The notes beneath the pieces were generated by a model, which was not told the DNA's origin, did no database searches, and saw only the letters and a list, made by a program, of their open reading frames with translations. From Pseudoclavibacter sp. RFBB5 (GTDB lineage Bacteria > Actinomycetota > Actinomycetes > Actinomycetales > Microbacteriaceae): a stretch of DNA of 64,000 bases. The translations under genes and the position numbers were made by a program. This document shows positions 1 through 64,000 of this stretch, in pieces. The stretch is from positions 186,001 through 250,000 of the forward strand of contig NZ_PSTZ01000011.1 of the NCBI RefSeq assembly GCF_002931555.1, given 5' to 3'. Within the stretch, counting starts at the first letter, position 1, and every line of letters starts with the position of its first letter.

Positions 1-166
1 CCCGCTAGGCGGCAGCCGAACGGGCGTCTGCTCCCGGACCCCCTCAGGCGTCCGGGGGCAGGCGCCGGTTCCGCTTTCGCAGCTCCCTTCGTGATCGACC
101 TCGCCGCTGGGGCCGGAGCAGGGCGCGTCTCGGGATGCGTAGGGCCGGGCGTGCAACCCTTGCCGC

Positions 167-541
167 ATGCGCGCATCCACCTGGACTCCCCTTGCGATCT
201 TCTACCTCCTGCTCGCCATCGTCGGCGGGGCCGTGACCTGGACGTTCAACGTCATGGCGGGCATGGGGGGCAGCGCCTTCATCGGCGACTACTTCGGCAG
301 CGGGCCCGCCGTCACGTCGATCGTCATCGATGTGCTGGTCGCCGCCACCGTGGGCGCGGTGTTCATCATCGTCGAGGGGCGCCGCCAGGGGATGCGCCGA
401 CTCTGGGTCTACATCCTGTGCTTCGGCGTCGCGTTCGCGTTCGCCTTGCCACTGTTCCTCGCGATGCGCGAGCGCCACATCGCGGCGGGGCGCGGCCACG
501 GCGCAGGCAACCGGATCACCGCAGAGCAACCCCACTCATAG
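167..541 (+). CDS. DUF2834-like small membrane protein
   Basis: A 124-residue protein with three hydrophobic segments, roughly residues 8-28, 46-66 and 80-100, separated by short loops and ending in a polar, His/Gly-rich tail. The layout and the W-x-F-N element at the end of the first segment resemble the DUF2834 family of small actinobacterial membrane proteins, whose function is unknown. The ATG at 167 is the only start that leaves the first membrane segment intact; no clear ribosome binding site precedes it. The next gene on the same strand begins about 80 bases later, so the two may be co-transcribed. The family assignment is from memory of the pattern, not from a search. Confidence 0.6.
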   Translation: MRASTWTPLAIFYLLLAIVGGAVTWTFNVMAGMGGSAFIGDYFGSGPAVTSIVIDVLVAATVGAVFIIVEGRRQGMRRLWVYILCFGVAFAFALPLFLAMRERHIAAGRGHGAGNRITAEQPHS

Positions 542-622
542 CCGCTGAGGTTCCCGTGCGCTGAGCCCGCACGGAGGTCCGCCTGATTGGGTCACTGCAT
601 AGCCAACTCAGAGGAGGCCACC

Positions 623-1144
623 GTGCGCAAGACGATCTGGTTCGCAGGCGGCATCGCGATGAGCATCCTGTACGTCCTCCTCGTCGGCTACCTGACACTG
701 CAGGTGATCGGTCTCGCCGCAGGAGCGGCGCTCGGGCTCGACAACCAGCTGACGGCCGTGACGACCCCAGGCCCGGGCCTCCTCCAACTCGGTGGGATCG
801 CCGCGGCGAGCGCCGGCGTGCTCTTCGGACTCACCCGGGCGACACGACGAGCGGACCCCGCGAACCGGTTCTCGCTGCGGCTTGGCTTCGCAGTCGCCAC
901 CGCTGCGCAGGTCGTCGCCGCGGCCGCGATCCGCTCGCAGCGCTTCGAGGTCCTGGACCTCGACACCGGACCGGCGCCGTGGGTCGAGGGCTGGCTGACC
1001 ACGGGCGGCACCGCATCGGTTGTGCACCTCAGGCTGCTCGTGGCCGTTGGCCTGCTGTTCACTCGCCGCGCGCCAAGCGGCGTCAAGCCGCCGAGCATTG
1101 CTCGGCCAGCCAGGCATGAGCCAGCTGAGGGGCATCGCCCGTGA
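623..1144 (+). CDS. Hypothetical multi-pass membrane protein
   Basis: A 173-residue protein. I place the start at GTG 623 because GAGGAGG sits at 611-617, six bases upstream, whereas the longer reading frame from 587 has no such site. It has hydrophobic segments at about residues 5-35, 60-75, 90-110 and 135-150, consistent with a four-segment inner-membrane protein, and a basic, Pro-rich C-terminus. I do not recognise a family. Its last 62 bases overlap the 3' end of the convergent S41 peptidase gene, so the two transcripts would be complementary at their ends. Confidence 0.6.
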   Translation: MRKTIWFAGGIAMSILYVLLVGYLTLQVIGLAAGAALGLDNQLTAVTTPGPGLLQLGGIAAASAGVLFGLTRATRRADPANRFSLRLGFAVATAAQVVAAAAIRSQRFEVLDLDTGPAPWVEGWLTTGGTASVVHLRLLVAVGLLFTRRAPSGVKPPSIARPARHEPAEGHRP

Positions 1145-2108
1145 GTACGGACAGGTCAGGCTGGATGGGTTCCGGCATGACCGCGCCTGTCCGGTCCGTG
1201 TAGCGCGAGGTTGTGAGCAGGATCTCCGATCCGTCGGAGAGCATGAAGCCGTCGACGCCTGTCGCGAGCCCGTTGCTCTTCTCACCGAACGTGCGGACGT
1301 TGCTCTGCCCTGAGAAGCCTGCGAGCACCAGCTCGGCGGCGGAGGCCGTGTAGAAATCCTGCAGGACCGCGATCGGCTTGCCCGCGAAGGCATCCGCGTC
1401 GATGTCGGCATCGGAGTCGAAGCGCAGCTCGTAACCGGCGGTCGAGGTCGCGCTTTCCGTGGTTACCGTGATCGTGTTGTGCTCGCCGTTGCGGTCCACG
1501 AATCCCGCGACGTCGCGCGTGTCGAAGAGTGGCGAGACGGCCCCGAGCATCGGGAACGCACTCCCGCCCCAGTTGTCGCGCAGGTCGACGACGAAGCCGC
1601 ACGTCTGTGCATCCGCGAGCGCCGCCAACCCCTCGACCCCGGCTCGGGCATACTCCTCGGCGAGTGGGCCGTCGTGTCTGATCGCCGACACCGTGATCGT
1701 GACGGTGCGGCCCTGCGTCGCTTCGACCGTGGGCGGGGCGCTCGGTGCCTCCGTGTACGCCGCCTCCCGCTCATCGGCGGGAAGGAACCTCGCGTGCCGA
1801 CCACCGGCATCGAAGGTTGCCGCCGCGATCAGGTCGTACGCCTCCTCGAGGGTTGTGGCCGACGCGCCCGCGGCGAGGAGTGCATCCCGTTCAGCCGACC
1901 AATCTCCGCCCGAGTACAGGCCGTTCTCTTCCAGGACCTGAGCAGCCTCTTGGACGAGCGCCGCGGGGCTGACGGTCGGCGTGGGGACGGGCGCTGGCTG
2001 AACGGCGGTGCCGCATCCCGTCAATCCGACAACGAGCGTGGCCACCGCCCCCGCGACGAGCGCACGCGCGGATCCCCCGCGTCTCGGGATGAACGCGCCG
2101 CTGCCCAT
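1083..2108 (-). CDS. S41-family peptidase-like lipoprotein
   Basis: A 341-residue exported protein. The N-terminus has a basic stretch, a hydrophobic core and a lipobox ending in L-T-G-C with Cys32, so it is likely a lipoprotein anchored outside the membrane. The C-terminal half matches the S41 (Tsp/CtpA tail-specific protease) core. A V-V-D-L-R-D-N-x-G-G strand-loop is followed by F-Y-T-A-S-A-A-E, where the Ser of T-A-S-A is the expected nucleophile. The Lys of G-E-K-S-N-G-L-A-T is the expected general base. No PDZ domain is apparent, so it belongs with the short actinobacterial S41 proteins rather than classical CtpA. The substrate is unknown. It is transcribed alone and convergently with the preceding gene. 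Confidence 0.8.
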   Translation of the reverse strand: MGSGAFIPRRGGSARALVAGAVATLVVGLTGCGTAVQPAPVPTPTVSPAALVQEAAQVLEENGLYSGGDWSAERDALLAAGASATTLEEAYDLIAAATFDAGGRHARFLPADEREAAYTEAPSAPPTVEATQGRTVTITVSAIRHDGPLAEEYARAGVEGLAALADAQTCGFVVDLRDNWGGSAFPMLGAVSPLFDTRDVAGFVDRNGEHNTITVTTESATSTAGYELRFDSDADIDADAFAGKPIAVLQDFYTASAAELVLAGFSGQSNVRTFGEKSNGLATGVDGFMLSDGSEILLTTSRYTDRTGAVMPEPIQPDLSVLTGDAPQLAHAWLAEQCSAA

Positions 2109-2201
2109 GCGCTCACCTTACGGTCTCAGCTCCCGGAGAAACGGGGCATGTCCAGCAGAACGGAGCCTGTTCCCCGTTGACCAGTTCCTCTCCTGCCGCA
2201 T

Positions 2202-3404
2202 TCACGAGCTCGCCTTCGACGGGACGACCTTCGGGTAGGCGAGGTGGCGCAGGAGCCGCTCGAAAGGGCCGCGCTGTCCGCGACGTTCCATCGCCGTCGC
2301 GATGAGCACCGTCGTCAGCCACACACAGACCGCGTAGAGGGCACCCTGCCACTCGGTGAGGACACCACCGAGGCCGAGCCCCCAGACTGAGAGCACCGGC
2401 ACGAAGAGCACGGATTGCAGTACGTAGCTCGTCATCGACCGTTTCCCGGTCGCAACGAGAGCACGACCGACGACGCCGACGCCCCGGCGCTGCCAGGCGA
2501 CGCCGATGAGCCCGAACGCGGCGGCATACCCGATACCTCCGGCCAAGCCCGTCGCGATGGACAGCATCTGGAAGGTCCAGGAAGGCAGGTCGGCGAGTGC
2601 GCCGACGAAGTGCGCGAACGCCACCGCTCCTCCCGCCCAGCCGATCCCCACACCGACGAGCGCGGTCGTCGTCAGCAGGCGCCGATGCTCATCCGCTCGC
2701 TCAAGCACCGAGTGCCGGGCGGCCAGCAACGCGAGCAGCACCGCGACCGGCACCGCCAACGTCAGGAGCCCCTGTCCGAGAAGAACGGTCGCCCAGGTGG
2801 CGAGCCGAATGGGGACGGAGTGCAGGAACGTGTCGGATTCGGCAGCGGTCGGGACACTCACGCTTCCTCCCGCATCACCGGCAAGACCAAGAGCGGCGCC
2901 CCCGATCCACGACGACACGGCCCCGAAGACCAAGAGCCCGGTGAGCACTCCGGCCCAGACGGCCAGTGTCCGGTCGCTCCGATCCAGGAACAGCCAGCAG
3001 GCGAGAAGCCCGACGAGACCGTATGCGCCGATGATGTCCCCACCCCACAGCAGCAGGGCGTGCACGGCGCCGAAGGCCAGCATCCACCAATGCCTGCGCC
3101 TCAGTAGGCGACGCGCTTCCTCGCGGGAGGCTCCCGCTGAGACCTGTCGCCGGTAGAGCTGCCAGATGCCGTAGCCGAAGAGGAACGCGAACAGCGGGTA
3201 GCTGCGCCCGTCGATCGCGATGATGGCGACGGCCTGCCAAGCCCGATCGAGGACGCCCCCGTCGGGGTCGTGCATGGATAGCCCGTCGGTCTCGTAGCTG
3301 GAGAGGTGCCAGGGCATGTTGGCGAGCGCGATGAGCAGGAGCATGAGGCCGCGAGCTATGTCGGGGGCGAGGACCCGGGCAGGCGCGGAGTGGGTAGTCG
3401 TCAT
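2202..3404 (-). CDS. DUF418 domain-containing membrane protein
   Basis: A 400-residue protein with about ten hydrophobic segments. It starts with the D-x-x-R-G-L-M-L-L motif that opens the DUF418/YeiB family, and the C-terminal third carries the family's S-x-T-S-Y-x-x-Q-S segment. The family is related to acyltransferase/heparan-acetyltransferase-like membrane proteins and has no settled function. I chose the ATG at 3404 because the longer open frame extends across the divergent promoter region and the TetR coding region. The gene is divergent from the TetR regulator at 3478, and the 18-bp palindrome between them lies 12 bases upstream of this start. The TetR protein is therefore the likely local repressor. 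Confidence 0.85.
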   Translation of the reverse strand: MTTTHSAPARVLAPDIARGLMLLLIALANMPWHLSSYETDGLSMHDPDGGVLDRAWQAVAIIAIDGRSYPLFAFLFGYGIWQLYRRQVSAGASREEARRLLRRRHWWMLAFGAVHALLLWGGDIIGAYGLVGLLACWLFLDRSDRTLAVWAGVLTGLLVFGAVSSWIGGAALGLAGDAGGSVSVPTAAESDTFLHSVPIRLATWATVLLGQGLLTLAVPVAVLLALLAARHSVLERADEHRRLLTTTALVGVGIGWAGGAVAFAHFVGALADLPSWTFQMLSIATGLAGGIGYAAAFGLIGVAWQRRGVGVVGRALVATGKRSMTSYVLQSVLFVPVLSVWGLGLGGVLTEWQGALYAVCVWLTTVLIATAMERRGQRGPFERLLRHLAYPKVVPSKASS

Positions 3405-3415
3405 GCAACCACCGT

Positions 3416-3433
3416 ACATAACACTTGTTATGT
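3416..3433. promoter_or_regulatory. Palindromic TetR-type operator
   Basis: ACATAACA-CT-TGTTATGT is a perfect 8-bp inverted repeat with a 2-bp centre. It lies in the 73-bp gap between the divergent DUF418 and TetR genes, where an autoregulating TetR repressor would bind. The flanking GC-rich sequence does not continue the dyad. Confidence 0.75.
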
Positions 3434-3477
3434 TGGTACTGTCATGCAGGAGATACACACCTGGGAGGTGATGCGAC

Positions 3478-4023
3478 GTGCCGCACGCCGACGCCCGCGA
3501 AGCGCTCATCCGAGCCGCCATAGACACGCTCGGGACCCCCAGGCCGCCGGCCATGCCGCTCCGCGAGGTAGCCGCCGCCGCCGGCGTCACCACAGGCGCC
3601 GTGCAGCACCACTTCGGCAACCGCCGAGGGCTCCTGCTCGCTGCCATCGACCGTCAGACCGAAGCGCTTGTGCAGCGGCTCTCCGACGTCGCCGACCGCC
3701 ACCCGGAAGGTGGCCTCCCGCGCCTGAGAGCGGCGGCGTTCGAGCTGCTGCCACTCGACGAGCAGCGGGTTCGCGAGGCTCGCCTGCTCGCCGCCTTCGA
3801 GCAGCTCGCCGTCGACGACGAACCCCTCGCCGCGGAATTCCGGAAGCGATACAACCTGCTGCTCGAGATGCTGCAGCGCGACCTCCCCGGTGGGGCCCAA
3901 GACGCGGCACTCCTGCTCTCCGTTCTCACCGGCACAGCCGGAGACATGCTCTTGCGCATCGCCGACGAGCGCGACGCGACGGCGCTCGTCGACCGCTTCC
4001 TCGCAGCACTCGGGGCTAACTAG
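3478..4023 (+). CDS. TetR/AcrR-family transcriptional regulator
   Basis: A 181-residue regulator. The N-terminal 50 residues form the TetR helix-turn-helix (A-A-A-A-G-V-T-T-G-A-V-Q-H-H-F-G-N), and the rest is a helical ligand-binding domain I cannot assign to a ligand. The start is GTG 3478, preceded by GGGAGGTG at 3463-3470. It is divergent from the DUF418 gene, and an 18-bp perfect palindrome sits between the two starts. Autorepression and repression of the membrane protein is the simplest reading. Confidence 0.9.
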   Translation: MPHADAREALIRAAIDTLGTPRPPAMPLREVAAAAGVTTGAVQHHFGNRRGLLLAAIDRQTEALVQRLSDVADRHPEGGLPRLRAAAFELLPLDEQRVREARLLAAFEQLAVDDEPLAAEFRKRYNLLLEMLQRDLPGGAQDAALLLSVLTGTAGDMLLRIADERDATALVDRFLAALGAN

Positions 4024-4145
4024 GCGAGGCACCGCCGGAGAACAGCGTCGCTCTTTCGGAGAACGTGTACGCCTCCGCGAGCTGATCTGTGAGACCGCCA
4101 CCGACTCGCGGTGGAATGTCGGCGGCCGTGGGTAGCGTCAGCGCC

Positions 4146-4841
4146 ATGCACATCATCCTCATCCCCGGCTTCTGGCTCACCGGCGACTCGTGGGCCCCGG
4201 TCACGCGATCGCTCGAAGACGCGGGTCACACCGCGCACCCCCTCACCCTGCCGGGCAAGGCCCCGGGTGAAGACGCGGCGGGCGTTGGCCTGCGCACCCA
4301 CATCGACGCGGTGGCCTCGCTCATCGACGCCCTCGACGGCGACGTGGTGCTCGTCGGCCACAGCGGCGGCGGCGCGGTCGCCTACGGGGCGGTGGATGCA
4401 CGCCCCGACCGCGTCTCGCGGGTCGTCTACGTCGACTCCGGGCCGCTCGCAGACGGAGGTGTGATCAACGACGGCTTCGAGTCTTCCGGCGGTGCGGTGC
4501 CGCTGCCAGACCGGGGCGTCTTCGGAGAACCCGACCTCGTCGACATGACGGAGGAGGCCTGGCAGCGACTCGCAGACATCGCCGTGCCAGAGCCCGTTGG
4601 CGTGGCCACGGAGAGGCAGCAGCTCAGCGACGAGCGCCGCTACGACGTGCCGGCGGTCGTCATCACGAGCACCATGCCCGAGCCGATGCTTCGACAGTTC
4701 ATGGGCGACGGCCACCCCTACGTCGCCGAGCTCACCCGTGCGCGATCCGTGCGCATCGTCGAGCTCCCGACCGGGCACTGGCCGCAGCTCACGAAGCCGG
4801 ACGAACTCGCGGCCGCCGTCGTCGACGCCGTGACCGGCTGA
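4146..4841 (+). CDS. Alpha/beta hydrolase (esterase-like)
   Basis: A 231-residue cytosolic alpha/beta-hydrolase. The protein opens with the I-P-G-F-W-L-T-G-D-S-W oxyanion-hole region. The nucleophile elbow is V-G-H-S-G-G-G with Ser73. A C-terminal L-P-T-G-H-W-P-Q motif supplies the catalytic His. Length and motif order fit the EstC/salicylate-esterase-like subfamily; the substrate cannot be read from sequence. I choose ATG 4146 over the upstream in-frame ATG 4116 because the family starts directly at this strand. A TAGCGT hexamer lies seven bases before 4146 (4133-4138), which is where the -10 box of a leaderless transcript would be. Confidence 0.85.
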   Translation: MHIILIPGFWLTGDSWAPVTRSLEDAGHTAHPLTLPGKAPGEDAAGVGLRTHIDAVASLIDALDGDVVLVGHSGGGAVAYGAVDARPDRVSRVVYVDSGPLADGGVINDGFESSGGAVPLPDRGVFGEPDLVDMTEEAWQRLADIAVPEPVGVATERQQLSDERRYDVPAVVITSTMPEPMLRQFMGDGHPYVAELTRARSVRIVELPTGHWPQLTKPDELAAAVVDAVTG

Positions 4842-4856
4842 GAACGCTGAGGGGAG

Positions 4857-5123
4857 CTAGAGGAAGACCTGGAGCACCGCGAGCAGCGCGACCCCACCCA
4901 GAACCGCCGCGAGCACGGTGACGCCGATGCGCATCTGCCGGCGCCGTCGAGAGCCGATGCCGCTCGACGTCTGGGCGAGCTGTGTCGCGGCGATGAGCTC
5001 CGGCGAGCCGGCCGGCGGGAGCTGCTCGGTCACGCCCGCCGGCTCGGACGCCGGCACGTCGATCGAATAGTCGCGCGGGTCAACCCGTTCGGGGAGGCTC
5101 TGGAACCTGCCGCTCTCAGCCAT
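4857..5123 (-). CDS. Hypothetical protein with C-terminal membrane anchor
   Basis: An 88-residue protein that reads MAESGRFQSLPE at its N-terminus. It has a polar, Pro-rich N-terminal 60 residues, an R-R-R-R-Q stretch, and one hydrophobic segment covering the last 22 residues. This is the layout of a tail-anchored small membrane protein with its N-terminus in the cytoplasm. I do not recognise the family. It converges with the alpha/beta hydrolase, with 15 bases between the stop codons. A longer in-frame start at 5156 adds eleven residues and is less likely. Confidence 0.6.
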   Translation of the reverse strand: MAESGRFQSLPERVDPRDYSIDVPASEPAGVTEQLPPAGSPELIAATQLAQTSSGIGSRRRRQMRIGVTVLAAVLGGVALLAVLQVFL

Positions 5124-5273
5124 GGTGCCGCCCCCGATCGTCGCCCGTACCTCCACGCTAACGTGCGCAGGTCCGAGCGCCCGGAGAACGCCTGACGTCC
5201 TGCCGGCTCACCCACGCCAGCGCCGCGCTCGTCGAGGTGGGCGACCAGCACCGCGTGCCGGCCGCCCCTTGCC

Positions 5274-7268
5274 TCAGCTGCGCACCGAAGTGGCGGCGAC
5301 AACGGTTTCCACCGTGAGCGGTGGCCCGTCCTGCGTGCGACGCTCGACAATCGGGAATGCCGCGCCGTTCAGCACGACCACGGGCGTGGCGAGCGACCGG
5401 ACCCGGGCACGCACGGCCTCGAGATCCACGGCGACGACCACGTCGCCAGCCTCGACGACGTCACCCTCCGCCCGCTTGAGGTCGAAGCCCTCCCCTTGCA
5501 GGTCGACGGTGCCGAGGCCGATGTGCACAAGCACCTCGAGCCCTTCGGCGGTCGTCACGCCGAACGCGTGGCCGGTCGGGAACAGTGCCGTGATAGTTCC
5601 GGATACGGGGCTCCGGAAGTCACCGGACGTCGGCTCGACGGCGAAGCCGTCACCCATGGTTCCCGCGGAGAACGCCTCGTCCTGCACGTCCGACAGACGA
5701 ATGATCGACCCCTCCACCGGAGCGAGGATGTCGATGCGCTGCCCCGTGACGGCCCGGGCCCCGGGGGCGACCGCCGATGCCGGCGCCGCTGCCCTCGCAG
5801 GGTCCGCATCCTCGCTTCTCGACGCGCCGTTCTCGTCCTGATCCGCGTTGTGCTCGGCGAGCAGCGCTGGGGTGAAGCCCCAGAAGTAGGTGATCAGGAA
5901 GCCGGAGACGTACCCGGCAAGGAGCCCGACGACGTACGCGAGGATCGCGTATCCCTGGCCGTTGTCGCTCTGCAGCAGCGGCAGCAGCGCCCACCCGGAG
6001 GGGCCGATCGCCGTCGCGCCGAAGGCACCGGCGAACTGATTGAAGGCACCCGCAACTGCACCACCGACCGCGCCGCCGAGGCAGGCAGTGAGGAAGGGGC
6101 GACCCAGCGGGAGCGTGACCGCGTAGATCAGCGGTTCTCCGACGCCCAGGATGCCGACCGGGAGGGCGCCCTTGATCGTTGTCCGCAGCGACTTGTTCCG
6201 GTTCAGCCTGAAGTAGATCGCCAGTGCGGCGCCGACCTGGCCAGCTCCCGCCATCGCGAGGATCGTGAGCAGCGGCGTGAAACCCACCTGCTCGATGAGC
6301 GTCGCGTGGATGGGGATGAGCGCCTGGTGGAGGCCGAGCATCACGAGCGGCAGGAACAGCCCGCCGAGCACGAACCCTGCGAGGAGCCCGGAGTTGCTGA
6401 GCAGCCAGATCGCGCCCGTGCCGATCGCACTCGCGATGTTGCCCGCGACGAACATGAACACGAAGATCGTGGCCAGACCGGAGATAAGGAGCGCAAGCGT
6501 CGGCGTGACGAGGATGTCGATGGCATCAGGGATCTTCCCGCGCAGGCTGCGCTCGATCCAGGCGCAGAGACCGGCCGCGAAGATGGCCCCGATCACGCCT
6601 CCCTGACCCGGCGCGAGCACGATGTCGCCCAGGACGGGGAGGCTGTACTGCACGTCGCTGATGCCGGCGAAGACGATGATCGCGGCGACGGCACCGCCGA
6701 GTGCTGGTGTGCCGCCGAACTCCTTCGCGGCGTTGATGCCCGCGAAGATCGGCAGGAACGCGAAGAATGCCGAGCCGATGACGGTCAGGGCCGGCACCAC
6801 CGCCTCGACGAACTCCGGAGCCGTCCCGACCGTGACCCAGTTCACCAGGAGGCCGCGAACGGCCGCGACGATGCCGGCTCCGATGAGGGCCGGGATGAGG
6901 GGCACGAAGATGTTGGCGATCTTGCGGATGAAGTTCTTGAACGGGGTGTTGTTGCGCTGCTTCTGTCCCGCCTTGATGGCCGCTCCGCGAGCCGCGAGCG
7001 CGTCAGCGTCGGCACCCGCCGCACCGAGCTGCTGGCGGAAGGCGTCAGTCACCTTGGTGACCTTGCCGGGGCCGAGCACGACCTGGTACGTGTCGTCGTC
7101 GACGACGCCGAGCACACCCGGGAGGGACTTGATCGCGGTCTCGTCGATCAGGTCGCGGTCGACGGGACTGACACGCATCCGCGTCATGCAGTTCTCGACA
7201 CCGGCGACGTTGCCGGCGCCACCGAGCAACCGCAGCAGCTCGCTGGCGAGTTCGTCGTTTGCGCTCAT
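5274..7268 (-). CDS. PTS EIIBCA permease, probably for N-acetylmuramic acid
   Basis: A 664-residue three-domain phosphotransferase permease in the order IIB-IIC-IIA. IIB carries the phosphorylation Cys at residue 27 (N-C-M-T-R-M-R-V). IIC spans about residues 110-475 with many hydrophobic segments and a G-V-G-E-P-L-I-Y-A motif. IIA is the glucose-type domain, with the phosphohistidine in V-L-V-H-I-G-L-G-T near residue 582. The start at 7268 follows AGAAGAGG. The order and sequence style match the sucrose/beta-glucoside branch of the glucose superfamily. The flanking murR and murQ genes point to N-acetylmuramic acid as the substrate, imported as the 6-phosphate. The 173-bp gap after murR implies its own promoter. 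Confidence 0.85.
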   Translation of the reverse strand: MSANDELASELLRLLGGAGNVAGVENCMTRMRVSPVDRDLIDETAIKSLPGVLGVVDDDTYQVVLGPGKVTKVTDAFRQQLGAAGADADALAARGAAIKAGQKQRNNTPFKNFIRKIANIFVPLIPALIGAGIVAAVRGLLVNWVTVGTAPEFVEAVVPALTVIGSAFFAFLPIFAGINAAKEFGGTPALGGAVAAIIVFAGISDVQYSLPVLGDIVLAPGQGGVIGAIFAAGLCAWIERSLRGKIPDAIDILVTPTLALLISGLATIFVFMFVAGNIASAIGTGAIWLLSNSGLLAGFVLGGLFLPLVMLGLHQALIPIHATLIEQVGFTPLLTILAMAGAGQVGAALAIYFRLNRNKSLRTTIKGALPVGILGVGEPLIYAVTLPLGRPFLTACLGGAVGGAVAGAFNQFAGAFGATAIGPSGWALLPLLQSDNGQGYAILAYVVGLLAGYVSGFLITYFWGFTPALLAEHNADQDENGASRSEDADPARAAAPASAVAPGARAVTGQRIDILAPVEGSIIRLSDVQDEAFSAGTMGDGFAVEPTSGDFRSPVSGTITALFPTGHAFGVTTAEGLEVLVHIGLGTVDLQGEGFDLKRAEGDVVEAGDVVVAVDLEAVRARVRSLATPVVVLNGAAFPIVERRTQDGPPLTVETVVAATSVRS

Positions 7269-7441
7269 GGGCATCCTCTTCTCGCGACATTGCTCGAATT
7301 TTGAAGAACAGTACCAGGATGCGTCACGAAAAGGTAAAAAAGTTCCCCAAGGTGGCACACGTCAGCACCGAAGGCCCCGGGCGTGACGGGACCAGGCGCG
7401 ATAGGACCGTTCGTGAACTCAGGCCCGAGCAACCGGCGCCC

Positions 7442-8341
7442 TCAGCCCCGCAGGACCGCCTGGTGCGTCTTCTCGATGGCGGCAACAGATCCCTCGTAGT
7501 CGACCTGCGCGACACCGGTGAAGACGCAGTCCACAACCATGAGCTGCGCGATCCGGCTGCCAAGAGCAGCAGAACGCAACGGCGTCTCCCGCGCCGCGGT
7601 GCGGAGCACGATGTCGGCCAGGGCAGCAAGCGGCGACCGCTCGTGGTTCGTGATCGCGATCGTCGTCGCCCCGGTCGCCTTCGCGATGCGGAGGAACTCG
7701 ACGACCCCGGCGGTCGAGCCGGAGTGCGAGATGGCGATGGCGACAGCCCGCTCGTCGAGGACTGCGGCGGCGGTCCACGCAGCATGCGCTTCCGGCCATT
7801 CGAGCGCGATGCGGCCGATCCGCGACAGTTTGCGCTGCAGGTCGACGCCGACGACGGAACTCGCACCGATCCCGTGGATGTCGACACGAGCGGCGCCGGC
7901 AATGGCCTCGACGGCGGCCGCCAGTGCATCGATGTCCAGAACCTCCGCGGTATCGGCGATCGAGAGCGTCTCGTTCATCGCGATCTTGGCCACCACGTCG
8001 GACAGCGAGTCTCCCGGGGAGATATCTGCTGCCGGGGCGACCCCCGCACTCGAGGCGAGGCGCTCCCGGAGGTTCTGCTCGGTGAGGTCGTGGCGCAGAT
8101 CGCGGAACCGCGCGTATCCGGCACGTCGCGTGAACCGCACGACCGTGGTCGTCGAGGTATCGGCGAGCTCCGCGATCTCCGCCATCGATCTCGTCGCGAA
8201 CCCTTCGGGGTCGGCGAGCAGCGCTTCCGCGATGCGTCGCTCCGACTGCCGGAGCGACGGCAGCAGCGCCCGCACCTCGACAAGTACCGTGCGAGAGTTC
8301 GCACCAGCGCCCTTTGTGCCCACGATCCACCTGCTTTCCAC
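7442..8341 (-). CDS. murR: MurR/RpiR-family transcriptional regulator
   Basis: A 299-residue regulator with an N-terminal RpiR helix-turn-helix (residues about 20-95, with S-M-A-E-I-A-E-L-A-D-T-S-T-T-T-V-V-R-F) and a C-terminal SIS sugar-phosphate-binding domain (about 125-265, containing I-H-G-I-G-A-S-S and I-S-H-S-G-S-T). RpiR proteins of this type respond to amino-sugar phosphates. Located between the PTS permease and divergent murQ, it should sense MurNAc-6-phosphate. The start is uncertain. GTG 8341 has a TACGCT hexamer four bases upstream, while GTG 8323 has AAGCAGG upstream; both give a complete DNA-binding domain. Confidence 0.85.
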   Translation of the reverse strand: MESRWIVGTKGAGANSRTVLVEVRALLPSLRQSERRIAEALLADPEGFATRSMAEIAELADTSTTTVVRFTRRAGYARFRDLRHDLTEQNLRERLASSAGVAPAADISPGDSLSDVVAKIAMNETLSIADTAEVLDIDALAAAVEAIAGAARVDIHGIGASSVVGVDLQRKLSRIGRIALEWPEAHAAWTAAAVLDERAVAIAISHSGSTAGVVEFLRIAKATGATTIAITNHERSPLAALADIVLRTAARETPLRSAALGSRIAQLMVVDCVFTGVAQVDYEGSVAAIEKTHQAVLRG

Positions 8342-8459
8342 AGACAGCGTATCGAGCGACGACCGCGAGGACTCTCGAAGATTATTTACTTACCCAGCGT
8401 CAATCGTGTACTTTTGCGACAAGACTTGCGCCGTGGCGAGTCAGAAACCGGAGACGAGC

Positions 8460-9380
8460 ATGCCAAACGACGAGATCTCGACGCTAGCAACCCTCTCCAC
8501 GGAGGCGCGAAACCCACGAACACTGGACCTCGACACCCTCGGCACCGAGCAGATCCTCCGCCTCATGAACGATGAGGATGCGACGGTCGCCGGGGCTGTT
8601 CGCTCGGCGCTCCCCACCATCGCCCGCGCTGCGGACCGCATCGCGGAAGCCAGGCGCGCGGGTGGCCGACTGATCTACCTCGGCGCTGGGACGAGCGGCC
8701 GCCTCGGGCTCCTGGATGCCGTCGAATGCCCGCCGACCTTCGGTACCGCGCCGGAAGACGTCCTCGGGGTGATGGCTGGTGGCGAGCGAGCGTTCGTCCG
8801 CGCCGTCGAGGGCGCCGAGGATGATCCGGAGCTCGCGGCCCGCGAGCTGGACGCTGTTGGCCTGCAGGCGAGCGACGTCGTCGTCGGGCTGGCGGCGAGC
8901 GGACGCACCCCGTACGTCATCGGTGGCCTCAGGGCCGCTCGACAGCGCGGCGCCGCCACCATCTCGATCGCCTGCAACGCGAACGCACCGATCAGCGCGG
9001 AGGCCGACATCGCCATCGAGGTCGTGACCGGCCCGGAGGTTCTGACCGGATCCACACGCCTCAAGGCTGGCACCGCCCAGAAGCTCGTCTGCAACATGCT
9101 CACGACGGCGAGCATGGTTCGCGGCGGCAAGGCATACAGCAACCTCATGGTCGACGTGCGCCCCTCGAACGCGAAGCTCGTCGACCGTGCGCAGCGCATC
9201 GTCGCCGAGGCCACCGGGGCCGCACGCCCTGACGCCGACGCGGCGCTCGCCTCGGCGGGCGATCACGCGAAGACCGCCGTGGTCATGCTGCTCGCGGACT
9301 GCGACGCAGAACAGGCCGCCGCCCTCTTGCGTGAGACCGACGGCAACGTGCGCCGCGCCGTCGATCTCGCCGCGGTCTGA
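8460..9380 (+). CDS. murQ: N-acetylmuramic acid 6-phosphate etherase
   Basis: A 306-residue enzyme, the normal length for MurQ. It cleaves the D-lactyl ether of MurNAc-6-phosphate to give GlcNAc-6-phosphate and lactate in the cytosol, the first dedicated step of cell-wall sugar recycling. The sequence shows the family signature: L-I-Y-L-G-A-G-T-S-G-R-L-G near residue 65, followed by D-A-V-E-C-P-P-T-F with the catalytic Glu, and V-G-L-A-A-S-G-R-T-P-Y. The C-terminus has the small helical domain typical of the family. It is divergent from murR across a 118-bp gap that must hold both promoters. Confidence 0.95.
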   Translation: MPNDEISTLATLSTEARNPRTLDLDTLGTEQILRLMNDEDATVAGAVRSALPTIARAADRIAEARRAGGRLIYLGAGTSGRLGLLDAVECPPTFGTAPEDVLGVMAGGERAFVRAVEGAEDDPELAARELDAVGLQASDVVVGLAASGRTPYVIGGLRAARQRGAATISIACNANAPISAEADIAIEVVTGPEVLTGSTRLKAGTAQKLVCNMLTTASMVRGGKAYSNLMVDVRPSNAKLVDRAQRIVAEATGAARPDADAALASAGDHAKTAVVMLLADCDAEQAAALLRETDGNVRRAVDLAAV

Positions 9381-9392
9381 TCCGGTGCCACC

Positions 9393-10226
9393 TCAGTCGG
9401 CTGTGAGCCCGACGAGCTCAGCGCTGCGCTTCCACAGGCCCTCGATGAGGTCCTCGTCGAAGATCTGCGGGTTCACGTTCGTCGCGTGGTGGCGTTCGTC
9501 GTAGTACTCGCCCGCCTGCCAGGTGACGCCCGGCTTGCCGGCGATGAACCACTCCAGCGTCTCGCCACCCTTCGCGGCACTGATGGTGAAGAGCTTCGCG
9601 AGCGGCGTGCGGTAGAGCAGCCGCATGAGGCTCGTCGAATCGGAGGAGAAGTTCGTGCCGACGACCCCGGGGTGGAACGCGACGCTCGCGACGGGCCGCC
9701 CCGCGAGTCCACGGTGCAGCCCTTTCGTGAAGAGGATGTTGGCGAGCTTCGCGTCGCCGTAGGCCTTGTTGGCGCTGAAGCGGGCGTCGTTGTTCAGGTC
9801 GTCGAGATCGATGCGACCCATGAGGCGTGCCGCGATGCTCGCCGTGTTGATGACCACCCCGACCTGGACCTCCTCCAGCAGGAGGTTCGTGAGCAGGAAC
9901 GGTGCGAGGTGGTTGACCTGCAGTGTCAGCTCGTTGCCGTCGACGGTTCGTGTCGTGTCGCCGAAGATCCCGCCCGCGTTGTTCGCGAGCACGTCGATCG
10001 GGCCGACCTTGGCGACGAGCGACGCCGCGAGTTCGCGCACCTCGCTCAGGCGTGAGAAGTCGGCGACAAACGACTCGGCGCCGATCTCGCTCGCAACCGC
10101 AGCCGTCTTGGCGGCGTTGCGTCCGACGACGACAACCCGCCACCCCTTGGCCGCAAGCGACCGCGCGGCCGCGGCCCCGATTCCGTCCGAGCCGCCCGTG
10201 ATGACGACCGTCTTCGCCTCAGCCAC
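9393..10226 (-). CDS. Short-chain dehydrogenase/reductase
   Basis: A 277-residue SDR-family NAD(P)-dependent oxidoreductase. It has the cofactor motif T-G-G-S-D-G-I-G at residues 10-17, N-N-A-G-G at about 88-92, and a Y-G-D-A-K catalytic Tyr/Lys pair. The usual Ser is replaced in context by N-T-A-S-I. Length and C-terminus resemble the retinol-dehydrogenase/WW-oxidoreductase-like SDRs common in actinobacteria; the substrate is unknown. Its ATG at 10226 lies eight bases inside the preceding TetR gene, so the two are translationally coupled and the regulator probably controls it. Confidence 0.85.
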   Translation of the reverse strand: MAEAKTVVITGGSDGIGAAAARSLAAKGWRVVVVGRNAAKTAAVASEIGAESFVADFSRLSEVRELAASLVAKVGPIDVLANNAGGIFGDTTRTVDGNELTLQVNHLAPFLLTNLLLEEVQVGVVINTASIAARLMGRIDLDDLNNDARFSANKAYGDAKLANILFTKGLHRGLAGRPVASVAFHPGVVGTNFSSDSTSLMRLLYRTPLAKLFTISAAKGGETLEWFIAGKPGVTWQAGEYYDERHHATNVNPQIFDEDLIEGLWKRSAELVGLTAD

Positions 10227-10872
10227 GAGCGTTCGCCGCCAGGACGTCCTCGAGGCGAGCGATGATCGCCTCGAGGCCGAAGTCGAACGCGAGCTCGAGG
10301 CGGCGCGACGGCTCGAGCGACCGCGTCACGCCGTGGAGCACCGGATGCATGTCGGCGTCGGCCGACCAAGGGATGGGTGGCGAGGCCGCATCCACCACTC
10401 TCCCGAACGTGAGCCCCTCAAGCACGGCGATCGCGACGAGCGCCTGCTCGTCGGTGAATCCCACCGAGCGGAACGTGATCGCGATCGCTTCGTACACCTC
10501 GAGCGTCTGCTCGTCGCTGACCGGCTCCTGCACCATGATCGGCAGGGCGAGCGGATGCTTCGCGAGGGCTCGCGTGTAGTCCTTCGACCACCGGCGCACC
10601 TGGTCCTGCCAGCTCATGGCCGCCAGGGCCGCGAGGTCCTCGTCGGTGGCGTCCTCGAGCCCGATCGCCAGCGACAGCTCCGTGCTGATGAGCGCCCGGA
10701 TGCCGTTCACGATGCCAGCTCGCCCATGCACGTGGTGGTACATCGACGACGCGCTCACCCCGAGTTCCTTCGCGAGCACCGGAATGGAGAAGTCACCCTT
10801 GCGATCGATCTGCTCCAGCGCGGCCAGACAGATTTTCTCGGGAGACAGGATCGGAATTCTCGGACGTGCCAT
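10219..10872 (-). CDS. TetR-family regulator (TetR_C-type ligand domain)
   Basis: A 217-residue repressor. Residues 10-55 form the DNA-binding domain, with A-K-E-L-G-V-S-A-S-S-M-Y-H-H-V. The C-terminal part, with its W-x-D-Q-V-R-R-W and H-P-L-A-L-P motifs, resembles the ligand domain of classical TetR (TetR_C). It overlaps the SDR gene by eight bases and follows the alcohol dehydrogenase stop by 50 bases, so all may share a transcript. Ligand and targets are unknown. Confidence 0.85.
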   Translation of the reverse strand: MARPRIPILSPEKICLAALEQIDRKGDFSIPVLAKELGVSASSMYHHVHGRAGIVNGIRALISTELSLAIGLEDATDEDLAALAAMSWQDQVRRWSKDYTRALAKHPLALPIMVQEPVSDEQTLEVYEAIAITFRSVGFTDEQALVAIAVLEGLTFGRVVDAASPPIPWSADADMHPVLHGVTRSLEPSRRLELAFDFGLEAIIARLEDVLAANARG

Positions 10873-10921
10873 GATCAGACTCCCTCGTTCTCAGCGCACG
10901 ACATCTGCGCGAGCGTTCATC

Positions 10922-12013
10922 TCAGAAGACTATGACGCTTCGCGCTCGCTCGCCTCTCCGCATGGCGTCGAACGCCTCGTTGACCTCGCTAAGCTGGATG
11001 CGTTCGCTGATGAGCTTGTCGACGGGGAGTCGCCCTGCGAGGTAGAGCGCGGCGAGCTTCGGGAAGTCGCGTCCCGGCACGGTCGAGCCATAGTTGGTGC
11101 CGATGAGGCGCTTGCCGGTCTCTGCGAGGGCGAGCGCGTCGAACGACACGGGCGCATCCGCTGGCGGGAGGCCGACGATGACGGCGGTGCCACCCGGCGC
11201 GATGAGGCTCGGCAGCGATTCGATGGTCTGCACGCGGCCGATGGCCTCGAACGCGTACTCGGCACCACCGCCGGTGATCTCCGCCACCTGGGCCGCGAGG
11301 TCGGGGCCGGGAACGATCGTGTGGGTGGCGCCGAGCTCGCGCGCGGCGGCGAGCTTGTCCTCGTTGAGGTCGATCGCGATGATCGGGTTCGCGCCCACGA
11401 GCTGCAGCCCCATGATGATGCTGAGTCCGACACCGCCGGCGCCGACGACCACCGCCGACTCCCCCGCGTCGACCTCGGCGTCGTTGACGACGGTGCCGAC
11501 GCCCGTCGCGATCGAGCAGCCGATGAGGCTGGCCACGTCGTACGGCACCTCCTTCGGCACCTTGATGGCGGCCGACTCGGGGACCACCGCGTATTCGCTC
11601 ATGGTGCCCGCGGTGAGGTACGGGTACACCGGCTCTCCGTCGAGGGCGAGCGGGGTCGTGCCATCCGGCAGCAGGCATTCCTCGCTGCGGCTGCCCGTGC
11701 ACACGTAGGCACGTCCGCTGAGGCAGGCCGTGCAGCGACGGCACGGGTAGAACCAGCTGAGGATGACGTGGTCTCCGGGTTCGACGTCGATGACGCCCTC
11801 ACCGATGGCGACGACCTCGCCGGCACCTTCGTGGCCCATGACGGTGGGCGACGGCAGCTGCCAGTCGCCGTCGAGCACGTGCCGGTCGGAGCCGCACACG
11901 CCGGAGGCGCCGAGCTTCACGAGCACGGTCCCTGGTCCTGGTTCAGCGACCTCGATTTCGCGGATCTGGAGCTCGCTGCTTCCCTCGAAGTGAACTGCCG
12001 CCTGTGCGCGCAT
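10922..12013 (-). CDS. Zinc-dependent alcohol dehydrogenase
   Basis: A 363-residue medium-chain dehydrogenase. Catalytic zinc ligands are visible as G-V-C-G-S-D and G-H-E-G-A-G. The structural zinc loop has four Cys (P-C-R-R-C-T-A-C-L-S-G-R-A-Y-V-C), and the NAD motif is G-A-G-G-V-G. It belongs with the class III/AdhD-like enzymes used on nitrosothiol- or mycothiol-type adducts or on simple alcohols and aldehydes; substrate not assignable. ATG 12013 is two bases after the NCS1 permease stop, so the two genes form one operon and the permease's solute may be upstream of this enzyme's substrate. Confidence 0.88.
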   Translation of the reverse strand: MRAQAAVHFEGSSELQIREIEVAEPGPGTVLVKLGASGVCGSDRHVLDGDWQLPSPTVMGHEGAGEVVAIGEGVIDVEPGDHVILSWFYPCRRCTACLSGRAYVCTGSRSEECLLPDGTTPLALDGEPVYPYLTAGTMSEYAVVPESAAIKVPKEVPYDVASLIGCSIATGVGTVVNDAEVDAGESAVVVGAGGVGLSIIMGLQLVGANPIIAIDLNEDKLAAARELGATHTIVPGPDLAAQVAEITGGGAEYAFEAIGRVQTIESLPSLIAPGGTAVIVGLPPADAPVSFDALALAETGKRLIGTNYGSTVPGRDFPKLAALYLAGRLPVDKLISERIQLSEVNEAFDAMRRGERARSVIVF

Positions 12014-12015
12014 GG

Positions 12016-13518
12016 TCAGACCCCTTTCCGGGTGGTCGTGTGGTGTGTGGTCGTGGTCGCCGTGTCCGTGAAGGCCCCGACGCCGCGGCGTCGGTAGAGG
12101 AGCTGGGCGAGCAGCAGGTAGACGCCGCCCGAGAGCACGGTGGCGGGCGCGGATGCGGTGAGCAGCAGGAAGAGCGGGTGCGTCTCGAGGGTCACCGGGT
12201 TGTAGATCCACAGGTAGAAGGCGGCACCGACGACGACGGAGGCGATGCCGGCCCAGTTCACGCCTCCCGTGAAGTGGTAGACGCTCTCGCCGCGGAGCTT
12301 GTAGAGGTCTGGCAGGCGCACCCACTGGCGTCGGAGCACGAAGTAGTCGGCGAGGATCGCGCCGCACATGGCGGCGAGGAAGGCGCCGGAGATCGTGACG
12401 AAGACCATGAACTGCTGGTACATGAAGTCGGGGAAGAACGTGAGGATCGCGGGCAGTACGAAGAAGGCCCCGCACAGGAGCGGCCAGGGCACGCGCCCGA
12501 GGAGGTTGCCGCTCGCCTGCCGGATGGCGAGCACCGTCGAGTAGACGATCGACGACATGCTCGTGATGTTGGCGAAGGAGATGAACAGCAGCATGAACGC
12601 GCCGAGGATCGGGCCGCCGAGTGGCAGCATCCAGACCGTTGGGTCGGAGTCGCCGAGCGTGAGCGCCGCCGCCATGCCGACGATCTGCGCGACGAGCGTG
12701 CCGACGATGAGGCCGGTGAACGCGGGCCAGAGGGCGGCCTTCGGGGAGCGGGTCATGCGCGCCATAGACCCCATGACGGGGTACCAGGAGAAGCCGACCG
12801 CGACGTTGAACTCGACGGCGAGCATGAAGTTGAGCTGCGACTCCTCGAACGGCGCGAGCGGTTCGGCGGCGAACAGCGCCTCCCACGAGGTGTTCGCGAC
12901 GAGGAAGAAGAGCATGAAGACGGTGACGAGCACGAGGCCGGGTGCGACGAAGCGGTTGAGCTTGCCGATCGTGACGGGGCCGCGCGAGAGGATGAGCCAG
13001 GCGATGAGGATCGCGACGAGGCCCACCGCGGTGACGAGGAAGCTGCCTGAGCCGAAGTCGGTGCCTGCCGCCCCGTTGGCGACCTGCGTGACGGCGCGGC
13101 CGACCATGATCGCGAGCAGCGACGACCAGCCCATCTCGGTGACGAGGATGACGGTGAAGACCAGCACCCCGACTCCGATGAGCCCGAAGACGGGTCGGAG
13201 GATGGTGTACTGCTCGACCCCGAAGCGGGCGCTCGCTGCCGTCGCGGCCGGCACCATGATGCCGAGGCCGATGGCGTTGCCGATGACCATCGCGGCGATG
13301 CCGTCCTGGAATCCGACGAGTAGCGCCGTCGAGCCGCCGACCAGGAACGCCCACGTGGCGATCGCGAGGCTCAGGTTGACCCAGCTGTAGTCCCAGCCCG
13401 ACCAGATGCGTTCCTTCTTGAGGAGCGGCAGCGAGCCGAAGGTCGCGGCCTGGTCGAGTTCGGCGGATGCTCCCTCGAGCTTCCCCTCGACGCCTTCGCG
13501 CTTGGCGGCCCCGCTCAC
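12016..13518 (-). CDS. NCS1-family nucleobase/heterocycle permease
   Basis: A 500-residue transporter with about twelve membrane segments. The N-terminus has the I-W-S-G-W-D-Y-S-W-V-N-L-S element characteristic of nucleobase:cation symporter-1 proteins (cytosine, uracil, allantoin, hydantoin). It overlaps the 57-aa membrane protein upstream by four bases (ATGA) and is followed two bases later by the alcohol dehydrogenase. A divergent nitrilase-family amidohydrolase shares the promoter region. Together these suggest import and breakdown of a nitrogen-containing heterocycle or amide. That pathway is inference; the exact substrate is not visible. Confidence 0.85.
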   Translation of the reverse strand: MSGAAKREGVEGKLEGASAELDQAATFGSLPLLKKERIWSGWDYSWVNLSLAIATWAFLVGGSTALLVGFQDGIAAMVIGNAIGLGIMVPAATAASARFGVEQYTILRPVFGLIGVGVLVFTVILVTEMGWSSLLAIMVGRAVTQVANGAAGTDFGSGSFLVTAVGLVAILIAWLILSRGPVTIGKLNRFVAPGLVLVTVFMLFFLVANTSWEALFAAEPLAPFEESQLNFMLAVEFNVAVGFSWYPVMGSMARMTRSPKAALWPAFTGLIVGTLVAQIVGMAAALTLGDSDPTVWMLPLGGPILGAFMLLFISFANITSMSSIVYSTVLAIRQASGNLLGRVPWPLLCGAFFVLPAILTFFPDFMYQQFMVFVTISGAFLAAMCGAILADYFVLRRQWVRLPDLYKLRGESVYHFTGGVNWAGIASVVVGAAFYLWIYNPVTLETHPLFLLLTASAPATVLSGGVYLLLAQLLYRRRGVGAFTDTATTTTHHTTTRKGV

Positions 13519-13688
13519 AGGATCACCACGAGCGCACCGACGGCCACGAGGGCGACGCAGGTCAGGGCGAAGAGTCCGATGTCGCGACCGCTCAGGGGGT
13601 CGTGTGCGACGTCACCTGCTTCAGCGCTCGCGATAGTGTCGAGTCGTCTCTTGAGATCGGCCGTGATCTCCAGGTCGCGCATGTCCAT
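13515..13688 (-). CDS. Small single-pass membrane protein coupled to the NCS1 permease
   Basis: A 57-residue protein beginning M-D-M-R-D-L-E-I-T, with an acidic/polar first half and one hydrophobic segment at the C-terminus. The start at 13688 has an AGGAC element upstream; an inner ATG at 13682 is possible. Its stop overlaps the start of the NCS1 permease (13515-13518), so both are made together. Size, topology and coupling suggest an accessory subunit of the permease, but I know of no demonstrated case for this family. Confidence 0.6.
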   Translation of the reverse strand: MDMRDLEITADLKRRLDTIASAEAGDVAHDPLSGRDIGLFALTCVALVAVGALVVIL

Positions 13689-13721
13689 TGGGGGTCCTGC
13701 TCTCGTCGTCGAAACCAGATC

Positions 13722-13740
13722 AACCGAATTACTTTCGGTT
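13722..13740. promoter_or_regulatory. 19-bp palindromic operator between divergent genes
   Basis: AACCGAA-TTACT-TTCGGTT is a perfect 7-bp inverted repeat with a 5-bp centre. It lies in the 104-bp gap between the permease operon (minus strand, starting 13688) and the nitrilase gene (plus strand, starting 13793). It is a good candidate for the binding site of the regulator controlling both directions. The TetR gene at 10219-10872 is the nearest regulator, but assigning it to this site is a guess. Confidence 0.65.
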
Positions 13741-13792
13741 TCGGCTATCTTCAGCGGTGTCCCCCACCGTGTCAAGAGCTATTCTCGGGGAC

Positions 13793-14677
13793 ATGACGTC
13801 GACACCCGCCAGGGTGAGACTCGACGGGCACCGAGACGATGTGAGGCTGGCGATGGCGCTGATTTCCGTACTGCAGGCACAGGGCGCCGTCGGCGCGATC
13901 GACGACAACCTCAAGGTGCTGCGCTCCTTCGCGGAGCGGGCCGCCGGAGACGGCACCGACATCCTCGTCACCCCGGAGCTCTTCGCCACCGGGTACGCGC
14001 CCGCGAAGGTCGCCGCCGAAGACGGCTCGGCCATCCGCGAGCGGATCGCGCAGATCGCCGCCGACCTGCGGATCGCGATCGTCGCATCCACCGTCGAGCA
14101 CACGGTCGAGCGCTCTGCCGGGTTCGCCGCGAGCGCGACCACCGAACGCCGCTTCATCTCGGCGTCGCTGTTCGGCAGCGACGGGAACGAGCTCACCCGC
14201 TACCGCAAGTCGAACCTCTTCGGCGGCGAGGAGCAGGAGGTCTTCGACCTCGGGGATGCGCCCGCCGAGGTCGTCGAGCTCGCCGGCCTGAGGGTCGCAC
14301 TCGCCATCTGCTACGACATCGAGTTCCCCGAGATCGCGCGCCGCGCGGCCGTCGCGGGCGCCGAGGCGCTGCTCATCCCGACAGCCGTCCCCTCGACGGG
14401 CGACGTCGAGGGCGGACAGCCGGGCCACTCCTACAACGCCGAGGTCATCTCGACCCACATGGTGCCGGTCCGCGCCCTCGAGAACGGGCTCTACATCGCC
14501 TACGCGAACCACTCGGGCCCCGGATTCACGGGACTCAGCACCATCGCGAGCCCCTACGGCAACACGCTCGCCATGGCCGGCCGCGACGGGACGGAGCTGC
14601 TGAGCGCCCAGTTCCTGTCATCTGAGGTTGCGAAGGCCCGCGAGGTCAACACGTACCTGAAGGACCTGCGCCCGTAA
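13793..14677 (+). CDS. Nitrilase-superfamily carbon-nitrogen hydrolase
   Basis: A 294-residue amidohydrolase of the nitrilase superfamily. The catalytic triad is visible: Glu in T-P-E-L-F, Lys in R-Y-R-K-S-N-L-F, and Cys in I-C-Y-D-I-E-F-P-E. The G-Y and Y-A-N-H-S-G segments are also typical of the branch that contains R-amidases and aliphatic amidases. ATG 13793 is preceded by CGGGGA and, seven bases upstream, a TATTCT hexamer. It is divergent from the NCS1 permease operon, and the shared palindrome suggests joint control. It probably hydrolyses an amide or nitrile brought in by that permease; the substrate is inference. Confidence 0.85.
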   Translation: MTSTPARVRLDGHRDDVRLAMALISVLQAQGAVGAIDDNLKVLRSFAERAAGDGTDILVTPELFATGYAPAKVAAEDGSAIRERIAQIAADLRIAIVASTVEHTVERSAGFAASATTERRFISASLFGSDGNELTRYRKSNLFGGEEQEVFDLGDAPAEVVELAGLRVALAICYDIEFPEIARRAAVAGAEALLIPTAVPSTGDVEGGQPGHSYNAEVISTHMVPVRALENGLYIAYANHSGPGFTGLSTIASPYGNTLAMAGRDGTELLSAQFLSSEVAKAREVNTYLKDLRP

Positions 14678-14710
14678 GGCTGGCTCCAGGCGACGCCCGC
14701 CTCCGCGCAA

Positions 14711-14769
14711 TCGCTGCCAGTCGAGTGGCCCCTCTGGAGCGCCCAGAACGGCACTATGGCTGGCAGCGA
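14711..14769. terminator. Convergent-gene inverted repeat, possible terminator
   Basis: TCGCTGCCAG (14711-14720) and CTGGCAGCGA (14760-14769) are perfect 10-bp arms around a 39-bp loop. The dyad lies between the convergent nitrilase and the 86-aa membrane-protein gene. There is no T-run, so it may be a bidirectional structure or an intergenic palindromic repeat rather than a classical intrinsic terminator. Confidence 0.45.
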
Positions 14770-14790
14770 TGAGCAGTCGCTGCCCTCCGC

Positions 14791-15051
14791 TCAGAAGCCG
14801 CGCGGGGGTTCCATCGCCCCGGAGGACGGCTCGTCTCGCGGTGTTCCCTCGCGTGCGGTCTTGCGGGCCCCCATCTCTCGGCCGAGCTGTCGCCCACCGA
14901 TGGCGACGAACACGAGCCCGACGGCCAGCGACGCGATGCGGACCCAGACCGGAACGTCCGTGGCGAAGGCCGGGGCCGCGAAGATGAAGGTCGCCGCGAC
15001 GAAGTACCAGACGGCGACCTGCTGGGGAGCGGCTTCCTGTTCGGGCTTCAT
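14791..15051 (-). CDS. Hypothetical two-segment membrane protein
   Basis: An 86-residue protein starting at ATG 15051 with M-K-P-E-Q-E-A-A. It has two hydrophobic segments, about residues 12-28 and 34-54, followed by a basic Q-L-G-R-E-M-G-A-R-K tail. Both ends are likely cytoplasmic. The family is not recognised. It is transcribed alone, convergent with the nitrilase. Confidence 0.6.
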   Translation of the reverse strand: MKPEQEAAPQQVAVWYFVAATFIFAAPAFATDVPVWVRIASLAVGLVFVAIGGRQLGREMGARKTAREGTPRDEPSSGAMEPPRGF

Positions 15052-15203
15052 GCCATCGACCCTACGGGCGGTAACTGGATGCGGCGTCGGCGCTGCGAAC
15101 GCCGGACACCGGCACCGGCCTGGTCGCCGTGGCTCAATGCTCGGCAGGGCGCTCGACACCCGCCACTCGGCACCGGGTCAGGCGCGGCGCGTTAGCATCT
15201 GGC

Positions 15204-16184
15204 ATGCTTCAGCGAACCCTCGGTCGTACTGGCCGCCCTGTGTCCATCGTCGGTCTCGGCACCTGGCAGCTCGGTGCCGACTGGGGTGACGTCGACGAGC
15301 GAGCCGCCCTGGAGGTGCTCGGCACCGCCGTCGAGCGCGGCGTCACGTTCTTCGACACCGCCGACGTCTACGGCGACGGCCGCAGCGAGTCGCTGATCGG
15401 CACGTTCCGGCGCGAGAACCCCGACGTGGACGTGTTCGTCGCCACGAAGATGGGGCGGCGAGGCCCGCAGGATCCTGCCGAGTTCACGCTCGACAACTTC
15501 AGAGCCTGGACGGACCGCTCGCGCACGAACCTGGGCGTCGACACGCTCGACCTGGTGCAGCTGCACTGCCCGCCGACGCCCGTGTTCTCCAACGACGCCG
15601 TGTACGACGCGCTCGACACCCTCGTCGACGAGGGCTCCATCGCCGCCTACGGCGTCAGCGTCGAGACGGCCGACGAGGCGCTCGCTGCGATCGCCCGGCC
15701 GGGAACGGCCTCGGTGCAGATCATCCTCAACGCGTTCCGCCTGAAGCCGCTCGATCGCGTGCTGCCGGCGGCGCGCGAAGCCGGCGTCGGCATCATCGCG
15801 CGCGTGCCCTTGGCCTCCGGCCTCCTGAGCGGTAAGTACACGAAGGACACGACCTTCGCGGCCGACGACCACCGCACCTACAACCGCGACGGCAGCGCGT
15901 TCGATGTCGGGGAGACCTTCTCGGGCGTCGACTTCGCCACCGGCGTGGAAGCCGCCCGCGCGTTCGCGGCAGCCCTCCCCGAGGGTGTCACGCCGGCTGC
16001 GGCCGCCATCGCCTGGGTCGCGGCTCAGGACGGCGTGACGAGCGTGATCCCCGGCGCGCGCAACCCTGCACAGGTGGAGTCGAACACCTCCGCCGCGTCG
16101 CTGGAGCTTCCGGCCGGCCTCGACGCCAAGGTGCACGAGATCTACGATCGCTACTTCCGCGCGACGGTCCACAACCGCTGGTGA
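15204..16184 (+). CDS. Aldo/keto reductase
   Basis: A 326-residue NADPH-dependent aldo/keto reductase. It opens with the family pattern R-T-L-G-R-T-G and has D-T-A-D-V-Y-G-D-G-R-S-E with the catalytic Asp and Tyr. It continues with V-A-T-K-M-G carrying the Lys, L-V-Q-L-H-C with the His, and a C-terminal V-I-P-G-A-R-N-P-A-Q cofactor loop. The strand order fits the AKR general-stress/Gfo-like branch; the substrate is unknown. ATG 15204 has TAGCAT five bases upstream, so the transcript is probably leaderless. The earlier in-frame start at 15129 would add 25 low-complexity residues and is rejected. Confidence 0.9.
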   Translation: MLQRTLGRTGRPVSIVGLGTWQLGADWGDVDERAALEVLGTAVERGVTFFDTADVYGDGRSESLIGTFRRENPDVDVFVATKMGRRGPQDPAEFTLDNFRAWTDRSRTNLGVDTLDLVQLHCPPTPVFSNDAVYDALDTLVDEGSIAAYGVSVETADEALAAIARPGTASVQIILNAFRLKPLDRVLPAAREAGVGIIARVPLASGLLSGKYTKDTTFAADDHRTYNRDGSAFDVGETFSGVDFATGVEAARAFAAALPEGVTPAAAAIAWVAAQDGVTSVIPGARNPAQVESNTSAASLELPAGLDAKVHEIYDRYFRATVHNRW

Positions 16185-16190
16185 GCTTGC

Positions 16191-16216
16191 GTCCGCGGAG
16201 CGCAAGCTCCGCGGAC
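16191..16216. terminator. Strong hairpin between convergent genes
   Basis: GTCCGCGGAGC, a GCAA loop, and GCTCCGCGGAC form a perfect 11-bp stem with a GNRA-type tetraloop, seven bases after the aldo/keto reductase stop and 22 before the end of the convergent zur gene. No U-tract follows, as is common in high-GC actinobacteria. It can serve both directions. Confidence 0.75.
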
Positions 16217-16238
16217 GTCTCGACGTCACATCGGCGAG

Positions 16239-16697
16239 TTACGCGGACGCCTCCGCGAGCGCCGTGCACCTCGGGCAGAGGCCGAAGATGTCGACGACGT
16301 GCCTCGCCTGCGTGTAGCCGTGCTCCGCGGCGACGCTCGCGGCCCACTGCTCGACGGGGTCGGCCGTGATCTCGACGGCCGCACCGCAGTTGCGGCAGAT
16401 GAGGTGGTGGTGGTGCTCGCCCATCTCGCAGGCGCGGTAGACCACCTCACCCTCGGCGTTCTGCAGCGAGTCTGCCTCTTCGCTCTCGCTGAGCGCACCG
16501 AGCGTGCGGTACACGGTGGCGAGTCCAATGCGCTCCCCCGCGGCCGACAGCCGCTGGTGCAGCACCTGCGCGCTCACGAACTCCGACGATTCGGCCAGGG
16601 CTCGGCGCACGGCCTCCCGCTGTCGGGTGTTCCGCTTGACGGGGGCCGCGGGAGCCTCGGCGGTGGTGCCGCTCTCCTCGTTCGTCTCGTCGCTCAT
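16239..16697 (-). CDS. zur: Fur-family zinc uptake regulator Zur
   Basis: A 152-residue Fur-family repressor. The winged helix lies at about residues 25-90, with V-Y-R-T-L in the recognition region. It is followed by the metal-binding H-H-H-H cluster (G-E-H-H-H-H-L), C-R-N-C-G and C-P-R-C structural zinc pairs. It is the last gene of a five-gene operon encoding a zinc ABC importer, beginning one base after the second permease's stop. This makes zinc-responsive repression (Zur) far more likely than iron (Fur). A Zur-box-like dyad lies in the promoter ahead of the operon's first gene, giving negative feedback. Confidence 0.9.
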   Translation of the reverse strand: MSDETNEESGTTAEAPAAPVKRNTRQREAVRRALAESSEFVSAQVLHQRLSAAGERIGLATVYRTLGALSESEEADSLQNAEGEVVYRACEMGEHHHHLICRNCGAAVEITADPVEQWAASVAAEHGYTQARHVVDIFGLCPRCTALAEASA

Positions 16698-16698
16698 G

Positions 16699-17535
16699 TC
16701 AGCCGACGATACCCGGGGCGGATGCGCTGTGCGAGACGCCCTGCGCGAACCGCTGCGTGATCCCCTTCGCACACAGCGCGACCACGAAGATCGCGACGGC
16801 CGCCAGCGCCATCGAACCGCCGGCCGCGAACGACAGCGACCGCGAGACCTGCAGCCCGACCACCGCGGCCGTGACGCCGAACACGCAGGAGAGGGCGAGC
16901 ATCCACCCGATGCGCTTGGTGAGCAGCCGAGCCGCGGCGGCCGGGGCGGCGATCATGGCGATCGCCAGGATCGAGCCGATCGCCGGCATCGCGACGACCA
17001 CGGTGAGCGTGATGAGGGCAAGCGCGACGAGGTCCCATGTGCCCTCACGGAAGCCGGCGGCGCGGAAGCCGCGCGCGTCGAAGCTCGAGAACAGCAGCTG
17101 CTTGCCGAACAGCGCGTAGACGAGCGCGACCACGACGAGGGCCCCGCCGAGCAGCCACACGTTGGTGGGGTTCATGGCGAGGATCGACCCTGTAAGGTAC
17201 GAGTCGACACGCACCGACTGGCCCCGGTTGAGGGACGCGAACAGCATGCCGAGCGCGTAGCCGAAGCTCAGGATGATGCCGGCGGCGACCTGCTTGCCCT
17301 GCCTCGGTACGCGCGACAGCGCCGCCATGAGCGCCACGAGCAGCAGGCTGAAGATGGATGCGCCCACCACGATATTGATGCCGGCGACGGCCGCGAAGAC
17401 GCCGCCCGGGAACGTCGCGTGGGTGAGGGCGACTGTGTAGAAGGCACGCTGCCGCAGCAGCACGAGCACGCCGACGAGGCCGCTGAGGAGACCGACGAGC
17501 GTGCCCGTGAGGAGCGCGAGGGAGAAGTAGTCCAC
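16699..17535 (-). CDS. Zinc ABC transporter permease (ZnuB-like, second)
   Basis: A 278-residue metal ABC permease with about eight membrane segments and the ABC-3 family element F-Y-T-V-A-L-T-H-A-T-F-P-G-G-V near residue 35. I place the start at GTG 17535 (M-D-Y-F-S-L-A), two bases after the stop of the first permease, because the open frame further upstream is only antisense-like Arg-rich sequence. Two different permeases in one operon suggest a heterodimeric membrane channel. The product would move zinc through the membrane with the ATPase at 18476. Confidence 0.88.
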   Translation of the reverse strand: MDYFSLALLTGTLVGLLSGLVGVLVLLRQRAFYTVALTHATFPGGVFAAVAGINIVVGASIFSLLLVALMAALSRVPRQGKQVAAGIILSFGYALGMLFASLNRGQSVRVDSYLTGSILAMNPTNVWLLGGALVVVALVYALFGKQLLFSSFDARGFRAAGFREGTWDLVALALITLTVVVAMPAIGSILAIAMIAAPAAAARLLTKRIGWMLALSCVFGVTAAVVGLQVSRSLSFAAGGSMALAAVAIFVVALCAKGITQRFAQGVSHSASAPGIVG

Positions 17536-17537
17536 GG

Positions 17538-18479
17538 CTACGAGACCACCTCGGCGCGCGTTGGCTCGGCGGCGCGGGGCGTGCCGGCGCGGGGCGTGCC
17601 GGCGCGGGTTGCGGCTGCGCGCCGCCGTCCCCGATCGGAGGAGCCGAGCGCGGCCAGCCTCGTCACGGCGACGACCACGAGATACAGCGCGACGAGCACC
17701 AGCACGAGCACAGCGCTCGGGGAAGCCTGGATGCCCGCATCCAGTGACAGCCAGAGTCCCGCCCAGAGACCCACGAGTCCACAGCCGACCGAGACGAGCA
17801 GCGAGACGGCGACGATCGCCCACACGCGCCGGACGACGAGGCGCGCGACGGCCACGGGCACGATCAGCAGCGCGAGGACAAGGAGATTGCCGACCGCGCG
17901 CGCGGCGGCGACGACCACCAGTGCGATGGCGACGTTCAGCGCCAGCTCGTAGGCGAGCACCCGCAGCCCGGAGGCCTGCGCCTGCTTGCGGTCGAAGGAG
18001 ACGAGCAGCTGCTCCTTCCAGGTCGCGAGCACCAGGACGATCGCCGCGCCGCCCAGCACGCAGATCGCGACGATGTCGCCGCTCGACACGGTGAGGAGCT
18101 GCCCGAACAGCAGGTGCTCGAGGCCAGAGGCGTAGTCGACGCTGCGCGAGACGATGACGATGCCGAGCGAGAAGGCGCCGGCGAGCACCACCGCGATGGT
18201 CGCATCCGAGCCGATGCCCTTGGACGTGGCGATCGTCAGGGCCACCGTCGCGAGGAGGGCCGCGATGCCGGCGCCCACATAGACGCCGTCGGTGCCAGCG
18301 GCGATGAAGCCGATCACCACGCCGGGGAACACCGAATGCACGAGCCCATCGCTGAGGAACTCGAGCCCACGCAGGGCGAGGGCCGTGCCGACGATGGCGC
18401 TCGCGACGGCGAGCACGATGATGGCGATGGCCGCGCTCTGCACGAACGGCAGCTGCAGCAGGACGGAGAGGTCGGTCAC
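17538..18479 (-). CDS. Zinc ABC transporter permease (ZnuB-like, first)
   Basis: A 313-residue ABC-3 family permease with eight or more hydrophobic segments and the conserved F-L-S-D-G-L-V-H-S-V-F-P-G element near residue 45. GTG 18479 overlaps the ATPase stop by four bases (GTGA), giving translational coupling. The C-terminal 40 residues are unusual: an Arg/Ala-rich cytoplasmic tail with a short repeated R-A-G-T-P unit, encoded by a tandem 15-bp repeat near 17580-17610. This tail is absent from the second permease and could reflect slippage. Confidence 0.88.
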   Translation of the reverse strand: MTDLSVLLQLPFVQSAAIAIIVLAVASAIVGTALALRGLEFLSDGLVHSVFPGVVIGFIAAGTDGVYVGAGIAALLATVALTIATSKGIGSDATIAVVLAGAFSLGIVIVSRSVDYASGLEHLLFGQLLTVSSGDIVAICVLGGAAIVLVLATWKEQLLVSFDRKQAQASGLRVLAYELALNVAIALVVVAAARAVGNLLVLALLIVPVAVARLVVRRVWAIVAVSLLVSVGCGLVGLWAGLWLSLDAGIQASPSAVLVLVLVALYLVVVAVTRLAALGSSDRGRRRAAATRAGTPRAGTPRAAEPTRAEVVS

Positions 18480-19285
18480 ACCCGGGCCCGCTCGTGCTCG
18501 TCCGCGTCGTCGCCACCCGGCGCGCACAGCGTGCCATGGGCGCCGCCGTGCGCTTCCGTGTCGGCGGACGTGCCGGAGAAGGCGGCCGCGAGCGCCGCAT
18601 CCGTCAGCGCCTCAGAGATCGGACCGCCAGCGATCTGCCGCCCGTTCAGCAGCAGCACGTGCGAGCACACCTCATGGGCGAGCTCGAGGTCGTGCGTCGA
18701 GACGACGATGCCGACGCCCGTCTCGCGGAGGCGAAGCAGGGTCGCGATGAGCGCGTCCCGGTTCGTGCGGTCGAGGCCGTTGAAGGGCTCGTCGAGCAGG
18801 ATGAGCTTGGGCTCGGTCGCGAGGGCGCGTGCGAGGAGGGCTCGCTGGCGCTGCCCACCGGAGAGCTCGCCGAACGTGGTCTTCGCGAGCTCCGTCAGCC
18901 CAACCGTCTCGATCGCGCGCCGAACCACTTCGCGGTCAGCGGCGCCCGGCCAGCGGAACAGACCGAGGCGACGGTAGCGGCCCATCATGACCACCTGGCT
19001 GAGCGAGACGGGGAAGTCGGGGTCGATGTGCGTCGACTGCGGCAGGTAGCCCACCTCGGAAGCGCGAGCCCCGGGAGTCGTGCCGAGCACCTCGGCGGTG
19101 CCGGACGTCGGCAGCAACCCCAGGAGCGACTGCAGCAGCGTCGACTTGCCGGCGCCGTTCGGGCCGAGCAGCGCGACCGCGTCGCCCTCCCCCACCTCGA
19201 ACGACACACCGGTCAACGCAGGCGCCTCCCTGCCGTAGGCAATGGAGGCGTCGCGGTACGAGACGAGGGGGCTGGGAGACGTCAC
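18476..19285 (-). CDS. znuC: Zinc ABC transporter ATP-binding protein
   Basis: A 269-residue ABC ATPase. Walker A is G-P-N-G-A-G-K-S-T, the signature is L-S-G-G-Q-R-Q-R, and Walker B is L-I-L-L-D-E-P. An H-loop S-T-H-D is also present. The C-terminal 30 residues contain several His and a Cys, which may sense or bind zinc. GTG 19285 overlaps the stop of the binding-protein gene (GTGA). It powers zinc import with the two permeases downstream. Confidence 0.92.
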   Translation of the reverse strand: MTSPSPLVSYRDASIAYGREAPALTGVSFEVGEGDAVALLGPNGAGKSTLLQSLLGLLPTSGTAEVLGTTPGARASEVGYLPQSTHIDPDFPVSLSQVVMMGRYRRLGLFRWPGAADREVVRRAIETVGLTELAKTTFGELSGGQRQRALLARALATEPKLILLDEPFNGLDRTNRDALIATLLRLRETGVGIVVSTHDLELAHEVCSHVLLLNGRQIAGGPISEALTDAALAAAFSGTSADTEAHGGAHGTLCAPGGDDADEHERARV

Positions 19286-20436
19286 TGCTGAGCGAGCACC
19301 TCAGGCACGTCGGTCGCTGTCGCGCCCCAGGATTCGATGATCATCTGAGTATTGTGCACCGTCGCGCCGACATACGTGCCAGTGGGGGTGCCCGGCTCGC
19401 CGAGCGCATCCGTCGCCAGCGCCTTGTCGCCCGAGAAGACCTTCGCGCCGGTCTGCGCTGCGATGGTCTCCGCGTTCTGCGGTGAGAGCTGCGTCTCCGT
19501 GAAGATCGCCTTCACGTTGTGCTCCTTGATCTCGGCGATGAGGGCGTCGATCTCGGCGGCGCTCGGCTCCGCGCTGTCGTCGAAGCTCGGCATGATCGAG
19601 CCGACGAACGTGATGCCGTACTGCTCGAGGTAGTAGTGGAGCGCGTCGTGGTTCGTGACGACGACCCGATCGGCCTCTGGCACCGCGTCGACGTTCGCGG
19701 CGATCCACGTGTCGAGCTCGGTCAGCTCGGCGTCGTACGCGTCGGCGTTCGCCTGCACCGCGGCGGCGTCGATGCCGGGCAGCTCCTCGAGGTGCGTCGC
19801 GATCTCGGTCGCCATGAGCTTCGCGTTGGCGGGCGAGGTCCAGGTGTGCGGGTTGCCTTCGCCCTCGGCGTGCTCGTGACCGTCGGCCTCGGCGGTCGTC
19901 TCCTCAGCGGTGGCCTCCTCGGCGTGCGAGTGCTCCTCGCCCTCAGCGTGGCTGTGCTCTTCGCCCTCAGCATGGTCGTGGCCTTCTTCGGCGTGCGCGT
20001 GCTCGTCCTCGGCGTGCGCTTCCTCGCCGTGGTCGTGCTCGTGGCTGCCCGAGAGGGTGACGCCGGCGGATGCGTCCACGACCTCACCCGCGTATCCGCT
20101 CGACGAGACGGCCGCGTCGAGCCACTCCTCGAGGCCGGCGCCGCTCGAGACGACGAGGTCGGCCGAGCCGAGCGCGACGAGGTCGGCGGGAGTTGGCTCG
20201 AAGCTGTGCGCGCTCATGCCTGGCTGCAGCAGCTGCGTGACCTCGACGTTCAGGCCGTCGGTGAGCTCACGCGTGAAGTCGGCGACCTGCGTGGTCGTCG
20301 CGACGACCGTGAATGCCTCGCCCTCCGCCGTGGGGGCAGCGGATGCATCGGTGCCGGCGGCCGGGCCGGAGCACGCGGCAAGGGCGAGCGTCGAGAGTCC
20401 GGCGAGGGCGATGAGGGAAGAAGTGCGGAGGTTCAC
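19282..20436 (-). CDS. znuA: Zinc ABC transporter substrate-binding lipoprotein
   Basis: A 384-residue cluster A-I solute-binding protein. It begins with a lipoprotein signal ending L-A-A-C. It carries the family's metal ligands (S-A-H-S-F-E-P, N-P-H-T-W, N-H-D-A-L) and a long loop near residues 140-215 packed with His, Asp and Glu in H-x-H repeats, the hallmark of zinc- rather than manganese-specific ZnuA proteins. I choose GTG 20436. A TTGACA-18-TACACT promoter ends six bases before it, so translation is probably leaderless, and upstream in-frame ATG 20472 lies inside that promoter. Confidence 0.9.
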   Translation of the reverse strand: MNLRTSSLIALAGLSTLALAACSGPAAGTDASAAPTAEGEAFTVVATTTQVADFTRELTDGLNVEVTQLLQPGMSAHSFEPTPADLVALGSADLVVSSGAGLEEWLDAAVSSSGYAGEVVDASAGVTLSGSHEHDHGEEAHAEDEHAHAEEGHDHAEGEEHSHAEGEEHSHAEEATAEETTAEADGHEHAEGEGNPHTWTSPANAKLMATEIATHLEELPGIDAAAVQANADAYDAELTELDTWIAANVDAVPEADRVVVTNHDALHYYLEQYGITFVGSIMPSFDDSAEPSAAEIDALIAEIKEHNVKAIFTETQLSPQNAETIAAQTGAKVFSGDKALATDALGEPGTPTGTYVGATVHNTQMIIESWGATATDVPEVLAQQ

Positions 20437-20442
20437 CAGTGG

Positions 20443-20472
20443 AGTGTAAAACGTACTGAGAATCAATGTCAA
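20443..20472 (-). promoter_or_regulatory. znuA promoter with Zur-box-like dyad
   Basis: Read on the minus strand, TTGACA (20467-20472) and TACACT (20443-20448) are separated by exactly 18 bases and followed six bases later by the GTG start. Overlapping the -35/spacer is TGACATTGATTCTCA (20457-20471), which matches the actinobacterial Zur consensus TGAaAaTGATTtTCA at 12 of 15 positions as I recall it. Repressor bound here would block polymerase. Confidence 0.75.
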
Positions 20473-20493
20473 TTACACTCGGGCCGCTTCGGC

Positions 20494-20551
20494 CAGAGTT
20501 GTGGGTGGATGCGCCTCCAGCGGGCACCAGAGACGTCGCGCCACAACTCTG
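20494..20551. repeat. Intergenic palindromic repeat, copy A
   Basis: CAGAGTTGTGG (20494-20504) and CCACAACTCTG (20541-20551) are perfect 11-bp inverted arms around a 36-bp interior that begins with GTGGATGCGCC. It is one of two similar units in the 320-bp non-coding gap between znuA and the next gene. Apart from these two units and the promoter I see nothing else in the gap. Confidence 0.7.
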
Positions 20552-20642
20552 TGCGACCCGGCGGACGCGTTCCCTCGCAGCCAGCCCCGAGGCGCGCCTG
20601 CGAGCCTGCAGCAAGGCGCCCCGGAGCCCGCAACACCACCGG

Positions 20643-20702
20643 ACAGGGTTGTGGCGAAATGCGCCTCGCGCGCCGCGGAACCGCATGCAGCCACAACCTT
20701 GT
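20643..20702. repeat. Intergenic palindromic repeat, copy B
   Basis: The arms ACAGGGTTGTGGC (20643-20655) and GCCACAACCTTGT (20690-20702) pair over 13 positions, with one G-T wobble. Like copy A, the left arm runs into xxATGCGCCTC and the right arm into GTGC. The two units are thus diverged copies of one element of about 60 bp. Confidence 0.7.
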
Positions 20703-20792
20703 GCAGCACCGTCGGGGCGTCGCCCGGGTACTCGTCGCGGCCGCGAGCACCGGCTCGACGCGGAGCTCCGTCTGGGACGGACAGTCCTTTCG

Positions 20793-21572
20793 TTAGCCGC
20801 CGCTGCGGCGGCAGGCGACGAGGGTCGGCTTCACGTACCAGTCGTCGTTGTTCGTATTCGGCGTCTCGCCCGCTGCTCCGACGGAGCCGCCGGGCATGAA
20901 GAACCGCATCCTCAGCTCCACGGTTCCCGCAGCAGACGCGAAGTAGGTCTGGATGGGAGTCGTGTAGGCGACCCCCTGTGTTCCGTTGTACCCAGCCCGG
21001 CTCGTGCGCGCACCGCCGGGCGTGCACGACTCCGGTGGTGCGATCAGCACACTGCCGGTAACTGCGGGCGTCTGTGTGTGGCCGACGAAGAGCACCTGTC
21101 TTGCCGCGTCGGCCCCGTTGCCGATGTCGAAGATCGCCGTCGCGTTCTTCGTGGCGCACGTCGCGCCCGCCACGTTGCCCCCGTATCCCTTGCCAGCCTG
21201 CACTGCGAAGCGGATGTCATAGTACGTGTTCGCACTGACGTTCATGGTCACCGTCGCGGTGACCGTGACACTGTTTGCGCCTGTGTTCGCGTCGACGAAG
21301 CTCCTGTAGTGCGGCGTGCCGATAGCGAGACCAGCCGGGCTATTGCTCTGCCACCCCGCCGATGTCGGGTTGTTCGTGCTTGCGCCTGGAGCGGCTGACG
21401 TCACCCAGCCCGCAGTGCCGGTTCCGTTGGCCTGTGGAATCGTGGTCGTCCCGCACGCAACGTTGCGTGACGCGGCCGCGCTTGGGGCGGTGGCCGCGAC
21501 AGCGATGACGGGAACGGCCCACCCGCCCGCGCGCAGCAGCGTACGCCGAGACTCCGACTGAACATCAGGCAT
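20793..21572 (-). CDS. Secreted protein with Tat-like signal, function unknown
   Basis: A 259-residue exported protein. The N-terminus has S-R-R-T-L-L-R followed by a hydrophobic stretch and A-A-A-S, fitting a twin-arginine signal peptide. The mature part is rich in Thr, Ser, Asn and Gly with alternating beta-strand-like stretches and three or more Cys, like an extracellular beta-sandwich. I do not recognise a family. Codon use is less GC-extreme than its neighbours and it stands alone, which hints at acquisition. The start at ATG 21572 follows GGAG; GTG 21581 is an alternative. Confidence 0.65.
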   Translation of the reverse strand: MPDVQSESRRTLLRAGGWAVPVIAVAATAPSAAASRNVACGTTTIPQANGTGTAGWVTSAAPGASTNNPTSAGWQSNSPAGLAIGTPHYRSFVDANTGANSVTVTATVTMNVSANTYYDIRFAVQAGKGYGGNVAGATCATKNATAIFDIGNGADAARQVLFVGHTQTPAVTGSVLIAPPESCTPGGARTSRAGYNGTQGVAYTTPIQTYFASAAGTVELRMRFFMPGGSVGAAGETPNTNNDDWYVKPTLVACRRSGG

Positions 21573-21722
21573 TGGACGCACTCCAGGTGGCTGCGAGTGG
21601 CGGAGGTAGCCACGCGGGCCACGCTACCAAGGAACTCAGCAGATGGGGAGAGGGGCACTCGCTCTCGCCGCCTACTCACGCGCCTCGCCCGAGACGAATG
21701 AAGGCCGAGAAGCGCAGGGAAC

Positions 21723-23156
21723 TCAGTCGAGCAGCAGCGCGGGCTCTTCCACGATGGTCGCCACGTCGGCGAGGAAGCGGCTCGCGACGTCGCCGTCGAC
21801 CAGGCGGTGATCGAACGAGGCGCCGAGGGTCGTCACCATGCGGGGGCGAACCTCGTCTTCGAACACCCACGGCTTGAGCTTGATGGTGCCGAGCGCGAGG
21901 ATGCCGACCTCGCCAGGGTTGATGACGGGCGTGCCCGTGTCCATGCCGAAGACGCCGATGTTGGTGATCGTGAACGTGCCGTCGCGCATCTCGGTGGGCG
22001 GCGTCTTGCCGTCGCGGGCGCGGTAGGTGAGCTGCTCGATGGCCTGCGCCAGCTGGTGCAGGGTCATGGCGTGCGCGTCCTTGATATTCGGCACGATGAG
22101 CCCACGCGGTGTCGCGGCGGCGAGGCCGAGGTTCACGTAGTGCTTGATCGTGTACTCCTCGTCGGTCCACGCCGCGTTGACGGTCGGGTTGCGACGGATC
22201 GCCCACATCACGGCGCGCGCCACGATCAGGAGCGGCGAGACCTTCACGCCCGCGAAGTCGGGCGACGCCTTGAGGCGCTTCACGAACTCCATCGTGCGGG
22301 TCGCATCCACGTCGGTGAAGAGCGTGACATGCGGGGCCGTGAACATCGACGACACCATGGCGTTCGCCGTCGCCTTGCGCACGCCCTTGACGGGGTGCTT
22401 CTCCTCGCGCACCTCGCCCCAGATGGGAGTCTCGAGGTTCTTGAAGACGCTCGCCTGCTGCGCGTGACGGATGACGTCGTCGCGCGTGGTCTCACCGGCG
22501 AGGCCGGTCGGCTCGACCTGCGACAGGTCGACGCCGAGGTCCTTCGCGAGCTTGCGGATGGGAGGCTTCGCGATGATCGGCGATGCGGATGCGGCGGGCA
22601 CCGACCCGGGCCGGGCCTGCGGCTGCGCTCCCCCGGCGACCGGTGCGGGAGCCTGCGCGGGCGGGCGGTGCGACGGCTGGGCAGGAGCCGGGATCTGCGC
22701 GGGGCGCGTCGGCTGGGCGGGCGCCGCCGACTTCTTGCGGCGGCGGGTGGTCGGCGCGTCGCCGAGGCCGTAGCCGACGAGCACCGAGTTGGCGCCGGAC
22801 TCGGCACCCTCAGTGGAGACGGTCGAAGCCGCATCCGCCTGAGCCGCGTCGAACTCGAGGTCGGCGGCGGGGGCTTCGGGCGCCGCGGTGGGCGTCTCGC
22901 TGCCGCTGCTGGCGCCGGCGGTCTCGATGGAGAGGATGTGCTTGCCCACGTCGACCGTCTGGCCTTCGCTCGCGAAGAGCTCGACGACGCGACCCTCGAA
23001 GGGGCTGGGCAGCTCGACGATCGACTTGGCGGTCTCGATCTCGCACAGCGTCTGGTTCAGTTCGACGGTGTCGCCGGCCTTGACGTGCCAGGAGACGATC
23101 TCGGCCTCGGTGAGTCCCTCGCCGACGTCGGGGAGTTCGAAGTTCTCGGTGCTCAT
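21723..23156 (-). CDS. 2-oxo acid dehydrogenase E2 (dihydrolipoamide acyltransferase)
   Basis: A 477-residue E2 with one N-terminal lipoyl domain (lipoylated Lys in [10 protein letters not shown]) and a long Pro/Ala-rich linker. A peripheral E1/E3-binding domain ([14 protein letters not shown]) and the catalytic domain, ending in F-D-H-R-L-V-D-G-D, complete it. It transfers an acyl group from E1-bound lipoate to CoA. It is the third gene of an E1alpha-E1beta-E2 operon and starts 55 bases after E1beta. A heterotetrameric E1 with this E2 fits either a branched-chain or a pyruvate dehydrogenase complex; sequence alone does not decide. No E3 gene is in the window. Confidence 0.92.
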
Positions 23157-23211
23157 ATGCGTGCTGTCTCTATCTGTGCGTGAGGGTGCGTGCGGGCGTC
23201 GGGTGCCGAGG

Positions 23212-24243
23212 TCAGTACTCGAGCGAGCGGTCGACGGCCTCGAGGATGCGGTCCGCGTCAGGCAGGTAGCTCGCCTCGAGCTTGGCTGGCGGGAAGGGCA
23301 CGTTGAAGCCCGACACGCGAAGCACCGGGGCTTCGAGCGAGAAGAACACCCGTTCCTGCACGGTCGCGGCGATCTCCGAGCCGATGCTCGCGTTCGAGGG
23401 CGCCTCCTGCGCGACGACGAGGTGACCCGTCTTGCGAACGGATTCGACGATGGGCGCGTAGTCGATGGGGCTCAGCGAGCGCAGGTCGATGACCTCGATG
23501 CTGATGCCCTCGTTCTCAGCCACAGCGGCGGCCTGCAGCGCGACGGCGGTCATGGCGCCGTGCGCGACGACCGTCGCGTCGGTGCCGATGCGGGCGACGC
23601 GGCTCGCGTGCATCCCGGCGGCGGGCCCGCCGAGGCTGACCTCGCCCTTCTGCCAGTACTTGCTCTTCGGCTCGAAGAACATGACGGGGTCGTTGCTCTT
23701 GATCGCCTGCTGGATCATCCAGTACGCGTCGTTGGGCGTCGACGGGGAGATGAGGCGCAGGCCGGCGGTGTGCGCGAAGTACGCCTCGGGGCTCTCCTGG
23801 TGGTGCTCGACGGCGCCGATGTGCCCGCCGTAGGGCACGCGGATGACAACCGGCATCTGCAGGCGGCCCTCGTTGCGATTCGTGAGCTTCGCGAGCTGCG
23901 TCGTGATCTGGTCGAAGCCGGGGAAGATGAACCCGTCGAACTGGATCTCGCACACGGGCCGGTAGCCGCGCATGGCGAGGCCGATGGCCGTGCCGATGAT
24001 GCCGGACTCCGCGAGCGGGGTGTCGAGCACGCGGTTCGCCCCGAAGTCACGCTTCAGGTGCTCGGTGACGCGGAAGACGCCGCCGAGCGTGCCGATGTCC
24101 TCGCCCAGCTGGACGACCTTGTCGTCGTCCTCCATGGCGCGGCGCAGGCCGGCGTTGATGGCCTTCGCGAGGGGCATGGTGACCGTCTCTGGCGCATCCG
24201 CCTCAGGCCCGCTCTGCGTGGTGCTCGTGGCGACGTCGGTCAT
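23212..24243 (-). CDS. 2-oxo acid dehydrogenase E1 beta subunit
   Basis: A 343-residue transketolase-like E1 beta subunit. Recognisable elements are G-E-D-I-G near residue 50, [29 protein letters not shown] and S-P-S-T-P-N-D-A-Y. The C-terminal domain has D-L-R-S-L-S-P-I-D and [13 protein letters not shown] 24243 overlaps the E1alpha stop (ATGA), ensuring equal synthesis of the two subunits that form the alpha2beta2 decarboxylase. Confidence 0.93.
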
Positions 24244-25370
24244 CGGCTTGCCTCCTGGTTCGCGGCCTCGTCGAAGGACGCCTCGTATCGGCGCAGCCAC
24301 TGCTTCTCTTCCTCGAGCTGCGGGTGCGCGTCGCTGTACACGTTGTCGAACATGGAGTCGTTGTCTGGCTCTTCGATCTCGAAGACGCCGCGGCGCACGT
24401 CGGCCGCGTAGTCCTTCGCGGCCTCGTCGACACCGGCGAAGAAGTCCTCGCCGACGCCCTGGCCGCGCAGGTAGGCGGCGAGGCGGGCGATGGGGTCGCG
24501 GCGGCGCCACGACTCCTCCTCGTCCTTCGTGCGGTACTTCGTGGGGTCGTCGGTCGTGGTGTGCGCGCCCATCCGGTACGTCTCGGCCTCGATGAAGCCG
24601 GGGCCGCCACCCGCGCGGGCCCGCTCGAGGTGCGAGCGTGTCACGGCGAAGCTCGCCATGACGTCGTTGCCGTCGATGTGCGTCGAGGGCATGCCGAAGC
24701 CGCCCGCGCGCTTGTAGAGCGGGTTGTTCGCCTGCACGGAGACCGGCACGGAGATGGCCCACTGGTTGTTCTGCAGGAAGAAGACGAGCGGCACCTGGTA
24801 GCTCGTCGCGAAGACGTAGGCCTCGTTGGTGTCGCCCTGGCTGGTCGCGCCGTCACCGAAGTAGACGACGGTCGCCTCGTCCTTGTCGAGGTCGCCGGTG
24901 CCTGTGGCACCGTCGAACTTCTGGCCGAGCGCGTAGCCGGTGGCGTGCAGGGTCTGCGAACCGATAACGAGCGTGTAGGGACGCACGCCGTGGCCTTCCG
25001 GCGACCATCCGCTGTGCGTCACGCCGCGCAGCAGGCGGAGCACGTCGACGAGGTCGACGCCGCGCACGAACGCGACGCCGTGCTCGCGGTAGGAGGGGAA
25101 CACCGCGTCCTGCGGGCGCATGGCGTAGGCGGAGCCGATCTGCGCGGCCTCCTGGCCTTCCGCCGGGACGTAGAGCGACAGCTGACCCTGACGCTGCAGC
25201 ATGGTCGACTCGCGGTCGAATGCTCGCACGTAGCTCATGTCGCGGTACGCGCGCAGGTAGTCCTCGGTGCCGAGCAGCTCGAGCTGCTCCAGGAAGGGCT
25301 CGGCGGCCTTCGTCGGCTTCACCTCTCCCTCTGGAGTGAGGATCTGCACGGTTTCGTCGCCTGGAGTCAC
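24240..25370 (-). CDS. 2-oxo acid dehydrogenase E1 alpha subunit
   Basis: A 376-residue thiamine-diphosphate-binding subunit. The TPP motif is visible as F-G-D-G-A-T-S-Q-G-D-T-N-E-A through F-L-Q-N-N-Q-W-A-I-S. The phosphorylation-loop region has Y-R-M-G-A-H-T-T-T-D-D-P-T-K-Y. It decarboxylates a 2-oxo acid with the beta subunit. GTG 25370 is first in the operon. The E1alpha sequence resembles the actinobacterial branched-chain/pyruvate hybrids, so substrate is left open. The promoter lies in the gap before the divergent holin-like gene. Confidence 0.93.
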   Translation of the reverse strand: MTPGDETVQILTPEGEVKPTKAAEPFLEQLELLGTEDYLRAYRDMSYVRAFDRESTMLQRQGQLSLYVPAEGQEAAQIGSAYAMRPQDAVFPSYREHGVAFVRGVDLVDVLRLLRGVTHSGWSPEGHGVRPYTLVIGSQTLHATGYALGQKFDGATGTGDLDKDEATVVYFGDGATSQGDTNEAYVFATSYQVPLVFFLQNNQWAISVPVSVQANNPLYKRAGGFGMPSTHIDGNDVMASFAVTRSHLERARAGGGPGFIEAETYRMGAHTTTDDPTKYRTKDEEESWRRRDPIARLAAYLRGQGVGEDFFAGVDEAAKDYAADVRRGVFEIEEPDNDSMFDNVYSDAHPQLEEEKQWLRRYEASFDEAANQEASR

Positions 25371-25559
25371 GTCGTGTGGCGCCTTCCTGCTGTTCCGATC
25401 CCGAATGCGGTTGCCCGAGATTTCGCCAGTCTAGTTCTCCGCCCCACCGCGATTCAGGAGAAATCCTCCAACAGTTCGGGCGGACCCTGCACGAGATGGA
25501 CGAGGGCACACCGTCAGCCGACCCAGGCCGTTCTCTCCGGCATCAGGGAGAATACGGGT

Positions 25560-25979
25560 ATGCGAGCCCTCTTGAGCATCATCATCAACGCCGTCGCCCT
25601 CTGGGTCGTGACCCTCATCCTGCAGTCGCACGTGCAGGTGATCCCGTTCGAGGACTCGACGTGGGGCGTCATCGGAACGCTCGCGCTCTTCGGCCTCATC
25701 TGGGGTGTCGTGAATGCCGTGGTCGGCGGTTTCGTGCGCGTCGTGGCGTTCCCCCTGTACATCCTCACGCTCGGCCTCATCTCGTTCATCGTGAACGGCT
25801 TCCTCTTCTGGCTGGTCGGTGTCATCAGCGAGAGCATCGGCTTCGGCATCGAGGTCTCCGGCTTCTGGTGGGCGGTGCTCGCGGCGCTCATCATGTCGGT
25901 CATCACCTCGATCCTCGGCGCCTGGGTGCGGGGTGCCGACTCGAAGTTGAAGAGCGACAGGCGCCGCCGCGAAGACTGA
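25560..25979 (+). CDS. Phage-holin-family (4-TM) membrane protein
   Basis: A 139-residue protein with four hydrophobic segments (about residues 2-22, 32-52, 57-80, 96-120) and a basic C-terminus. The A-L-F-G-L-I-W-G-V-V-N-A-V-V-G and P-L-Y-I-L-T-L-G-L motifs are those of the YvlD/phage_holin_4_2 family, which are ordinary chromosomal membrane proteins despite the name. GGGAG lies nine bases before ATG 25560. It is divergent from the E1alpha operon. Confidence 0.85.
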   Translation: MRALLSIIINAVALWVVTLILQSHVQVIPFEDSTWGVIGTLALFGLIWGVVNAVVGGFVRVVAFPLYILTLGLISFIVNGFLFWLVGVISESIGFGIEVSGFWWAVLAALIMSVITSILGAWVRGADSKLKSDRRRRED

Positions 25980-25988
25980 CCCCGTCGC

Positions 25989-27434
25989 TCAGAGCTTGAT
26001 GTCGTCGGGTTCGAGGTTGCTGGTGATCGGCGCGAACTTCTCCTCCAGGAAGCGGTTCGCCTCGTCGAGCGCGGCGTCCCGGTCTGGGAGCGGGTTAAGC
26101 CTGCTCACTGTCGAGAGCGTCGTCTCTTCGAGTTCGAACCCCTCGTAGGCGTCGAGAAGTTCGGCCCGCGCCCTCTCGAGGGCCTGGTCGCCGCTGGCGT
26201 CTGCCAACCCGGCGGTGTCGAGGTACCTCGTCTGCGAGTGCGCCGCCAGCGGGTCGTCGCCCATCGGCGCCAGGGCGTCGGCGTCCGCGACCACCACCGT
26301 CGAATCCGAGCCGTCCGGCGCGAGTCCCTGCAGGCCGACGATCGGGTCCTCCCGGTGCTGGATCTCGATGATCGGAGCTTCCCGCCCGCTTCTCCCCTCC
26401 TGCTTCTGCAGCTCTGCTCGGAGTCTTTCCGCGTCGATAGGGCCTCCGATGGAGACGAGGCCCTTCGTGTCGAACTTGCCGGTGCCGGCGATGGCCGCCG
26501 CGACGAGCGCGCCCTGCGAGTAGCCGGCGAACACGACCGCGTCACCCGGGTCGATGCCAGCGACGTCCATGGCGGCGAGCACGGCTGAGACCGACTGCGC
26601 GTCGATACCCGCATAGGCGGCGAGGTTGCCGGCGAGGTCGAACGGGTTCTCCGTCGTCCCGTAGGCCTGGTTCGAGGTCCCCGTGATCGCAACCTCGTAG
26701 AGCTGCGCGCCGTCCGCGTCCACGTAGCTTGTGATGCGCACCTGGGGCCCGCCGTCGACGGATGGCGGGATGGCGGCAACGAGCTCGTGAAGGCCGGCGG
26801 GCGGTGAGGTCCGCCCGTCGAGCGGGACGGCGGTGCTCGTCACACGGAAACGATCGCTCGGGACGAGACCGACAACACCCGCACCCGCGAGCGCCCACGA
26901 CACGAGAGTGCTGCCGTCAGCTCCGTGCACGGGCGGAAGACCGAGAAGGCCAAGGGCGAAGTCGTCGGCGTTCTCGACGGTCACGCGAATGAGGTCCTGG
27001 ATGCGCGGGTCGCTCAACGTGGGCGCGTCGCCGGACAGGGCTACGACCGCAGCGATGCCGGCCGCTGGCCCGAGGAGCGCGACCGTGAGCGGCACCGAGC
27101 GGCCGAGCGCGTTGGCGATGCTGGCACCGGCCGCATCGATCACGGCGCGAGAGAGCACCTCGGCACGTTCGTAGAGCTCAGCCGCGAGGAGGATGCGGTC
27201 GCCCAGCGAGGAGAGCTGCAGCTCGAGCGGCGCTCCTCCATAGAACGCCACCTCGGCCTGTGCGGACGAGGCCGCGAACGACAAGCCGGATGAGCTCAAC
27301 CAGGCGTTCGGGGGCATCCACTCCTGCGCGGCGAGGATGGAGCGCAGCGCCGTGAAGTCCACCGCGAAGAGACCGGCGCGGGCGGCGACGGCTCGGACGT
27401 CGCTCGCGCCGATGACAACAAGCTCGCCACTCAC
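25989..27434 (-). CDS. Alpha/beta-hydrolase-fold protein paired with a WXG-like protein
   Basis: A 481-residue protein. The first 200 residues are helical and Ala-rich, resembling the long-helix helper region of WXG/LXG-type proteins. Residues about 270-400 form an alpha/beta-hydrolase core with nucleophile elbow F-A-G-Y-S-Q-G-A-L and downstream D and H (E-I-Q-H-R-E-D-P). GTG 27434 overlaps the stop of the 117-aa gene (GTGA). No signal peptide is seen, as expected for ESX/type VII substrates. I infer a secreted hydrolase with its small partner; no ESX machinery is in the window. Confidence 0.6.
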   Translation of the reverse strand: MSGELVVIGASDVRAVAARAGLFAVDFTALRSILAAQEWMPPNAWLSSSGLSFAASSAQAEVAFYGGAPLELQLSSLGDRILLAAELYERAEVLSRAVIDAAGASIANALGRSVPLTVALLGPAAGIAAVVALSGDAPTLSDPRIQDLIRVTVENADDFALGLLGLPPVHGADGSTLVSWALAGAGVVGLVPSDRFRVTSTAVPLDGRTSPPAGLHELVAAIPPSVDGGPQVRITSYVDADGAQLYEVAITGTSNQAYGTTENPFDLAGNLAAYAGIDAQSVSAVLAAMDVAGIDPGDAVVFAGYSQGALVAAAIAGTGKFDTKGLVSIGGPIDAERLRAELQKQEGRSGREAPIIEIQHREDPIVGLQGLAPDGSDSTVVVADADALAPMGDDPLAAHSQTRYLDTAGLADASGDQALERARAELLDAYEGFELEETTLSTVSRLNPLPDRDAALDEANRFLEEKFAPITSNLEPDDIKL

Positions 27435-27784
27435 CGCGCGCTCAGCCCCGCGGATTCGAGGGCGAGGGCGTCGTGCACCGATCGGTAGTCCTCTTCTGCG
27501 AGCACGGCCGCGGTGGCGACGAGTGAGATCGCATCGGCGAGCAGTCCCGCCTCGAGCGCGAGGCACCGTTGCGCAGGCGAACTCCACGTGTCCGAGTTGG
27601 CGAGCAGTCTGAGCCCAGCACAGATGTCGCGAGCCCCGGAGTCGAACGCCTGCAGTGCTCGAGCATTGTCGAGAGCCACCTGCTGCAGTTCTTGGAGGAT
27701 CTGCGCTCGGACGGCGTCGACGGCCGGCAGGGTGGGGCCGATCACCGGCAGCGCAATGTGAACGGCTGGCATGGTCTCTGGCAT
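27431..27784 (-). CDS. Small helical WXG100-like protein
   Basis: A 117-residue, mostly alpha-helical protein, with two helical stretches joined near a T-W-S-S-P-A turn around residue 75, reminiscent of the W-x-G hairpin of ESAT-6-like proteins. The start at ATG 27784 follows AGAGGA. It overlaps the large hydrolase-fold gene by four bases, an arrangement typical of a small partner followed by its larger type VII cargo. The W-x-G match is imperfect (W-S-S), so this is a structural guess. Confidence 0.5.
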   Translation of the reverse strand: MPETMPAVHIALPVIGPTLPAVDAVRAQILQELQQVALDNARALQAFDSGARDICAGLRLLANSDTWSSPAQRCLALEAGLLADAISLVATAAVLAEEDYRSVHDALALESAGLSAR

Positions 27785-27982
27785 TGGCTGCCGTCCTCTC
27801 GTTCTTCGAAGGCTTCGATCCTCGAACGCGAACGCGCACCAGAACGGATGCACCGGCTGCGGTGTGCACAGCGTCACGTCCACAGGCGACTGGTCTGCAG
27901 AGTGGGGCCGGGTTCAGCGTCGTCGGAGAAGAGCGGATGAACGGGCACGCGGATGTGCGCGGAATGCGTGACAATGGGCGTC

Positions 27983-28537
27983 ATGGCGAAAAACAGCAGG
28001 GACGCGGTCTTTCGCATCATCTTCGTCTGCACGGGCAACATCTGCCGCTCCCCGATGGCCGAGGTCATCTTCCGCGACATGGTCGAGAAGCTCGGGCTGG
28101 GCAGCGCCGTCAGCATCGCATCCGCCGGCACCGGGGAGTGGCACGTCGGAGAGAAGGCGGACCCCCGCACGCAGTCGGCGCTCGAGCGGGCCGGATTCAC
28201 GGCCGAGAACCACCGCGCGAGGCAGTTCGAGGTCGACTGGTTCGACACGTTCGACCTCATCGTCACCTTCGACCGCGGCCAGCGGCGCATCCTGAAGGCG
28301 TGGGCCTCCGACGACGAGCAGCGCTCGCTCGTGCAGCCGCTGCTCACGTTCCACCCGGCGCCTCCCGGCGGGATCACGGAAGTCCCGGACCCGTACTATG
28401 GCAACGACCAGCTCTTCGACCACGTGCGCGACATGATCACGAGCGCATGCGAGGAGCTTCTTCGCCAGATCGAGCCCGTCGTCCGGTCGGCCCTCACGTC
28501 GCGCGCCGGATCGTCCTCATCCCAAGGAGCACAATGA
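27983..28537 (+). CDS. Low-molecular-weight protein-tyrosine phosphatase
   Basis: A 184-residue LMW-PTP. The P-loop is F-V-C-T-G-N-I-C-R-S with Cys16 and Arg22, and the general acid is Asp in V-P-D-P-Y-Y-G. It removes phosphate from protein tyrosines in the cytosol or, in this fold, may act on related substrates. ATG 27983 has a GACAAT hexamer seven bases upstream, suggesting a leaderless mRNA; upstream in-frame starts add only a short tail. Its stop overlaps the start of purB by four bases. Confidence 0.9.
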   Translation: MAKNSRDAVFRIIFVCTGNICRSPMAEVIFRDMVEKLGLGSAVSIASAGTGEWHVGEKADPRTQSALERAGFTAENHRARQFEVDWFDTFDLIVTFDRGQRRILKAWASDDEQRSLVQPLLTFHPAPPGGITEVPDPYYGNDQLFDHVRDMITSACEELLRQIEPVVRSALTSRAGSSSSQGAQ

Positions 28538-29916
28538 GCCCCCTCCCTCCCCAGATGCTGAGTCCCCTCGACTCGCGGTACCGCAAGAGCGTCGAAGGTC
28601 TCGGCGAGCACCTCTCCGAGGCCGCCCTCAACCGGGCCCGTGTGCACGTCGAAGTCGAGTGGCTGCTGTTCCTCACCGACCGCGAGATGTTCGGTTCGCA
28701 CAAGATCGATGAGGACAAGGCCGCCGCACTGCGCGCCGTCGTCACCGACTTCGGCCAGAAGGACATCGACGAGCTCGCCGAGGTCGAGGCTCGCACGCGC
28801 CACGACGTGAAGGCCGTCGAGTACTACGTGCGCGCCCGCCTCGAGGAGCTCGGGCTGAGCGAGCTCGCCGAGCTCACCCACTTTGCCTGCACAAGCGAGG
28901 ACATCAACAACCTCTCGTACGCGGTCACGATCCGCGACGCCGTGAACGACGTCTGGCTGCCTTCCGCGTCCGGGCTCGCCGACCGCATCGCCGAGCTCGC
29001 CGTCGAGCTTCGGGATGTGCCCCTGCTGTCGCTCACGCACGGCCAGCCCGCGACGCCGACCACGCTGGGCAAGGAGCTCGCAGTGTTCGCGCACCGCCTG
29101 CGCCGCCAGCTGAAGCGCGTCGAGGCAACCGAGTACCTCGGCAAGTTCGCCGGCGCGACCGGCAACTTCGCGGCGCACCAGGCGGCGAGCGCCGACGCGA
29201 ACTGGGAGCAGCTCGCCGACGAGTTCGTCACGGGCCTCGGCCTCAGCTGGAACCCGCTGACGACGCAGATCGAGTCGCACGACTGGCAGGCCGAGCTGTA
29301 CGCCGACGTGTCGCGGTTCAACCGCATCCTGCACAACTTCTGCACCGACGTGTGGACCTACATCTCGCGTGGCGTCTTCCGCCAGATCCCGCAGGCGGGG
29401 GCGACGGGTTCGTCGACGATGCCGCACAAGATCAACCCGATCCGCTTCGAGAACGCGGAGGCGAACCTCGAGATCTCGAGCGCCCTCCTCGACTCGCTCG
29501 GCTCGACCCTCGTCACGTCTCGCCTGCAGCGCGACCTCACCGACTCGAGCGCGCAGCGCAACATCGGTGTCGCGTTCGGCCACTCGCTGCTCGCCCTCGA
29601 CAACGTGACGCGCGGCCTGCGCGAGATCGCCGTCGACGAGGAGCTGCTCGCGAACGAGCTCGACAGCAACTGGGAGGTGCTCGGCGAGGCGATCCAGACC
29701 GTCATCCGCGCAGAGATCGTCGCGGGCCGTTCATCCATCGCCGACCCCTACGCCGTGCTGAAGGACCTCACTCGTGGCCGCCGCATCGGCAAGGCCGAGC
29801 TCGTCGAGTTCGTGACGGGCCTCGACATCGGGCAGGACGCGAAGGACTCGCTTCTCGCGCTCACGCCCGGCAGCTACACGGGCGCCTCGTCGCGCCTCGT
29901 CGACCACCTGAGCTAG
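28534..29916 (+). CDS. purB: Adenylosuccinate lyase
   Basis: A 460-residue enzyme of purine synthesis that releases fumarate from SAICAR and from adenylosuccinate. The superfamily signature G-S-S-T-M-P-H-K-I-N-P-I-R-F-E-N is present near residue 290, with catalytic His in L-T-H-G-Q-P-A-T. Length and sequence match the PurB subgroup of about 456 residues shared with proteobacteria. ATG 28534 follows AAGGAG and overlaps the phosphatase stop. A hairpin follows the gene. Confidence 0.95.
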   Translation: MSPLPPQMLSPLDSRYRKSVEGLGEHLSEAALNRARVHVEVEWLLFLTDREMFGSHKIDEDKAAALRAVVTDFGQKDIDELAEVEARTRHDVKAVEYYVRARLEELGLSELAELTHFACTSEDINNLSYAVTIRDAVNDVWLPSASGLADRIAELAVELRDVPLLSLTHGQPATPTTLGKELAVFAHRLRRQLKRVEATEYLGKFAGATGNFAAHQAASADANWEQLADEFVTGLGLSWNPLTTQIESHDWQAELYADVSRFNRILHNFCTDVWTYISRGVFRQIPQAGATGSSTMPHKINPIRFENAEANLEISSALLDSLGSTLVTSRLQRDLTDSSAQRNIGVAFGHSLLALDNVTRGLREIAVDEELLANELDSNWEVLGEAIQTVIRAEIVAGRSSIADPYAVLKDLTRGRRIGKAELVEFVTGLDIGQDAKDSLLALTPGSYTGASSRLVDHLS

Positions 29917-29918
29917 AT

Positions 29919-29945
29919 CGGGCCTGAGCTAGACGCTCAGCCCGG
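29919..29945 (+). terminator. Hairpin after purB
   Basis: CGGGCCTGAGC (29919-29929), a TAGAC loop and GCTCAGCCCGG pair over ten positions with a single bulge, directly after the purB stop and before the convergent 161-aa gene. Confidence 0.6.
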
Positions 29946-29953
29946 TCCGGCAA

Positions 29954-30439
29954 CTACTTGCTGGAGGGGGCCTCGCCCGACGTCGTCTCGTCGAGCGGGG
30001 CCTCTTCTGCGTCTGCAGTCGGGGCGGATGCGGGGGCGTCCGTTGTCGGCGTCGGCTTCTGTTCAGCGACAGGCTCGGCTGGTACTGCGGTCTCGGGAGC
30101 CTCGGAGTCTGCGACGGCCGGCTCGCTGCGCACGGCTTCGTCGGCGGCCGCCCGCTTCGCCGCACGGCTCTCCTCGCCCTCGTCGCTGCGCGAGACACCC
30201 TGCTCGGCGTTCTCGAAGCGGTCGAGGTAGCGCTCGGCGTCGGGGTTCGGCGAGTAGGAGAGCACGAGCATCGCGATCACGAGGATCGCGGCGATGAAGG
30301 CGACCCCGGCGAAGACGAGGGCGAGCACGAAGTCCTGCGTGGTGAGCAGCAGGATGAGGAGCACGAATCCGGCCATGACGGCGGAGATGCCGAGCAGTTC
30401 GAATGGCTTCAAGACCGCGCGGCGCTTGGGTTGTGTCAC
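29954..30439 (-). CDS. Membrane protein with long acidic Ala/Pro/Thr tail
   Basis: A 161-residue protein. It has a basic N-terminus (Q-P-K-R-R), two hydrophobic segments at about residues 13-33 and 38-60, then a 100-residue low-complexity tail rich in Ala, Glu, Pro and Thr. Such tails are usually disordered. Start GTG 30439 gives the expected basic-then-hydrophobic N-terminus. It follows the HdeD-like gene by seven bases and is probably co-transcribed. The family is not recognised. Confidence 0.65.
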   Translation of the reverse strand: MTQPKRRAVLKPFELLGISAVMAGFVLLILLLTTQDFVLALVFAGVAFIAAILVIAMLVLSYSPNPDAERYLDRFENAEQGVSRSDEGEESRAAKRAAADEAVRSEPAVADSEAPETAVPAEPVAEQKPTPTTDAPASAPTADAEEAPLDETTSGEAPSSK

Positions 30440-30446
30440 TGGGGAA

Positions 30447-31100
30447 TCAGGCTTTCTTGGTGAGTTCTGGCTTGGCGGCCGGCGCATCGGCGAGGATGCC
30501 GCGAAGGGTGATGCCTTCGATGACCAGCAGCACGCCGAGCACGGCGAGGTACGCGCCGACGTAGCCGACGGTCTGCACGGATGCGGTGAGGCTGCCCTCG
30601 ACCTGCTCGAGTCCGCCGTAGTCGACGCGCAGGTCTGGTGGGATGATCGCGACGAGGAGTCCGAGCAGCACCGTGATGGCGCCGGTGATGAGGACCTCTC
30701 GGGAGAAGAACTTGGTGGCGCGGCCGACTCGGGCGCTGATGAGCTCGAGCGCGCCCGTGACGAGGGCCCAGGTCGCGACGGTCGCGATGAACGCGGCCGG
30801 GGTTGCGTGCTCGATCTCGGCCGTGCCCATGAAGAGGGCGAAGCCACCGGCGAGGGCTGAGACGACGGCGCGCACGAAGGTGAGGGCCCGGGCCGGGTGG
30901 TCCTTGAAGCCGACGGCCTCGAAGCCGATGAGCACGCCGGATGCGAGCGCGAACGCCCCGAAGGTGATGAACCCGAACGAGGCCGAGTGGTCCTGCGAGA
31001 AGGTGATGACGGCGGCGATGATCAGCGCGGGCACGGCGCGGGCGATCATCGACATCCACAGGCGTTCCGGTACCGCGGTGGGCCCCACTTGCATCGTCAT
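30447..31100 (-). CDS. HdeD/DUF308-like membrane protein
   Basis: A 217-residue protein with six hydrophobic segments arranged as the repeated G-x-x-x-L-x-x-G pattern of HdeD/DUF308 acid-resistance-type membrane proteins. GAGGAG precedes ATG 31100 by seven bases. It is upstream of, and probably co-transcribed with, the 161-aa membrane protein. The family assignment is moderate and function in actinobacteria is unknown. Confidence 0.65.
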   Translation of the reverse strand: MTMQVGPTAVPERLWMSMIARAVPALIIAAVITFSQDHSASFGFITFGAFALASGVLIGFEAVGFKDHPARALTFVRAVVSALAGGFALFMGTAEIEHATPAAFIATVATWALVTGALELISARVGRATKFFSREVLITGAITVLLGLLVAIIPPDLRVDYGGLEQVEGSLTASVQTVGYVGAYLAVLGVLLVIEGITLRGILADAPAAKPELTKKA

Positions 31101-31230
31101 CGTTCGCTCCTCACGATCTGCGGCCAGTCTACCCAGTGGGTCGTGTGTGGCTCCCCGGCGGGTCAGGCCGTCACCGTGTTGCAACCTGGGCGCCGCCATC
31201 CCGGGCCGAACGCGCCTGCTGCGGTCTCGC

Positions 31231-31890
31231 TCAGCGGACGTCGACGAGCCCGGCGCGGATGCCCCAGAGCACGACCTGCAGGCGGTCCCTCGACGCGGTC
31301 TTCTGGAGCAGCCCCGCGAGGTGGTACTTCACCGTGGTGGGTTCGACGTACAGCTCGCCGGCGATCTCCGCGTTGGACAGGCCGCGCGCGAGCAGCCCGA
31401 GCACGTCGAGCTCCCGTTCGGTCAGCACGATCCCCGTGGGCGGGGCGGGGTCGGAGACGGGTCGCCGCCGGTCAGCGAATTCATGGAGGATGCGGCGCGT
31501 GAGCCGCTGGTCGAGTGTCCCGTACCCAGCGGCCACCGAGCGGACAGCAGCGAGCAGCGTCGCCTCATCCGCCCCCTTGAGCAGGAACCCGGCAGCCCCG
31601 GCCTCGAGCGCCGCGAACACGTCGGCGTCGACGTCGAAGGTCGTGAGGATGAGCACCGCGGCGCCGAGCGATGGGTCTGCAGCGATCATCCGCGTCGCTT
31701 CGATGCCGTCGGTGCCCGGCATGCGGATGTCCATGCAGACCACATCGGGGTTCAGCTCACGAGCGAGCCGGGCCGCTTCTGCACCGTCGGCGGCTTCGGC
31801 GACGACCTCGAAGTCGGCCTCCGCACCGAGGATGACGGACAGCCCGGCGCGCACGACCGCCTGGTCGTCGGCGATGAGGATCCGGATCAT
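31231..31890 (-). CDS. NarL/LuxR-family response regulator
   Basis: A 219-residue response regulator. The receiver domain occupies residues 1-120, with phospho-acceptor Asp54 (V-C-M-D-I-R-M-P-G), D8/D9 and K104-like residues. The LuxR helix-turn-helix lies at about 150-215, with L-T-E-R-E-L-D-V-L-G-L-L-A-R-G-L-S-N. ATG 31890 overlaps the sensor kinase stop (ATGA), so the two form a two-component system. The adjacent beta-lactamase-fold protein upstream may be a target. Confidence 0.93.
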   Translation of the reverse strand: MIRILIADDQAVVRAGLSVILGAEADFEVVAEAADGAEAARLARELNPDVVCMDIRMPGTDGIEATRMIAADPSLGAAVLILTTFDVDADVFAALEAGAAGFLLKGADEATLLAAVRSVAAGYGTLDQRLTRRILHEFADRRRPVSDPAPPTGIVLTERELDVLGLLARGLSNAEIAGELYVEPTTVKYHLAGLLQKTASRDRLQVVLWGIRAGLVDVR

Positions 31891-33152
31891 GATGCCTCCC
31901 CGTCTCGGTCCACGCCTCGGCCTGCGCCGCCGATCGTGAGCTCGTTGCGCCAGCCGCCGCCGCTCGTGGGTCCCGTCTTCAGAGTCGCCCCCACGAGCTC
32001 GGCCCGTTCGGCCATGCCGGAGAGCCCGTACCCCGGCTGCACGGGCGCGCGCGGCGCGACCGCATCCGGTGCAGGCCCCGTCGGCGCGTTCACGACGACG
32101 ATCGCCACCTCGCCCTCATCGAAGCGGACGCTGACGTCGCTGCGCGCACCCCGAGCATGCCGAGCCGCGTTCGCCAGGGACTCCTGCACCATGCGGTACG
32201 CGGCGGCCTCCGTCAGCGGGCCGAGCGACCGAGGCGCACCGATGACGCGGAAGTCGACGACCTGGCCCCGCTCCCGTGCGGCATCGACGAGCGTCGCGAT
32301 ACCGGCGAGATCCGGGGTTGGACTCGGGCGATCCGGCCCGGCGGTGGGGTCGTCGTCGTCGCTTCGCAGCAACCCGACGGTGCGCCGGAGGTCGACGAGC
32401 GTCGCGCGTGCGTCATCTTGGATGCCCTGCATCATGGCCCGCGCACGCTCGGGATCGGAGCGCGTCAGGGTGGTCGCCGCCTGCGCACTCACGATGATGC
32501 CCGACAGGTGGTGGCCGGCGATGTCGTGCAGCTCGCGTGCGAGCGCGGTGCGCTCCGCCCGGAGCTCGCCGCGCGCCCGCTCCACCTGCCGCTGCTCGGC
32601 CATGCGCGCCTGCTCGCGGAGCGCATCCGTCAGCCGCTCCCGCCCGAGCACGTAGTCGGCGACGCCCGCGGGAAGGACGTAGAGGAGCAGGATGCGCAGG
32701 AGGAGCGTTGCAGTGAGGACGAGCGGCGCCTCGCGCGACCCGAGGAGCATCGCGACGCCACCGACGGTGGTCGTCGCCGCGGCCCCCACGACGAGCACGG
32801 TGAGCGCGGATCGCCGGGGCAGGTGTCGCACGACACGGTACGAGGCGATGCCCACGGCGAGCGCGCCGATGCCGAGCTCCCCGGCCGTCGTGCCGAGGAT
32901 GGCGAGGTCGATGCCGACGACCGCCCCGAACACAGGCAGCGGTCGGAGGCGGCGCGGCCAGAGGAGCAGCGCCTGCACGGCGATGAGACCCGCCAGCAGC
33001 AGCGGTGAACCGGTTCCGGGAACCGACGCGAAGAGTGCGCGATCCCAGGTGCCGATCGCGAGGAATCCGACGGCTCCCGCCAGCACGAGGAGGCTGGGCG
33101 TCGCTGACCAGAGGGCGCCGATCACGGCCGAGTTCCGCGGCGATGAGCGCAT
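31887..33152 (-). CDS. Sensor histidine kinase (HisKA_3 type)
   Basis: A 421-residue kinase. It has about six N-terminal hydrophobic segments with little extracellular sequence, then a dimerisation region with phosphorylated His209 in A-R-E-L-H-D-I-A-G-H-H. A C-terminal ATPase domain follows, with N-A-A-R-H-A-R-G and G-Y-G-L-S-G-M-A-E-R. This is the NarL-partner class common in actinobacteria. The membrane-embedded sensor suggests it detects envelope perturbation. I start at ATG 33152; the longer open frame runs into the neighbouring gene. Confidence 0.9.
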   Translation of the reverse strand: MRSSPRNSAVIGALWSATPSLLVLAGAVGFLAIGTWDRALFASVPGTGSPLLLAGLIAVQALLLWPRRLRPLPVFGAVVGIDLAILGTTAGELGIGALAVGIASYRVVRHLPRRSALTVLVVGAAATTTVGGVAMLLGSREAPLVLTATLLLRILLLYVLPAGVADYVLGRERLTDALREQARMAEQRQVERARGELRAERTALARELHDIAGHHLSGIIVSAQAATTLTRSDPERARAMMQGIQDDARATLVDLRRTVGLLRSDDDDPTAGPDRPSPTPDLAGIATLVDAARERGQVVDFRVIGAPRSLGPLTEAAAYRMVQESLANAARHARGARSDVSVRFDEGEVAIVVVNAPTGPAPDAVAPRAPVQPGYGLSGMAERAELVGATLKTGPTSGGGWRNELTIGGAGRGVDRDGEAS

Positions 33153-33220
33153 GACCCGATTCAACCACGTCGGGTGGTGGCCGCTGATGAGGCCACCACC
33201 CGACGCGAGCGCGTCGTCTG

Positions 33221-34456
33221 CTACTGCCCGCACAGCGTCTCGTCGAGGGCGTCGATGACCATGCGGTAGTGCGCGAGGAGCTGCTCGTCGTCGTCGGCCG
33301 ACACGACCGCCCAGGGCAGCGCGGTGACGGCGATCGTCACGGCGGTGCCGTCCGGGCCGATGGCGTTGCGAGTCTGCGTTCCGGGGATGTCTCCCCCGTG
33401 TCCCCACGCGACTCCGCCGCAGGACAGCGGGTAGCTCTGCACGCCGAGGCCGTACGCAGCCCCGGGGGTCAGCTCGTCTCCCGCGGGCACGGTGGTCTGC
33501 ATCTCGGCGATCGACTCCGCGCTCAGGAGACTGCCGTCGAGAAGTGCCCGCATGAAGGTGTTGAGCTCGGACGGCGTCGACACGAGAGCTCCGGCGGCCC
33601 AGCCGAACGCTGGGTCGAGGTCGGTGATGTCCCGGAAGTCGCCAGGCGTCTCCGCGTGGTAGCCGCGGGGATGCTCGCCGCGCAGCTGCCGCTCGCCGGG
33701 TGCGGGCAGGTAGGTGTGCTCGAGACCGAGTGGTGAGGTGATGCGCTCCTCGATCTGGGTGGCGAGGGCCCGGTCGGTGACGGCCTCGATCATGAGCCCG
33801 AGAACGAGGTAGTTGGTGTTGCTGTACCCCCACTTCTCGCCGGGGGCGAAGGCCGCGGGGCGCTCGAACGCGACGTCGAGCATGTCCCTTGGCGAGATAT
33901 AGGTGTGCTGCGCGCCGAACGCGTCCGCGGCGATCTTGTCCGCGTATTCGGGCAGGCCGGCGGTGTGCTGGAGGAGCTGGCGCACGGAGATCTTCGTGCC
34001 GTCGACCCCGTCCCCGGTGACGAGGCCGGGCAGGTATGTGTTGATCGGCTCATCGAGGGCCACCTGCCCTTCTTCGGCGAGCTGGAGGACGATCGTCGAG
34101 ACGAACATCTTCGTGTTGCTGCCGATGCGCACCTCCCCGTCAACGGGTGGAGCCTCCCCCGTGGCGAGGTCTCCCTGTCCGAGCGCGAGGTTCGCGCTTC
34201 TGCCCTCGGCGTCGGTGACGGATGTGAGAACGCCAGGGTAGCCAGCGTCCACGAGCGCCTGCATCGTCGCCTCGTGCGGGTCCGGGCCGACATCCGCGTT
34301 GGCGTTCGCGCTGTTCGACCACGCACCGACGCCGATCGCGCCGGCCGCCAGGACGCCGGCGGTGGCGATCACCGCGGTCAGCTTCCTCGGGCGGCCGCTC
34401 CGAACGGGGGCTGTCGGGTCGGTGGGCTGTGCGTCTGCGGTTCGTTGCGTTTCCAT
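33221..34456 (-). CDS. Beta-lactamase-fold serine hydrolase (class C-like)
   Basis: A 411-residue exported serine hydrolase of the S12 beta-lactamase/DD-peptidase family. One hydrophobic segment at residues 29-48 anchors or exports it. The nucleophile motif is G-S-N-T-K, then Y-S-N-T-N and H-G-G-D in the expected order. Such proteins act on D-amino-acid peptides or esters outside the cell; true beta-lactamase activity is not implied. It lies 68 bases upstream of the sensor kinase on the same strand and may be part of the same envelope-response unit. Confidence 0.85.
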   Translation of the reverse strand: METQRTADAQPTDPTAPVRSGRPRKLTAVIATAGVLAAGAIGVGAWSNSANANADVGPDPHEATMQALVDAGYPGVLTSVTDAEGRSANLALGQGDLATGEAPPVDGEVRIGSNTKMFVSTIVLQLAEEGQVALDEPINTYLPGLVTGDGVDGTKISVRQLLQHTAGLPEYADKIAADAFGAQHTYISPRDMLDVAFERPAAFAPGEKWGYSNTNYLVLGLMIEAVTDRALATQIEERITSPLGLEHTYLPAPGERQLRGEHPRGYHAETPGDFRDITDLDPAFGWAAGALVSTPSELNTFMRALLDGSLLSAESIAEMQTTVPAGDELTPGAAYGLGVQSYPLSCGGVAWGHGGDIPGTQTRNAIGPDGTAVTIAVTALPWAVVSADDDEQLLAHYRMVIDALDETLCGQ

Positions 34457-34554
34457 GCATCCAGCGTGACGAAACGCGCCGCCCGGCACCCCATCCCTGC
34501 GAACAGTCGCGCCTGCCTGCGTGGCCAGTCGGCACGCGGCTCCCGGCTCCAACG

Positions 34555-35349
34555 TCAGCGATGCAGGCCCGGACCGCCGTCGACGTCGTGACCGTAGAAG
34601 TACTTGACTCCGGCCCGCCACGGAAGGGCGAGGAGCCGCTCGGCGTACCCGGCGAACGCCGCGACGTCATCTGGCCCGACCGTGCTGCCGATGGTGGGAT
34701 GCGCGAGGCCCGACCAGGTCGTCAGGAGCTCCGCGTTCGGGCGGATGAGCACCGGACCCCCGGCCGCAGCTCGGTCGACACTTCCTAGGAGCTCGTCGAT
34801 GACGATCCGCGGGGTGAAGGCGGCCCCGCGGAAGACGTAGGTTGCGGGGACGTCGGCCAATGCCGCTGTCATCTCACCCGCCCACGCATCGACGGTCGAG
34901 TCTTCGTCATAGAGATCGAACTCGACGCCGGACAGGTCGAACCCACTGTCCGTGGCGACCTCGAAAGTGACGTCATGGATCTCGTCGAAGACCCGCGCAA
35001 GCTCGACGTACCGGACTGTGGCTGCGCGGGCCAGGAGCATCCGGCCGGAACCGGCGAGGCGGAGGTACACGGATCCGTCGTCATTGTCGGGCAAGACGAA
35101 CAGGCGATCGTCCGTTGCTTCGCGTTCGGTGGCGGTGGCGAGGATCAGATCGAGGAGCTGTAGCCTGTGCTCACGGTCAAGCGAAGAGATGTCGCCGCTG
35201 TAGGTGTCGAGCAGTTCAGCGCGGCACGTGAAGTCGCCGAGTTGCGCGAGAGCGAGCCCTGCTTCGAGTTTCGCCGCTGGCGACGTCGCCGCCGCCCAGG
35301 CATGATGCAGCGCATCGAGCTGAGTGGCGTCTGGAGCGGGTCCGAACAT
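34555..35349 (-). CDS. Hypothetical protein
   Basis: A 264-residue soluble protein with balanced acidic composition, no signal and no membrane segments. It has a helical N-terminal part (residues 1-70) and a mixed C-terminal part with V-Y-L-R-L-A-G-S-G and F-Y-G-H-D-V-D-G-G. I do not recognise a family. It is monocistronic between the serine hydrolase and the truncated sigma-like gene, and codon use is like the chromosome. Confidence 0.55.
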   Translation of the reverse strand: MFGPAPDATQLDALHHAWAAATSPAAKLEAGLALAQLGDFTCRAELLDTYSGDISSLDREHRLQLLDLILATATEREATDDRLFVLPDNDDGSVYLRLAGSGRMLLARAATVRYVELARVFDEIHDVTFEVATDSGFDLSGVEFDLYDEDSTVDAWAGEMTAALADVPATYVFRGAAFTPRIVIDELLGSVDRAAAGGPVLIRPNAELLTTWSGLAHPTIGSTVGPDDVAAFAGYAERLLALPWRAGVKYFYGHDVDGGPGLHR

Positions 35350-35417
35350 GCGGCCAGGCTATCGGGCAGGCTTCTGAGCGCTGCGGTGAGCGCACCACTC
35401 TGACCACGGGTTCAGTT

Positions 35418-35732
35418 TCACCCGGTACCCGCTAGCTTCGAAGCCGACCGAACCGCCGCGGCCAGGATCGTCTGCCGCGCGCTTCCCTGCGGGAGACGCG
35501 GCGCGCACTGCCAGATTGTCAACCAGGCATGGGTCGTGGCCTCCTGCGCTCGATCCTCTCGATTCAGGAGTCTCAGCGCGAGCGCGAACATCATCGGGCT
35601 CAGGGCATCGTAGAGACGAGACAGCGCTGCACGGTCTCCCCAACCCACGAGCGCGAGGTCGGCGTTCAACGCCTCATCGCCCGAGTCGGATCCTCCATCG
35701 GCACGTGGCCGATCTGCCATGACAGTGCTCAT
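35418..35732 (-). pseudogene. Truncated ECF sigma-factor-like gene (region 2 only)
   Basis: A 104-residue reading frame starting at ATG 35732 after AGGTGG. Residues about 28-85 match region 2 of ECF sigma factors: W-G-D-R-A-A-L-S-R-L-Y, then L-N-R-E-D-R-A-Q-E-A-T-T-H-A-W-L-T-I-W. It stops right after and lacks region 4, which binds the -35 element, so it is unlikely to direct transcription alone. It marks the edge between chromosomal sequence and the accessory region to the right. Confidence 0.55.
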
Positions 35733-35853
35733 CGTGCGCCACCTCGCGTAGGCCCGCAGCTCGATGTGGACCGATCTGAGATCGACATGGTGACTCTCTC
35801 CCCGTGAACGCTCCGAAGCCGGCGGCTCATCCTCGAGCACGACAACTATTTAG

Positions 35854-35870
35854 TTAGGTAACCTACCTAA
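35854..35870. promoter_or_regulatory. 17-bp palindrome upstream of winged-helix gene
   Basis: TTAGGTA-ACC-TACCTAA is a perfect 7-bp inverted repeat with a 3-bp centre, 77 bases before the GTG at 35948. It resembles an iron-box (DtxR/IdeR) half-site but is two bases shorter than that 19-bp consensus, so I treat it as an unassigned operator. Confidence 0.5.
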
Positions 35871-35947
35871 GCCGAGAGGGTCATGGCCCTGAGTTTCCTG
35901 AGACCACATTGCTCTGCGCATCCTCAACCGCCTGAGACTCGCGGCGA

Positions 35948-36991
35948 GTGCGTGACCTACGTAGCCGGAACCCCGCCACGGGCGACGGCAGCGACGAAGG
36001 ATTCCTCGTCCGTTGCGCCGCCATGGTCGAGGCCGTGGACGCGGCACAGGCGCGCGCGAACGCGATGCCCGGTCTCTGGGGCGGCGACCGCGCCTCGTCC
36101 TCGCGGCGGTCCAGCACGGGTACGCACAGCACGCGTGCTGTCCTCGATGCCCTCTGCCTCTACATGGCCCAGGCTGCACAGCTCACGGTCGAGGCTGACG
36201 TGCGCCGCATCTCCGCGGACACCGGGTATGGCCTCACCACCGTCCACGAGGCGCTGCGCCGCCTCGCGACGGCCGCTGACGAAGCCTCCCCGGAGTCAGC
36301 CTGGATCGTCCGCGAGGGAACCCCGGAGGGCGCCCACGCGCAGCGCTACCGCCTCTCTCGGAAGTTCTCCACAGGGACAGAGGCTGGTAATCGGACACAA
36401 GTGCGTGCACGCCCCGCGGCAGCCTCCCCCCTGCAGGCTCGAAGCCAGCACATCGCCCGGCTTGCGAAGAATCTCCAGACGCTCGCGCACGACACCTTCG
36501 CCGCTCCTCGCAGCTTGGGCCGCACCGCAGGACTCGTCTACAAACACGTCGATGAAGGCTCCGTGCTCACCGTCGACGAACTCACCCGCAGTACCGGCCT
36601 CGACGCCACCCGCACCCGGCAAGCCCTCCGTGCCCTCCATCTGCACGGCCTTCTGTCCCGGACCGAGCACGGCTGGACTAGGGAAGAAAACTGCGACGTT
36701 GATTCCGTGGCGCACGTTCTCAACGTCGCAGGGCATCTCGAAGTTCGTCGAGCGCGATACGCCGACGAGCGGCATTGTTGGGCGTGGTGGCAGGCAGAGG
36801 TGCAATGGATGTCGAGGCGCGGGAAACAACGCCGTCGACGCCGCTCCCCCACGGCCGCGCAGCTGCTCAGCGTCAGCGACCGGCCGGACTATCCGAGATA
36901 CCCCCGCAGCGAGGGTCGAGGCGACCACCGAACCGCGCTCGCCCTCGTGCGTGCTGGCACCGTCAACGCTCCAGCGCTGCGCGCCGCATGA
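35948..36991 (+). CDS. Winged-helix protein of plasmid/island type
   Basis: A 347-residue basic protein with two helix-turn-helix stretches, about residues 78-112 (E-A-D-V-R-R-I-S-A-D-T-G-Y-G-L-T-T-V-H) and 215-250 (D-E-L-T-R-S-T-G-L-D-A-T-R-T-R-Q-A-L). It resembles the DNA-binding tails of replication or primase-helper proteins on actinobacterial plasmids and integrative elements. The GTG at 35948 lacks a clear ribosome binding site, so the gene may be the remnant of a longer one. It is followed by the 5' fragment of the SRAP gene and marks accessory DNA. Confidence 0.6.
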   Translation: MRDLRSRNPATGDGSDEGFLVRCAAMVEAVDAAQARANAMPGLWGGDRASSSRRSSTGTHSTRAVLDALCLYMAQAAQLTVEADVRRISADTGYGLTTVHEALRRLATAADEASPESAWIVREGTPEGAHAQRYRLSRKFSTGTEAGNRTQVRARPAAASPLQARSQHIARLAKNLQTLAHDTFAAPRSLGRTAGLVYKHVDEGSVLTVDELTRSTGLDATRTRQALRALHLHGLLSRTEHGWTREENCDVDSVAHVLNVAGHLEVRRARYADERHCWAWWQAEVQWMSRRGKQRRRRRSPTAAQLLSVSDRPDYPRYPRSEGRGDHRTALALVRAGTVNAPALRAA

Positions 36992-37021
36992 ATCTCTCGA
37001 CCGAATCGAACTCCTGAGCTC

Positions 37022-37033
37022 TACGCTGACGAC
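37022..37033 (+). promoter_or_regulatory. Leaderless -10 of the interrupted SRAP gene
   Basis: TACGCT at 37022-37027 lies six bases before ATG 37034, the same spacing seen at other likely leaderless starts in this window. It supports 37034 as a true native start even though the coding region is now broken nine codons later. Confidence 0.5.
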
Positions 37034-37060
37034 ATGTGCGGCCGATACGTCATCGCGAAG
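37034..37060 (+). pseudogene. SRAP/HMCES-type (yedK) gene, 5' fragment
   Basis: Nine codons reading M-C-G-R-Y-V-I-A-K, the invariant N-terminus of the SRAP (YedK/HMCES) family. Its Cys2, freed by Met removal, forms the covalent thiazolidine with abasic sites in single-stranded DNA. After codon 9 the reading becomes unrelated (R-L-S-I-I-R-L-A-R) and enters the mobile element. The rest of the family sequence, starting S-S-D-L-L-F-E-F, resumes at about 45788. The gene is therefore split by an insertion of about 8.7 kb. Confidence 0.85.
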
Positions 37061-37065
37061 AGACT

Positions 37066-37077
37066 GAGCATTATTCG
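37066..37077 (+). repeat. Left terminal inverted repeat of the element
   Basis: GAGCATTATTCG, five bases inside the break in the SRAP gene. Its inverted partner is at 45767-45778. A looser third copy (GAGTATTACTTCCG read on the minus strand) lies immediately internal to the right repeat. Confidence 0.65.
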
Positions 37078-37258
37078 TCTCGCGCGTACCGCGGAACCGC
37101 AGGCTTTCGAGCCGGGCGCGCCACAACTCGAGCGGGGGGCTGGAAGGGTCGAGTCTCGAATCGAGCCGCTTGCGCTGAAATGGCGGCCGTTCGTGGGCGT
37201 ACTGGTGCGAAAAGTGTCCATCTGACCTGGGTGCCAGAGGTGCGGTCAGCTCTCACTC

Positions 37259-37284
37259 TTGCATCATTGTTGAATCTGATGCAA
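37259..37284. promoter_or_regulatory. Dyad upstream of the recombination genes
   Basis: TTGCATCA (37259-37266) and TGATGCAA (37277-37284) are perfect 8-bp arms with a 10-bp spacer, ending ten bases before the integrase GTG. It is a likely binding site for the small HTH protein of the module or for the recombinase. The other sequence between 37078 and 37258 is GC-rich with repeated TCGAG words and no gene. Confidence 0.55.
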
Positions 37285-37294
37285 CACTTGGCGG

Positions 37295-38401
37295 GTGAGC
37301 GAGCAGCGCAGTTCTCGTGGCTTCCCAGGCCGACTGGACGCCAATGTCGTGCCCCTAAATCAGGAACAATTTGTCCTTGACGGCATGCTGGCGGGCTGGG
37401 TTGACCAGCAAGTGAGTCGTGGGCTCGCTCCGTCAACGATCACCGCTCGCGTTGCGATGATCCGTCGCCTGCGTGAGTTCGCGGATGCGTACCCGTGGGC
37501 GTGGACGCCCGAGGACCTCGAAGCGTTCAGCGTGGAGCTGGCTTCGGGCGCGCGGCCCGTGACGAAATCGACACTGCGCGGATATCAGGTCGTCGTGCGC
37601 GCGTTCTGCGACTTCATCACCGACGCCCGCTACCCGTGGGCAGCCGAGTGCGTAGAGAGATTCGGGGAGCCTCCCGTCCAGATCTGCCACGAGTGGAACA
37701 CGCTCGCGCACATCGTCGAATACGAGGGGCGACCACAGCGACGAGCGTTGACGTACGACGAACTCGAGCTGTTCTTCACGGCCACAGATGAGCGAGTGGC
37801 GGCGATCCAGCGCGCTGGGCGAAAGGGAGCACTCTCTGCGTTGCGTGACGCCGTCCTCTTCAAGACCGTCTACGCCTTCGGGCTCCGCCGCAGCGAAGCA
37901 GCCGGTCTGGATCTGGCGGACGTGAGATCTAGCCCCGGAGTTTCGAGATTCGGAGAGTGCGGTGCCGTTTATGTGCGGTGGGGCAAGGCGTCTCGAGGCT
38001 CCGGGCCGAAGCGACGAACGGTACTGGCAGTCCCTGAGTTCGACTGGGCTGTCGAGGGGCTTCGGCAGTGGATCGAGGAGGATCGAGCACTCTATGGAGC
38101 TTCGCGCTCTGATGCCCTCTGGCTCACTGAGCGTGGAACTCGAGTGTCGTTGCGGTACCTCGATTTCCGTTTCGCCGAACTTCGAGACCACCTAGGACTG
38201 CCCCCAGAGCTGACCGTGCACGCGTTGCGACACTCGTACGTGACGAATCTGATCGAGTGGGGGTATGCCGAGCGCTTCGTGCAGGACCAGGTCGGGCATG
38301 CTTACGCGTCGACGACGGCGATCTACACCTCGGTCGGTGATGACTTCAAGAACCGCGTCCTCGCGAATGCCCTTCGACGGATCTATGGAGACGACTCATG
38401 A
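37295..38401 (+). CDS. Tyrosine recombinase (transposon integrase)
   Basis: A 368-residue tyrosine recombinase with an N-terminal SAM-like core-binding domain (about 25-125) and a C-terminal catalytic domain. All catalytic residues are visible: Arg198/199 in G-L-R-R-S-E, a Lys near 231, H309-x-x-R312-H in V-H-A-L-R-H-S, His335 in V-G-H-A-Y-A-S-T-T, and Tyr344. It should cut and join the ends of the element. GTG 37295 follows GGCGG; the next gene overlaps by four bases. In size it matches TnpA of Tn554 (about 361 residues). Confidence 0.85.
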   Translation: MSEQRSSRGFPGRLDANVVPLNQEQFVLDGMLAGWVDQQVSRGLAPSTITARVAMIRRLREFADAYPWAWTPEDLEAFSVELASGARPVTKSTLRGYQVVVRAFCDFITDARYPWAAECVERFGEPPVQICHEWNTLAHIVEYEGRPQRRALTYDELELFFTATDERVAAIQRAGRKGALSALRDAVLFKTVYAFGLRRSEAAGLDLADVRSSPGVSRFGECGAVYVRWGKASRGSGPKRRTVLAVPEFDWAVEGLRQWIEEDRALYGASRSDALWLTERGTRVSLRYLDFRFAELRDHLGLPPELTVHALRHSYVTNLIEWGYAERFVQDQVGHAYASTTAIYTSVGDDFKNRVLANALRRIYGDDS

Positions 38402-38736
38402 CCAGCCCCACCATCCAGTGGAACCTGCGCACGCTCATGGCGGCCAACAGCATGTTCCAGACCACGGACCTCATCGAGCCGTTGCGAGAGCACGGCGTCA
38501 ACCTGTCGCGGGAGCAGGTGTACCGCCTAGTGACAAAAGTTCCGGAGCGGCTCAACACGACTGTCCTCGTCGCGCTGTGTCACATCTTCGGATGCGCACC
38601 GAACGACCTCATCGAGATCCCGGACGCCGCGGCGGCACGGGAGCGAAGCGCAGTCAATGAACCTGCGACCTCGCCTGTGGTCCAGCGTGAGCTGAAGCCG
38701 GTGCCGGCTCGGATTCAGCGTCCGACCAAGGCGTAG
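38398..38736 (+). CDS. Small helix-turn-helix protein of the recombination module
   Basis: A 112-residue protein with a Cro/C1-like helix-turn-helix fold: L-M-A-A-N-S-M-F-Q-T-T-D-L, N-L-S-R-E-Q-V-Y-R-L-V and L-V-A-L-C-H-I-F-G-C-A-P-N-D-L. The last 35 residues are basic and Pro-rich. ATG 38398 overlaps the integrase stop, and the next gene follows by four bases, so the three are co-translated. By position and size it parallels the small TnpC of Tn554, which guides orientation and frequency of transposition. The sequence family is different, so equivalence is inference. Confidence 0.75.
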   Translation: MTSPTIQWNLRTLMAANSMFQTTDLIEPLREHGVNLSREQVYRLVTKVPERLNTTVLVALCHIFGCAPNDLIEIPDAAAARERSAVNEPATSPVVQRELKPVPARIQRPTKA

Positions 38737-38740
38737 AACC

Positions 38741-40171
38741 GTGGCAACGTGGGCGGATCGGTGCGACAACTGCCATCGAGACGTGATCAGCCGGTACCAG
38801 CTGCTCGGAGGCCGGATCTGCAACGCCTGCTACAGCGGGCTGCGCAGGAACCCTGCCCGATGCCCCGGTTGCGCGGAGATCCGCGTGCTGGCGCATCTCG
38901 ACAGCGGCGGGGCACGTGTATGTGCCGCCTGCGTGGGCCGTGTCGACCGCTTCGGTTGCAGGGACTGCGGTAGTCACCAGCAGCTGACCGGCTCGCAGTG
39001 CGGGAGTTGTCGACTCTCAGAACGACTGGCGAAGCTCCTCGACGATGGAACTGGCACTGTGCACGAGCGCCTGCAGCCGCTCAGTGACTATCTACTCGCG
39101 GTCAAGGATCCGCGGACCGCGGTGCGGTGGTTGAAGCGTGAATCTGTCGCAGACACCCTCCGAGGCATGGCGAAGGGGCAGCTCCCGGTCGCACACACGA
39201 CACTCGACGAGCTCCCGTTGAGTATGAAAACCCGCTACTTCCGTCGACTCCTCATCAGCGCAAACGTGCTCCCCGAGATCGATGTCTTCTTGAACGAGCT
39301 TGAGCTTGCGTTGGCGCGGTTCCTGACAACGATTCCTGAGGAGCATGCGCGCCTGATCCGTCGGTACCATCAGTGGCGCACGCTCCCTCGCCTACGACAG
39401 CGGGCCGAGCCCACATCGACGGGCGTATTCGCGAACCACATGCGAAACGTTCGCCTGATTGCTGCGTTCCTGGCATGGCTGCAGGAGCAGCATCTGCACC
39501 TCTCGACGATGGATCAGGCAGTCGTTGATCGCTACTTCGCCGCGGCGTCCAGCCGTGATGTGCTGGGGCAGTTCCTCACCTGGGCAGCGGGGTCTGGGCT
39601 GTGCACGAGAGTCGAGGTTCCGCGGGTACGCGGCGGGCCACCTCAGGCGGCCATGTCAGACGAAGCGCTGGCGGAACTCGCCGAGCGAGTGCTGGCGGAC
39701 GTGGCGTTGTCTCCTGTCGGGCGTCTCCTCGCGTTGTTCGCGATCGTCTACGCGCAACCCATCCGATCAAGCGTCGAGCTCCGCCTCGAGGCGGTGGAAC
39801 AGGACGAGGGACGAGTGTCGATCAGGTTCGCCGCGACCCGAGTCCACTTGCCAGCAACCATCGCCAAGCTCCTCCAGGAGCACCTCGAGCAGCTCGAAAC
39901 ACGCGGAAGCTACCACCCGATTGTGAATGAGTGGCTCTTCCCTGGGATCGTGCCAGGGCAGCATCTCGCTGCGGGAACGGGCATCGGCTTGCTCACGCGC
40001 GCGGGCCTGAGTGTGCGAGCACTTCGCACGTCCAGGCTCGTCCTGCTGTCACAGACCGTGCCGGCAAGGGTGCTCGCTGATGTGATTGGGATCAGCACGC
40101 AGACCGCGCATGCCCGGAGCATCGCTTCCGGCGGTACCTGGCAGAGCTACCCCGAGCTGCGCCGAGGCTGA
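38741..40171 (+). CDS. Zn-ribbon protein with degenerate tyrosine-recombinase fold
   Basis: A 476-residue protein. The first 90 residues hold six C-x-x-C pairs (8/11, 27/30, 41/44, 61/64, 73/76, 87/90), enough for three zinc ribbons. The remainder is helical and ends in a recombinase-like domain. It retains Y-A-Q-P-I-R-S-S-V-E-L-R (first Arg) and V-R-A-L-R-T-S-R-L (the HxxR box with His replaced by Arg). The GH and catalytic Tyr positions (I-G-I-S-T-Q-T-A-H-A-R) look altered. It is probably a catalytically weak DNA-binding partner of the active recombinase, like the second large recombinase of three-gene transposons. Confidence 0.65.
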   Translation: MATWADRCDNCHRDVISRYQLLGGRICNACYSGLRRNPARCPGCAEIRVLAHLDSGGARVCAACVGRVDRFGCRDCGSHQQLTGSQCGSCRLSERLAKLLDDGTGTVHERLQPLSDYLLAVKDPRTAVRWLKRESVADTLRGMAKGQLPVAHTTLDELPLSMKTRYFRRLLISANVLPEIDVFLNELELALARFLTTIPEEHARLIRRYHQWRTLPRLRQRAEPTSTGVFANHMRNVRLIAAFLAWLQEQHLHLSTMDQAVVDRYFAAASSRDVLGQFLTWAAGSGLCTRVEVPRVRGGPPQAAMSDEALAELAERVLADVALSPVGRLLALFAIVYAQPIRSSVELRLEAVEQDEGRVSIRFAATRVHLPATIAKLLQEHLEQLETRGSYHPIVNEWLFPGIVPGQHLAAGTGIGLLTRAGLSVRALRTSRLVLLSQTVPARVLADVIGISTQTAHARSIASGGTWQSYPELRRG

Positions 40172-40189
40172 GTAGCGCGTGCCGCTGCG

Positions 40190-40597
40190 TCAGAGGCGGC
40201 GGTGCAGGGCTTCGACGCGGGCGCGGATATCGTCACGAACGAGTCGCATGCGTTCCATACCTTCGATGCCGCGATCGGAGGGCTCGCCCGTGATCCACGT
40301 CTCGACCTCCACACCGGCAGTCTCCGGTGCGCGTGCTTCCGCGCCGAGCACGACGATGAGGTCAGCCGCGTCGATCATCTCCGGCGTGAGCTGCTTCGGG
40401 TACTCGTCTCCGACGCTCACGCCGATCTCGGCGAGCGAGTCCACGGATTGCTGGTTGAGGGCAGTGCCGGGCTTCGTGCCCGCGGACGTGACGTGCACCT
40501 CGGGGCCGGCCACGGAACGCAGGAGCGCTGCGGCCATCTGGGACTTGCCGCCGTTCTTCTGGCAGACGAACACGATGTTCGTGGGAGTGGCGGTCAT
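40190..40597 (-). CDS. ArsC-like low-molecular-weight phosphatase-fold protein
   Basis: A 135-residue protein of the arsenate-reductase/LMW-phosphatase fold. The P-loop reads F-V-C-Q-K-N-G-G-K-S, keeping Cys12 but with Lys18 where arsenate reductases have Arg. It also lacks the M-G-C-G-D-A-C-P loop seen in the two other ArsC proteins here. It may be a reductase with altered chemistry, or a non-catalytic sensor. ATG 40597 overlaps the arsR stop (ATGA), so it is co-expressed with the repressor on the minus strand. Confidence 0.7.
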   Translation of the reverse strand: MTATPTNIVFVCQKNGGKSQMAAALLRSVAGPEVHVTSAGTKPGTALNQQSVDSLAEIGVSVGDEYPKQLTPEMIDAADLIVVLGAEARAPETAGVEVETWITGEPSDRGIEGMERMRLVRDDIRARVEALHRRL

Positions 40598-40965
40598 CTG
40601 GTCACTCCGGTGAGCTCGTTGCTGGTGAGGAGGGCGGCGAGCGAGTCGAGCGCGCCAGGGACGAGACTGAAGTAGGCCCACGAGCCGCGCTTCTCGCGGG
40701 AGAGGATGCCCGCCTCGACCAGGATCTTCAGGTGGTGGGAGACGGTGGGCTGCCCAAGCCCGAGCGGCTCCGTGAGGTCGCACGCGCACGCCTCCGCCTT
40801 CTCCTGCGCCGCGATCATCGAGATGAGCCGCAACCGGGCCGGGTCCGCGATGACTTTGAGGGTTCTGGCCAGCTTCTCGGCGTTCTCCGCGGAGATCGCC
40901 TCGTCGGTGAGGGGCTCGCAGCAGGCGGTCACGTCGGTGAGCGGCAGGAGTTGCGTGAACGACAT
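40594..40965 (-). CDS. arsR: Arsenite-responsive repressor ArsR
   Basis: A 123-residue ArsR/SmtB-family repressor with a winged helix at about residues 27-105 (L-G-Q-P-T-V-S-H-H-L-K-I-L). Candidate As(III) ligands are Cys15, Cys16 (T-A-C-C-E-P) and Cys60/62 (E-A-C-A-C-D). This N-terminal C-C plus central Cys arrangement recalls the Corynebacterium CgArsR type rather than E. coli ArsR. Start ATG 40965 follows GGAGGA. It is divergent from acr3; the shared 100-bp gap holds inverted and direct repeats it probably binds. Confidence 0.9.
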   Translation of the reverse strand: MSFTQLLPLTDVTACCEPLTDEAISAENAEKLARTLKVIADPARLRLISMIAAQEKAEACACDLTEPLGLGQPTVSHHLKILVEAGILSREKRGSWAYFSLVPGALDSLAALLTSNELTGVTR

Positions 40966-40985
40966 CTGAACGTCCTCCAAGGAAA

Positions 40986-41052
40986 TTGACAGTCATCGAT
41001 ACCCTAGCCATACTCGTATCGATCCGCATCAATATCGACCGAGATCAATATC
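40986..41052. promoter_or_regulatory. Divergent ars promoter and ArsR operators
   Basis: On the plus strand TTGACA (40986-40991), a 17-base spacer and CATACT (41009-41014) form a promoter for acr3. Overlapping it are perfect 8-bp arms ATCGATAC (40995-41002) and GTATCGAT (41016-41023). Then come two direct copies of ATCAATATC (41028-41036, 41044-41052). These AT-rich ATCxAT words are typical of ArsR sites; occupancy would block both directions. Confidence 0.7.
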
Positions 41053-41065
41053 TCTCTGGAGCTTC

Positions 41066-42160
41066 ATGACTGCTGTCACCCCACCCGTCAAGCTCGGCAC
41101 CACAGATCGGTTCCTGCCGGTCTGGATCATCGCGGCCATGGCCCTCGGCCTCGCTCTCGCGGTGTTCGTCCCCGCCGTCGGGGAAGCGCTGCACGCGTTC
41201 GAGATCGGCTCGGTGAGCGTCCCGATCGCCATCGGGTTGCTGGTGATGATGTACCCGGTGCTCGCGAAGGTCCGCTACTCGGATGCCCGAGCGGTCGCGG
41301 GGGACCGGAAGCTGCTGATCTCCTCGCTCGTCATGAACTGGCTCGTGGGACCCGCCCTCATGTTCGCCCTCGCCTGGCTGCTGCTGCCGGATCTGCCCGA
41401 GTACCGCACCGGGCTCATCATCGTGGGGCTTGCTCGCTGCATCGCGATGGTGTTGATCTGGAACGACCTCGCCTGCGGGGACCGGGAGGCGGCCGCGTTC
41501 CTCGTGGCTGTGAACTCCGTGTTCCAGGTCATCATGTTCGGGGCGCTCGGCTGGTTCTACCTGCAGCTGCTCCCATCCTGGCTGGGCCTGCCCACGACCA
41601 GCGCGGACTTCTCGTTCTGGGCGATCACGATCAGCGTGCTCGTGTTCCTCGGCATCCCGCTGCTCGCCGGCTACCTGTCCCGCCGCATCGGGGAGTCGGC
41701 GAAGGGCCGCGACTGGTACGAGTCGCGGTTCCTACCCAAGGTCGGGCCGTTCGCGCTCTACGGGCTGCTGTTCACGATCGTCATGCTCTTCGCGCTCCAG
41801 GGGCAGCAGGTCATCGACCGCCCCTGGGACGTCGCCCGCATCGCCCTGCCGCTGCTCATCTACTTCGCCGTCACGTTCCTCCTCGGCTTCGGGCTCGGGA
41901 AGCTCGTGGGGCTCGGTTACGAGCGCACCACGACGCTCGCGTTCACCGCAGCGGGCAACAACTTCGAGCTCGCCATCGCCGTCGCCATCGGCACCTTCGG
42001 CGCGACCAGCGGCCAGGCCCTCGCAGGCATCGTCGGCCCGCTGATCGAGGTGCCCGTGCTGGTCGCCCTCGTCTACGTCGCGCTCTGGCTACGCCCACGA
42101 CTCTTCCCCGCCGCCACAGCCACCCCGGCACCCGCTGCATCGTCGACCACCCTCGTCTGA
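41066..42160 (+). CDS. acr3: Arsenite efflux transporter Acr3
   Basis: A 364-residue arsenite permease of the ACR3 (BART) family, about ten membrane segments. The essential residues of the family are present: Cys125 in A-R-C-I-A-M-V-L-I-W-N and Glu301 in T-A-A-G-N-N-F-E-L-A. It expels As(III) and possibly Sb(III) using the proton motive force. It is first in a rightward operon of five genes and would export the arsenite made by the reductases that follow. The operon is controlled by the divergent ArsR. Confidence 0.95.
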   Translation: MTAVTPPVKLGTTDRFLPVWIIAAMALGLALAVFVPAVGEALHAFEIGSVSVPIAIGLLVMMYPVLAKVRYSDARAVAGDRKLLISSLVMNWLVGPALMFALAWLLLPDLPEYRTGLIIVGLARCIAMVLIWNDLACGDREAAAFLVAVNSVFQVIMFGALGWFYLQLLPSWLGLPTTSADFSFWAITISVLVFLGIPLLAGYLSRRIGESAKGRDWYESRFLPKVGPFALYGLLFTIVMLFALQGQQVIDRPWDVARIALPLLIYFAVTFLLGFGLGKLVGLGYERTTTLAFTAAGNNFELAIAVAIGTFGATSGQALAGIVGPLIEVPVLVALVYVALWLRPRLFPAATATPAPAASSTTLV

Positions 42161-42193
42161 CCCCGCTCCACCCACCTCTTCGAAAGGCCCCTG

Positions 42194-42604
42194 ATGTCCA
42201 CGAAACCTTCCGTGCTCTTCGTCTGCGTCCACAACGCTGGCCGCTCCCAGATGGCCGCCGGCTACCTCACCGCCCTCGCAGCTGGGCGTATCGAGGTGCT
42301 CTCCGCGGGGAGCGAGCCGAAAGACCAGATCAACCCCGTCGCCGTCGAGGCCATGGCCGAGGAGGGCATCGACATCGCCGGCAACACCCCGAAGGTGCTC
42401 ACCACGGAAGCCGTCCAGGCCTCCGACGTCGTGATCACCATGGGCTGCGGCGATGCCTGCCCCTTCTTCCCCGGCAAGCGCTACGAGGACTGGAAGCTCG
42501 ACGACCCCGCGGGGCAGGGCATCGAGGCCGTGCGCCCCATCCGCGACGACATCAAGCAGCGCGTCGAAGCGCTCATCGCCGATCTGCTTCCCGAGAAGGC
42601 GTAA
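42194..42604 (+). CDS. arsC: Arsenate reductase ArsC (LMW-phosphatase fold)
   Basis: A 136-residue arsenate reductase. The P-loop is V-C-V-H-N-A-G-R-S with Cys11 and Arg17, followed by [18 protein letters not shown]. This pattern is found in both thioredoxin- and mycothiol-linked ArsC proteins of actinobacteria. It reduces arsenate to arsenite for export by Acr3. Spacing to the next gene is six bases, so it is operonic. Confidence 0.92.
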   Translation: MSTKPSVLFVCVHNAGRSQMAAGYLTALAAGRIEVLSAGSEPKDQINPVAVEAMAEEGIDIAGNTPKVLTTEAVQASDVVITMGCGDACPFFPGKRYEDWKLDDPAGQGIEAVRPIRDDIKQRVEALIADLLPEKA

Positions 42605-42610
42605 CCGACC

Positions 42611-43291
42611 ATGACCGATCTCAGCCAGCGCCGGGGACTGCCCGGCCTCGCCTACCCCGAAGCCTCCCTCCAGCGCCTCGCGGGCGAGCTGGCCGAGCAG
42701 TTCACCGGCATCTTCACTCCCGAAACCGTCGAACGGTACGTGCTCGAGTCCTACGCGGCCCTGCTGCGCACCTCCACCGTCAAAGCGCACCTGGTCACCA
42801 ACACGACGAGGTTCGCGAAAGACCGCCTCACCGCGCTCGCCCAAGCCAAGGGCGACATCGCCCGCCCCGTGCCGGAAATCCTGTTCCTGTGCGAGCAGAA
42901 CGCTGGCCGCTCGCAGATGGCCGCGGTCCTCACCCAGGCGCTGGCAGGTGACCAGGTGCACGTGCGCTCCGCGGGTTCCGCACCCGCGAAGACGCTCCAC
43001 CCGGAAGCGGTCGACGCGATGGCGGAGCTCGGCCTCGACCTCGGCCAGGAGTTCCCGAAGCCCCTCACCGACGATGTCGTGCAGGCCGCGGACGTCGTCA
43101 TCACGATGGGCTGCGGCGACGCCTGCCCCGTCTACCCGGGCAAGCAGTACCAGGACTGGAACCTCACCGATCCGTCCGGACTGGGTGCCGACGAGGTGCG
43201 GGTGATCCGCGAGCAGCTCCACACGCACGTCACCGAGCTGCTCGCGAGCCTCGGTGTCTCCCCCATCGCGCTCGAAGGCTCCCGCGCGTGA
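42611..43291 (+). CDS. Arsenate reductase with N-terminal helical domain
   Basis: A 226-residue protein: residues 1-85 form a three-helix domain (with [12 protein letters not shown]), and residues 88-222 are an ArsC domain. The latter has P-loop [10 protein letters not shown] (Cys94, Arg100) and [12 protein letters not shown]. The same helical domain precedes some corynebacterial ArsC1'-type reductases and the phosphatase-like part of other actinobacterial proteins. It probably gives a second arsenate reductase with a different electron donor. It overlaps the next gene by four bases. Confidence 0.88.
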
Positions 43292-44295
43292 GCGTCGAGA
43301 ACGTCGAGAACGTCGAGAACGTCATCGTCGTCGGCTCCGGCCCTGCCGGGTACACGGCTGCGATCTACCTGGCCCGCGCCGGCCTCTCCCCGGTGCTGCT
43401 CACCAGCGCTGTGGAAGCGGGTGGAGCGCTCGTGAACACCACGGAGGTCGAGAATTTCCCGGGCTTCCCGACCGGCGTCCTCGGCCCCGACCTGATGGAG
43501 AACATGCGCCAGCAGGCGGAGCGGTTCGGGACGCGCATCGTCGTCGACGACGCCACGGAGTTGCAGCTCGAGGGTCCGGTCAAGACCGTTGAAACCGGCT
43601 ACTCGGGCACGTTCGAGGCGCACGCCGTGGTGCTCGCCATGGGGTCCGCGTACCGGAAGCTCGGTGTTCCGGGTGAGGAGCGGTTGACCGGGCACGGGGT
43701 GTCCTGGTGTGCGACGTGTGACGGGTTCTTCTTCAAGGGTCAAGATATTGCCGTCGTCGGGGGCGGGGACTCCGCATTGGAGGAGGCGATGTTTCTGACT
43801 CGCTTCGCGAACAGCGTCACCCTCATCCACCGCCGCGATTCGCTGCGCGCCTCGAAGATCATGCAGAATCGTGCGTTCGCGAACCCCCGCATCACCGTGC
43901 GCTGGGACTCGGAGGTGCTCGAAGCGGTCGGCACTGATCACCTCGAATCGTTGCGCCTGCGCGACACGGTCACGGGTGAGCTCGACGAGCTGCCCGCGAC
44001 GGGGCTGTTCATCGCCGTTGGGCACGACCCCCGCAGCGAGCTCGTCGATGGGCAGGTCGATGTCGACGAGAACCGGTACGTGCGCGTGAGCGCACCCACC
44101 ACCCACACCTCTCTCCCGGGGGTGTTCGCGGCAGGCGACCTGGTCGACTTCCGGTATCGGCAGGCGATCACCGCTGCGGGCACCGGCTGCGCCGCAGCCC
44201 AAGACGCGGAGCACTACCTCGCCTCCGCGGGCCTCGCCACCTACCCGCAGGCCGTCACCGCGCAACTCGACGCGGCCGCCACACCCGTCCGCTAG
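43288..44295 (+). CDS. Thioredoxin-reductase-like flavoprotein
   Basis: A 335-residue FAD/NADPH oxidoreductase of the low-molecular-weight thioredoxin reductase family. FAD motif [10 protein letters not shown], redox pair W-C-A-T-C-D-G (Cys141/Cys144) and NADPH motif G-G-G-D-S-A-L-E-E are all present. It likely recycles the thiol donor for the arsenate reductases encoded upstream. GTG 43288 overlaps the preceding stop. Residues 3-11 are three V-E-N units encoded by a perfect 9-bp tandem repeat, which may vary in number. Confidence 0.9.
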
Positions 44296-44309
44296 ACCAG
44301 GAGTCACCC

Positions 44310-45692
44310 ATGAGCACCTCCTCATCCCTCACCCCAGCATCGACCACCGGGCTCGACGCGTTGCCGGTCGCGATCATCGGCGCGGGGCCAATCGGCCTCG
44401 CCGCCGCCGCGCAGCTGCTGGAGCGAGGGCAGGAGGTGGTCGTGTTCGAGGCGGGAGACCAGGCTGGAGCCTCTGTCGCAGCGTGGGGACACACGCGCTT
44501 GTTCTCACCGTGGGAGTACCTCGTCGACGAAGCCGCCGCGCGCCTCCTGGATGAGGCCGACTGGAACGCACCACCCGCCAAAACCCTCCCCACCGGGCAG
44601 CAGCTCGTCGACGACTATCTCCTGCCGCTCGCCACAGCCCCCGCCCTCGCGGACGGCATCCGCTACGGGCACCGGGTGCTCGCCGTCACGCGCCGCGGCA
44701 TGGACCGCACCCGCACACGCGGACGCGAACGCGCCCCCTTCGTGCTCCGCACCGAATCCGCCGCCGGAGTGACCGAAACGCTCGCTCGTGCCGTGATCGA
44801 CGCGTCCGGCACGTACGAGACGAGCAACGCCATCGGCTCCAGCGGCCTCGAGCCCATTGGCGCAGACCAGGTGCGCGAGCACCTCAGCCACGCCCTGCCC
44901 GACGTGCTCGGACGCGACCGTGCCCAGTTCGCCGGGAAACGAGTCCTCGTCGTCGGTGCCGGCCACTCCGCCGCGAACACCCTGCTGAAGCTCGCCTCTC
45001 TCGCCAAGCGGGAACCTGCCACACAGATCTTCTGGGCCATTCGGGGCGTGCAGCCCGCCCGCGTGTACGGGTCCGCCAATGACGAGCTCGCCGCGCGAGG
45101 CGAACTCGGCGGGGCCACCCGAGCGCTCGTGACCTCCGGGCAGGTCCAGCTCCTCGACCAGTTCGAGATCGATGCTCTCGCCCCCGCGGAGGATGGCGGC
45201 GTACGAGTTACCGGGCTTCGCGCGGGAGTCGCCGCATCCGTGGACGTCGACGTGATCGTGAATGCGACCGGGTTCCGCCCCAACCTCGACCTGCTGCGCG
45301 AACTCCGACTTGACCTCGACACCGTCGTGGAAGCACCCCGAGCGCTCGCACCGCTGATCGACCCGAACGCGCACTCTTGCGGCACCGTCTACCCACACGG
45401 CGTGGACGAGCTCACGCACCCAGAACCCGGCTTCTACATAGCCGGCATGAAGAGCTACGGCCGCGCCCCCACTTTCCTGCTCCTCACCGGGTACGAGCAA
45501 GTGCGATCCATCGCGGACGAGCTCGCCGGACACCACGAGCAAGCGCGCCTCGTCACCCTCGTCCTCCCGGAAACCGGCGTGTGCTCGACCGGCACGCCTG
45601 AGGAGAGCGACGGCGTGAGCTGCGGGGTACCCGAGCCAATCAACGCTGGCCGGCAGGCAGCAGCAGTGTCAGCGTCTGGCTGCTGCGCCTAA
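44310..45692 (+). CDS. FAD-dependent oxidoreductase of the ars operon
   Basis: A 460-residue flavoprotein with an N-terminal FAD motif (I-I-G-A-G-P-I-G-L-A-A-A near residue 23) and a second dinucleotide motif (V-V-G-A-G-H-S-A-A-N-T-L near 213), like flavin monooxygenases and the ArsO-type proteins found in ars clusters. The last 40 residues add four Cys (V-C-S-T-G, V-S-C-G and S-G-C-C-A at the end), a possible As(III)- or thiol-binding tail. It is the last cargo gene and ends 75 bases before the right repeat. The reaction is not established. Confidence 0.75.
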   Translation: MSTSSSLTPASTTGLDALPVAIIGAGPIGLAAAAQLLERGQEVVVFEAGDQAGASVAAWGHTRLFSPWEYLVDEAAARLLDEADWNAPPAKTLPTGQQLVDDYLLPLATAPALADGIRYGHRVLAVTRRGMDRTRTRGRERAPFVLRTESAAGVTETLARAVIDASGTYETSNAIGSSGLEPIGADQVREHLSHALPDVLGRDRAQFAGKRVLVVGAGHSAANTLLKLASLAKREPATQIFWAIRGVQPARVYGSANDELAARGELGGATRALVTSGQVQLLDQFEIDALAPAEDGGVRVTGLRAGVAASVDVDVIVNATGFRPNLDLLRELRLDLDTVVEAPRALAPLIDPNAHSCGTVYPHGVDELTHPEPGFYIAGMKSYGRAPTFLLLTGYEQVRSIADELAGHHEQARLVTLVLPETGVCSTGTPEESDGVSCGVPEPINAGRQAAAVSASGCCA

Positions 45693-45766
45693 CCGGAAAC
45701 CGTGTGCGACGTGCAGCAGGCGCAGGATCCGCGGACTTGGTCCTCGCGAGCGGAAGTAATACTCAC

Positions 45767-45778
45767 CGAATATTGCTC
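45767..45778 (-). repeat. Right terminal inverted repeat of the element
   Basis: CGAATATTGCTC, the inverted partner of 37066-37077 (11 of 12 positions). Nine bases separate it from the point at 45788 where SRAP codons resume. Confidence 0.65.
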
Positions 45779-45787
45779 GGTACCAGT

Positions 45788-46441
45788 ACCAGCAGCGACC
45801 TCCTGTTCGAGTTCGACGCGGGCGGTGAGTTCCAGTGGGAGCCCGCCTACAGCATCGCGCCCACGAACTCCGCGCCGATCCTGCGCCAGCACGAGGGCGA
45901 GCGTGAGTTTGAGATTGCAAAGTGGGGGTTTCGGCCGTCCTGGGCGAAGGCCGGCGGCCCGCCCCGCATCAACGCTCGACTGGAGACCGTGGCGACCAAC
46001 GGCCTGTTTCGTGGCGCGTTCGCGGGGAGCCGCTGCATCGTGCCGATGAGCGGCTACTACGAGTGGGAAGAAGTGGAAGACGGCAAGCAGCCGTACTTCA
46101 TCTCCTCCCGCGCAACCGTGCTGGCCGCAGCAGGGCTGCAAGCCGCGTACAAGGACGAGAACGACGAGTGGCGCTCAACGTTCACGATCATCACCCGCGA
46201 AGCCAAGGACGCCTCTGGGGAGATCCACGACCGTATGCCCGTGTTCCTCGAACCGGAGATGTTCGACCGGTGGATCAGCGCCGAGAAGATCGAGCACAAG
46301 GACGCGATGCTGCACGAGCTCGACGAGACGTCGGCGGCCGTGGCCGCGACGATCACCACGCGTCCGGTTTCTCGAGCCGTGAACAACGTCCGGAAGCTCG
46401 ACCGCACCGATGCCAGCCTCATCGAACCCATCACGCTCTAG
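45788..46441 (+). pseudogene. SRAP/HMCES-type (yedK) gene, 3' fragment
   Basis: About 218 codons that match SRAP family proteins from residue 10 on. N-I-A-P-T-like S-I-A-P-T-N, W-G-F-R-P-S-W, I-N-A-R-L-E-T (active-site Asn), Y-Y-E-W (Glu) and I-H-D-R-M-P-V (His) are all intact. What is missing is M-C-G-R-Y at the start, which lies at 37034. An in-frame GTG at 45704 could start a chimeric protein through the element's end, but it would lack Cys2 and so could not form the DNA-protein crosslink. Reading frame is undamaged, so precise excision would restore the gene. Confidence 0.85.
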
Positions 46442-46459
46442 CGGTTGCCGGGCGACGTC

Positions 46460-46726
46460 GTGAGCGAGGCGGTGCGGGTTTACACAACCGGGGAGCGCTG
46501 CGTGCGCTGCAAGCTCACCAAGAAGGCCATGGCCGCCAAAGGGGTCGAGTTCGTCGAGGTGGACGTCACCCTGGACGAGAACGCGGCAGCACGCAGCTAC
46601 ATCATGGACGAGCTCGGGTACTCGGAAGCGCCGGTCGTGGTCGTCGACGACGAGGACCACTGGTCAGGGTTCCGGCCCGACCAGATCAACCGCCTCGCAA
46701 AACGGGTGTCCGCTCACGTCCCGTGA
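46460..46726 (+). CDS. NrdH-like glutaredoxin
   Basis: An 88-residue thioredoxin-fold redoxin. It has R-V-Y-T-T-G-E-R-C-V-R-C-K-L-T-K with a C-x-x-C at about residues 15-18, and S-E-A-P-V-V-V-V and W-S-G-F-R-P-D-Q-I motifs like NrdH-redoxins. It would transfer electrons to ribonucleotide reductase or other targets. It lies directly after the SRAP gene, and the same SRAP-NrdH order is, as I recall, common on actinobacterial plasmids and islands. The start is uncertain between GTG 46460 and TTG 46445. Confidence 0.75.
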   Translation: MSEAVRVYTTGERCVRCKLTKKAMAAKGVEFVEVDVTLDENAAARSYIMDELGYSEAPVVVVDDEDHWSGFRPDQINRLAKRVSAHVP

Positions 46727-46839
46727 ACCATCGAATGCGGCATGACGGTCACGTGCACCGCGGCGAGGCTGACGGTATGAGACAAGCACGTCGACGAACA
46801 CATCGTTCAAGTGTGTGGTTGACCATGCACACCGTGGAA

Positions 46840-47427
46840 CTAGCGCAGTGAGTGCAGGGGGGTCCCATCAACTGCGTAGTAGTTCGCCGGGGCGAGCTGC
46901 GAAAGAGGTATCCAGCCGGAGCTGGTTGGTTCTGTGAGTTGCGCAGCGGTTGCGCGGAGCTGCACAGCGAGTTCTGGTTGCTCGTCCACTCTGAGGATCA
47001 GCGCATAGATGGTTGCAAGGATGTGGACGCAGGTTCGAGTCCGCGCTCGACACGTACATGTTGCAGACAGGGTCTCGAGCGGTTCGGCTACGGGGACGCT
47101 GAGGGCGTTGAGGTCATCGGCGAGCGAGTCGGGCAGATCGCCGATGACTGCACCTGCGTGTGCTTCTCTTGCTCGGAGAAAGAGCGGTGCGGCGGCGGTG
47201 TTCTGTGATTTGTTCCAGGCCGGAACGGTGAGGTGCACGTGTGCTGCGGACGCTCCGTCGGTAACCGTTCCGGTGATGGTCTGTGCCTCGATGAGGATGG
47301 TGACGTGCTGATTGCGGGCGAGGGTGCGTGCTTTCGGCAGGTGGGGGTTGGGTGCCCGGCCAGAGCGTTCGATGGTGCGTAGCCAGGCTCTTCCCCAGTG
47401 GGTGGCGCCAAATTCTGTTGGTTGCAT
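46840..47427 (-). CDS. SWIM zinc-finger protein
   Basis: A 195-residue protein with a central SWIM motif C-T-C-R-A-R-T-R-T-C-V-H (C-x-C...C-x-H), flanked by basic helical segments (T-H-W-G-R-A-W near the N-terminus, typical of the family). Its ATG overlaps the SNF2 helicase stop by one base (TAATG), so they are coupled. This pair is found in mycobacteria as a HelZ-type helicase plus a SWIM protein, with no firm function. SWIM domains bind DNA or protein; a role in helicase targeting is inference. Confidence 0.8.
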   Translation of the reverse strand: MQPTEFGATHWGRAWLRTIERSGRAPNPHLPKARTLARNQHVTILIEAQTITGTVTDGASAAHVHLTVPAWNKSQNTAAAPLFLRAREAHAGAVIGDLPDSLADDLNALSVPVAEPLETLSATCTCRARTRTCVHILATIYALILRVDEQPELAVQLRATAAQLTEPTSSGWIPLSQLAPANYYAVDGTPLHSLR

Positions 47428-49301
47428 TAGGACACCTCGGCCGTGTTCAGATCAAGGATGTTTCGCAGTTCGCGGTCGGGAAGCGCGGCGAGGGCGGTTG
47501 TAGGGTCGCCGGTGATCGTGTCGGCGATTCCTTGTTTCTCGTGGTGCATTCTGTCGATGTGGTCTTCGATGGTGCCCTCGGTGATGAGGGTGTGCACAGT
47601 GAGGGTCTGTGTCTGACCTATTCGGTGCGCTCGCGCTGTCGCTTGTTCCTCCACGGCGGGGTTCCACCATCGATCGAAGTGCAGGACGTGTGATGCTCGG
47701 GTCAGGTTCAAGCCGAACCCCGCAGCGCGGAGGCTGAGGACCAGGATTGGTGGAGAGTCATCGTCTTCCTGGAAAGCGCGGACAAGTTCGTCGCGACGTG
47801 CTGCGGAGAGTCCGCCATGCAGGAAGGGAATCCTGGTTTTCTGGATCGCCTGTTCGAGGCCGGTCGAGAGGAGATCGCCCATCGCTCGATACTGAGTGAA
47901 GACGAGGGCGCGTTCTCCGTCGTCGACGATCTCCGCGAGCATCTCCATCGCACGGTCGTACTTTCCGGACCGTCCTGGTTCTGCCGTCGATGCTCCCTGG
48001 TATTGAGCAGGGTGGTTACAGATTTGTTTGAGGGCTGTGATGAGCGCGAGCACTCGGCCGCTGCGCCCTATTCCTGAGCCGAGGCCGTCGTTCGTGAACG
48101 CTTGGTCGACGGTTCTGCGATAGAGCGCTATTTGCTCATTGGTGAGTGTGCAGACGACGGTGCTGTCCAGTCGCGGGGGGAGCTCAGTGGCGACTTGGGC
48201 TTTGGTGCGACGAAGCATGTGCGGTTGTACGAGCTTGCTCAGTGTTGTCGCTGCGGTCGTTGATCGGCGTTGTTGGATGGGAGCTACGAAGCGCTGCCGG
48301 AATCGTGCGCGCGGTCCCAGCAGGGCGGGATTGGTCACTGAGAAGATGGACCATAGTTCGTCTAGGTTGTTCTCCACGGGCGTGCCGGTCATGGCAATCC
48401 TGCACGTGGACTTGAGCTGCAGGGCGGCTCGTGTGACTTCAGCCGTTGGGTTTTTGAGTTGCTGCGCTTCGTCGAAGATGACCACGTCCCACTCCGTGCT
48501 GTTCACGGCAGGGTCAGAGCGCAGGAGCGGATAGCTCGTGATCACGACGGTTCCGGGTGCGAATGACGCCGGTAGGTGTCGGTCGGTGCCGTGGTATCTC
48601 AGGACGGGAGTGGTGGGCGAGAACCGCTGAATTTCGCGCCGCCAGTTGCCGATGAGGGATGTGGGGCACACAACAAGGTGCGGTGTGGCGGATCGACGGG
48701 TGGCCAGGACACTGATCGATTGGAGCGTCTTTCCCAACCCCATCTCGTCCGCCAGTATCGCCCCCGCGCCGAGCTGCGCCCGATCACGCAACCATGCAAC
48801 CCCGTAGTTTTGATAGGGGCGGAGGTCGGCTTGAATGACTCCGCTGCGAAGCAGTCGGGACGATGAGACTGCAAGTCGAAAGGCATGCAGCAGGACGGCG
48901 GGCGCCATGATCGAGGTTTCGTCGGCATCGAGGATTGCGTGGCCCGCCGGAGGGATTTGCTCAACGAGCCGCCCCCATCCGGCAGAGGGCTCTTCATGCA
49001 GGGTGATACGACTCGCTTCCTTCCAAGCGAGTACCGACTGCTCGAAGTGCCTGTACGAGTCGATGTCATCCAGGGTGCGCGCGGCTTCGGCCACGTCGGT
49101 GAGGACCACGGCGACGTCTTTAGCGACGACTGAGGCCCCATCCGGGATAGCGAGGCGGATGCTCGCGGCCCGGCCGACGAGGTTCGTGGCCTCGACGAGC
49201 GCTGACGCGACGTCGCTTGGGCCCCACCACGCGATCGCATTCTCTGACGGAACGAACGTGGCCTGTAGCGGAATTGGGGCTGCGGTGGGCAGGGGGATCA
49301 T
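47427..49301 (-). CDS. SNF2-family DEAD/DEAH helicase-like ATPase
   Basis: A 624-residue SNF2 ATPase. Walker A is A-D-E-M-G-L-G-K-T near residue 190, the Walker B box is V-I-F-D-E-A-Q-Q, with S-A-type G-T-P-V-E-N and, in the second lobe, F-L-H-G-G-L and R-A-H-R-I-G-Q. It is shorter at the N-terminus than HelZ-like proteins of about 1,000 residues. It remodels DNA-protein complexes using ATP. It is coupled to the SWIM gene; no DISARM or other defence partner is visible nearby. Confidence 0.88.
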   Translation of the reverse strand: MIPLPTAAPIPLQATFVPSENAIAWWGPSDVASALVEATNLVGRAASIRLAIPDGASVVAKDVAVVLTDVAEAARTLDDIDSYRHFEQSVLAWKEASRITLHEEPSAGWGRLVEQIPPAGHAILDADETSIMAPAVLLHAFRLAVSSSRLLRSGVIQADLRPYQNYGVAWLRDRAQLGAGAILADEMGLGKTLQSISVLATRRSATPHLVVCPTSLIGNWRREIQRFSPTTPVLRYHGTDRHLPASFAPGTVVITSYPLLRSDPAVNSTEWDVVIFDEAQQLKNPTAEVTRAALQLKSTCRIAMTGTPVENNLDELWSIFSVTNPALLGPRARFRQRFVAPIQQRRSTTAATTLSKLVQPHMLRRTKAQVATELPPRLDSTVVCTLTNEQIALYRRTVDQAFTNDGLGSGIGRSGRVLALITALKQICNHPAQYQGASTAEPGRSGKYDRAMEMLAEIVDDGERALVFTQYRAMGDLLSTGLEQAIQKTRIPFLHGGLSAARRDELVRAFQEDDDSPPILVLSLRAAGFGLNLTRASHVLHFDRWWNPAVEEQATARAHRIGQTQTLTVHTLITEGTIEDHIDRMHHEKQGIADTITGDPTTALAALPDRELRNILDLNTAEVS

Positions 49302-49349
49302 CTCATCTCGGCTTGGTGAACGGTAGCGATGCTGGTGCGGGCGGCTGCG

Positions 49350-50822
49350 TTACTTGACTGCGACGGTCTGCTTCTGTGCAGTCTGCGCCAATGCCCTCGG
49401 GGTTCGTGTCACGAACAAGCTGACGACCGACACGCACACAGCCAATACGGCCGCCGCGACGAATGCTGGGGCCATAGCGTTTGTGAGCTGCAAGGCTTCG
49501 GAGTCTCCCGATACGGCTGGGGCGTTGGCTGCGCGGGTAGCTGTCTGGAAGACAGCGACGAGGACCGCGAGAACGATCGGGCCGCCGAGCTGCTGCATCG
49601 TGTTGTACGTGCTGGATGCCGCGCCGTAGTTCGTGGAACCAACATCTGCGCCGGCCATCTCAGTCGCCGGAATGAGCGTGCAGGCCATCCCGACACCGAC
49701 CAGCACCAACGGCCCGAAGATCGACACCCAGTACGTGCTGTCCGGGGTCAACCCCGTCAGCAACAGGTAGCCGACAACCAATAGGACGCTGCCGAGCACC
49801 ATCGTCCATCGTTCGCCGATACGGCGCATGAGCGTACCCACGAAGAACGATGCCGCGACAAGCGCGAAACCGGTCGCAAGGAATGACACCCCTGTTATGA
49901 GCGGTGAGAACCCGAGCGGTCCCTGCACGAAGATCGTCAGGAAGAATGACATTCCGATCATGGTTCCGGTGACGAGGACCGCAGACAAGTACGCTGCGAC
50001 GCGATTGCGGCTTCCGAACAGGCTCAGCGGCATGATTGGCTGTGCTGCGCGGCGTTCGATGAGAACGAAAGCGGCAAAGAGGATTGCCCCGACTGTCAGG
50101 GGAATCCAGGCGACGGGCGAAGCCAAACCGGACTCACCAATCTGCGACAAACCGTAGACGAGGAAACCAACGCCCAGTGCAGAGGTGACCGCTCCTGGAA
50201 TGTCGAACTTGCCGCGCTTGGTGTCCTGTTCCTGGAGGTAGATCAGGGCAAGAATGAAGACCACGATCCCCACTGGAACGTTCACGAACATCACCCACCG
50301 CCATGACAGTCCCGTTGCGAGGACGCCACCCAGGAGTAGGCCGACGACCGCGCCGGAGCTCGACGCCGAGGCTGAGATGGTGATTGCCTTCGTCCGTTCG
50401 GCACCAGCGGCGAACAGTCCGAAGATCAGGGCCAAGCAGTTCGGCATGGCTAACGCGGCGCCGACGCCTTGGAGGGCTCGGCAGGTGAGGAACCACCAGT
50501 CGCTTGTGGCAAATCCTCCGGCGAGTGAGGCGACGGTGAATACGGCGACTCCGACGAGGAACATTCGGCGGCGACCGAATGTGTCGCCAAAGCGGCCTCC
50601 GAGAAGCATCAAGCCACCCAGAGCTAGGCCGTAGGCGTTCACCACCCAGGCAAGCCCGCCGTCGGTGAAGTTCAGTTCTTGTCCGATCGAGGGCAGCGCC
50701 ACCGTGACGATCATCAGGTCGATGGTGAGCATGAGCTGCATCACCACAATGATCGCGAGTGCTGTCCCCTTGCGATCCGTTCTTCCGGAAATTGCGGCGC
50801 GGTCGGAATCTGTGCTCTGCAT
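49350..50822 (-). CDS. DHA2-family MFS exporter (14 TM)
   Basis: A 490-residue major facilitator of the DHA2 drug:H+ antiporter type with 14 predicted segments. It has the motif A-W-V-V-N-A-Y-G-L-A-L-G in TM2 and G-G-R-F-G-D-T-F-G-R-R-R motif A. GGAGG precedes ATG 50822 by nine bases. It exports drugs or metabolites; substrate unknown. It is divergent from the NmrA-like gene, and no adjacent regulator is obvious. Confidence 0.88.
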   Translation of the reverse strand: MQSTDSDRAAISGRTDRKGTALAIIVVMQLMLTIDLMIVTVALPSIGQELNFTDGGLAWVVNAYGLALGGLMLLGGRFGDTFGRRRMFLVGVAVFTVASLAGGFATSDWWFLTCRALQGVGAALAMPNCLALIFGLFAAGAERTKAITISASASSSGAVVGLLLGGVLATGLSWRWVMFVNVPVGIVVFILALIYLQEQDTKRGKFDIPGAVTSALGVGFLVYGLSQIGESGLASPVAWIPLTVGAILFAAFVLIERRAAQPIMPLSLFGSRNRVAAYLSAVLVTGTMIGMSFFLTIFVQGPLGFSPLITGVSFLATGFALVAASFFVGTLMRRIGERWTMVLGSVLLVVGYLLLTGLTPDSTYWVSIFGPLVLVGVGMACTLIPATEMAGADVGSTNYGAASSTYNTMQQLGGPIVLAVLVAVFQTATRAANAPAVSGDSEALQLTNAMAPAFVAAAVLAVCVSVVSLFVTRTPRALAQTAQKQTVAVK

Positions 50823-51083
50823 TTGGGGAACCTCCGTGTCGTAAGACTCCGCGGCCGGTTCGTGGCTCGCTGAAGCACCGTGACTGTATCGACTCGACTG
50901 GCTCCAGTGCACATGAAATCGAGACTTGACTTATCGCAGAAAACCCATCGGGCCATTCTCAAAAAAGTGGTTCTGATCGGGGTTTTATTCATGTGAAACT
51001 AGTTGGAAGTTCTGTTACCTTCTCCGGTGTAGGTCGGGTGCCCTCTCGCGTACGAAGCGAGCGCCCGCTTCGAAAGGACGAAC

Positions 51084-51908
51084 ATGCGAGCACTTGTTAC
51101 AGGAGCGACCGGCACCGTTGGACGGCTCGTCGTGCCTCATCTCCTAGAAGCCGGAGTGGCTGTGCGTGCGCTCACGCGGCGGCCGGAAACGGCGAATCTG
51201 CCCACGGGTGTCGAGGTAATTGCCGGTGACCTGGTGAACCCTGACAGCCTGGCCCCCGCTTTCGATGCCGTCGACGTCGTCTTTCTCATTGCGGCGGACG
51301 ATCAAACCGAGGCGGTGACTGAGATAGCCAGAGAGGCCGGCGTATCTCGGATCGTGACCCTCTCGTCCGCCAGCGCTGGCTTCCAGGACAATCCCGGAGG
51401 TAATTACCACCGGGATTTCGAGCTCGCCGTGGAACGTTCACAGCTCGACTGGACGCACATCCGGCCCGGGATGTTCGCAACGAACCTTCTCGACTGGGCC
51501 GAGGTGATCAAGACAAGCCGAACGGTTCGAGCGCCGTTCGACAACGCTCGGCAGGCTCCTGTCCATGAGGAAGACGTCGCCGCGGTCGTCGCCGCCGCCA
51601 TCACGTCGAACGCCCACATCGGTGCCGTCTATACGCTTTCTGGTCCCGATTCGCTGACGAAATCAGAACAAATCGCAGCGATCAGCGCTGCGATTGGTGA
51701 GCCCGTTCAGTACGAGGAAATCACGCCCGAGCAGTGGAGAACGGAGAACCCGCACCTGCCGAGCTACGTCGGTGACTGGCTTCTCGGATACTGGCAGAAC
51801 GCCCTCGCCGCGCCGGAACCCGTGCTGCCGGACGTCCCCAACGTGCTCGGGCGGCCCGCAACTCCGCTCCTCGCCTGGGCTCGGGACCACAAGGAAGAGT
51901 TTCTCTGA
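51084..51908 (+). CDS. NmrA-like NAD(P)-binding protein
   Basis: A 274-residue atypical SDR of the NmrA/NAD(P)H-azoreductase-like group. The N-terminal G-x-x-G-x-x-G is T-G-A-T-G-T-V-G, followed by D-V-V-F-L-I and S-S-A-S-A, but the SDR catalytic Tyr/Lys pair is not evident. It may sense the dinucleotide redox state or reduce quinones. GAAAGGAC precedes the ATG. The 261-bp gap upstream holds AT-richer sequence but no operator I could identify. Confidence 0.85.
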   Translation: MRALVTGATGTVGRLVVPHLLEAGVAVRALTRRPETANLPTGVEVIAGDLVNPDSLAPAFDAVDVVFLIAADDQTEAVTEIAREAGVSRIVTLSSASAGFQDNPGGNYHRDFELAVERSQLDWTHIRPGMFATNLLDWAEVIKTSRTVRAPFDNARQAPVHEEDVAAVVAAAITSNAHIGAVYTLSGPDSLTKSEQIAAISAAIGEPVQYEEITPEQWRTENPHLPSYVGDWLLGYWQNALAAPEPVLPDVPNVLGRPATPLLAWARDHKEEFL

Positions 51909-52035
51909 GGCAAGCCCGTCGAAAACGTCTAGACAATGATCGATTCCGGAGAGTCTCGAACAGTCCGCACACTGGTGACATCGCGACGAGGAGCGTGAGC
52001 TGGTAGCGCGACCGACCACCTGGCACTGCTGTGCG

Positions 52036-52539
52036 TCAGTCGAGGCTCTTGATCACTGTCGCTGGCGCCCCTCCGACGACCGTGCGCGGGGCTACGTCGT
52101 GCGTGACGACTGCTCCTGCCGCGACCACAGCATCGTCGCCGATCGTGACGCCTTGCATGATGAGTGCTGAGGCTCCGATCCAGACGTTTTTGCCGATCCG
52201 GATCGGCGCGGAGGTGACCTCCGTGCGCCGACGAGCGGGATCGACGGGATGCCCCGAGGTGAGCAGGCTCACGCTGGGGCCGAGCATCACGTCGTCGCCG
52301 ATCTCGATCCCGCCGATGTCGTTGAGCCGGCATCCCTGATTAATGAACACGTTCTTGCCGATCCGAATGTTCACACCGTGGTCGGTGTAGACGGGTGGGA
52401 TGAGGTTGAAGGAGTCATTGACCGGCTGCCCAATGAGGTCGCTCCACGTCGCTCGGACCTCGTCCTGCTGTTCGTACGGCAGCGCGTTGAGTTGCTCTGT
52501 CAGTCGAATCGCTCGTTGAACCCGCGCAGCAAATCCCAT
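52036..52539 (-). CDS. Sugar O-acetyltransferase (maltose/galactoside type)
   Basis: A 167-residue left-handed beta-helix acetyltransferase. Hexapeptide repeats run from about residue 55 to the end ([32 protein letters not shown]). The catalytic His is in T-S-G-H-P-V-D-P. It is shorter at the N-terminus than E. coli Maa. It is divergent from a LysR regulator that probably controls it; this pairing is common for such genes. Confidence 0.88.
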
Positions 52540-52631
52540 GAATCTCTCCTCTTTTCACAACACTCTGTGGACTCATGAGAGCCAACCAGTGCAGGCTTGC
52601 TGGATCAAACAACCGTTGAACGTCGTGTCGC

Positions 52632-52646
52632 ACAACTGCTGGTTGT
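52632..52646. promoter_or_regulatory. LysR-type operator candidate
   Basis: ACAAC-TGCTG-GTTGT is a perfect 5-bp inverted repeat with the T/A and spacing of a LysR T-N11-A-like box, 15 bases upstream of the lysR-family start at 52662 and in the gap shared with the divergent acetyltransferase. Confidence 0.5.
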
Positions 52647-52661
52647 CTTTAGGGTTGAGGA

Positions 52662-53630
52662 ATGGATCTTGAGGCAGTGCGCACCTTCGTCGCGGTCGCA
52701 GACGCCGAGCAGTTCCAGGCAGCGGCTGACGATCTAGGGCTCACTCAGCAAGCAGTGTCGAAGCGGGTCGCGAAGCTTGAACGCGACCTCGGCGTCAGCC
52801 TGCTCGATCGCACGGCCCGGCGAGCGCGACTCAGCGTTGATGGACAGGTCTTTCTCCCGCACGCGCGCAACCTCCTCAAGGCGGCATCGCGTGCGGAGGA
52901 ATCGGTGCAGACCATGAAGCGCGCGTTCCGCGTCGACGTCTTGAACACCAGGACAGCCCCTGCGACGCATCTGCGGGAGTTTCACCGCTTGCAGCCCGAG
53001 GGTGAACTCGATGTCGTCACACTGCCCGACGCGGACACCGCTGCCGCGATCGCTGCGGTCCTCGACGGCACGATCGACGCAACGTTCCGAGCCCTCACGG
53101 ATTCCACGGTCTGCGTTCCCCCATCGATTCGAGCTGAGCGGGTGATCGAGGATCGCCACGAGCTGCTCGTGGGGCCGCGACACCCGCTGGCCAACTCCGT
53201 CACCGTCACGCTCGCGGATGTCCGGGCGTACCGAATCTGGATGCCCGGTATGCGCGCAAACACCGAGTGGGGAAACTATTACGCAGAGCTCAGCCACGAC
53301 TTTGGCCTGCGGATCGACACCGTGGGGCCGAGCTTCGGCGTCGACTCGCTGCTTGATGAACTTGCCGAGTCGGCGAGCCTCTCAACGCTCGTTGGTGAAG
53401 GGTCGCGGTACCTCTGGCCCGAGTCATACGACCTGCGGCGCATGCCAATCGTCGATCCCACGCCGGTCTACCCACATTCGATCCTGTGGCGAGCCGACAA
53501 CCCGCATCCAGTTCTCGCAGCCTTCCTCGAGCACATGCGCGGCCGGCGCCGGCCACCAACGTCAGACACGACCTGGGCACCGTCATGGAGGCACCGGACG
53601 GGAACTGGGTTGCCGCGAACCACGTCATGA
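52662..53630 (+). CDS. LysR-family transcriptional regulator
   Basis: A 322-residue regulator. Residues 1-60 carry the winged helix (L-G-L-T-Q-Q-A-V-S-K-R-V-A-K-L-E), and about 90-300 form a periplasmic-binding-like effector domain. The C-terminal 25 residues are basic and irregular, longer than typical. It is divergent from the acetyltransferase gene and likely activates it and represses itself. Effector unknown. Confidence 0.9.
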   Translation: MDLEAVRTFVAVADAEQFQAAADDLGLTQQAVSKRVAKLERDLGVSLLDRTARRARLSVDGQVFLPHARNLLKAASRAEESVQTMKRAFRVDVLNTRTAPATHLREFHRLQPEGELDVVTLPDADTAAAIAAVLDGTIDATFRALTDSTVCVPPSIRAERVIEDRHELLVGPRHPLANSVTVTLADVRAYRIWMPGMRANTEWGNYYAELSHDFGLRIDTVGPSFGVDSLLDELAESASLSTLVGEGSRYLWPESYDLRRMPIVDPTPVYPHSILWRADNPHPVLAAFLEHMRGRRRPPTSDTTWAPSWRHRTGTGLPRTTS

Positions 53631-53748
53631 CCAGCAACGCTCTGCCTCCGCGCGCATCCGGAGTCGAGCGTTGCCAGAGACCCTTGGGAAGCCGATAGGG
53701 CGCAGCGCGGAGGCTAGGTTCTCCTGCTGCAGGCGCGCTCGGCTTCGC

Positions 53749-53778
53749 GTGCACACGTGCACAAGTGCACACGTGCAC
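53749..53778. repeat. Tandem GTGCACACGTGCAC repeat
   Basis: Two perfect 14-bp copies (53749-53762, 53765-53778) separated by AA. Each contains two GTGCAC palindromes, so four identical hexamers lie in 30 bases. The site is between the convergent lysR and cmx genes; besides this repeat I see nothing in 53631-53854. Confidence 0.6.
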
Positions 53779-53854
53779 TGGCAGGGAGGTCGGCGTCGGA
53801 TCACGGGGCGCACGCCACAGTGGATCGTGCAGTATGGGCCGGTTGATGTTGTCG

Positions 53855-55003
53855 TCAGCTGACGACTTTCTTGGGGTTGAGTGCTGCGATCACGAGGGCG
53901 AGTCCGGTGAGGCCGGCTGCGGTCCACACTGGGCCTAGCGTGCCGGCTCCGCCCGCGAGGGCTGCTCCGCCGAGGATTGGTCCCGTGGCGGCTCCGATGT
54001 TGAGTGCTGCGGTGGCGTAGGAGCCGCCCATGGTTGGTGCGTTCGCTGCTGCGTAGAGCACTCGAGCGATGAGGGTGCTGCCGACGCCGAAGGAGAGAAC
54101 TCCTTGGGTAAAGACGAGGATGAGCAGCGCGGTGGGGTGCGATGCGAGCAGTGCCAGCGCGATCCATCCGAGAAGCAGTAGCGGGCCGCCGAACGCGATG
54201 ACGGCTCCTGGTCGGTGATCGGAGAGTCGACCGGCGAGTGAGACGCCGATGAAGGACCCGACCCCGAAAAGTACGAGCACCACTGAGATCCAGGTTTCGT
54301 TGAGGCCTGCGGTGTCGGTCACGACGGGGGCGAGGAAGGTGAATGCGGCGAAGGTGCCGCCGTTGATGAGGGCTCCGAGTGTCATCGTGAGCAGGAGTCG
54401 AGGTGTGCGCAGTTGGCTGAGTTCGGCTCGCAGTCGTGGAGGTGTTGCCTGTTGTTCTGGCTGCTTCCGTATCCCGCGGAGGATGCCGATGGCGGCGGGG
54501 ATGCAGAGCAGCGCGACGGTCCAGAACGTTGTGCGCCAACCGAGCGCGGTACCGAGAAGGGCTCCCGCGGGAACGCCGGCGACGGTTGCGATTGTGGTTC
54601 CTGACAACAGGATGGCGAGTGCGCGTCCTTTCCGGTCCGCAGGGACAAGCGTGGTTGCTGTGGCGAGTGCCACTGCGAGGAAGCCAGCGTTCGCGAGGGC
54701 GCTGAGGACACGAGTTGCGAGAAGGAGGGCGAAGTCGGGGGTGGCCGCGCCGACGATGTGGCAGGCGGTGAACACGATGAGGCAGACGAGCAGGACCGCC
54801 CGTGGGGGCCAGCGGCGCGCGAACGCGGCCATCAGGGGTGCGCCGATGACCATTCCGCTGGCGAACGCGGAGGTCAGGAGGCCTGCGACGCCGATGGTGA
54901 CGTCGAGGTCAGTGGCGATAGCGGGCAGGAGTCCCGCGAGCATGAATTCTGAGGTGCCCATGACGAAGACCGCCAGGGCAAGCATGTAGAGGGCGAGAGG
55001 CAT
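53855..55003 (-). CDS. cmx: Cmx/CmrA-type chloramphenicol exporter
   Basis: A 382-residue 12-TM MFS exporter. It closely matches my memory of the corynebacterial and streptomycete Cmx/CmlR/CmrA exporters along its length: an N-terminal L-A-V-F-V-M-G-T-S-E-F-M-L-A-G-L-L, an F-A-R-R-W-P-P-R loop, R-V-L-S-A-L-A-N-A-G-F-L-A-V-A-L, and G-G-S-Y-A-T-A-A-L-N-I-G-A. It should confer resistance to chloramphenicol by proton-driven export. In Corynebacterium it travels on Tn5564. A serine recombinase lies upstream here, consistent with acquisition. The percentage identity cannot be given without alignment. Confidence 0.85.
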   Translation of the reverse strand: MPLALYMLALAVFVMGTSEFMLAGLLPAIATDLDVTIGVAGLLTSAFASGMVIGAPLMAAFARRWPPRAVLLVCLIVFTACHIVGAATPDFALLLATRVLSALANAGFLAVALATATTLVPADRKGRALAILLSGTTIATVAGVPAGALLGTALGWRTTFWTVALLCIPAAIGILRGIRKQPEQQATPPRLRAELSQLRTPRLLLTMTLGALINGGTFAAFTFLAPVVTDTAGLNETWISVVLVLFGVGSFIGVSLAGRLSDHRPGAVIAFGGPLLLLGWIALALLASHPTALLILVFTQGVLSFGVGSTLIARVLYAAANAPTMGGSYATAALNIGAATGPILGGAALAGGAGTLGPVWTAAGLTGLALVIAALNPKKVVS

Positions 55004-55028
55004 CGAGTGCTCCGTGGTGAGTGATCAG

Positions 55029-55043
55029 CAGAAGAATCTTCTG
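55029..55043. promoter_or_regulatory. Palindrome upstream of the chloramphenicol exporter
   Basis: CAGAAGA-A-TCTTCTG is a perfect 7-bp inverted repeat 25 bases before the cmx start, with an outer GTGA...TCAC pair that extends it with bulges. It could be an operator or part of an attenuator in the 5' leader. Confidence 0.45.
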
Positions 55044-55333
55044 GTCACCATGGCCAGCGCGCCGGAGCTTGCCGAGCAGGCCCGCTCAGAAGCGCGGGCT
55101 GGTGTGCTCAGTGATGTGCGGGGCTGGCGGTGTGACCGACAACCCCTGACCTGTCTGACTCGGGACTCGACATGCCCCGAATGCTACACGCGGGACGCCT
55201 GCGCGTAGCCAGCAAGAAGGGGCTCCGCTGCGCGCATCGAGCAGCAACGTCACACGCAGGAGGGAGCCGTGTCCACACCTCGGGCCGGCTCGCCGAAGCT
55301 GGCCACAACTCGGACCGGAGTCGCGCGCCGCGC

Positions 55334-55999
55334 TCAGAGTCGCGTGATCGGAACCGTCATCCCATGGAGTGCTGGAGGGTGGGTCCCCTGCTCGACCTCC
55401 GGGGGCAGCTCCGCCTCGACCGGCTCGGCGGTTTGGAGTCGTCGGTAGAGCGTTGCGCGTGAGATGCCGAGATTGCGGGCAACTTCGGCCACTGGCACGT
55501 CGGCGGCGACCAGGTGGGCTGCGTTGCGTAGTTGGCTGTCGGTGATCTTCCGTGGCCGGCCTCCGAGATTGGCTCCAGCTGCTCGTCGCTTGCTGACCGA
55601 GTCCAAGACGCGTTCGCGTTTGATCTCCAGTTCCATCTGCGCGAGGGCGGCCATGACGGTAAACACCATCGATCCCATGGGGGTTGAGGTGTCGACGTCT
55701 CCCCCACCGAGATTCAGCACCCGAAGTGCGACACCCTCTGCGCGCAGCTCTTCGGCCAGTGTCAGCATGTTGCCGGTCGAGCGGCCCAGCCGGTCGAGGG
55801 TCGTGACGACGAACGTGTCACCGTCCTCCAGTGCACGCAGGGCCTTATCGAGGGCGGGGCGTGATGCGTGGGCGCCTGAGGCTCCTCGATCGATGTAGAG
55901 GTCGTCCGTGCGAACGCCGCCCCCTCGAAGGTCGACCTCTTGCCGGTCGGTGTCTTGGTGTCGGGTCGAGACGCGGGCATAGCCGATGAGTTTGGGCAC
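55334..55999 (-). CDS. Serine recombinase (resolvase/invertase)
   Basis: A 221-residue small serine recombinase. The catalytic domain (1-140) carries the nucleophile Ser11 in Y-A-R-V-S-T-R-H-Q-D-T and T-L-D-R-L-G-R-S motif. The C-terminal domain has a helix-turn-helix for site binding (A-E-V-A-R-N-L-G-I-S-R-A-T-L-Y-R-R). It is close to Tn3-family TnpR and Gin-type invertases. It presumably acts on the dyads just upstream (56001-56152) and may have mobilised the neighbouring cmx. No transposase accompanies it. Confidence 0.9.
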   Translation of the reverse strand: MPKLIGYARVSTRHQDTDRQEVDLRGGGVRTDDLYIDRGASGAHASRPALDKALRALEDGDTFVVTTLDRLGRSTGNMLTLAEELRAEGVALRVLNLGGGDVDTSTPMGSMVFTVMAALAQMELEIKRERVLDSVSKRRAAGANLGGRPRKITDSQLRNAAHLVAADVPVAEVARNLGISRATLYRRLQTAEPVEAELPPEVEQGTHPPALHGMTVPITRL

Positions 56000-56000
56000 A

Positions 56001-56152
56001 GTTCTCCTGTCGCGAAACCAACGGTGAAGACCCGACTCTAGTGGCGTGGCTGTGACACATAGTTATGAGAATCGTGTGTCGCGGATTTCCGGGACCCACT
56101 CCCCTGGTTCGTTGTCTCAGTCGCGGCGTCTCAAAACCCTAGGGTTGTGAGA
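56001..56152. other. res-like region upstream of the serine recombinase
   Basis: The region holds several dyads, as a resolution site would. CTCCTGTCGCGAAA is at 56004-56017. GTGACACA (56052-56059) faces TGTGTCGC (56075-56082) with GTTATGAGA between. A 24-bp palindrome centred on CCCTAGGG spans 56129-56152 with one mismatched pair. The last overlaps the stop codon of the 138-aa gene. TGTC-type half-sites resemble Tn3-family res sites. Confidence 0.5.
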
Positions 56153-56555
56153 ACTCCCATCTGCGGCCGCGGCGTCCCCCGAACTTGGGAACCACGACTG
56201 TGGTCATGTAGAGCTCGCGTTGCAGTTCGATCGCGAGGGTCAGGCCTTGCTGGCACCACGTGTCCAGTGCGTCGAGGTTGGTGCACTCTGTGAAGGGGTT
56301 GCCCAGCTCTTCCCAGCGGGCCGCCCAATGGCGGAGACGATCAGCCATGTTCGGTGTGATGTTGAAGTGTTCGGGGTCGGCACCTCCACCGTCTGAAAAA
56401 AGGAAGCAGCCGGTGCCCCACTCCGGTGAGAGGCGCAAGCAACGAAGCTTGCCAGCCCTGCGCAGCGCGGCGTGCTTGATGGCGTCGGCGTCAGAGATGC
56501 CGTCGGGGGCGATGAGCTCGACTTGGGTCACTGGGTCCAGGAGGCGGTGTGACAT
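56139..56555 (-). CDS. Hypothetical protein
   Basis: A 138-residue soluble protein starting at ATG 56555 with M-S-H-R-L-L-D-P. It is acidic then mixed, with several Trp and Cys (H-W-A-A-R-W, F-T-E-C-T-N-L-D-A-L) and a basic C-terminus (K-F-G-G-R-R-G-R-R-W). I do not recognise a family. Its 3' end is in the res-like palindrome. Composition is a little less GC-rich than the core chromosome. Confidence 0.5.
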   Translation of the reverse strand: MSHRLLDPVTQVELIAPDGISDADAIKHAALRRAGKLRCLRLSPEWGTGCFLFSDGGGADPEHFNITPNMADRLRHWAARWEELGNPFTECTNLDALDTWCQQGLTLAIELQRELYMTTVVVPKFGGRRGRRWEFSQP

Positions 56556-56735
56556 ATCCCCACTCAACACCACGCGGCGCCGTGCTCGGTCGGTCGATTC
56601 GCGCCCCGCGCCTGATTGGGTGCTCCCCCGGCCTCCTGGCCCTCGTGAGACATTGCAAGAGGTTTCGGTGCGCGCGGACATCTCATGAGCGATCGCTCTT
56701 GAGTCCGACGTAGCGTCGTAGCGTGCACTGAGCTC

Positions 56736-57650
56736 ATGAACTTCACCGCACTCACTCGCGCTCGCTCTGATGTCCCCGGGTTGTCCTATGCTCAGGCTTT
56801 GAAGGGGTCGGGGTGCCGCTGGCGTGGTGTCGCCGCGATCATTACCGGGTTGGGGATTTTTGCGTTCCTCGTCTTCGTTGCGAGTGCTCCCGTCGCGATT
56901 GCGCTCGACATGCTGCTGGGGCAGGCGCCGTTCGATCCCGATGATCCCAGCATCACTATTGGGCTGTGGGCTGGGGGAAATCTCCTGATCGCTGCGATGA
57001 TCCCCGTAGCCGGTCTGCTGCAGTGGGCGTTCTATGGTGTTCGTCCCGGTGCGCTGTCTTCACTGCTCGGGCGCTTCCGTTGGGGATGGTGTGCAAAGAT
57101 GGCGGCTTTCTTTCTGCCGTTCTGGCTCCTCGTCTCCGTGGTCGTGAACTTCGCAGCACCTGCTGGTGCCCCAGTCTTGTCTGGGGCGAACCTGATGCTT
57201 GTCGGAATTGCTCTGGTGACGATTCCCCTGCAGTCGGCAGGCGAGGAGTATCTCTTCCGCGGTTTGTTCTTTCGGGCTGTCGGGTCGTTTTTTGCTCGGC
57301 GCTGGGTGGCGATTGTGTCGGCGCTCGTGCTGACGTCTGTGGGGTTTGCTGTGTTCCACGCTCCGAGCAGTGGGTGGGCGCTGGGGTATTACGTCGTCGT
57401 GGGAGTGTGTTTCGCTGTCTTGACGCAGCTCACGGGTGGACTCGAAGCCAGTTCGTTGGCTCATGCCACGGGCAACACCATGCTCACGCTGCCTATTGTT
57501 CTCAGCGGCAACCTGGACAATCTGACGGTCGTCTCCGGGCCTCTTCTGATGGTCCCCATGATCGCAATGGTGCTAGCGACCGTTGTCCTCGGGTGGTGGG
57601 GTCGACGACGTGAGATGACGGGTCGCGCGGATCCAGCGGCAACCAGTTAG
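56736..57650 (+). CDS. CPBP-family intramembrane metalloprotease
   Basis: A 304-residue membrane protein with about eight segments. The CPBP (CAAX protease/ABI) motifs are present: E-E-x-x-x-R as G-E-E-Y-L-F-R-G near residue 170, F-A-V-F-H-A with the second metal His near 205, and L-A-H-A-T-G-N near 245. It is a putative intramembrane zinc-dependent protease; in bacteria these proteins often concern bacteriocin self-immunity or envelope stress. Substrate unknown. Confidence 0.85.
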   Translation: MNFTALTRARSDVPGLSYAQALKGSGCRWRGVAAIITGLGIFAFLVFVASAPVAIALDMLLGQAPFDPDDPSITIGLWAGGNLLIAAMIPVAGLLQWAFYGVRPGALSSLLGRFRWGWCAKMAAFFLPFWLLVSVVVNFAAPAGAPVLSGANLMLVGIALVTIPLQSAGEEYLFRGLFFRAVGSFFARRWVAIVSALVLTSVGFAVFHAPSSGWALGYYVVVGVCFAVLTQLTGGLEASSLAHATGNTMLTLPIVLSGNLDNLTVVSGPLLMVPMIAMVLATVVLGWWGRRREMTGRADPAATS

Positions 57651-57826
57651 GTGACCTGCGCTCTCCCTGGCCACGTGCCCACAGGCGCAACCCTCCGCGG
57701 AGGCTCAGTCGCGCTACTTGACTCCGCCCCTACGTCATAGTTTGTACTTGGTTGCATGCGTCATTCCCGCGGCAAGCATCAACTCGGACTCGACTGGAGC
57801 CCTCGACTTCGACGACCGGGCGAGCA

Positions 57827-58591
57827 GTGAGGAGCAACGAATTAAGTTCTCTCGCCGGAGTCACCACCCGAACCCTGCGCCATTACCACCAGATCGGGGT
57901 CCTTGATGAGCCACCGCGAAGTGCGAACGGATACCGGCAGTACGACGTCCACGACCTCATCCGTGTGCTGCGAATCCGCCAACTCGCTGCCCTCGGGGTC
58001 TCACTGGACCGGATGCCGAGCTTGCTCGAAGACGCGACTGCGGACGCTCCAGAGATGCTCGAGCAGCTTGACACCGAACTCACTACAGAGATCGAGCGGC
58101 TCTGTTCGCGGCGCACCCTCGTCGCCCAGCTTCGCGCGCAGCCCATGTCTCCGGATCTCCCCCTCGAGCTCGCCCCCTTGCTCGCTGCGGTGATGGGCCA
58201 GTCGTCCTCCAACATTGAACGGATGGACCGGGATCAGACTGTGCTCCTGGCGCACCTCGCCGACCGCGACGGGATGGCGAGCTTGACCGCACTCTACGAA
58301 CGACTGAGCCATCCGGAGTTACTCCCCTCACTCATCGAGAGCACCAGCGCGTTCTCCCGACTTGGAGAGCACACTACGGACGATGAACTCGATACCCTCG
58401 TGACCCACTTCGTCGACACCTTCGCAACGGTCATCGAGGCGCATAGCGACATCTCGGCCAGCCTCGACAGTCGAGGCGCCACAGGGCTCTTCGACGAATA
58501 CACGGCAACAACGCTCAATGCGACACAACGGCGCGCGCTCGTGGCCACCGTCGAGCGTCTCGAAGCGCGCGAGCCTAGGGGCGCCAACTGA
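57827..58591 (+). CDS. MerR-family transcriptional regulator
   Basis: A 254-residue regulator. Start GTG 57827 gives the canonical MerR N-terminus: S-S-L-A-G-V-T-T-R-T-L-R-H-Y-H-Q-I-G-V-L, wing and R-Q-Y-D-V-H-D-L-I-R-V-L. The long C-terminal helical and effector region (about 120-254) has no recognised ligand pocket. A weak TTGACT (57718-57723) to TTGTAC (57742-57747) pair with an 18-bp spacer lies about 80 bases upstream. The neighbouring AI-2E transporter may be a target. Confidence 0.82.
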   Translation: MRSNELSSLAGVTTRTLRHYHQIGVLDEPPRSANGYRQYDVHDLIRVLRIRQLAALGVSLDRMPSLLEDATADAPEMLEQLDTELTTEIERLCSRRTLVAQLRAQPMSPDLPLELAPLLAAVMGQSSSNIERMDRDQTVLLAHLADRDGMASLTALYERLSHPELLPSLIESTSAFSRLGEHTTDDELDTLVTHFVDTFATVIEAHSDISASLDSRGATGLFDEYTATTLNATQRRALVATVERLEAREPRGAN

Positions 58592-58891
58592 TCGGCCTGT
58601 CGAAGAGCGCCATAGGTAGCACGTACGCCTCCTGCTCCTACTGGACCGGCTCTGGTTCAGGTCGCGTCAGTTCACCGCAGTTCCGCTCGACATCACGACT
58701 GTCGTCGTCGTGCGACTTGCGGTCGCGAGCCCAACCATCTGGAACTTTCTCGACAAGCGTCGAACCAGGGGGAGTTTAACGAGCGACCACAGACCGAATT
58801 TCACACTCACGTGACGTTATCGACCGGACTCCGATCCTGCCCGGAACAGCGGCGACGCGCGAGACACTCCCACTGCCCTGGAAGGAACATC
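58592..58891. other. Non-coding gap, 300 bases
   Basis: Between the MerR gene and the AI-2E transporter. I see no gene, no clear promoter hexamers and no strong dyad except the ribosome binding site GGAAGGAA at its right end. Confidence 0.4.
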
Positions 58892-60289
58892 ATGCGCAGA
58901 TTCTCACGATTCGTGCCCCGCGGCCGACGTTCGCCGAGGAGCGCCACCGGCACCTCAACCGATGGGATGTGTGTCCCGAGAGAGCACAGCGCCGCATCGC
59001 CCGACTCGCCTCCCCGCCCACCGGTCCCCCATGTCGACGCCCCTGGGCACGACGAAGTCATGGTCGGTGGCGCCGCCGTCCAGTCTTACGCGCCAGACGA
59101 CGGAGAGGGGCGAGGTCGTCGACCGACAAGCGTCGGAGTGATGTGGACGGACCAATTCGGTCGGATCGCGACCCGCGCGGTGCAGGGGCTCGTGGTCGTC
59201 ACTGCGGCCGCGTTGCTCATCTGGGGTGGCCGCGAGATCGCGATCGTCATCATCCCGGTCCTGCTCGCGCTGATCGTCTCGTCGGCGACGTGGCCGCTCA
59301 TCAAGGTCCTCACCTCGAACGGGTGGCCGCGGGCTCTGGCCACTGTCCTCCTCCTGCTGGCGCTGATCGTGTTCCTCGGAGGAGCCCTCGCGCTCGTCGT
59401 GCTCTTCGTCAGCAACCAGTGGGAAGAGCTTTCCGATCAAGCCGTGCAGGGCTTCAACCAGTTGGTCGACTGGGCGAATCGCACGTTCCCACTCACGATC
59501 GACCAAGACCAGATCAACGACTGGATCGCGCAAGCGCAGGACTTCATCTTCTCGAATCAGTTTGGATCGGTTGCGGCCAGCGGTCTCACGACCGGCATCT
59601 CGTCTGTGGCAGCATTCGCGACCAGTACCGTCCTCTTCGTCGTCATACTGTTCTTCTTCATGAAGGACGGGCCCGTTATCTGGGGCTTCCTGACCAAGGC
59701 TGTGACCGGAGCAAAGCGGCGACGCGTGCATCTCATGGGGTCTCGGGCCGTGCACGTCATGGGTGGCTATGTGCGAGGGACGGTCATCGTCGCGTTCGTT
59801 GACGCAGTGTTCATCGGCGTCGGACTGCTCATCATCGGCGTGCCGCTCGCGTTCCCACTTGCGGTCCTCGTCTTCATCCTGGCGTTCATCCCGATCGTGG
59901 GTGCAACCCTGGCTGGCGTGATCGCCGCGCTCGTCACCCTCGTCACCAACGGACTCGTCCCCGCAGTTGTTGTCGTCGGCATCGTCGTACTCGTCAATCA
60001 GCTCGAGGGGAACTTCCTGCAACCCATCGTGCTCGGCAGGTCGCTAAGGCTGCACGAACTCGTCGTGCTCATTGCCCTCGCAGTCGGGACCGTGCTGGGC
60101 AACATCGTTGGCACGCTACTCGCTGTGCCGATCACCGCCGTCGGCTGGGCGCTCATCCGCGCCTGGCATGAACCGCTCGAGAAACTGCAGGACGAGGCGT
60201 TGCTGGAAGACGCCGTCCTACAGCGCCTCCCGTGGCTACAAGCGGGCGAACCGAGACAATCCGACGACACAACGGTCGAGAACTTGTAA
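58892..60289 (+). CDS. AI-2E family transporter (UPF0118)
   Basis: A 465-residue membrane protein with a polar 75-residue N-terminus and seven to eight hydrophobic segments. It has the UPF0118 features I-S-L-like long helical loop (Q-D-Q-I-N-D-W-I-A-Q-A) and the C-terminal V-L-V-N-Q-L-E-G-N-F-L-Q-P-I-V-L-G-R-S-L. Despite the family name most members have unknown substrates, and some are Na+/H+ antiporters. ATG 58892 follows GGAAGGAA, which decides against the earlier frame start at 58811. Confidence 0.85.
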   Translation: MRRFSRFVPRGRRSPRSATGTSTDGMCVPREHSAASPDSPPRPPVPHVDAPGHDEVMVGGAAVQSYAPDDGEGRGRRPTSVGVMWTDQFGRIATRAVQGLVVVTAAALLIWGGREIAIVIIPVLLALIVSSATWPLIKVLTSNGWPRALATVLLLLALIVFLGGALALVVLFVSNQWEELSDQAVQGFNQLVDWANRTFPLTIDQDQINDWIAQAQDFIFSNQFGSVAASGLTTGISSVAAFATSTVLFVVILFFFMKDGPVIWGFLTKAVTGAKRRRVHLMGSRAVHVMGGYVRGTVIVAFVDAVFIGVGLLIIGVPLAFPLAVLVFILAFIPIVGATLAGVIAALVTLVTNGLVPAVVVVGIVVLVNQLEGNFLQPIVLGRSLRLHELVVLIALAVGTVLGNIVGTLLAVPITAVGWALIRAWHEPLEKLQDEALLEDAVLQRLPWLQAGEPRQSDDTTVENL

Positions 60290-60752
60290 GTCCGTGGGGT
60301 CGACAGGTGAGAAATTCGTCCCCCTGGACTGCCCAACGAGCGATGGGTGAACGTCGTGCAGGCTGTGTATCACGGCTCCAGTGTTCTGAATCCGCCACCC
60401 ATGAGTTTCGCGAAGCGGGGTGACGGCAACGTTTTCTCGATCATGATGCTGTGATGGTGAGCAGTGAACCGAAGGAGCACATTCTGCGCCTGGCTTCCGG
60501 CTCGTTGCGACAGGGGCGTCGCGTGCAGTGGTGCTGGCGGAATCGTAATTACTGGGGTCGAAAACGGACTTCGTCTCACGGTGGTACCCGATGGCGGCGA
60601 GCTTCGAAACAACGCCGTTCAGGTGTTGGAGAACGTGTACGCAACTGGTGCTCGAGCCTCGCCGGTTCCGGATAGCGTCATGTCTCATAACCCTCCTGTC
60701 GCGAAATGTATGGGTTTCGCGACTGGAACCCGCCGTGTGTCCTGCAGAGACG
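60290..60752. other. Non-coding gap with a res-like remnant
   Basis: A 463-bp gap with no convincing gene. At 60683-60722 it contains TCTCATAAC, CTCCTGTCGCGAAA and TTTCGCGA. TCGCGAAA and TTTCGCGA form an 8-bp inverted repeat with an 8-bp spacer. CTCCTGTCGCGAAA is shared exactly with 56004-56017 and TCTCATAAC is the inverse of GTTATGAGA at 56062-56070. Confidence 0.5.
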
Positions 60753-62069
60753 CTATGGACGCCCAAGGGACTGGAAGTTCCAGCCGCCTCTTCTCCATTG
60801 AGTGGGGTCGAGCACGTTTCTTCCGTCGATGATGTTCTTGTTGGCAACGAGCGGCGCGAGCTCTTCGGGGCGCATGTCTCGGTACTGGTTCCATTCGGTG
60901 AGCAGCAGCACGATGTCGGCGTGTTCAACGGCTTTGGCGAGGGAATCGACGAAGCTCAACTGCGGGTGCTTCTGCTGCGCGTTGTGGATGGCGTGGGGGT
61001 CGGTTGCCGTGACGGTGGCGCCAAGACCGTGGAGCTGCACGGCGATGTCGAGTGCTGGAGAGTCGCGAATGTCGTCTGATTCAGGCTTGAAGGCAAGGCC
61101 GAGTATCGCCACTCGCTTCTGGAAGGCTCGGCCGCCGAGCGCTTCGATGGTCATCTCGACGAGATGCTGGCGGCGGCGCAGGTTGATGGTGTCGATCTCC
61201 TTCAAGAAGTTCAACGACTCCCCCCGCCCGAGTTCTTCGGCGCGGGCGACGAAGGCGCGGATGTCCTTCGGGAGGCAGCCGCCACCGAATCCGATGCCGG
61301 CGTTCAGGAAGCGGCGGCCGATGCGGGTGTCGTATCCGATGGCGTCGGCGAGCTCGGTGATGTTGGCACCGGTGACTTCGGTGATTTCCGAGATCGCGTT
61401 GATGAACGAGATCTTCGTGGCGAGGAAGGCGTTCGCGGAGATCTTGACGAGCTCGGCGGTGGCGTAGTCGGTGACGACGAGCGGGGTGTGCTCGCTGAGC
61501 GCTTTGGCGTAGACCTTCCGAAGAGTCTGCGCGCTCCAGTCGCCAGCCGTGGGCTCCGGTGCGACGCCGAACACCAACCGGTCCGGTGAGATCGTGTCCT
61601 GGACCGCGAATCCCTCGCGGAGGAACTCCGGGTTCCACGCCAGTTCAGCCCCAGGGGCTGCCGCACGGATTTTCGCGGCAAGTCGTGCCGCGGTTCCGAC
61701 GGGGACGGTGGATTTGCCCACGACGAGATCGCCCGGCTTCAGGAAAGGGATGAGGGCGTCGATTGCGGCGTTGACGTAGGTCATGTCGGCGCTGTGCGAA
61801 CCCTGCTTCTGGGGTGTGCCGACTGCGATGAAATGCACGGTGGTATCGGCAACGGCGCTCATGTTGGTGGTGAATTCGAGTCGCCCGGACGCGGTTGCGC
61901 TTTTCAGGATCTCAGGCAGTCCCGGTTCATAGAACGGTGCCTGCCCGGAGGACAGGGTATCGATCTTGGCTTGGTCGATATCGACCCCGACGACCTCGTG
62001 GCCGAGTTCGGCCATGCACGGCGCGTGGACGGCACCGAGGTAGCCGAGACCGATGACGGACAGCTTCAT
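60753..62069 (-). CDS. UDP-glucose/GDP-mannose dehydrogenase
   Basis: A 438-residue nucleotide-sugar dehydrogenase. N-terminal NAD motif G-L-G-Y-L-G, the central helix with N-A-F-L-A-T-K-I-S-F-I-N, active-site Cys in G-G-G-C-L-P-K-D, and the C-terminal UDP-binding domain I-L-G-L-A-F-K-P-E-S-D-D-I-R-D-S-P. It makes UDP-glucuronate or a related sugar acid for surface polysaccharides. GAAGGA precedes ATG 62069, and the start overlaps the TetR stop by four bases, an unusual partner for this enzyme. Confidence 0.92.
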   Translation of the reverse strand: MKLSVIGLGYLGAVHAPCMAELGHEVVGVDIDQAKIDTLSSGQAPFYEPGLPEILKSATASGRLEFTTNMSAVADTTVHFIAVGTPQKQGSHSADMTYVNAAIDALIPFLKPGDLVVGKSTVPVGTAARLAAKIRAAAPGAELAWNPEFLREGFAVQDTISPDRLVFGVAPEPTAGDWSAQTLRKVYAKALSEHTPLVVTDYATAELVKISANAFLATKISFINAISEITEVTGANITELADAIGYDTRIGRRFLNAGIGFGGGCLPKDIRAFVARAEELGRGESLNFLKEIDTINLRRRQHLVEMTIEALGGRAFQKRVAILGLAFKPESDDIRDSPALDIAVQLHGLGATVTATDPHAIHNAQQKHPQLSFVDSLAKAVEHADIVLLLTEWNQYRDMRPEELAPLVANKNIIDGRNVLDPTQWRRGGWNFQSLGRP

Positions 62070-62671
62070 CGTTGTCCTTCCGAGGCTGAGGTCTCCCACC
62101 CTGCACGGGTGAGCGATGTGAGGGCTCGAGCGGAGAGTTCATCAGCCATGGCCGCGTCACGCACCCAGCTCGCGGCGAGTGCCGTCAGGAACAGGTCCCG
62201 GGCCCGGACTTCGCGGCGTGCGCTTCCTTCGGCCTGAGCAGCCTGAAGGAACTCATCTGTGGTGGTGATGAACCCCTGGCACGTGACGGCGAGCGGGGAG
62301 GAGGTCGTTGTTGTGGCTGCCCTCAGCGGTTCCGGGAGGCCATCGAACGCCCCAGCCCAGTCGGCAAGTGCGTCTAGCCAGCGTTCGAGTGCGTCGGCCG
62401 CGTTCGGGGCCTCCGCTCGGATGGTGTCCATCTGGGCGACCAGGGCGTCGTCGCGCGCACTCAGCAGCGCGGCGAGCAGAGCCTCGCGGGTCGGGAAGTG
62501 CCGGTACAGCGTTCCCGACCCGACACCGGCTTGCTTGGCGATGGCATCCAGTGAACCGGACACACCATGTTCGGAGAAGAACTGCTCCGCGGTGTCGAGG
62601 ATGTGATCCCGGTTCCTGCGAGCGTCGGCCCGTGGTCCTCGGGCCCTTGTTTGAGCCGGTTCAGTCGTCAT
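62066..62671 (-). CDS. TetR-family regulator
   Basis: A 201-residue repressor with helix-turn-helix at about residues 20-65 (I-A-K-Q-A-G-V-G-S-G-T-L-Y-R-H-F-P-T) and an unassigned ligand domain. ATG 62671 follows GAGGTG. It overlaps the nucleotide-sugar dehydrogenase gene (ATGA) and is divergent from a flavin monooxygenase whose promoter region contains several GGAGA/TCTCC dyads. It probably represses both directions. Confidence 0.9.
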   Translation of the reverse strand: MTTEPAQTRARGPRADARRNRDHILDTAEQFFSEHGVSGSLDAIAKQAGVGSGTLYRHFPTREALLAALLSARDDALVAQMDTIRAEAPNAADALERWLDALADWAGAFDGLPEPLRAATTTTSSPLAVTCQGFITTTDEFLQAAQAEGSARREVRARDLFLTALAASWVRDAAMADELSARALTSLTRAGWETSASEGQR

Positions 62672-62683
62672 AAGCACCTCGTG

Positions 62684-62745
62684 TTGACAAAACGGAGAGT
62701 GTCCCCGTATCTTCTCTCTAAGTGGAGAGCTTCTCCATATGGAGA
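62684..62745. promoter_or_regulatory. Monooxygenase promoter with GGAGA/TCTCC operators
   Basis: Plus-strand TTGACA (62684-62689) and TATCTT (62708-62713) are 18 bases apart. Downstream lie overlapping palindromes: TGGAGAGCTTCTCCA (62723-62737) and TCTCCATATGGAGA (62732-62745), and the arms CTCTC/GAGAG. A TetR dimer bound here would cover the transcription start. Confidence 0.7.
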
Positions 62746-62827
62746 CTATCCCCATTTCTGGCCATGCGCTACTCGCCGACGAACCGGCGAGGTGCAGGCC
62801 CCGTCGTGTCGTCCGAAAGGTCCCGTC

Positions 62828-64000
62828 TTGTCTCAGTTCCCAGCCCGCCAGCTGCTCCTGGCCTTGCAGATCGCCAATGGGTACGGAGCCCAGCCCGGGG
62901 CGTGGCGGATGCCCGGTGTCGACCCGTCGAGCTACACGGACATGGACGTGTTCGTCCGCTACGCGCAGGCCGCGGAACGCGGCAAGGTGCAGCTGATCTT
63001 CCTAGCGGACACTCCGGTCTTGGATGTGGACCTCGAGCGTGAGGCGCCGCATCACGCGATCGACCCACTGGTCGTGCTGACCTCGATGGCCCGTGGCACG
63101 GAGCGCATCGGCCTGGTCGCGACGAGCTCCACGACCCTCAACGAGCCGTTCACGATTGCCCGCCAGTTCAAAGCCCTCGACGTCGCGAGTCATGGACGTG
63201 CTGGCTGGAACGCCGTACCCACCTCGCACCCCGCCGCGGCGGCCAATTACGGCATCACCTTGCCGAGCCGTGAGGAGAAGTACGAGCGTGCCCACGAGGT
63301 GGTGCAGGTCGTGCAGGCACTGTGGGGAAGTTGGGGGAAGGATGCGTGGCTGCGGGACGTGGAGAACAAGCGCTTCGCGGACATGTCGCAGATCCAGCCG
63401 GTGAACCTGCAGGGGCGGCACGTCGCGTCAGCCGGCCCCCTGCCTATCCCACCGTCTGAGCAGGGGCAGCCCGTGATCTTCCAGGCCGGGGGTGGAGGGA
63501 ACGGCCTCGAGATCGCCGGCCGGTATGCGACGGGCGTCTACGCGAACCCCTTCACGATCGAGGAAGGCCGCGCGCACCGCACCGCGCTTCGTGCCGCAGC
63601 GGAGCGAGCCGGGCGGAACCCTGACGAGGTGAAGCTGTTCGCGGGCTTTATGCCCAGCGTCGCCTCGTCACGGCGTGCTGCCCTCGACCGGCGCCTCACC
63701 CTGGACGAATCGGTGGACATCGATCAGCGCGTCCGCTACCTGGGCGCCATGCTCGGGCTGGAGCTCACCCCGGCACAACTCGATGTGCCCCTCACGCAGC
63801 AGCAGATCGCCGTCGCGCGGGCGAACCCCGGTGATCCCCGCGCACCCCACGCTCTCGAGGTGGCTCGCGAGGGGTGGAGCGTGCGCGACGTCCTCGCCCA
63901 TGGCGTCATCGACTACCACCCCGTGGTTCCTGGTACCGCGGCTGATATCGCGGACCACATGCAGGAGTGGTTCGAGGCTGGCGCGTGCGATGGATTCTCC
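62828..64000 (+). CDS. NtaA/SnaA/DszA-type flavin monooxygenase, partial
   Basis: The gene runs off the right edge; 391 codons are visible. It is a luciferase-like, FMNH2-dependent monooxygenase of the NtaA/DszA group: W-R-M-P-G-V-D-P-S-S near residue 25, A-E-R-G-K-V-Q-L-I-F-L-A-D, D-P-L-V-V-L-T-S-M, T-E-R-I-G-L, S-S-T-T-L-N-E-P-F and S-H-G-R-A-G-W-N-A-V. Such enzymes need a separate flavin reductase. No ATG fits the family N-terminus; TTG 62828 does (M-S-Q-F-P-A-R-Q-L) and has GAAAGG seven bases upstream. Confidence 0.85.
   Translation, partial: MSQFPARQLLLALQIANGYGAQPGAWRMPGVDPSSYTDMDVFVRYAQAAERGKVQLIFLADTPVLDVDLEREAPHHAIDPLVVLTSMARGTERIGLVATSSTTLNEPFTIARQFKALDVASHGRAGWNAVPTSHPAAAANYGITLPSREEKYERAHEVVQVVQALWGSWGKDAWLRDVENKRFADMSQIQPVNLQGRHVASAGPLPIPPSEQGQPVIFQAGGGGNGLEIAGRYATGVYANPFTIEEGRAHRTALRAAAERAGRNPDEVKLFAGFMPSVASSRRAALDRRLTLDESVDIDQRVRYLGAMLGLELTPAQLDVPLTQQQIAVARANPGDPRAPHALEVAREGWSVRDVLAHGVIDYHPVVPGTAADIADHMQEWFEAGACDGFS

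Follow-up and report, generated by a model that had tools for sequence, protein, structure and literature searches.

An arsenic-resistance element splits an SRAP gene in Pseudoclavibacter, and its relatives recur at the same base of SRAP gene starts

In the genome of Pseudoclavibacter sp. RFBB5, an SRAP gene is split by an 8.7-kb insert (37062-45788 of the window, the whole 64,000-nucleotide stretch of DNA that was analysed), which raises the question of whether the insert lies there by chance or whether the start of SRAP genes is a site that such elements select. The original prediction had described an SRAP gene interrupted after codon 9, with recombination genes and a complete ars operon with inverted ends between its two halves. 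The interruption was confirmed, with MCGRYVIAK encoded at 37034-37060 and the SRAP body running from 45789 to 46441, and the gene was assigned to the SRAP family by the SRAP domain of the remainder together with the M-C-G-R start of the 5' fragment. Family searches and open frames also recovered the recombination genes and the ars operon between the halves. The position given for the split was approximately right, the exact break lying between bases 28 and 29 of the gene, with base 28 being the first base of codon 10. The junctions are arranged as follows.

37034..37061, plus strand: SRAP 5' fragment, bases 1-28 (MCGRYVIAK and the first base of codon 10), from the sequence and the P. helvolus empty site
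37062..37077, plus strand: left inverted repeat, GACTGAGCATTATTCG, from junction comparison; the copies of P. terrae and P. helvolus have the same end
45767..45782, plus strand: right inverted repeat, CGAATATTGCTCGGTA, from junction comparison
45783..45788, plus strand: CCAGTA, the 6-bp offset at the right end, from junction reading
45789..46441, plus strand: rest of the SRAP gene, base 29 onward, lacking Cys2 (Pfam SRAP, E 7e-54, match beginning at profile position 16)

The two ends, GACTGAGCATTATTCG and CGAATATTGCTCGGTA, form an imperfect inverted repeat with 13 of 16 bases matching when counted by eye. In Pseudoclavibacter helvolus the same SRAP locus is uninterrupted, its flanks (89.5% and 92.1% identical to those of the window) being joined with nothing between them, which speaks against a chance arrangement and an artefact of assembly in the window. 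Intact SRAP genes at empty sites in relatives had been named as support by the original prediction; P. helvolus provides the empty site for the window, and in Brachybacterium 14 of the 23 SRAP genes read were uninterrupted, eight were occupied and one was unclear. In the uninterrupted P. helvolus SRAP, Arg replaces Cys2.

To compare the insert with its relatives, a genome scan was carried out, of which the best 80 of 178 relatives were used. Within the recombinase clade of the window, 26 loci were obtained, of which 21 had a readable junction and five were unresolved. At 15 of these 21 loci the element occupied the same SRAP base in the same orientation, and among the loci read no SRAP insertion at another base or in the opposite orientation was seen. 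The SRAP identity of the remainders was established with Pfam PF02586 for the window, L072, L077 and L090, and with our own HMM for the others. Most of the 5' fragments start with MCGR, while that of L077 starts with MCAS and that of L088 uses a TTG start. When the flanks of ten loci were joined by script, a continuous SRAP N-terminus was restored at nine, the exception being L086, a non-SRAP site. All SRAP insertions fell within one tnpA clade (tree support 100/100), and the target SRAP proteins mostly shared only 26-57% identity with one another. Since related elements lie at the identical base of quite different SRAP genes, they appear to use the start of the gene as a landing site. The pattern of one orientation, the same base and uninterrupted sites, with exceptions at six of 21 readable loci, is that of a site-specific integrative element. 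Judging from these sequence comparisons, the insert is very probably a site-specific tyrosine-recombinase transposon that lands by preference at the start of SRAP genes. The proposal that the SRAP 5' end is the target therefore stood, base-exactly, at 15 of 21 readable loci, the junction being shared as had been anticipated, and failed at the other six. The SRAP genes of L072 and L096 are 90% identical and their right ends are the same; some insertions, such as these two, may be non-independent.

Three recombination genes follow the left end.

37295..38401, plus strand: tnpA, tyrosine recombinase, 368 aa, GTG start (Pfam Phage_integrase, 1.4e-20)
38398..38736, plus strand: orf2, small Cro/C1-type HTH protein, 112 aa (Pfam HTH_26, 2.3e-12)
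38741..40171, plus strand: orf3, 476 aa, GTG start, with a cysteine-rich N-terminal part and a tyrosine-recombinase fold (predicted structure and alignment)

The only Phage_integrase match of the trio in Pfam is tnpA, and in its alignment the columns R, H-x-L-R-H, G-H and Y are invariant. The orf3 protein matched no Pfam, NCBIfam or PHROG family; nine Cys are invariant in its alignment, and its predicted structure (AlphaFold2 pLDDT 87.7) matched XerH in Foldseek (E 4.2e-6). By inspection of alignment and fold, the catalytic set of tyrosine recombinases was not recognised in it.

Could the element simply be a Tn554-family transposon, of the sort known from Actinobacteria, that has a new target? 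The target of Tn554 is radC, compared with an SRAP gene for the window element. A module of three genes, a tyrosine recombinase some 350 aa long, specificity for a target, the absence of a target duplication and the 6-bp asymmetry of the ends all recall Tn554 as described in excerpts of PMC10214605 and PMC3414803, and the imperfect inverted ends and resistance cargo are likewise shared (excerpts of PMC3414803). However, the Tn554 family has two catalytic recombinases and TnpC, the actinobacterial members having a short and a long (611-828 aa) recombinase with a TnpC-like protein in the excerpts of PMC10214605 and PMC3414803, whereas in the window element a single catalytic recombinase is accompanied by an HTH_26 protein and by a recombinase-fold protein of 476 aa in which no catalytic set was recognised, a difference in gene content that sets it apart. 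No Tn554-named model was present among the NCBIfam matches of the trio, and we consider membership of the Tn554 family unlikely.

Other systems resemble the element in part. SE share a helper that has the recombinase fold but not the catalytic set (Tfp), a small accessory protein, imperfect inverted repeats of 13-19 bp and a 6-bp asymmetry at the ends, but they have four core genes (intA, tfp, intB and srap) with two catalytic recombinases, against one in the window trio, and are reported only from Gammaproteobacteria, whereas the window element is actinobacterial; their Srap is an auxiliary protein, by name unrelated to the SRAP domain. GInts, compared here by their description in excerpts of PMC5385486 and PMC10214605, are islands that likewise integrate site-specifically, vary in cargo and encode a small accessory protein as well as GinC, a dead recombinase-like protein, but they possess four genes (ginABCD), two catalytic recombinases and direct imperfect flank repeats. 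RIT elements (recombinase in trio) also carry three adjacent genes within terminal inverted repeats; in the excerpt of PMC10214605 all three proteins have the catalytic tyrosine, whereas one such protein was recognised here, orf2 being an HTH_26 protein and orf3 having no recognised catalytic set.

No target duplication accompanies the insertion, and the 6-mer at the right end reads CCRRYA in 14 of 16 right ends. At SRAP bases 23-28, CCRRYA occurred in 7 of 199 relatives' genomes and at none of the nine occupied left ends counted. In SE the footprint is taken afresh from the left flank whenever the element moves, whereas the right-end 6-mers here look inherited; inheritance fits these counts better than an SE-like copying from the last donor site, which may nevertheless occur. 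Modelled on SE and Tn554-type elements, the preferred reading of a site-specific transposon would run as follows. The trio would mobilise the element via a circle, and the recombinase would exchange strands over a 6-bp spacer, formed by SRAP bases 23-28 on the left and by the CCRRYA of the element on the right. The target would be chosen by reading approximately bases 2-20 of SRAP, a task that may fall to orf3, the zinc-finger protein with the recombinase fold. The element itself lies in a single orientation between SRAP bases 28 and 29, beside the M-C-G-R-F/Y codons. Loss of Cys2 on insertion should stop cross-linking by that SRAP copy, and cargo such as ars would be exchangeable.

Outside the clade, SRAP was not found near any of 59 recombinase loci in the fetched DNA (best 80 of 178 relatives), and 25 of these 59 recombinases adjoin a different 13-mer, CACACCTCTTGCA, which was found at 26 loci, 25 of them at an element end. 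Right ends and a target were sought in the sister clades without result. A broader reading would place the insert in a transposon superfamily that has not been described, with one active tyrosine recombinase, an HTH protein and a zinc-finger dead recombinase. The last of these would read the target, and every branch would keep a fixed address of its own, such as the SRAP start for one and CACACCTCTTGCA for another. An in-frame ATG is supplied by 10 of 16 right ends, and in such a superfamily the right end would give a new in-frame start codon, turning the host gene into a Cys2-less SRAP, which would cut abasic sites rather than shield them. We regard this combination as quite improbable.

The six readable clade loci with non-SRAP insertions (best 80 of 178 relatives) include the two copies closest to the window element (identity about 91%), in both of which orf3 is broken. 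The P. terrae copy sits in a response-regulator frame, and no empty site was found for it when sought; the P. helvolus copy is flanked by kdpB and a TetR gene. Across 398 Microbacteriaceae genomes scanned, identity above 90% was found in only three Pseudoclavibacter genomes. From the two closest copies, SRAP adjacency had been considered a coincidence, an idea dropped after SRAP was found beside the L071-L073 trios and after the genome scan. Copies of the trio at unrelated sequences had been named beforehand as evidence against an SRAP target; taken literally, these six loci are such copies, yet five of them resemble the SRAP start in register, the P. helvolus flanks being the ones that do not.

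These sites, and the second SRAP gene of the window genome, bear on the view that insertion is of low specificity, with SRAP over-represented because plasmid-borne or duplicated copies are dispensable. Dispensability would scatter insertions across the gene, so the recurrence at one base counts against it; all 15 SRAP cases share base and strand and five of the six other sites are SRAP-start-like, which leaves this view extremely doubtful. That the SRAP halves are a split passenger gene carried by the element, adjacent through common descent, has next to no probability: many clade members are flanked by SRAP pieces and the Agromyces element L078 has an SRAP gene inside its left end, but the flanking SRAP genes diverge (mostly 26-57% identity), the nearly identical tnpA of L074 and L092 in the tree lie at different sites, and the joined window flanks in P. 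helvolus contradict it. The second SRAP gene begins with MCGRY and also narrows the proposed disabling of abasic-site protection, which may hold at most for the interrupted copy, whose remainder lost Cys2.

Site-specific tyrosine-recombinase transposons are already known. In the openly licensed PMC literature no description was found of insertion into SRAP genes or of an arsenic transposon like this one, the single hit concerning E. coli, in agreement with the novelty originally claimed. With the preferred reading of an SRAP-targeting transposon, a gene that shields abasic sites would, through its catalytic start, join the landing sites of tyrosine-recombinase transposons, and a link would emerge between the way metal resistance spreads among Actinobacteria and the repeated interruption of SRAP copies. 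With occupied, look-alike and uninterrupted sites all available, target recognition can be put to a direct test, and one active recombinase with an HTH protein and a recombinase-fold zinc-finger protein that shows no catalytic set would offer a simple system for the role of the helper.

The cargo of the window element comprises the following genes.

40190..40597, minus strand: arsenate-reductase-like gene (open frame, start estimated; resembles the other two ArsC by reading)
40594..40980, minus strand: ArsR-type regulator (open frame; named from sequence reading)
41066..42160, plus strand: acr3, arsenite efflux transporter (NCBIfam TIGR00832, 1.1e-128)
42194..42604, plus strand: arsC (NCBIfam TIGR02689, 1.3e-31, short of the family cut-off)
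42611..43291, plus strand: arsC with an N-terminal three-helix domain (NCBIfam TIGR02689, 1.8e-19, below the cut-off)
43288..44295, plus strand: trxB, thioredoxin-disulfide reductase (NCBIfam TIGR01292, 8.4e-112)
44310..45692, plus strand: flavin-dependent oxidoreductase, ArsO-like (Pfam Pyr_redox_3, 8e-13; against the ArsO model 6.7e-14, far under the model cut-off)

Arsenic resistance, put forward as the cargo of the element, is carried in the window but is no constant trait, ars genes having been found in the elements of the window, L073, L077 and L088, while the remaining elements have other cargo or little besides the trio. The ArsR-type regulator of the window is 53% identical to its homologue in the L088 cargo.

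In the Pseudoclavibacter sp. RFBB5 genome (3.77 Mb, 19 contigs), window positions 37034-37060 encode MCGRYVIAK, the start of an SRAP protein, and the SRAP body extends to 46441 (Pfam SRAP, 7e-54). The original prediction looked to relatives for an empty site, and P. helvolus provides one: on its contig C12 the same neighbourhood is joined without an insert and holds an uninterrupted SRAP gene, with locus bases 390-1501 matching window 35951-37061 (89.5%) and bases 1501-2407 matching window 45788-46693 (92.1%). Since these flanks are joined in P. helvolus, the window insert measures about 8.7 kb and splits the SRAP gene between its bases 28 and 29. The uninterrupted gene (locus L003, near base 48019 of C12) begins ATGCGC, with Arg replacing Cys2, the crosslinking residue of SRAP proteins; a 92%-identical ars operon lies about 2.4 kb from it, and a sister-type recombinase is encoded on the same contig (for both, L067:13351-18007 and L070).

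Within the element, a trio formed by tnpA (Phage_integrase, 1.4e-20), orf2 (HTH_26, 2.3e-12) and orf3 is followed by the ars genes, including acr3 (1.1e-128). The orf3 product matched no family in Pfam, NCBIfam or PHROG; it has nine invariant cysteines within the first 90 residues (26 sequences), and its AlphaFold2 model (pLDDT 87.7, pTM 0.69) resembles the tyrosine recombinases XerH, lambda Int, XerA and Cre (best E 4.2e-6), at low query TM-scores of about 0.2-0.4. A catalytic set was not recognised in orf3 when the alignment was read by inspection. By analogy, the module would work like SE, GInt and Tn554-type elements, to which it was likened in site-specific tyrosine recombination, inverted repeats, a 6-bp asymmetry and a recombinase-fold helper, whereas the gene content of each differs from that of the module. 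No description of SRAP as the target of such an element was found in the openly licensed PMC literature.

Further copies were taken from the best 80 of 178 relatives in a genome scan with a tnpA alignment (L075-L154) and from the top four of 223 records matching orf3 (plasmid loci L071-L074), and their DNA was searched with an HMM built from SRAP proteins. The clade of the window tnpA comprised 26 loci, of which 21 were readable.

Placement of loci in the window tnpA clade
Both junctions at SRAP (n = 10): window, L072, L073, L077, L078, L079, L085, L087, L088, L096
At SRAP in all (n = 15): these ten and L071, L082, L084, L090, L092
SRAP body without N-terminus, downstream of the trio on the same strand (HMM): window, L071, L072, L073, L077, L079, L082, L085, L087, L090, L096
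SRAP 5' fragment followed by element left end: L072, L078, L079, L084, L085, L087, L092, L096; also L077, L088 and L073 (extended record L249)
Outside SRAP (n = 6): L074, L075, L076, L086, L093, L103
Not placed: L080, L081, L083, L089, L091

The target SRAP proteins mostly share 26-57% pairwise identity (some pairs over short stretches), the exceptions being L072/L096 (90%) and L079/L087 (78%). Each of 14 left junctions reads 28 target bases, 6 bases and then sequence like GCATTATT; at the right end, the repeat is followed by 6 more bases, CCRRYA in 14 of 16 and ACGTAC in L072 and L096, and then by SRAP base 29. When flanks were joined by script, a continuous SRAP N-terminus was restored in 9 of 10 loci, the exception, L086, being a non-SRAP site. 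The body follows in seven of these joins (that of L072 stops early, at 184 residues), while L078 and L088 run for about 20 residues before it breaks down. The L073/L249 join was made by eye.

Cargo was compared across ten loci, with 10 cargo proteins searched against Pfam. The window, L073, L077 and L088 carry ars genes, and the element of L072 is only 3.5 kb, most of it the trio.

Cargo identified with Pfam
L079: ZnuA and a ribonucleotide reductase subunit
L084: flavin reductase
L085: P-type ATPase
L087: sulfate permease

The Agromyces italicus element (L078) has an SRAP-like gene of its own (L078:7325-7957; start MCASYG; Pfam SRAP, 1.7e-15), about 70 bp inward of the left end and adjoining the SRAP gene that the element interrupts.

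In Brachybacterium, relatives of the L079 SRAP gene were searched for in 38 genomes. Among the first 20 loci, an element right end stands at base 28/29 in seven: L215 (the site of L079 itself), L216, L218, L219, L220, L228 and L229. Twelve others are uninterrupted, and L234 is ambiguous. Three further copies add one occupied site (L246) and two uninterrupted ones (L245 and L247), which brings the total to 8 occupied out of 23. For six of the occupied sites, the DNA upstream was fetched as well. Trio genes occur in pieces in L244 (upstream of L216) and L242 (upstream of L220), and none was found in the stretch read of L243 (L229) and L246. L240 (L218) and L241 (L219) have both ends at SRAP and a restorable SRAP join with no trio between, and thus look like possible non-autonomous forms. 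The SRAP genes of L245 and L247 have ATTTGCGG and ATCTGCGG in place of the others' ATGTGCGG, so that Cys may stand at a residue other than 2.

The tnpA tree has 84 rows, 68 of them distinct, and omits L071, whose tnpA is cut by an IS. Its SRAP insertions are confined to one 22-row clade with support 100/100 (14 SRAP, 3 SRAP-like, 1 other, 4 unknown), and none of the 46 rows outside it bears an SRAP label. The HMM found no SRAP in the DNA fetched for 59 scan loci outside the clade, many on short contigs, and also missed the decayed L088 remnant. Sister-clade elements whose flanks otherwise differ have a 13-mer like CACACCTCTTGCA close to their left end; it was present in 26 of the 59 outside-clade loci (61 scanned, L094-L154), directly upstream of tnpA in 25, and in the copies compared it precedes the constant element sequence by about 9 variable bases. 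This suggests that target choice varies among clades.

The closest copies, in P. terrae and P. helvolus (each about 91% identity, orf3 broken in both), lie outside SRAP and argue against exclusive SRAP targeting. The right junction in P. terrae falls inside a response-regulator-like frame. The P. helvolus copy holds about 5 kb of other DNA and is flanked by kdpB on the left and the start of a TetR-like gene on the right (names by reading); the counterparts of these flanks lie about 4 kb apart in RFBB5, so the P. helvolus site is rearranged. A position matrix built on 14 SRAP sites (a ten-site version was also run) was used to score the 28 bases preceding the left end against 2,557,448 background positions, true SRAP starts included. 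Left ends of L074, L075, L076, L086 and L093 were placed via the end motif or copy comparison, independently of SRAP resemblance.

Fraction of background positions with at least the same score
L086: 4.7e-6
L093: 1.7e-5
L076 (P. terrae): 3.9e-5
L103: 5.0e-5 (left end found by a pattern that includes part of the SRAP resemblance)
L074: 5.2e-4
L077 (MCAS-type SRAP): 4.1e-3
L075 (P. helvolus): 0.56

At the P. terrae site, CGCTTCGCGATG stands in register with the L084 SRAP codons for R-F-A-M.

The insertion had also been proposed to disable abasic-site protection. This applies at most to the interrupted copy, whose remainder lacks Cys2; according to PMC9436759, YedK without the Cys2 thiol forms no cross-links and acts as a lyase. 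A second SRAP gene elsewhere in the same genome (36% identity, start MCGRY) is retained, however, so a cell-wide loss of protection does not follow. The SRAP remainder looks decayed in L072, L073, L078, L082 and L088. Of 16 right ends, 10 supply a putative start codon for the remainder, an in-frame ATG 16 or 19 bases upstream of the junction; the window has TTG (45773) instead, and in L071 the element ATG shares one base with the orf3 stop, and the annotation places the SRAP start there.
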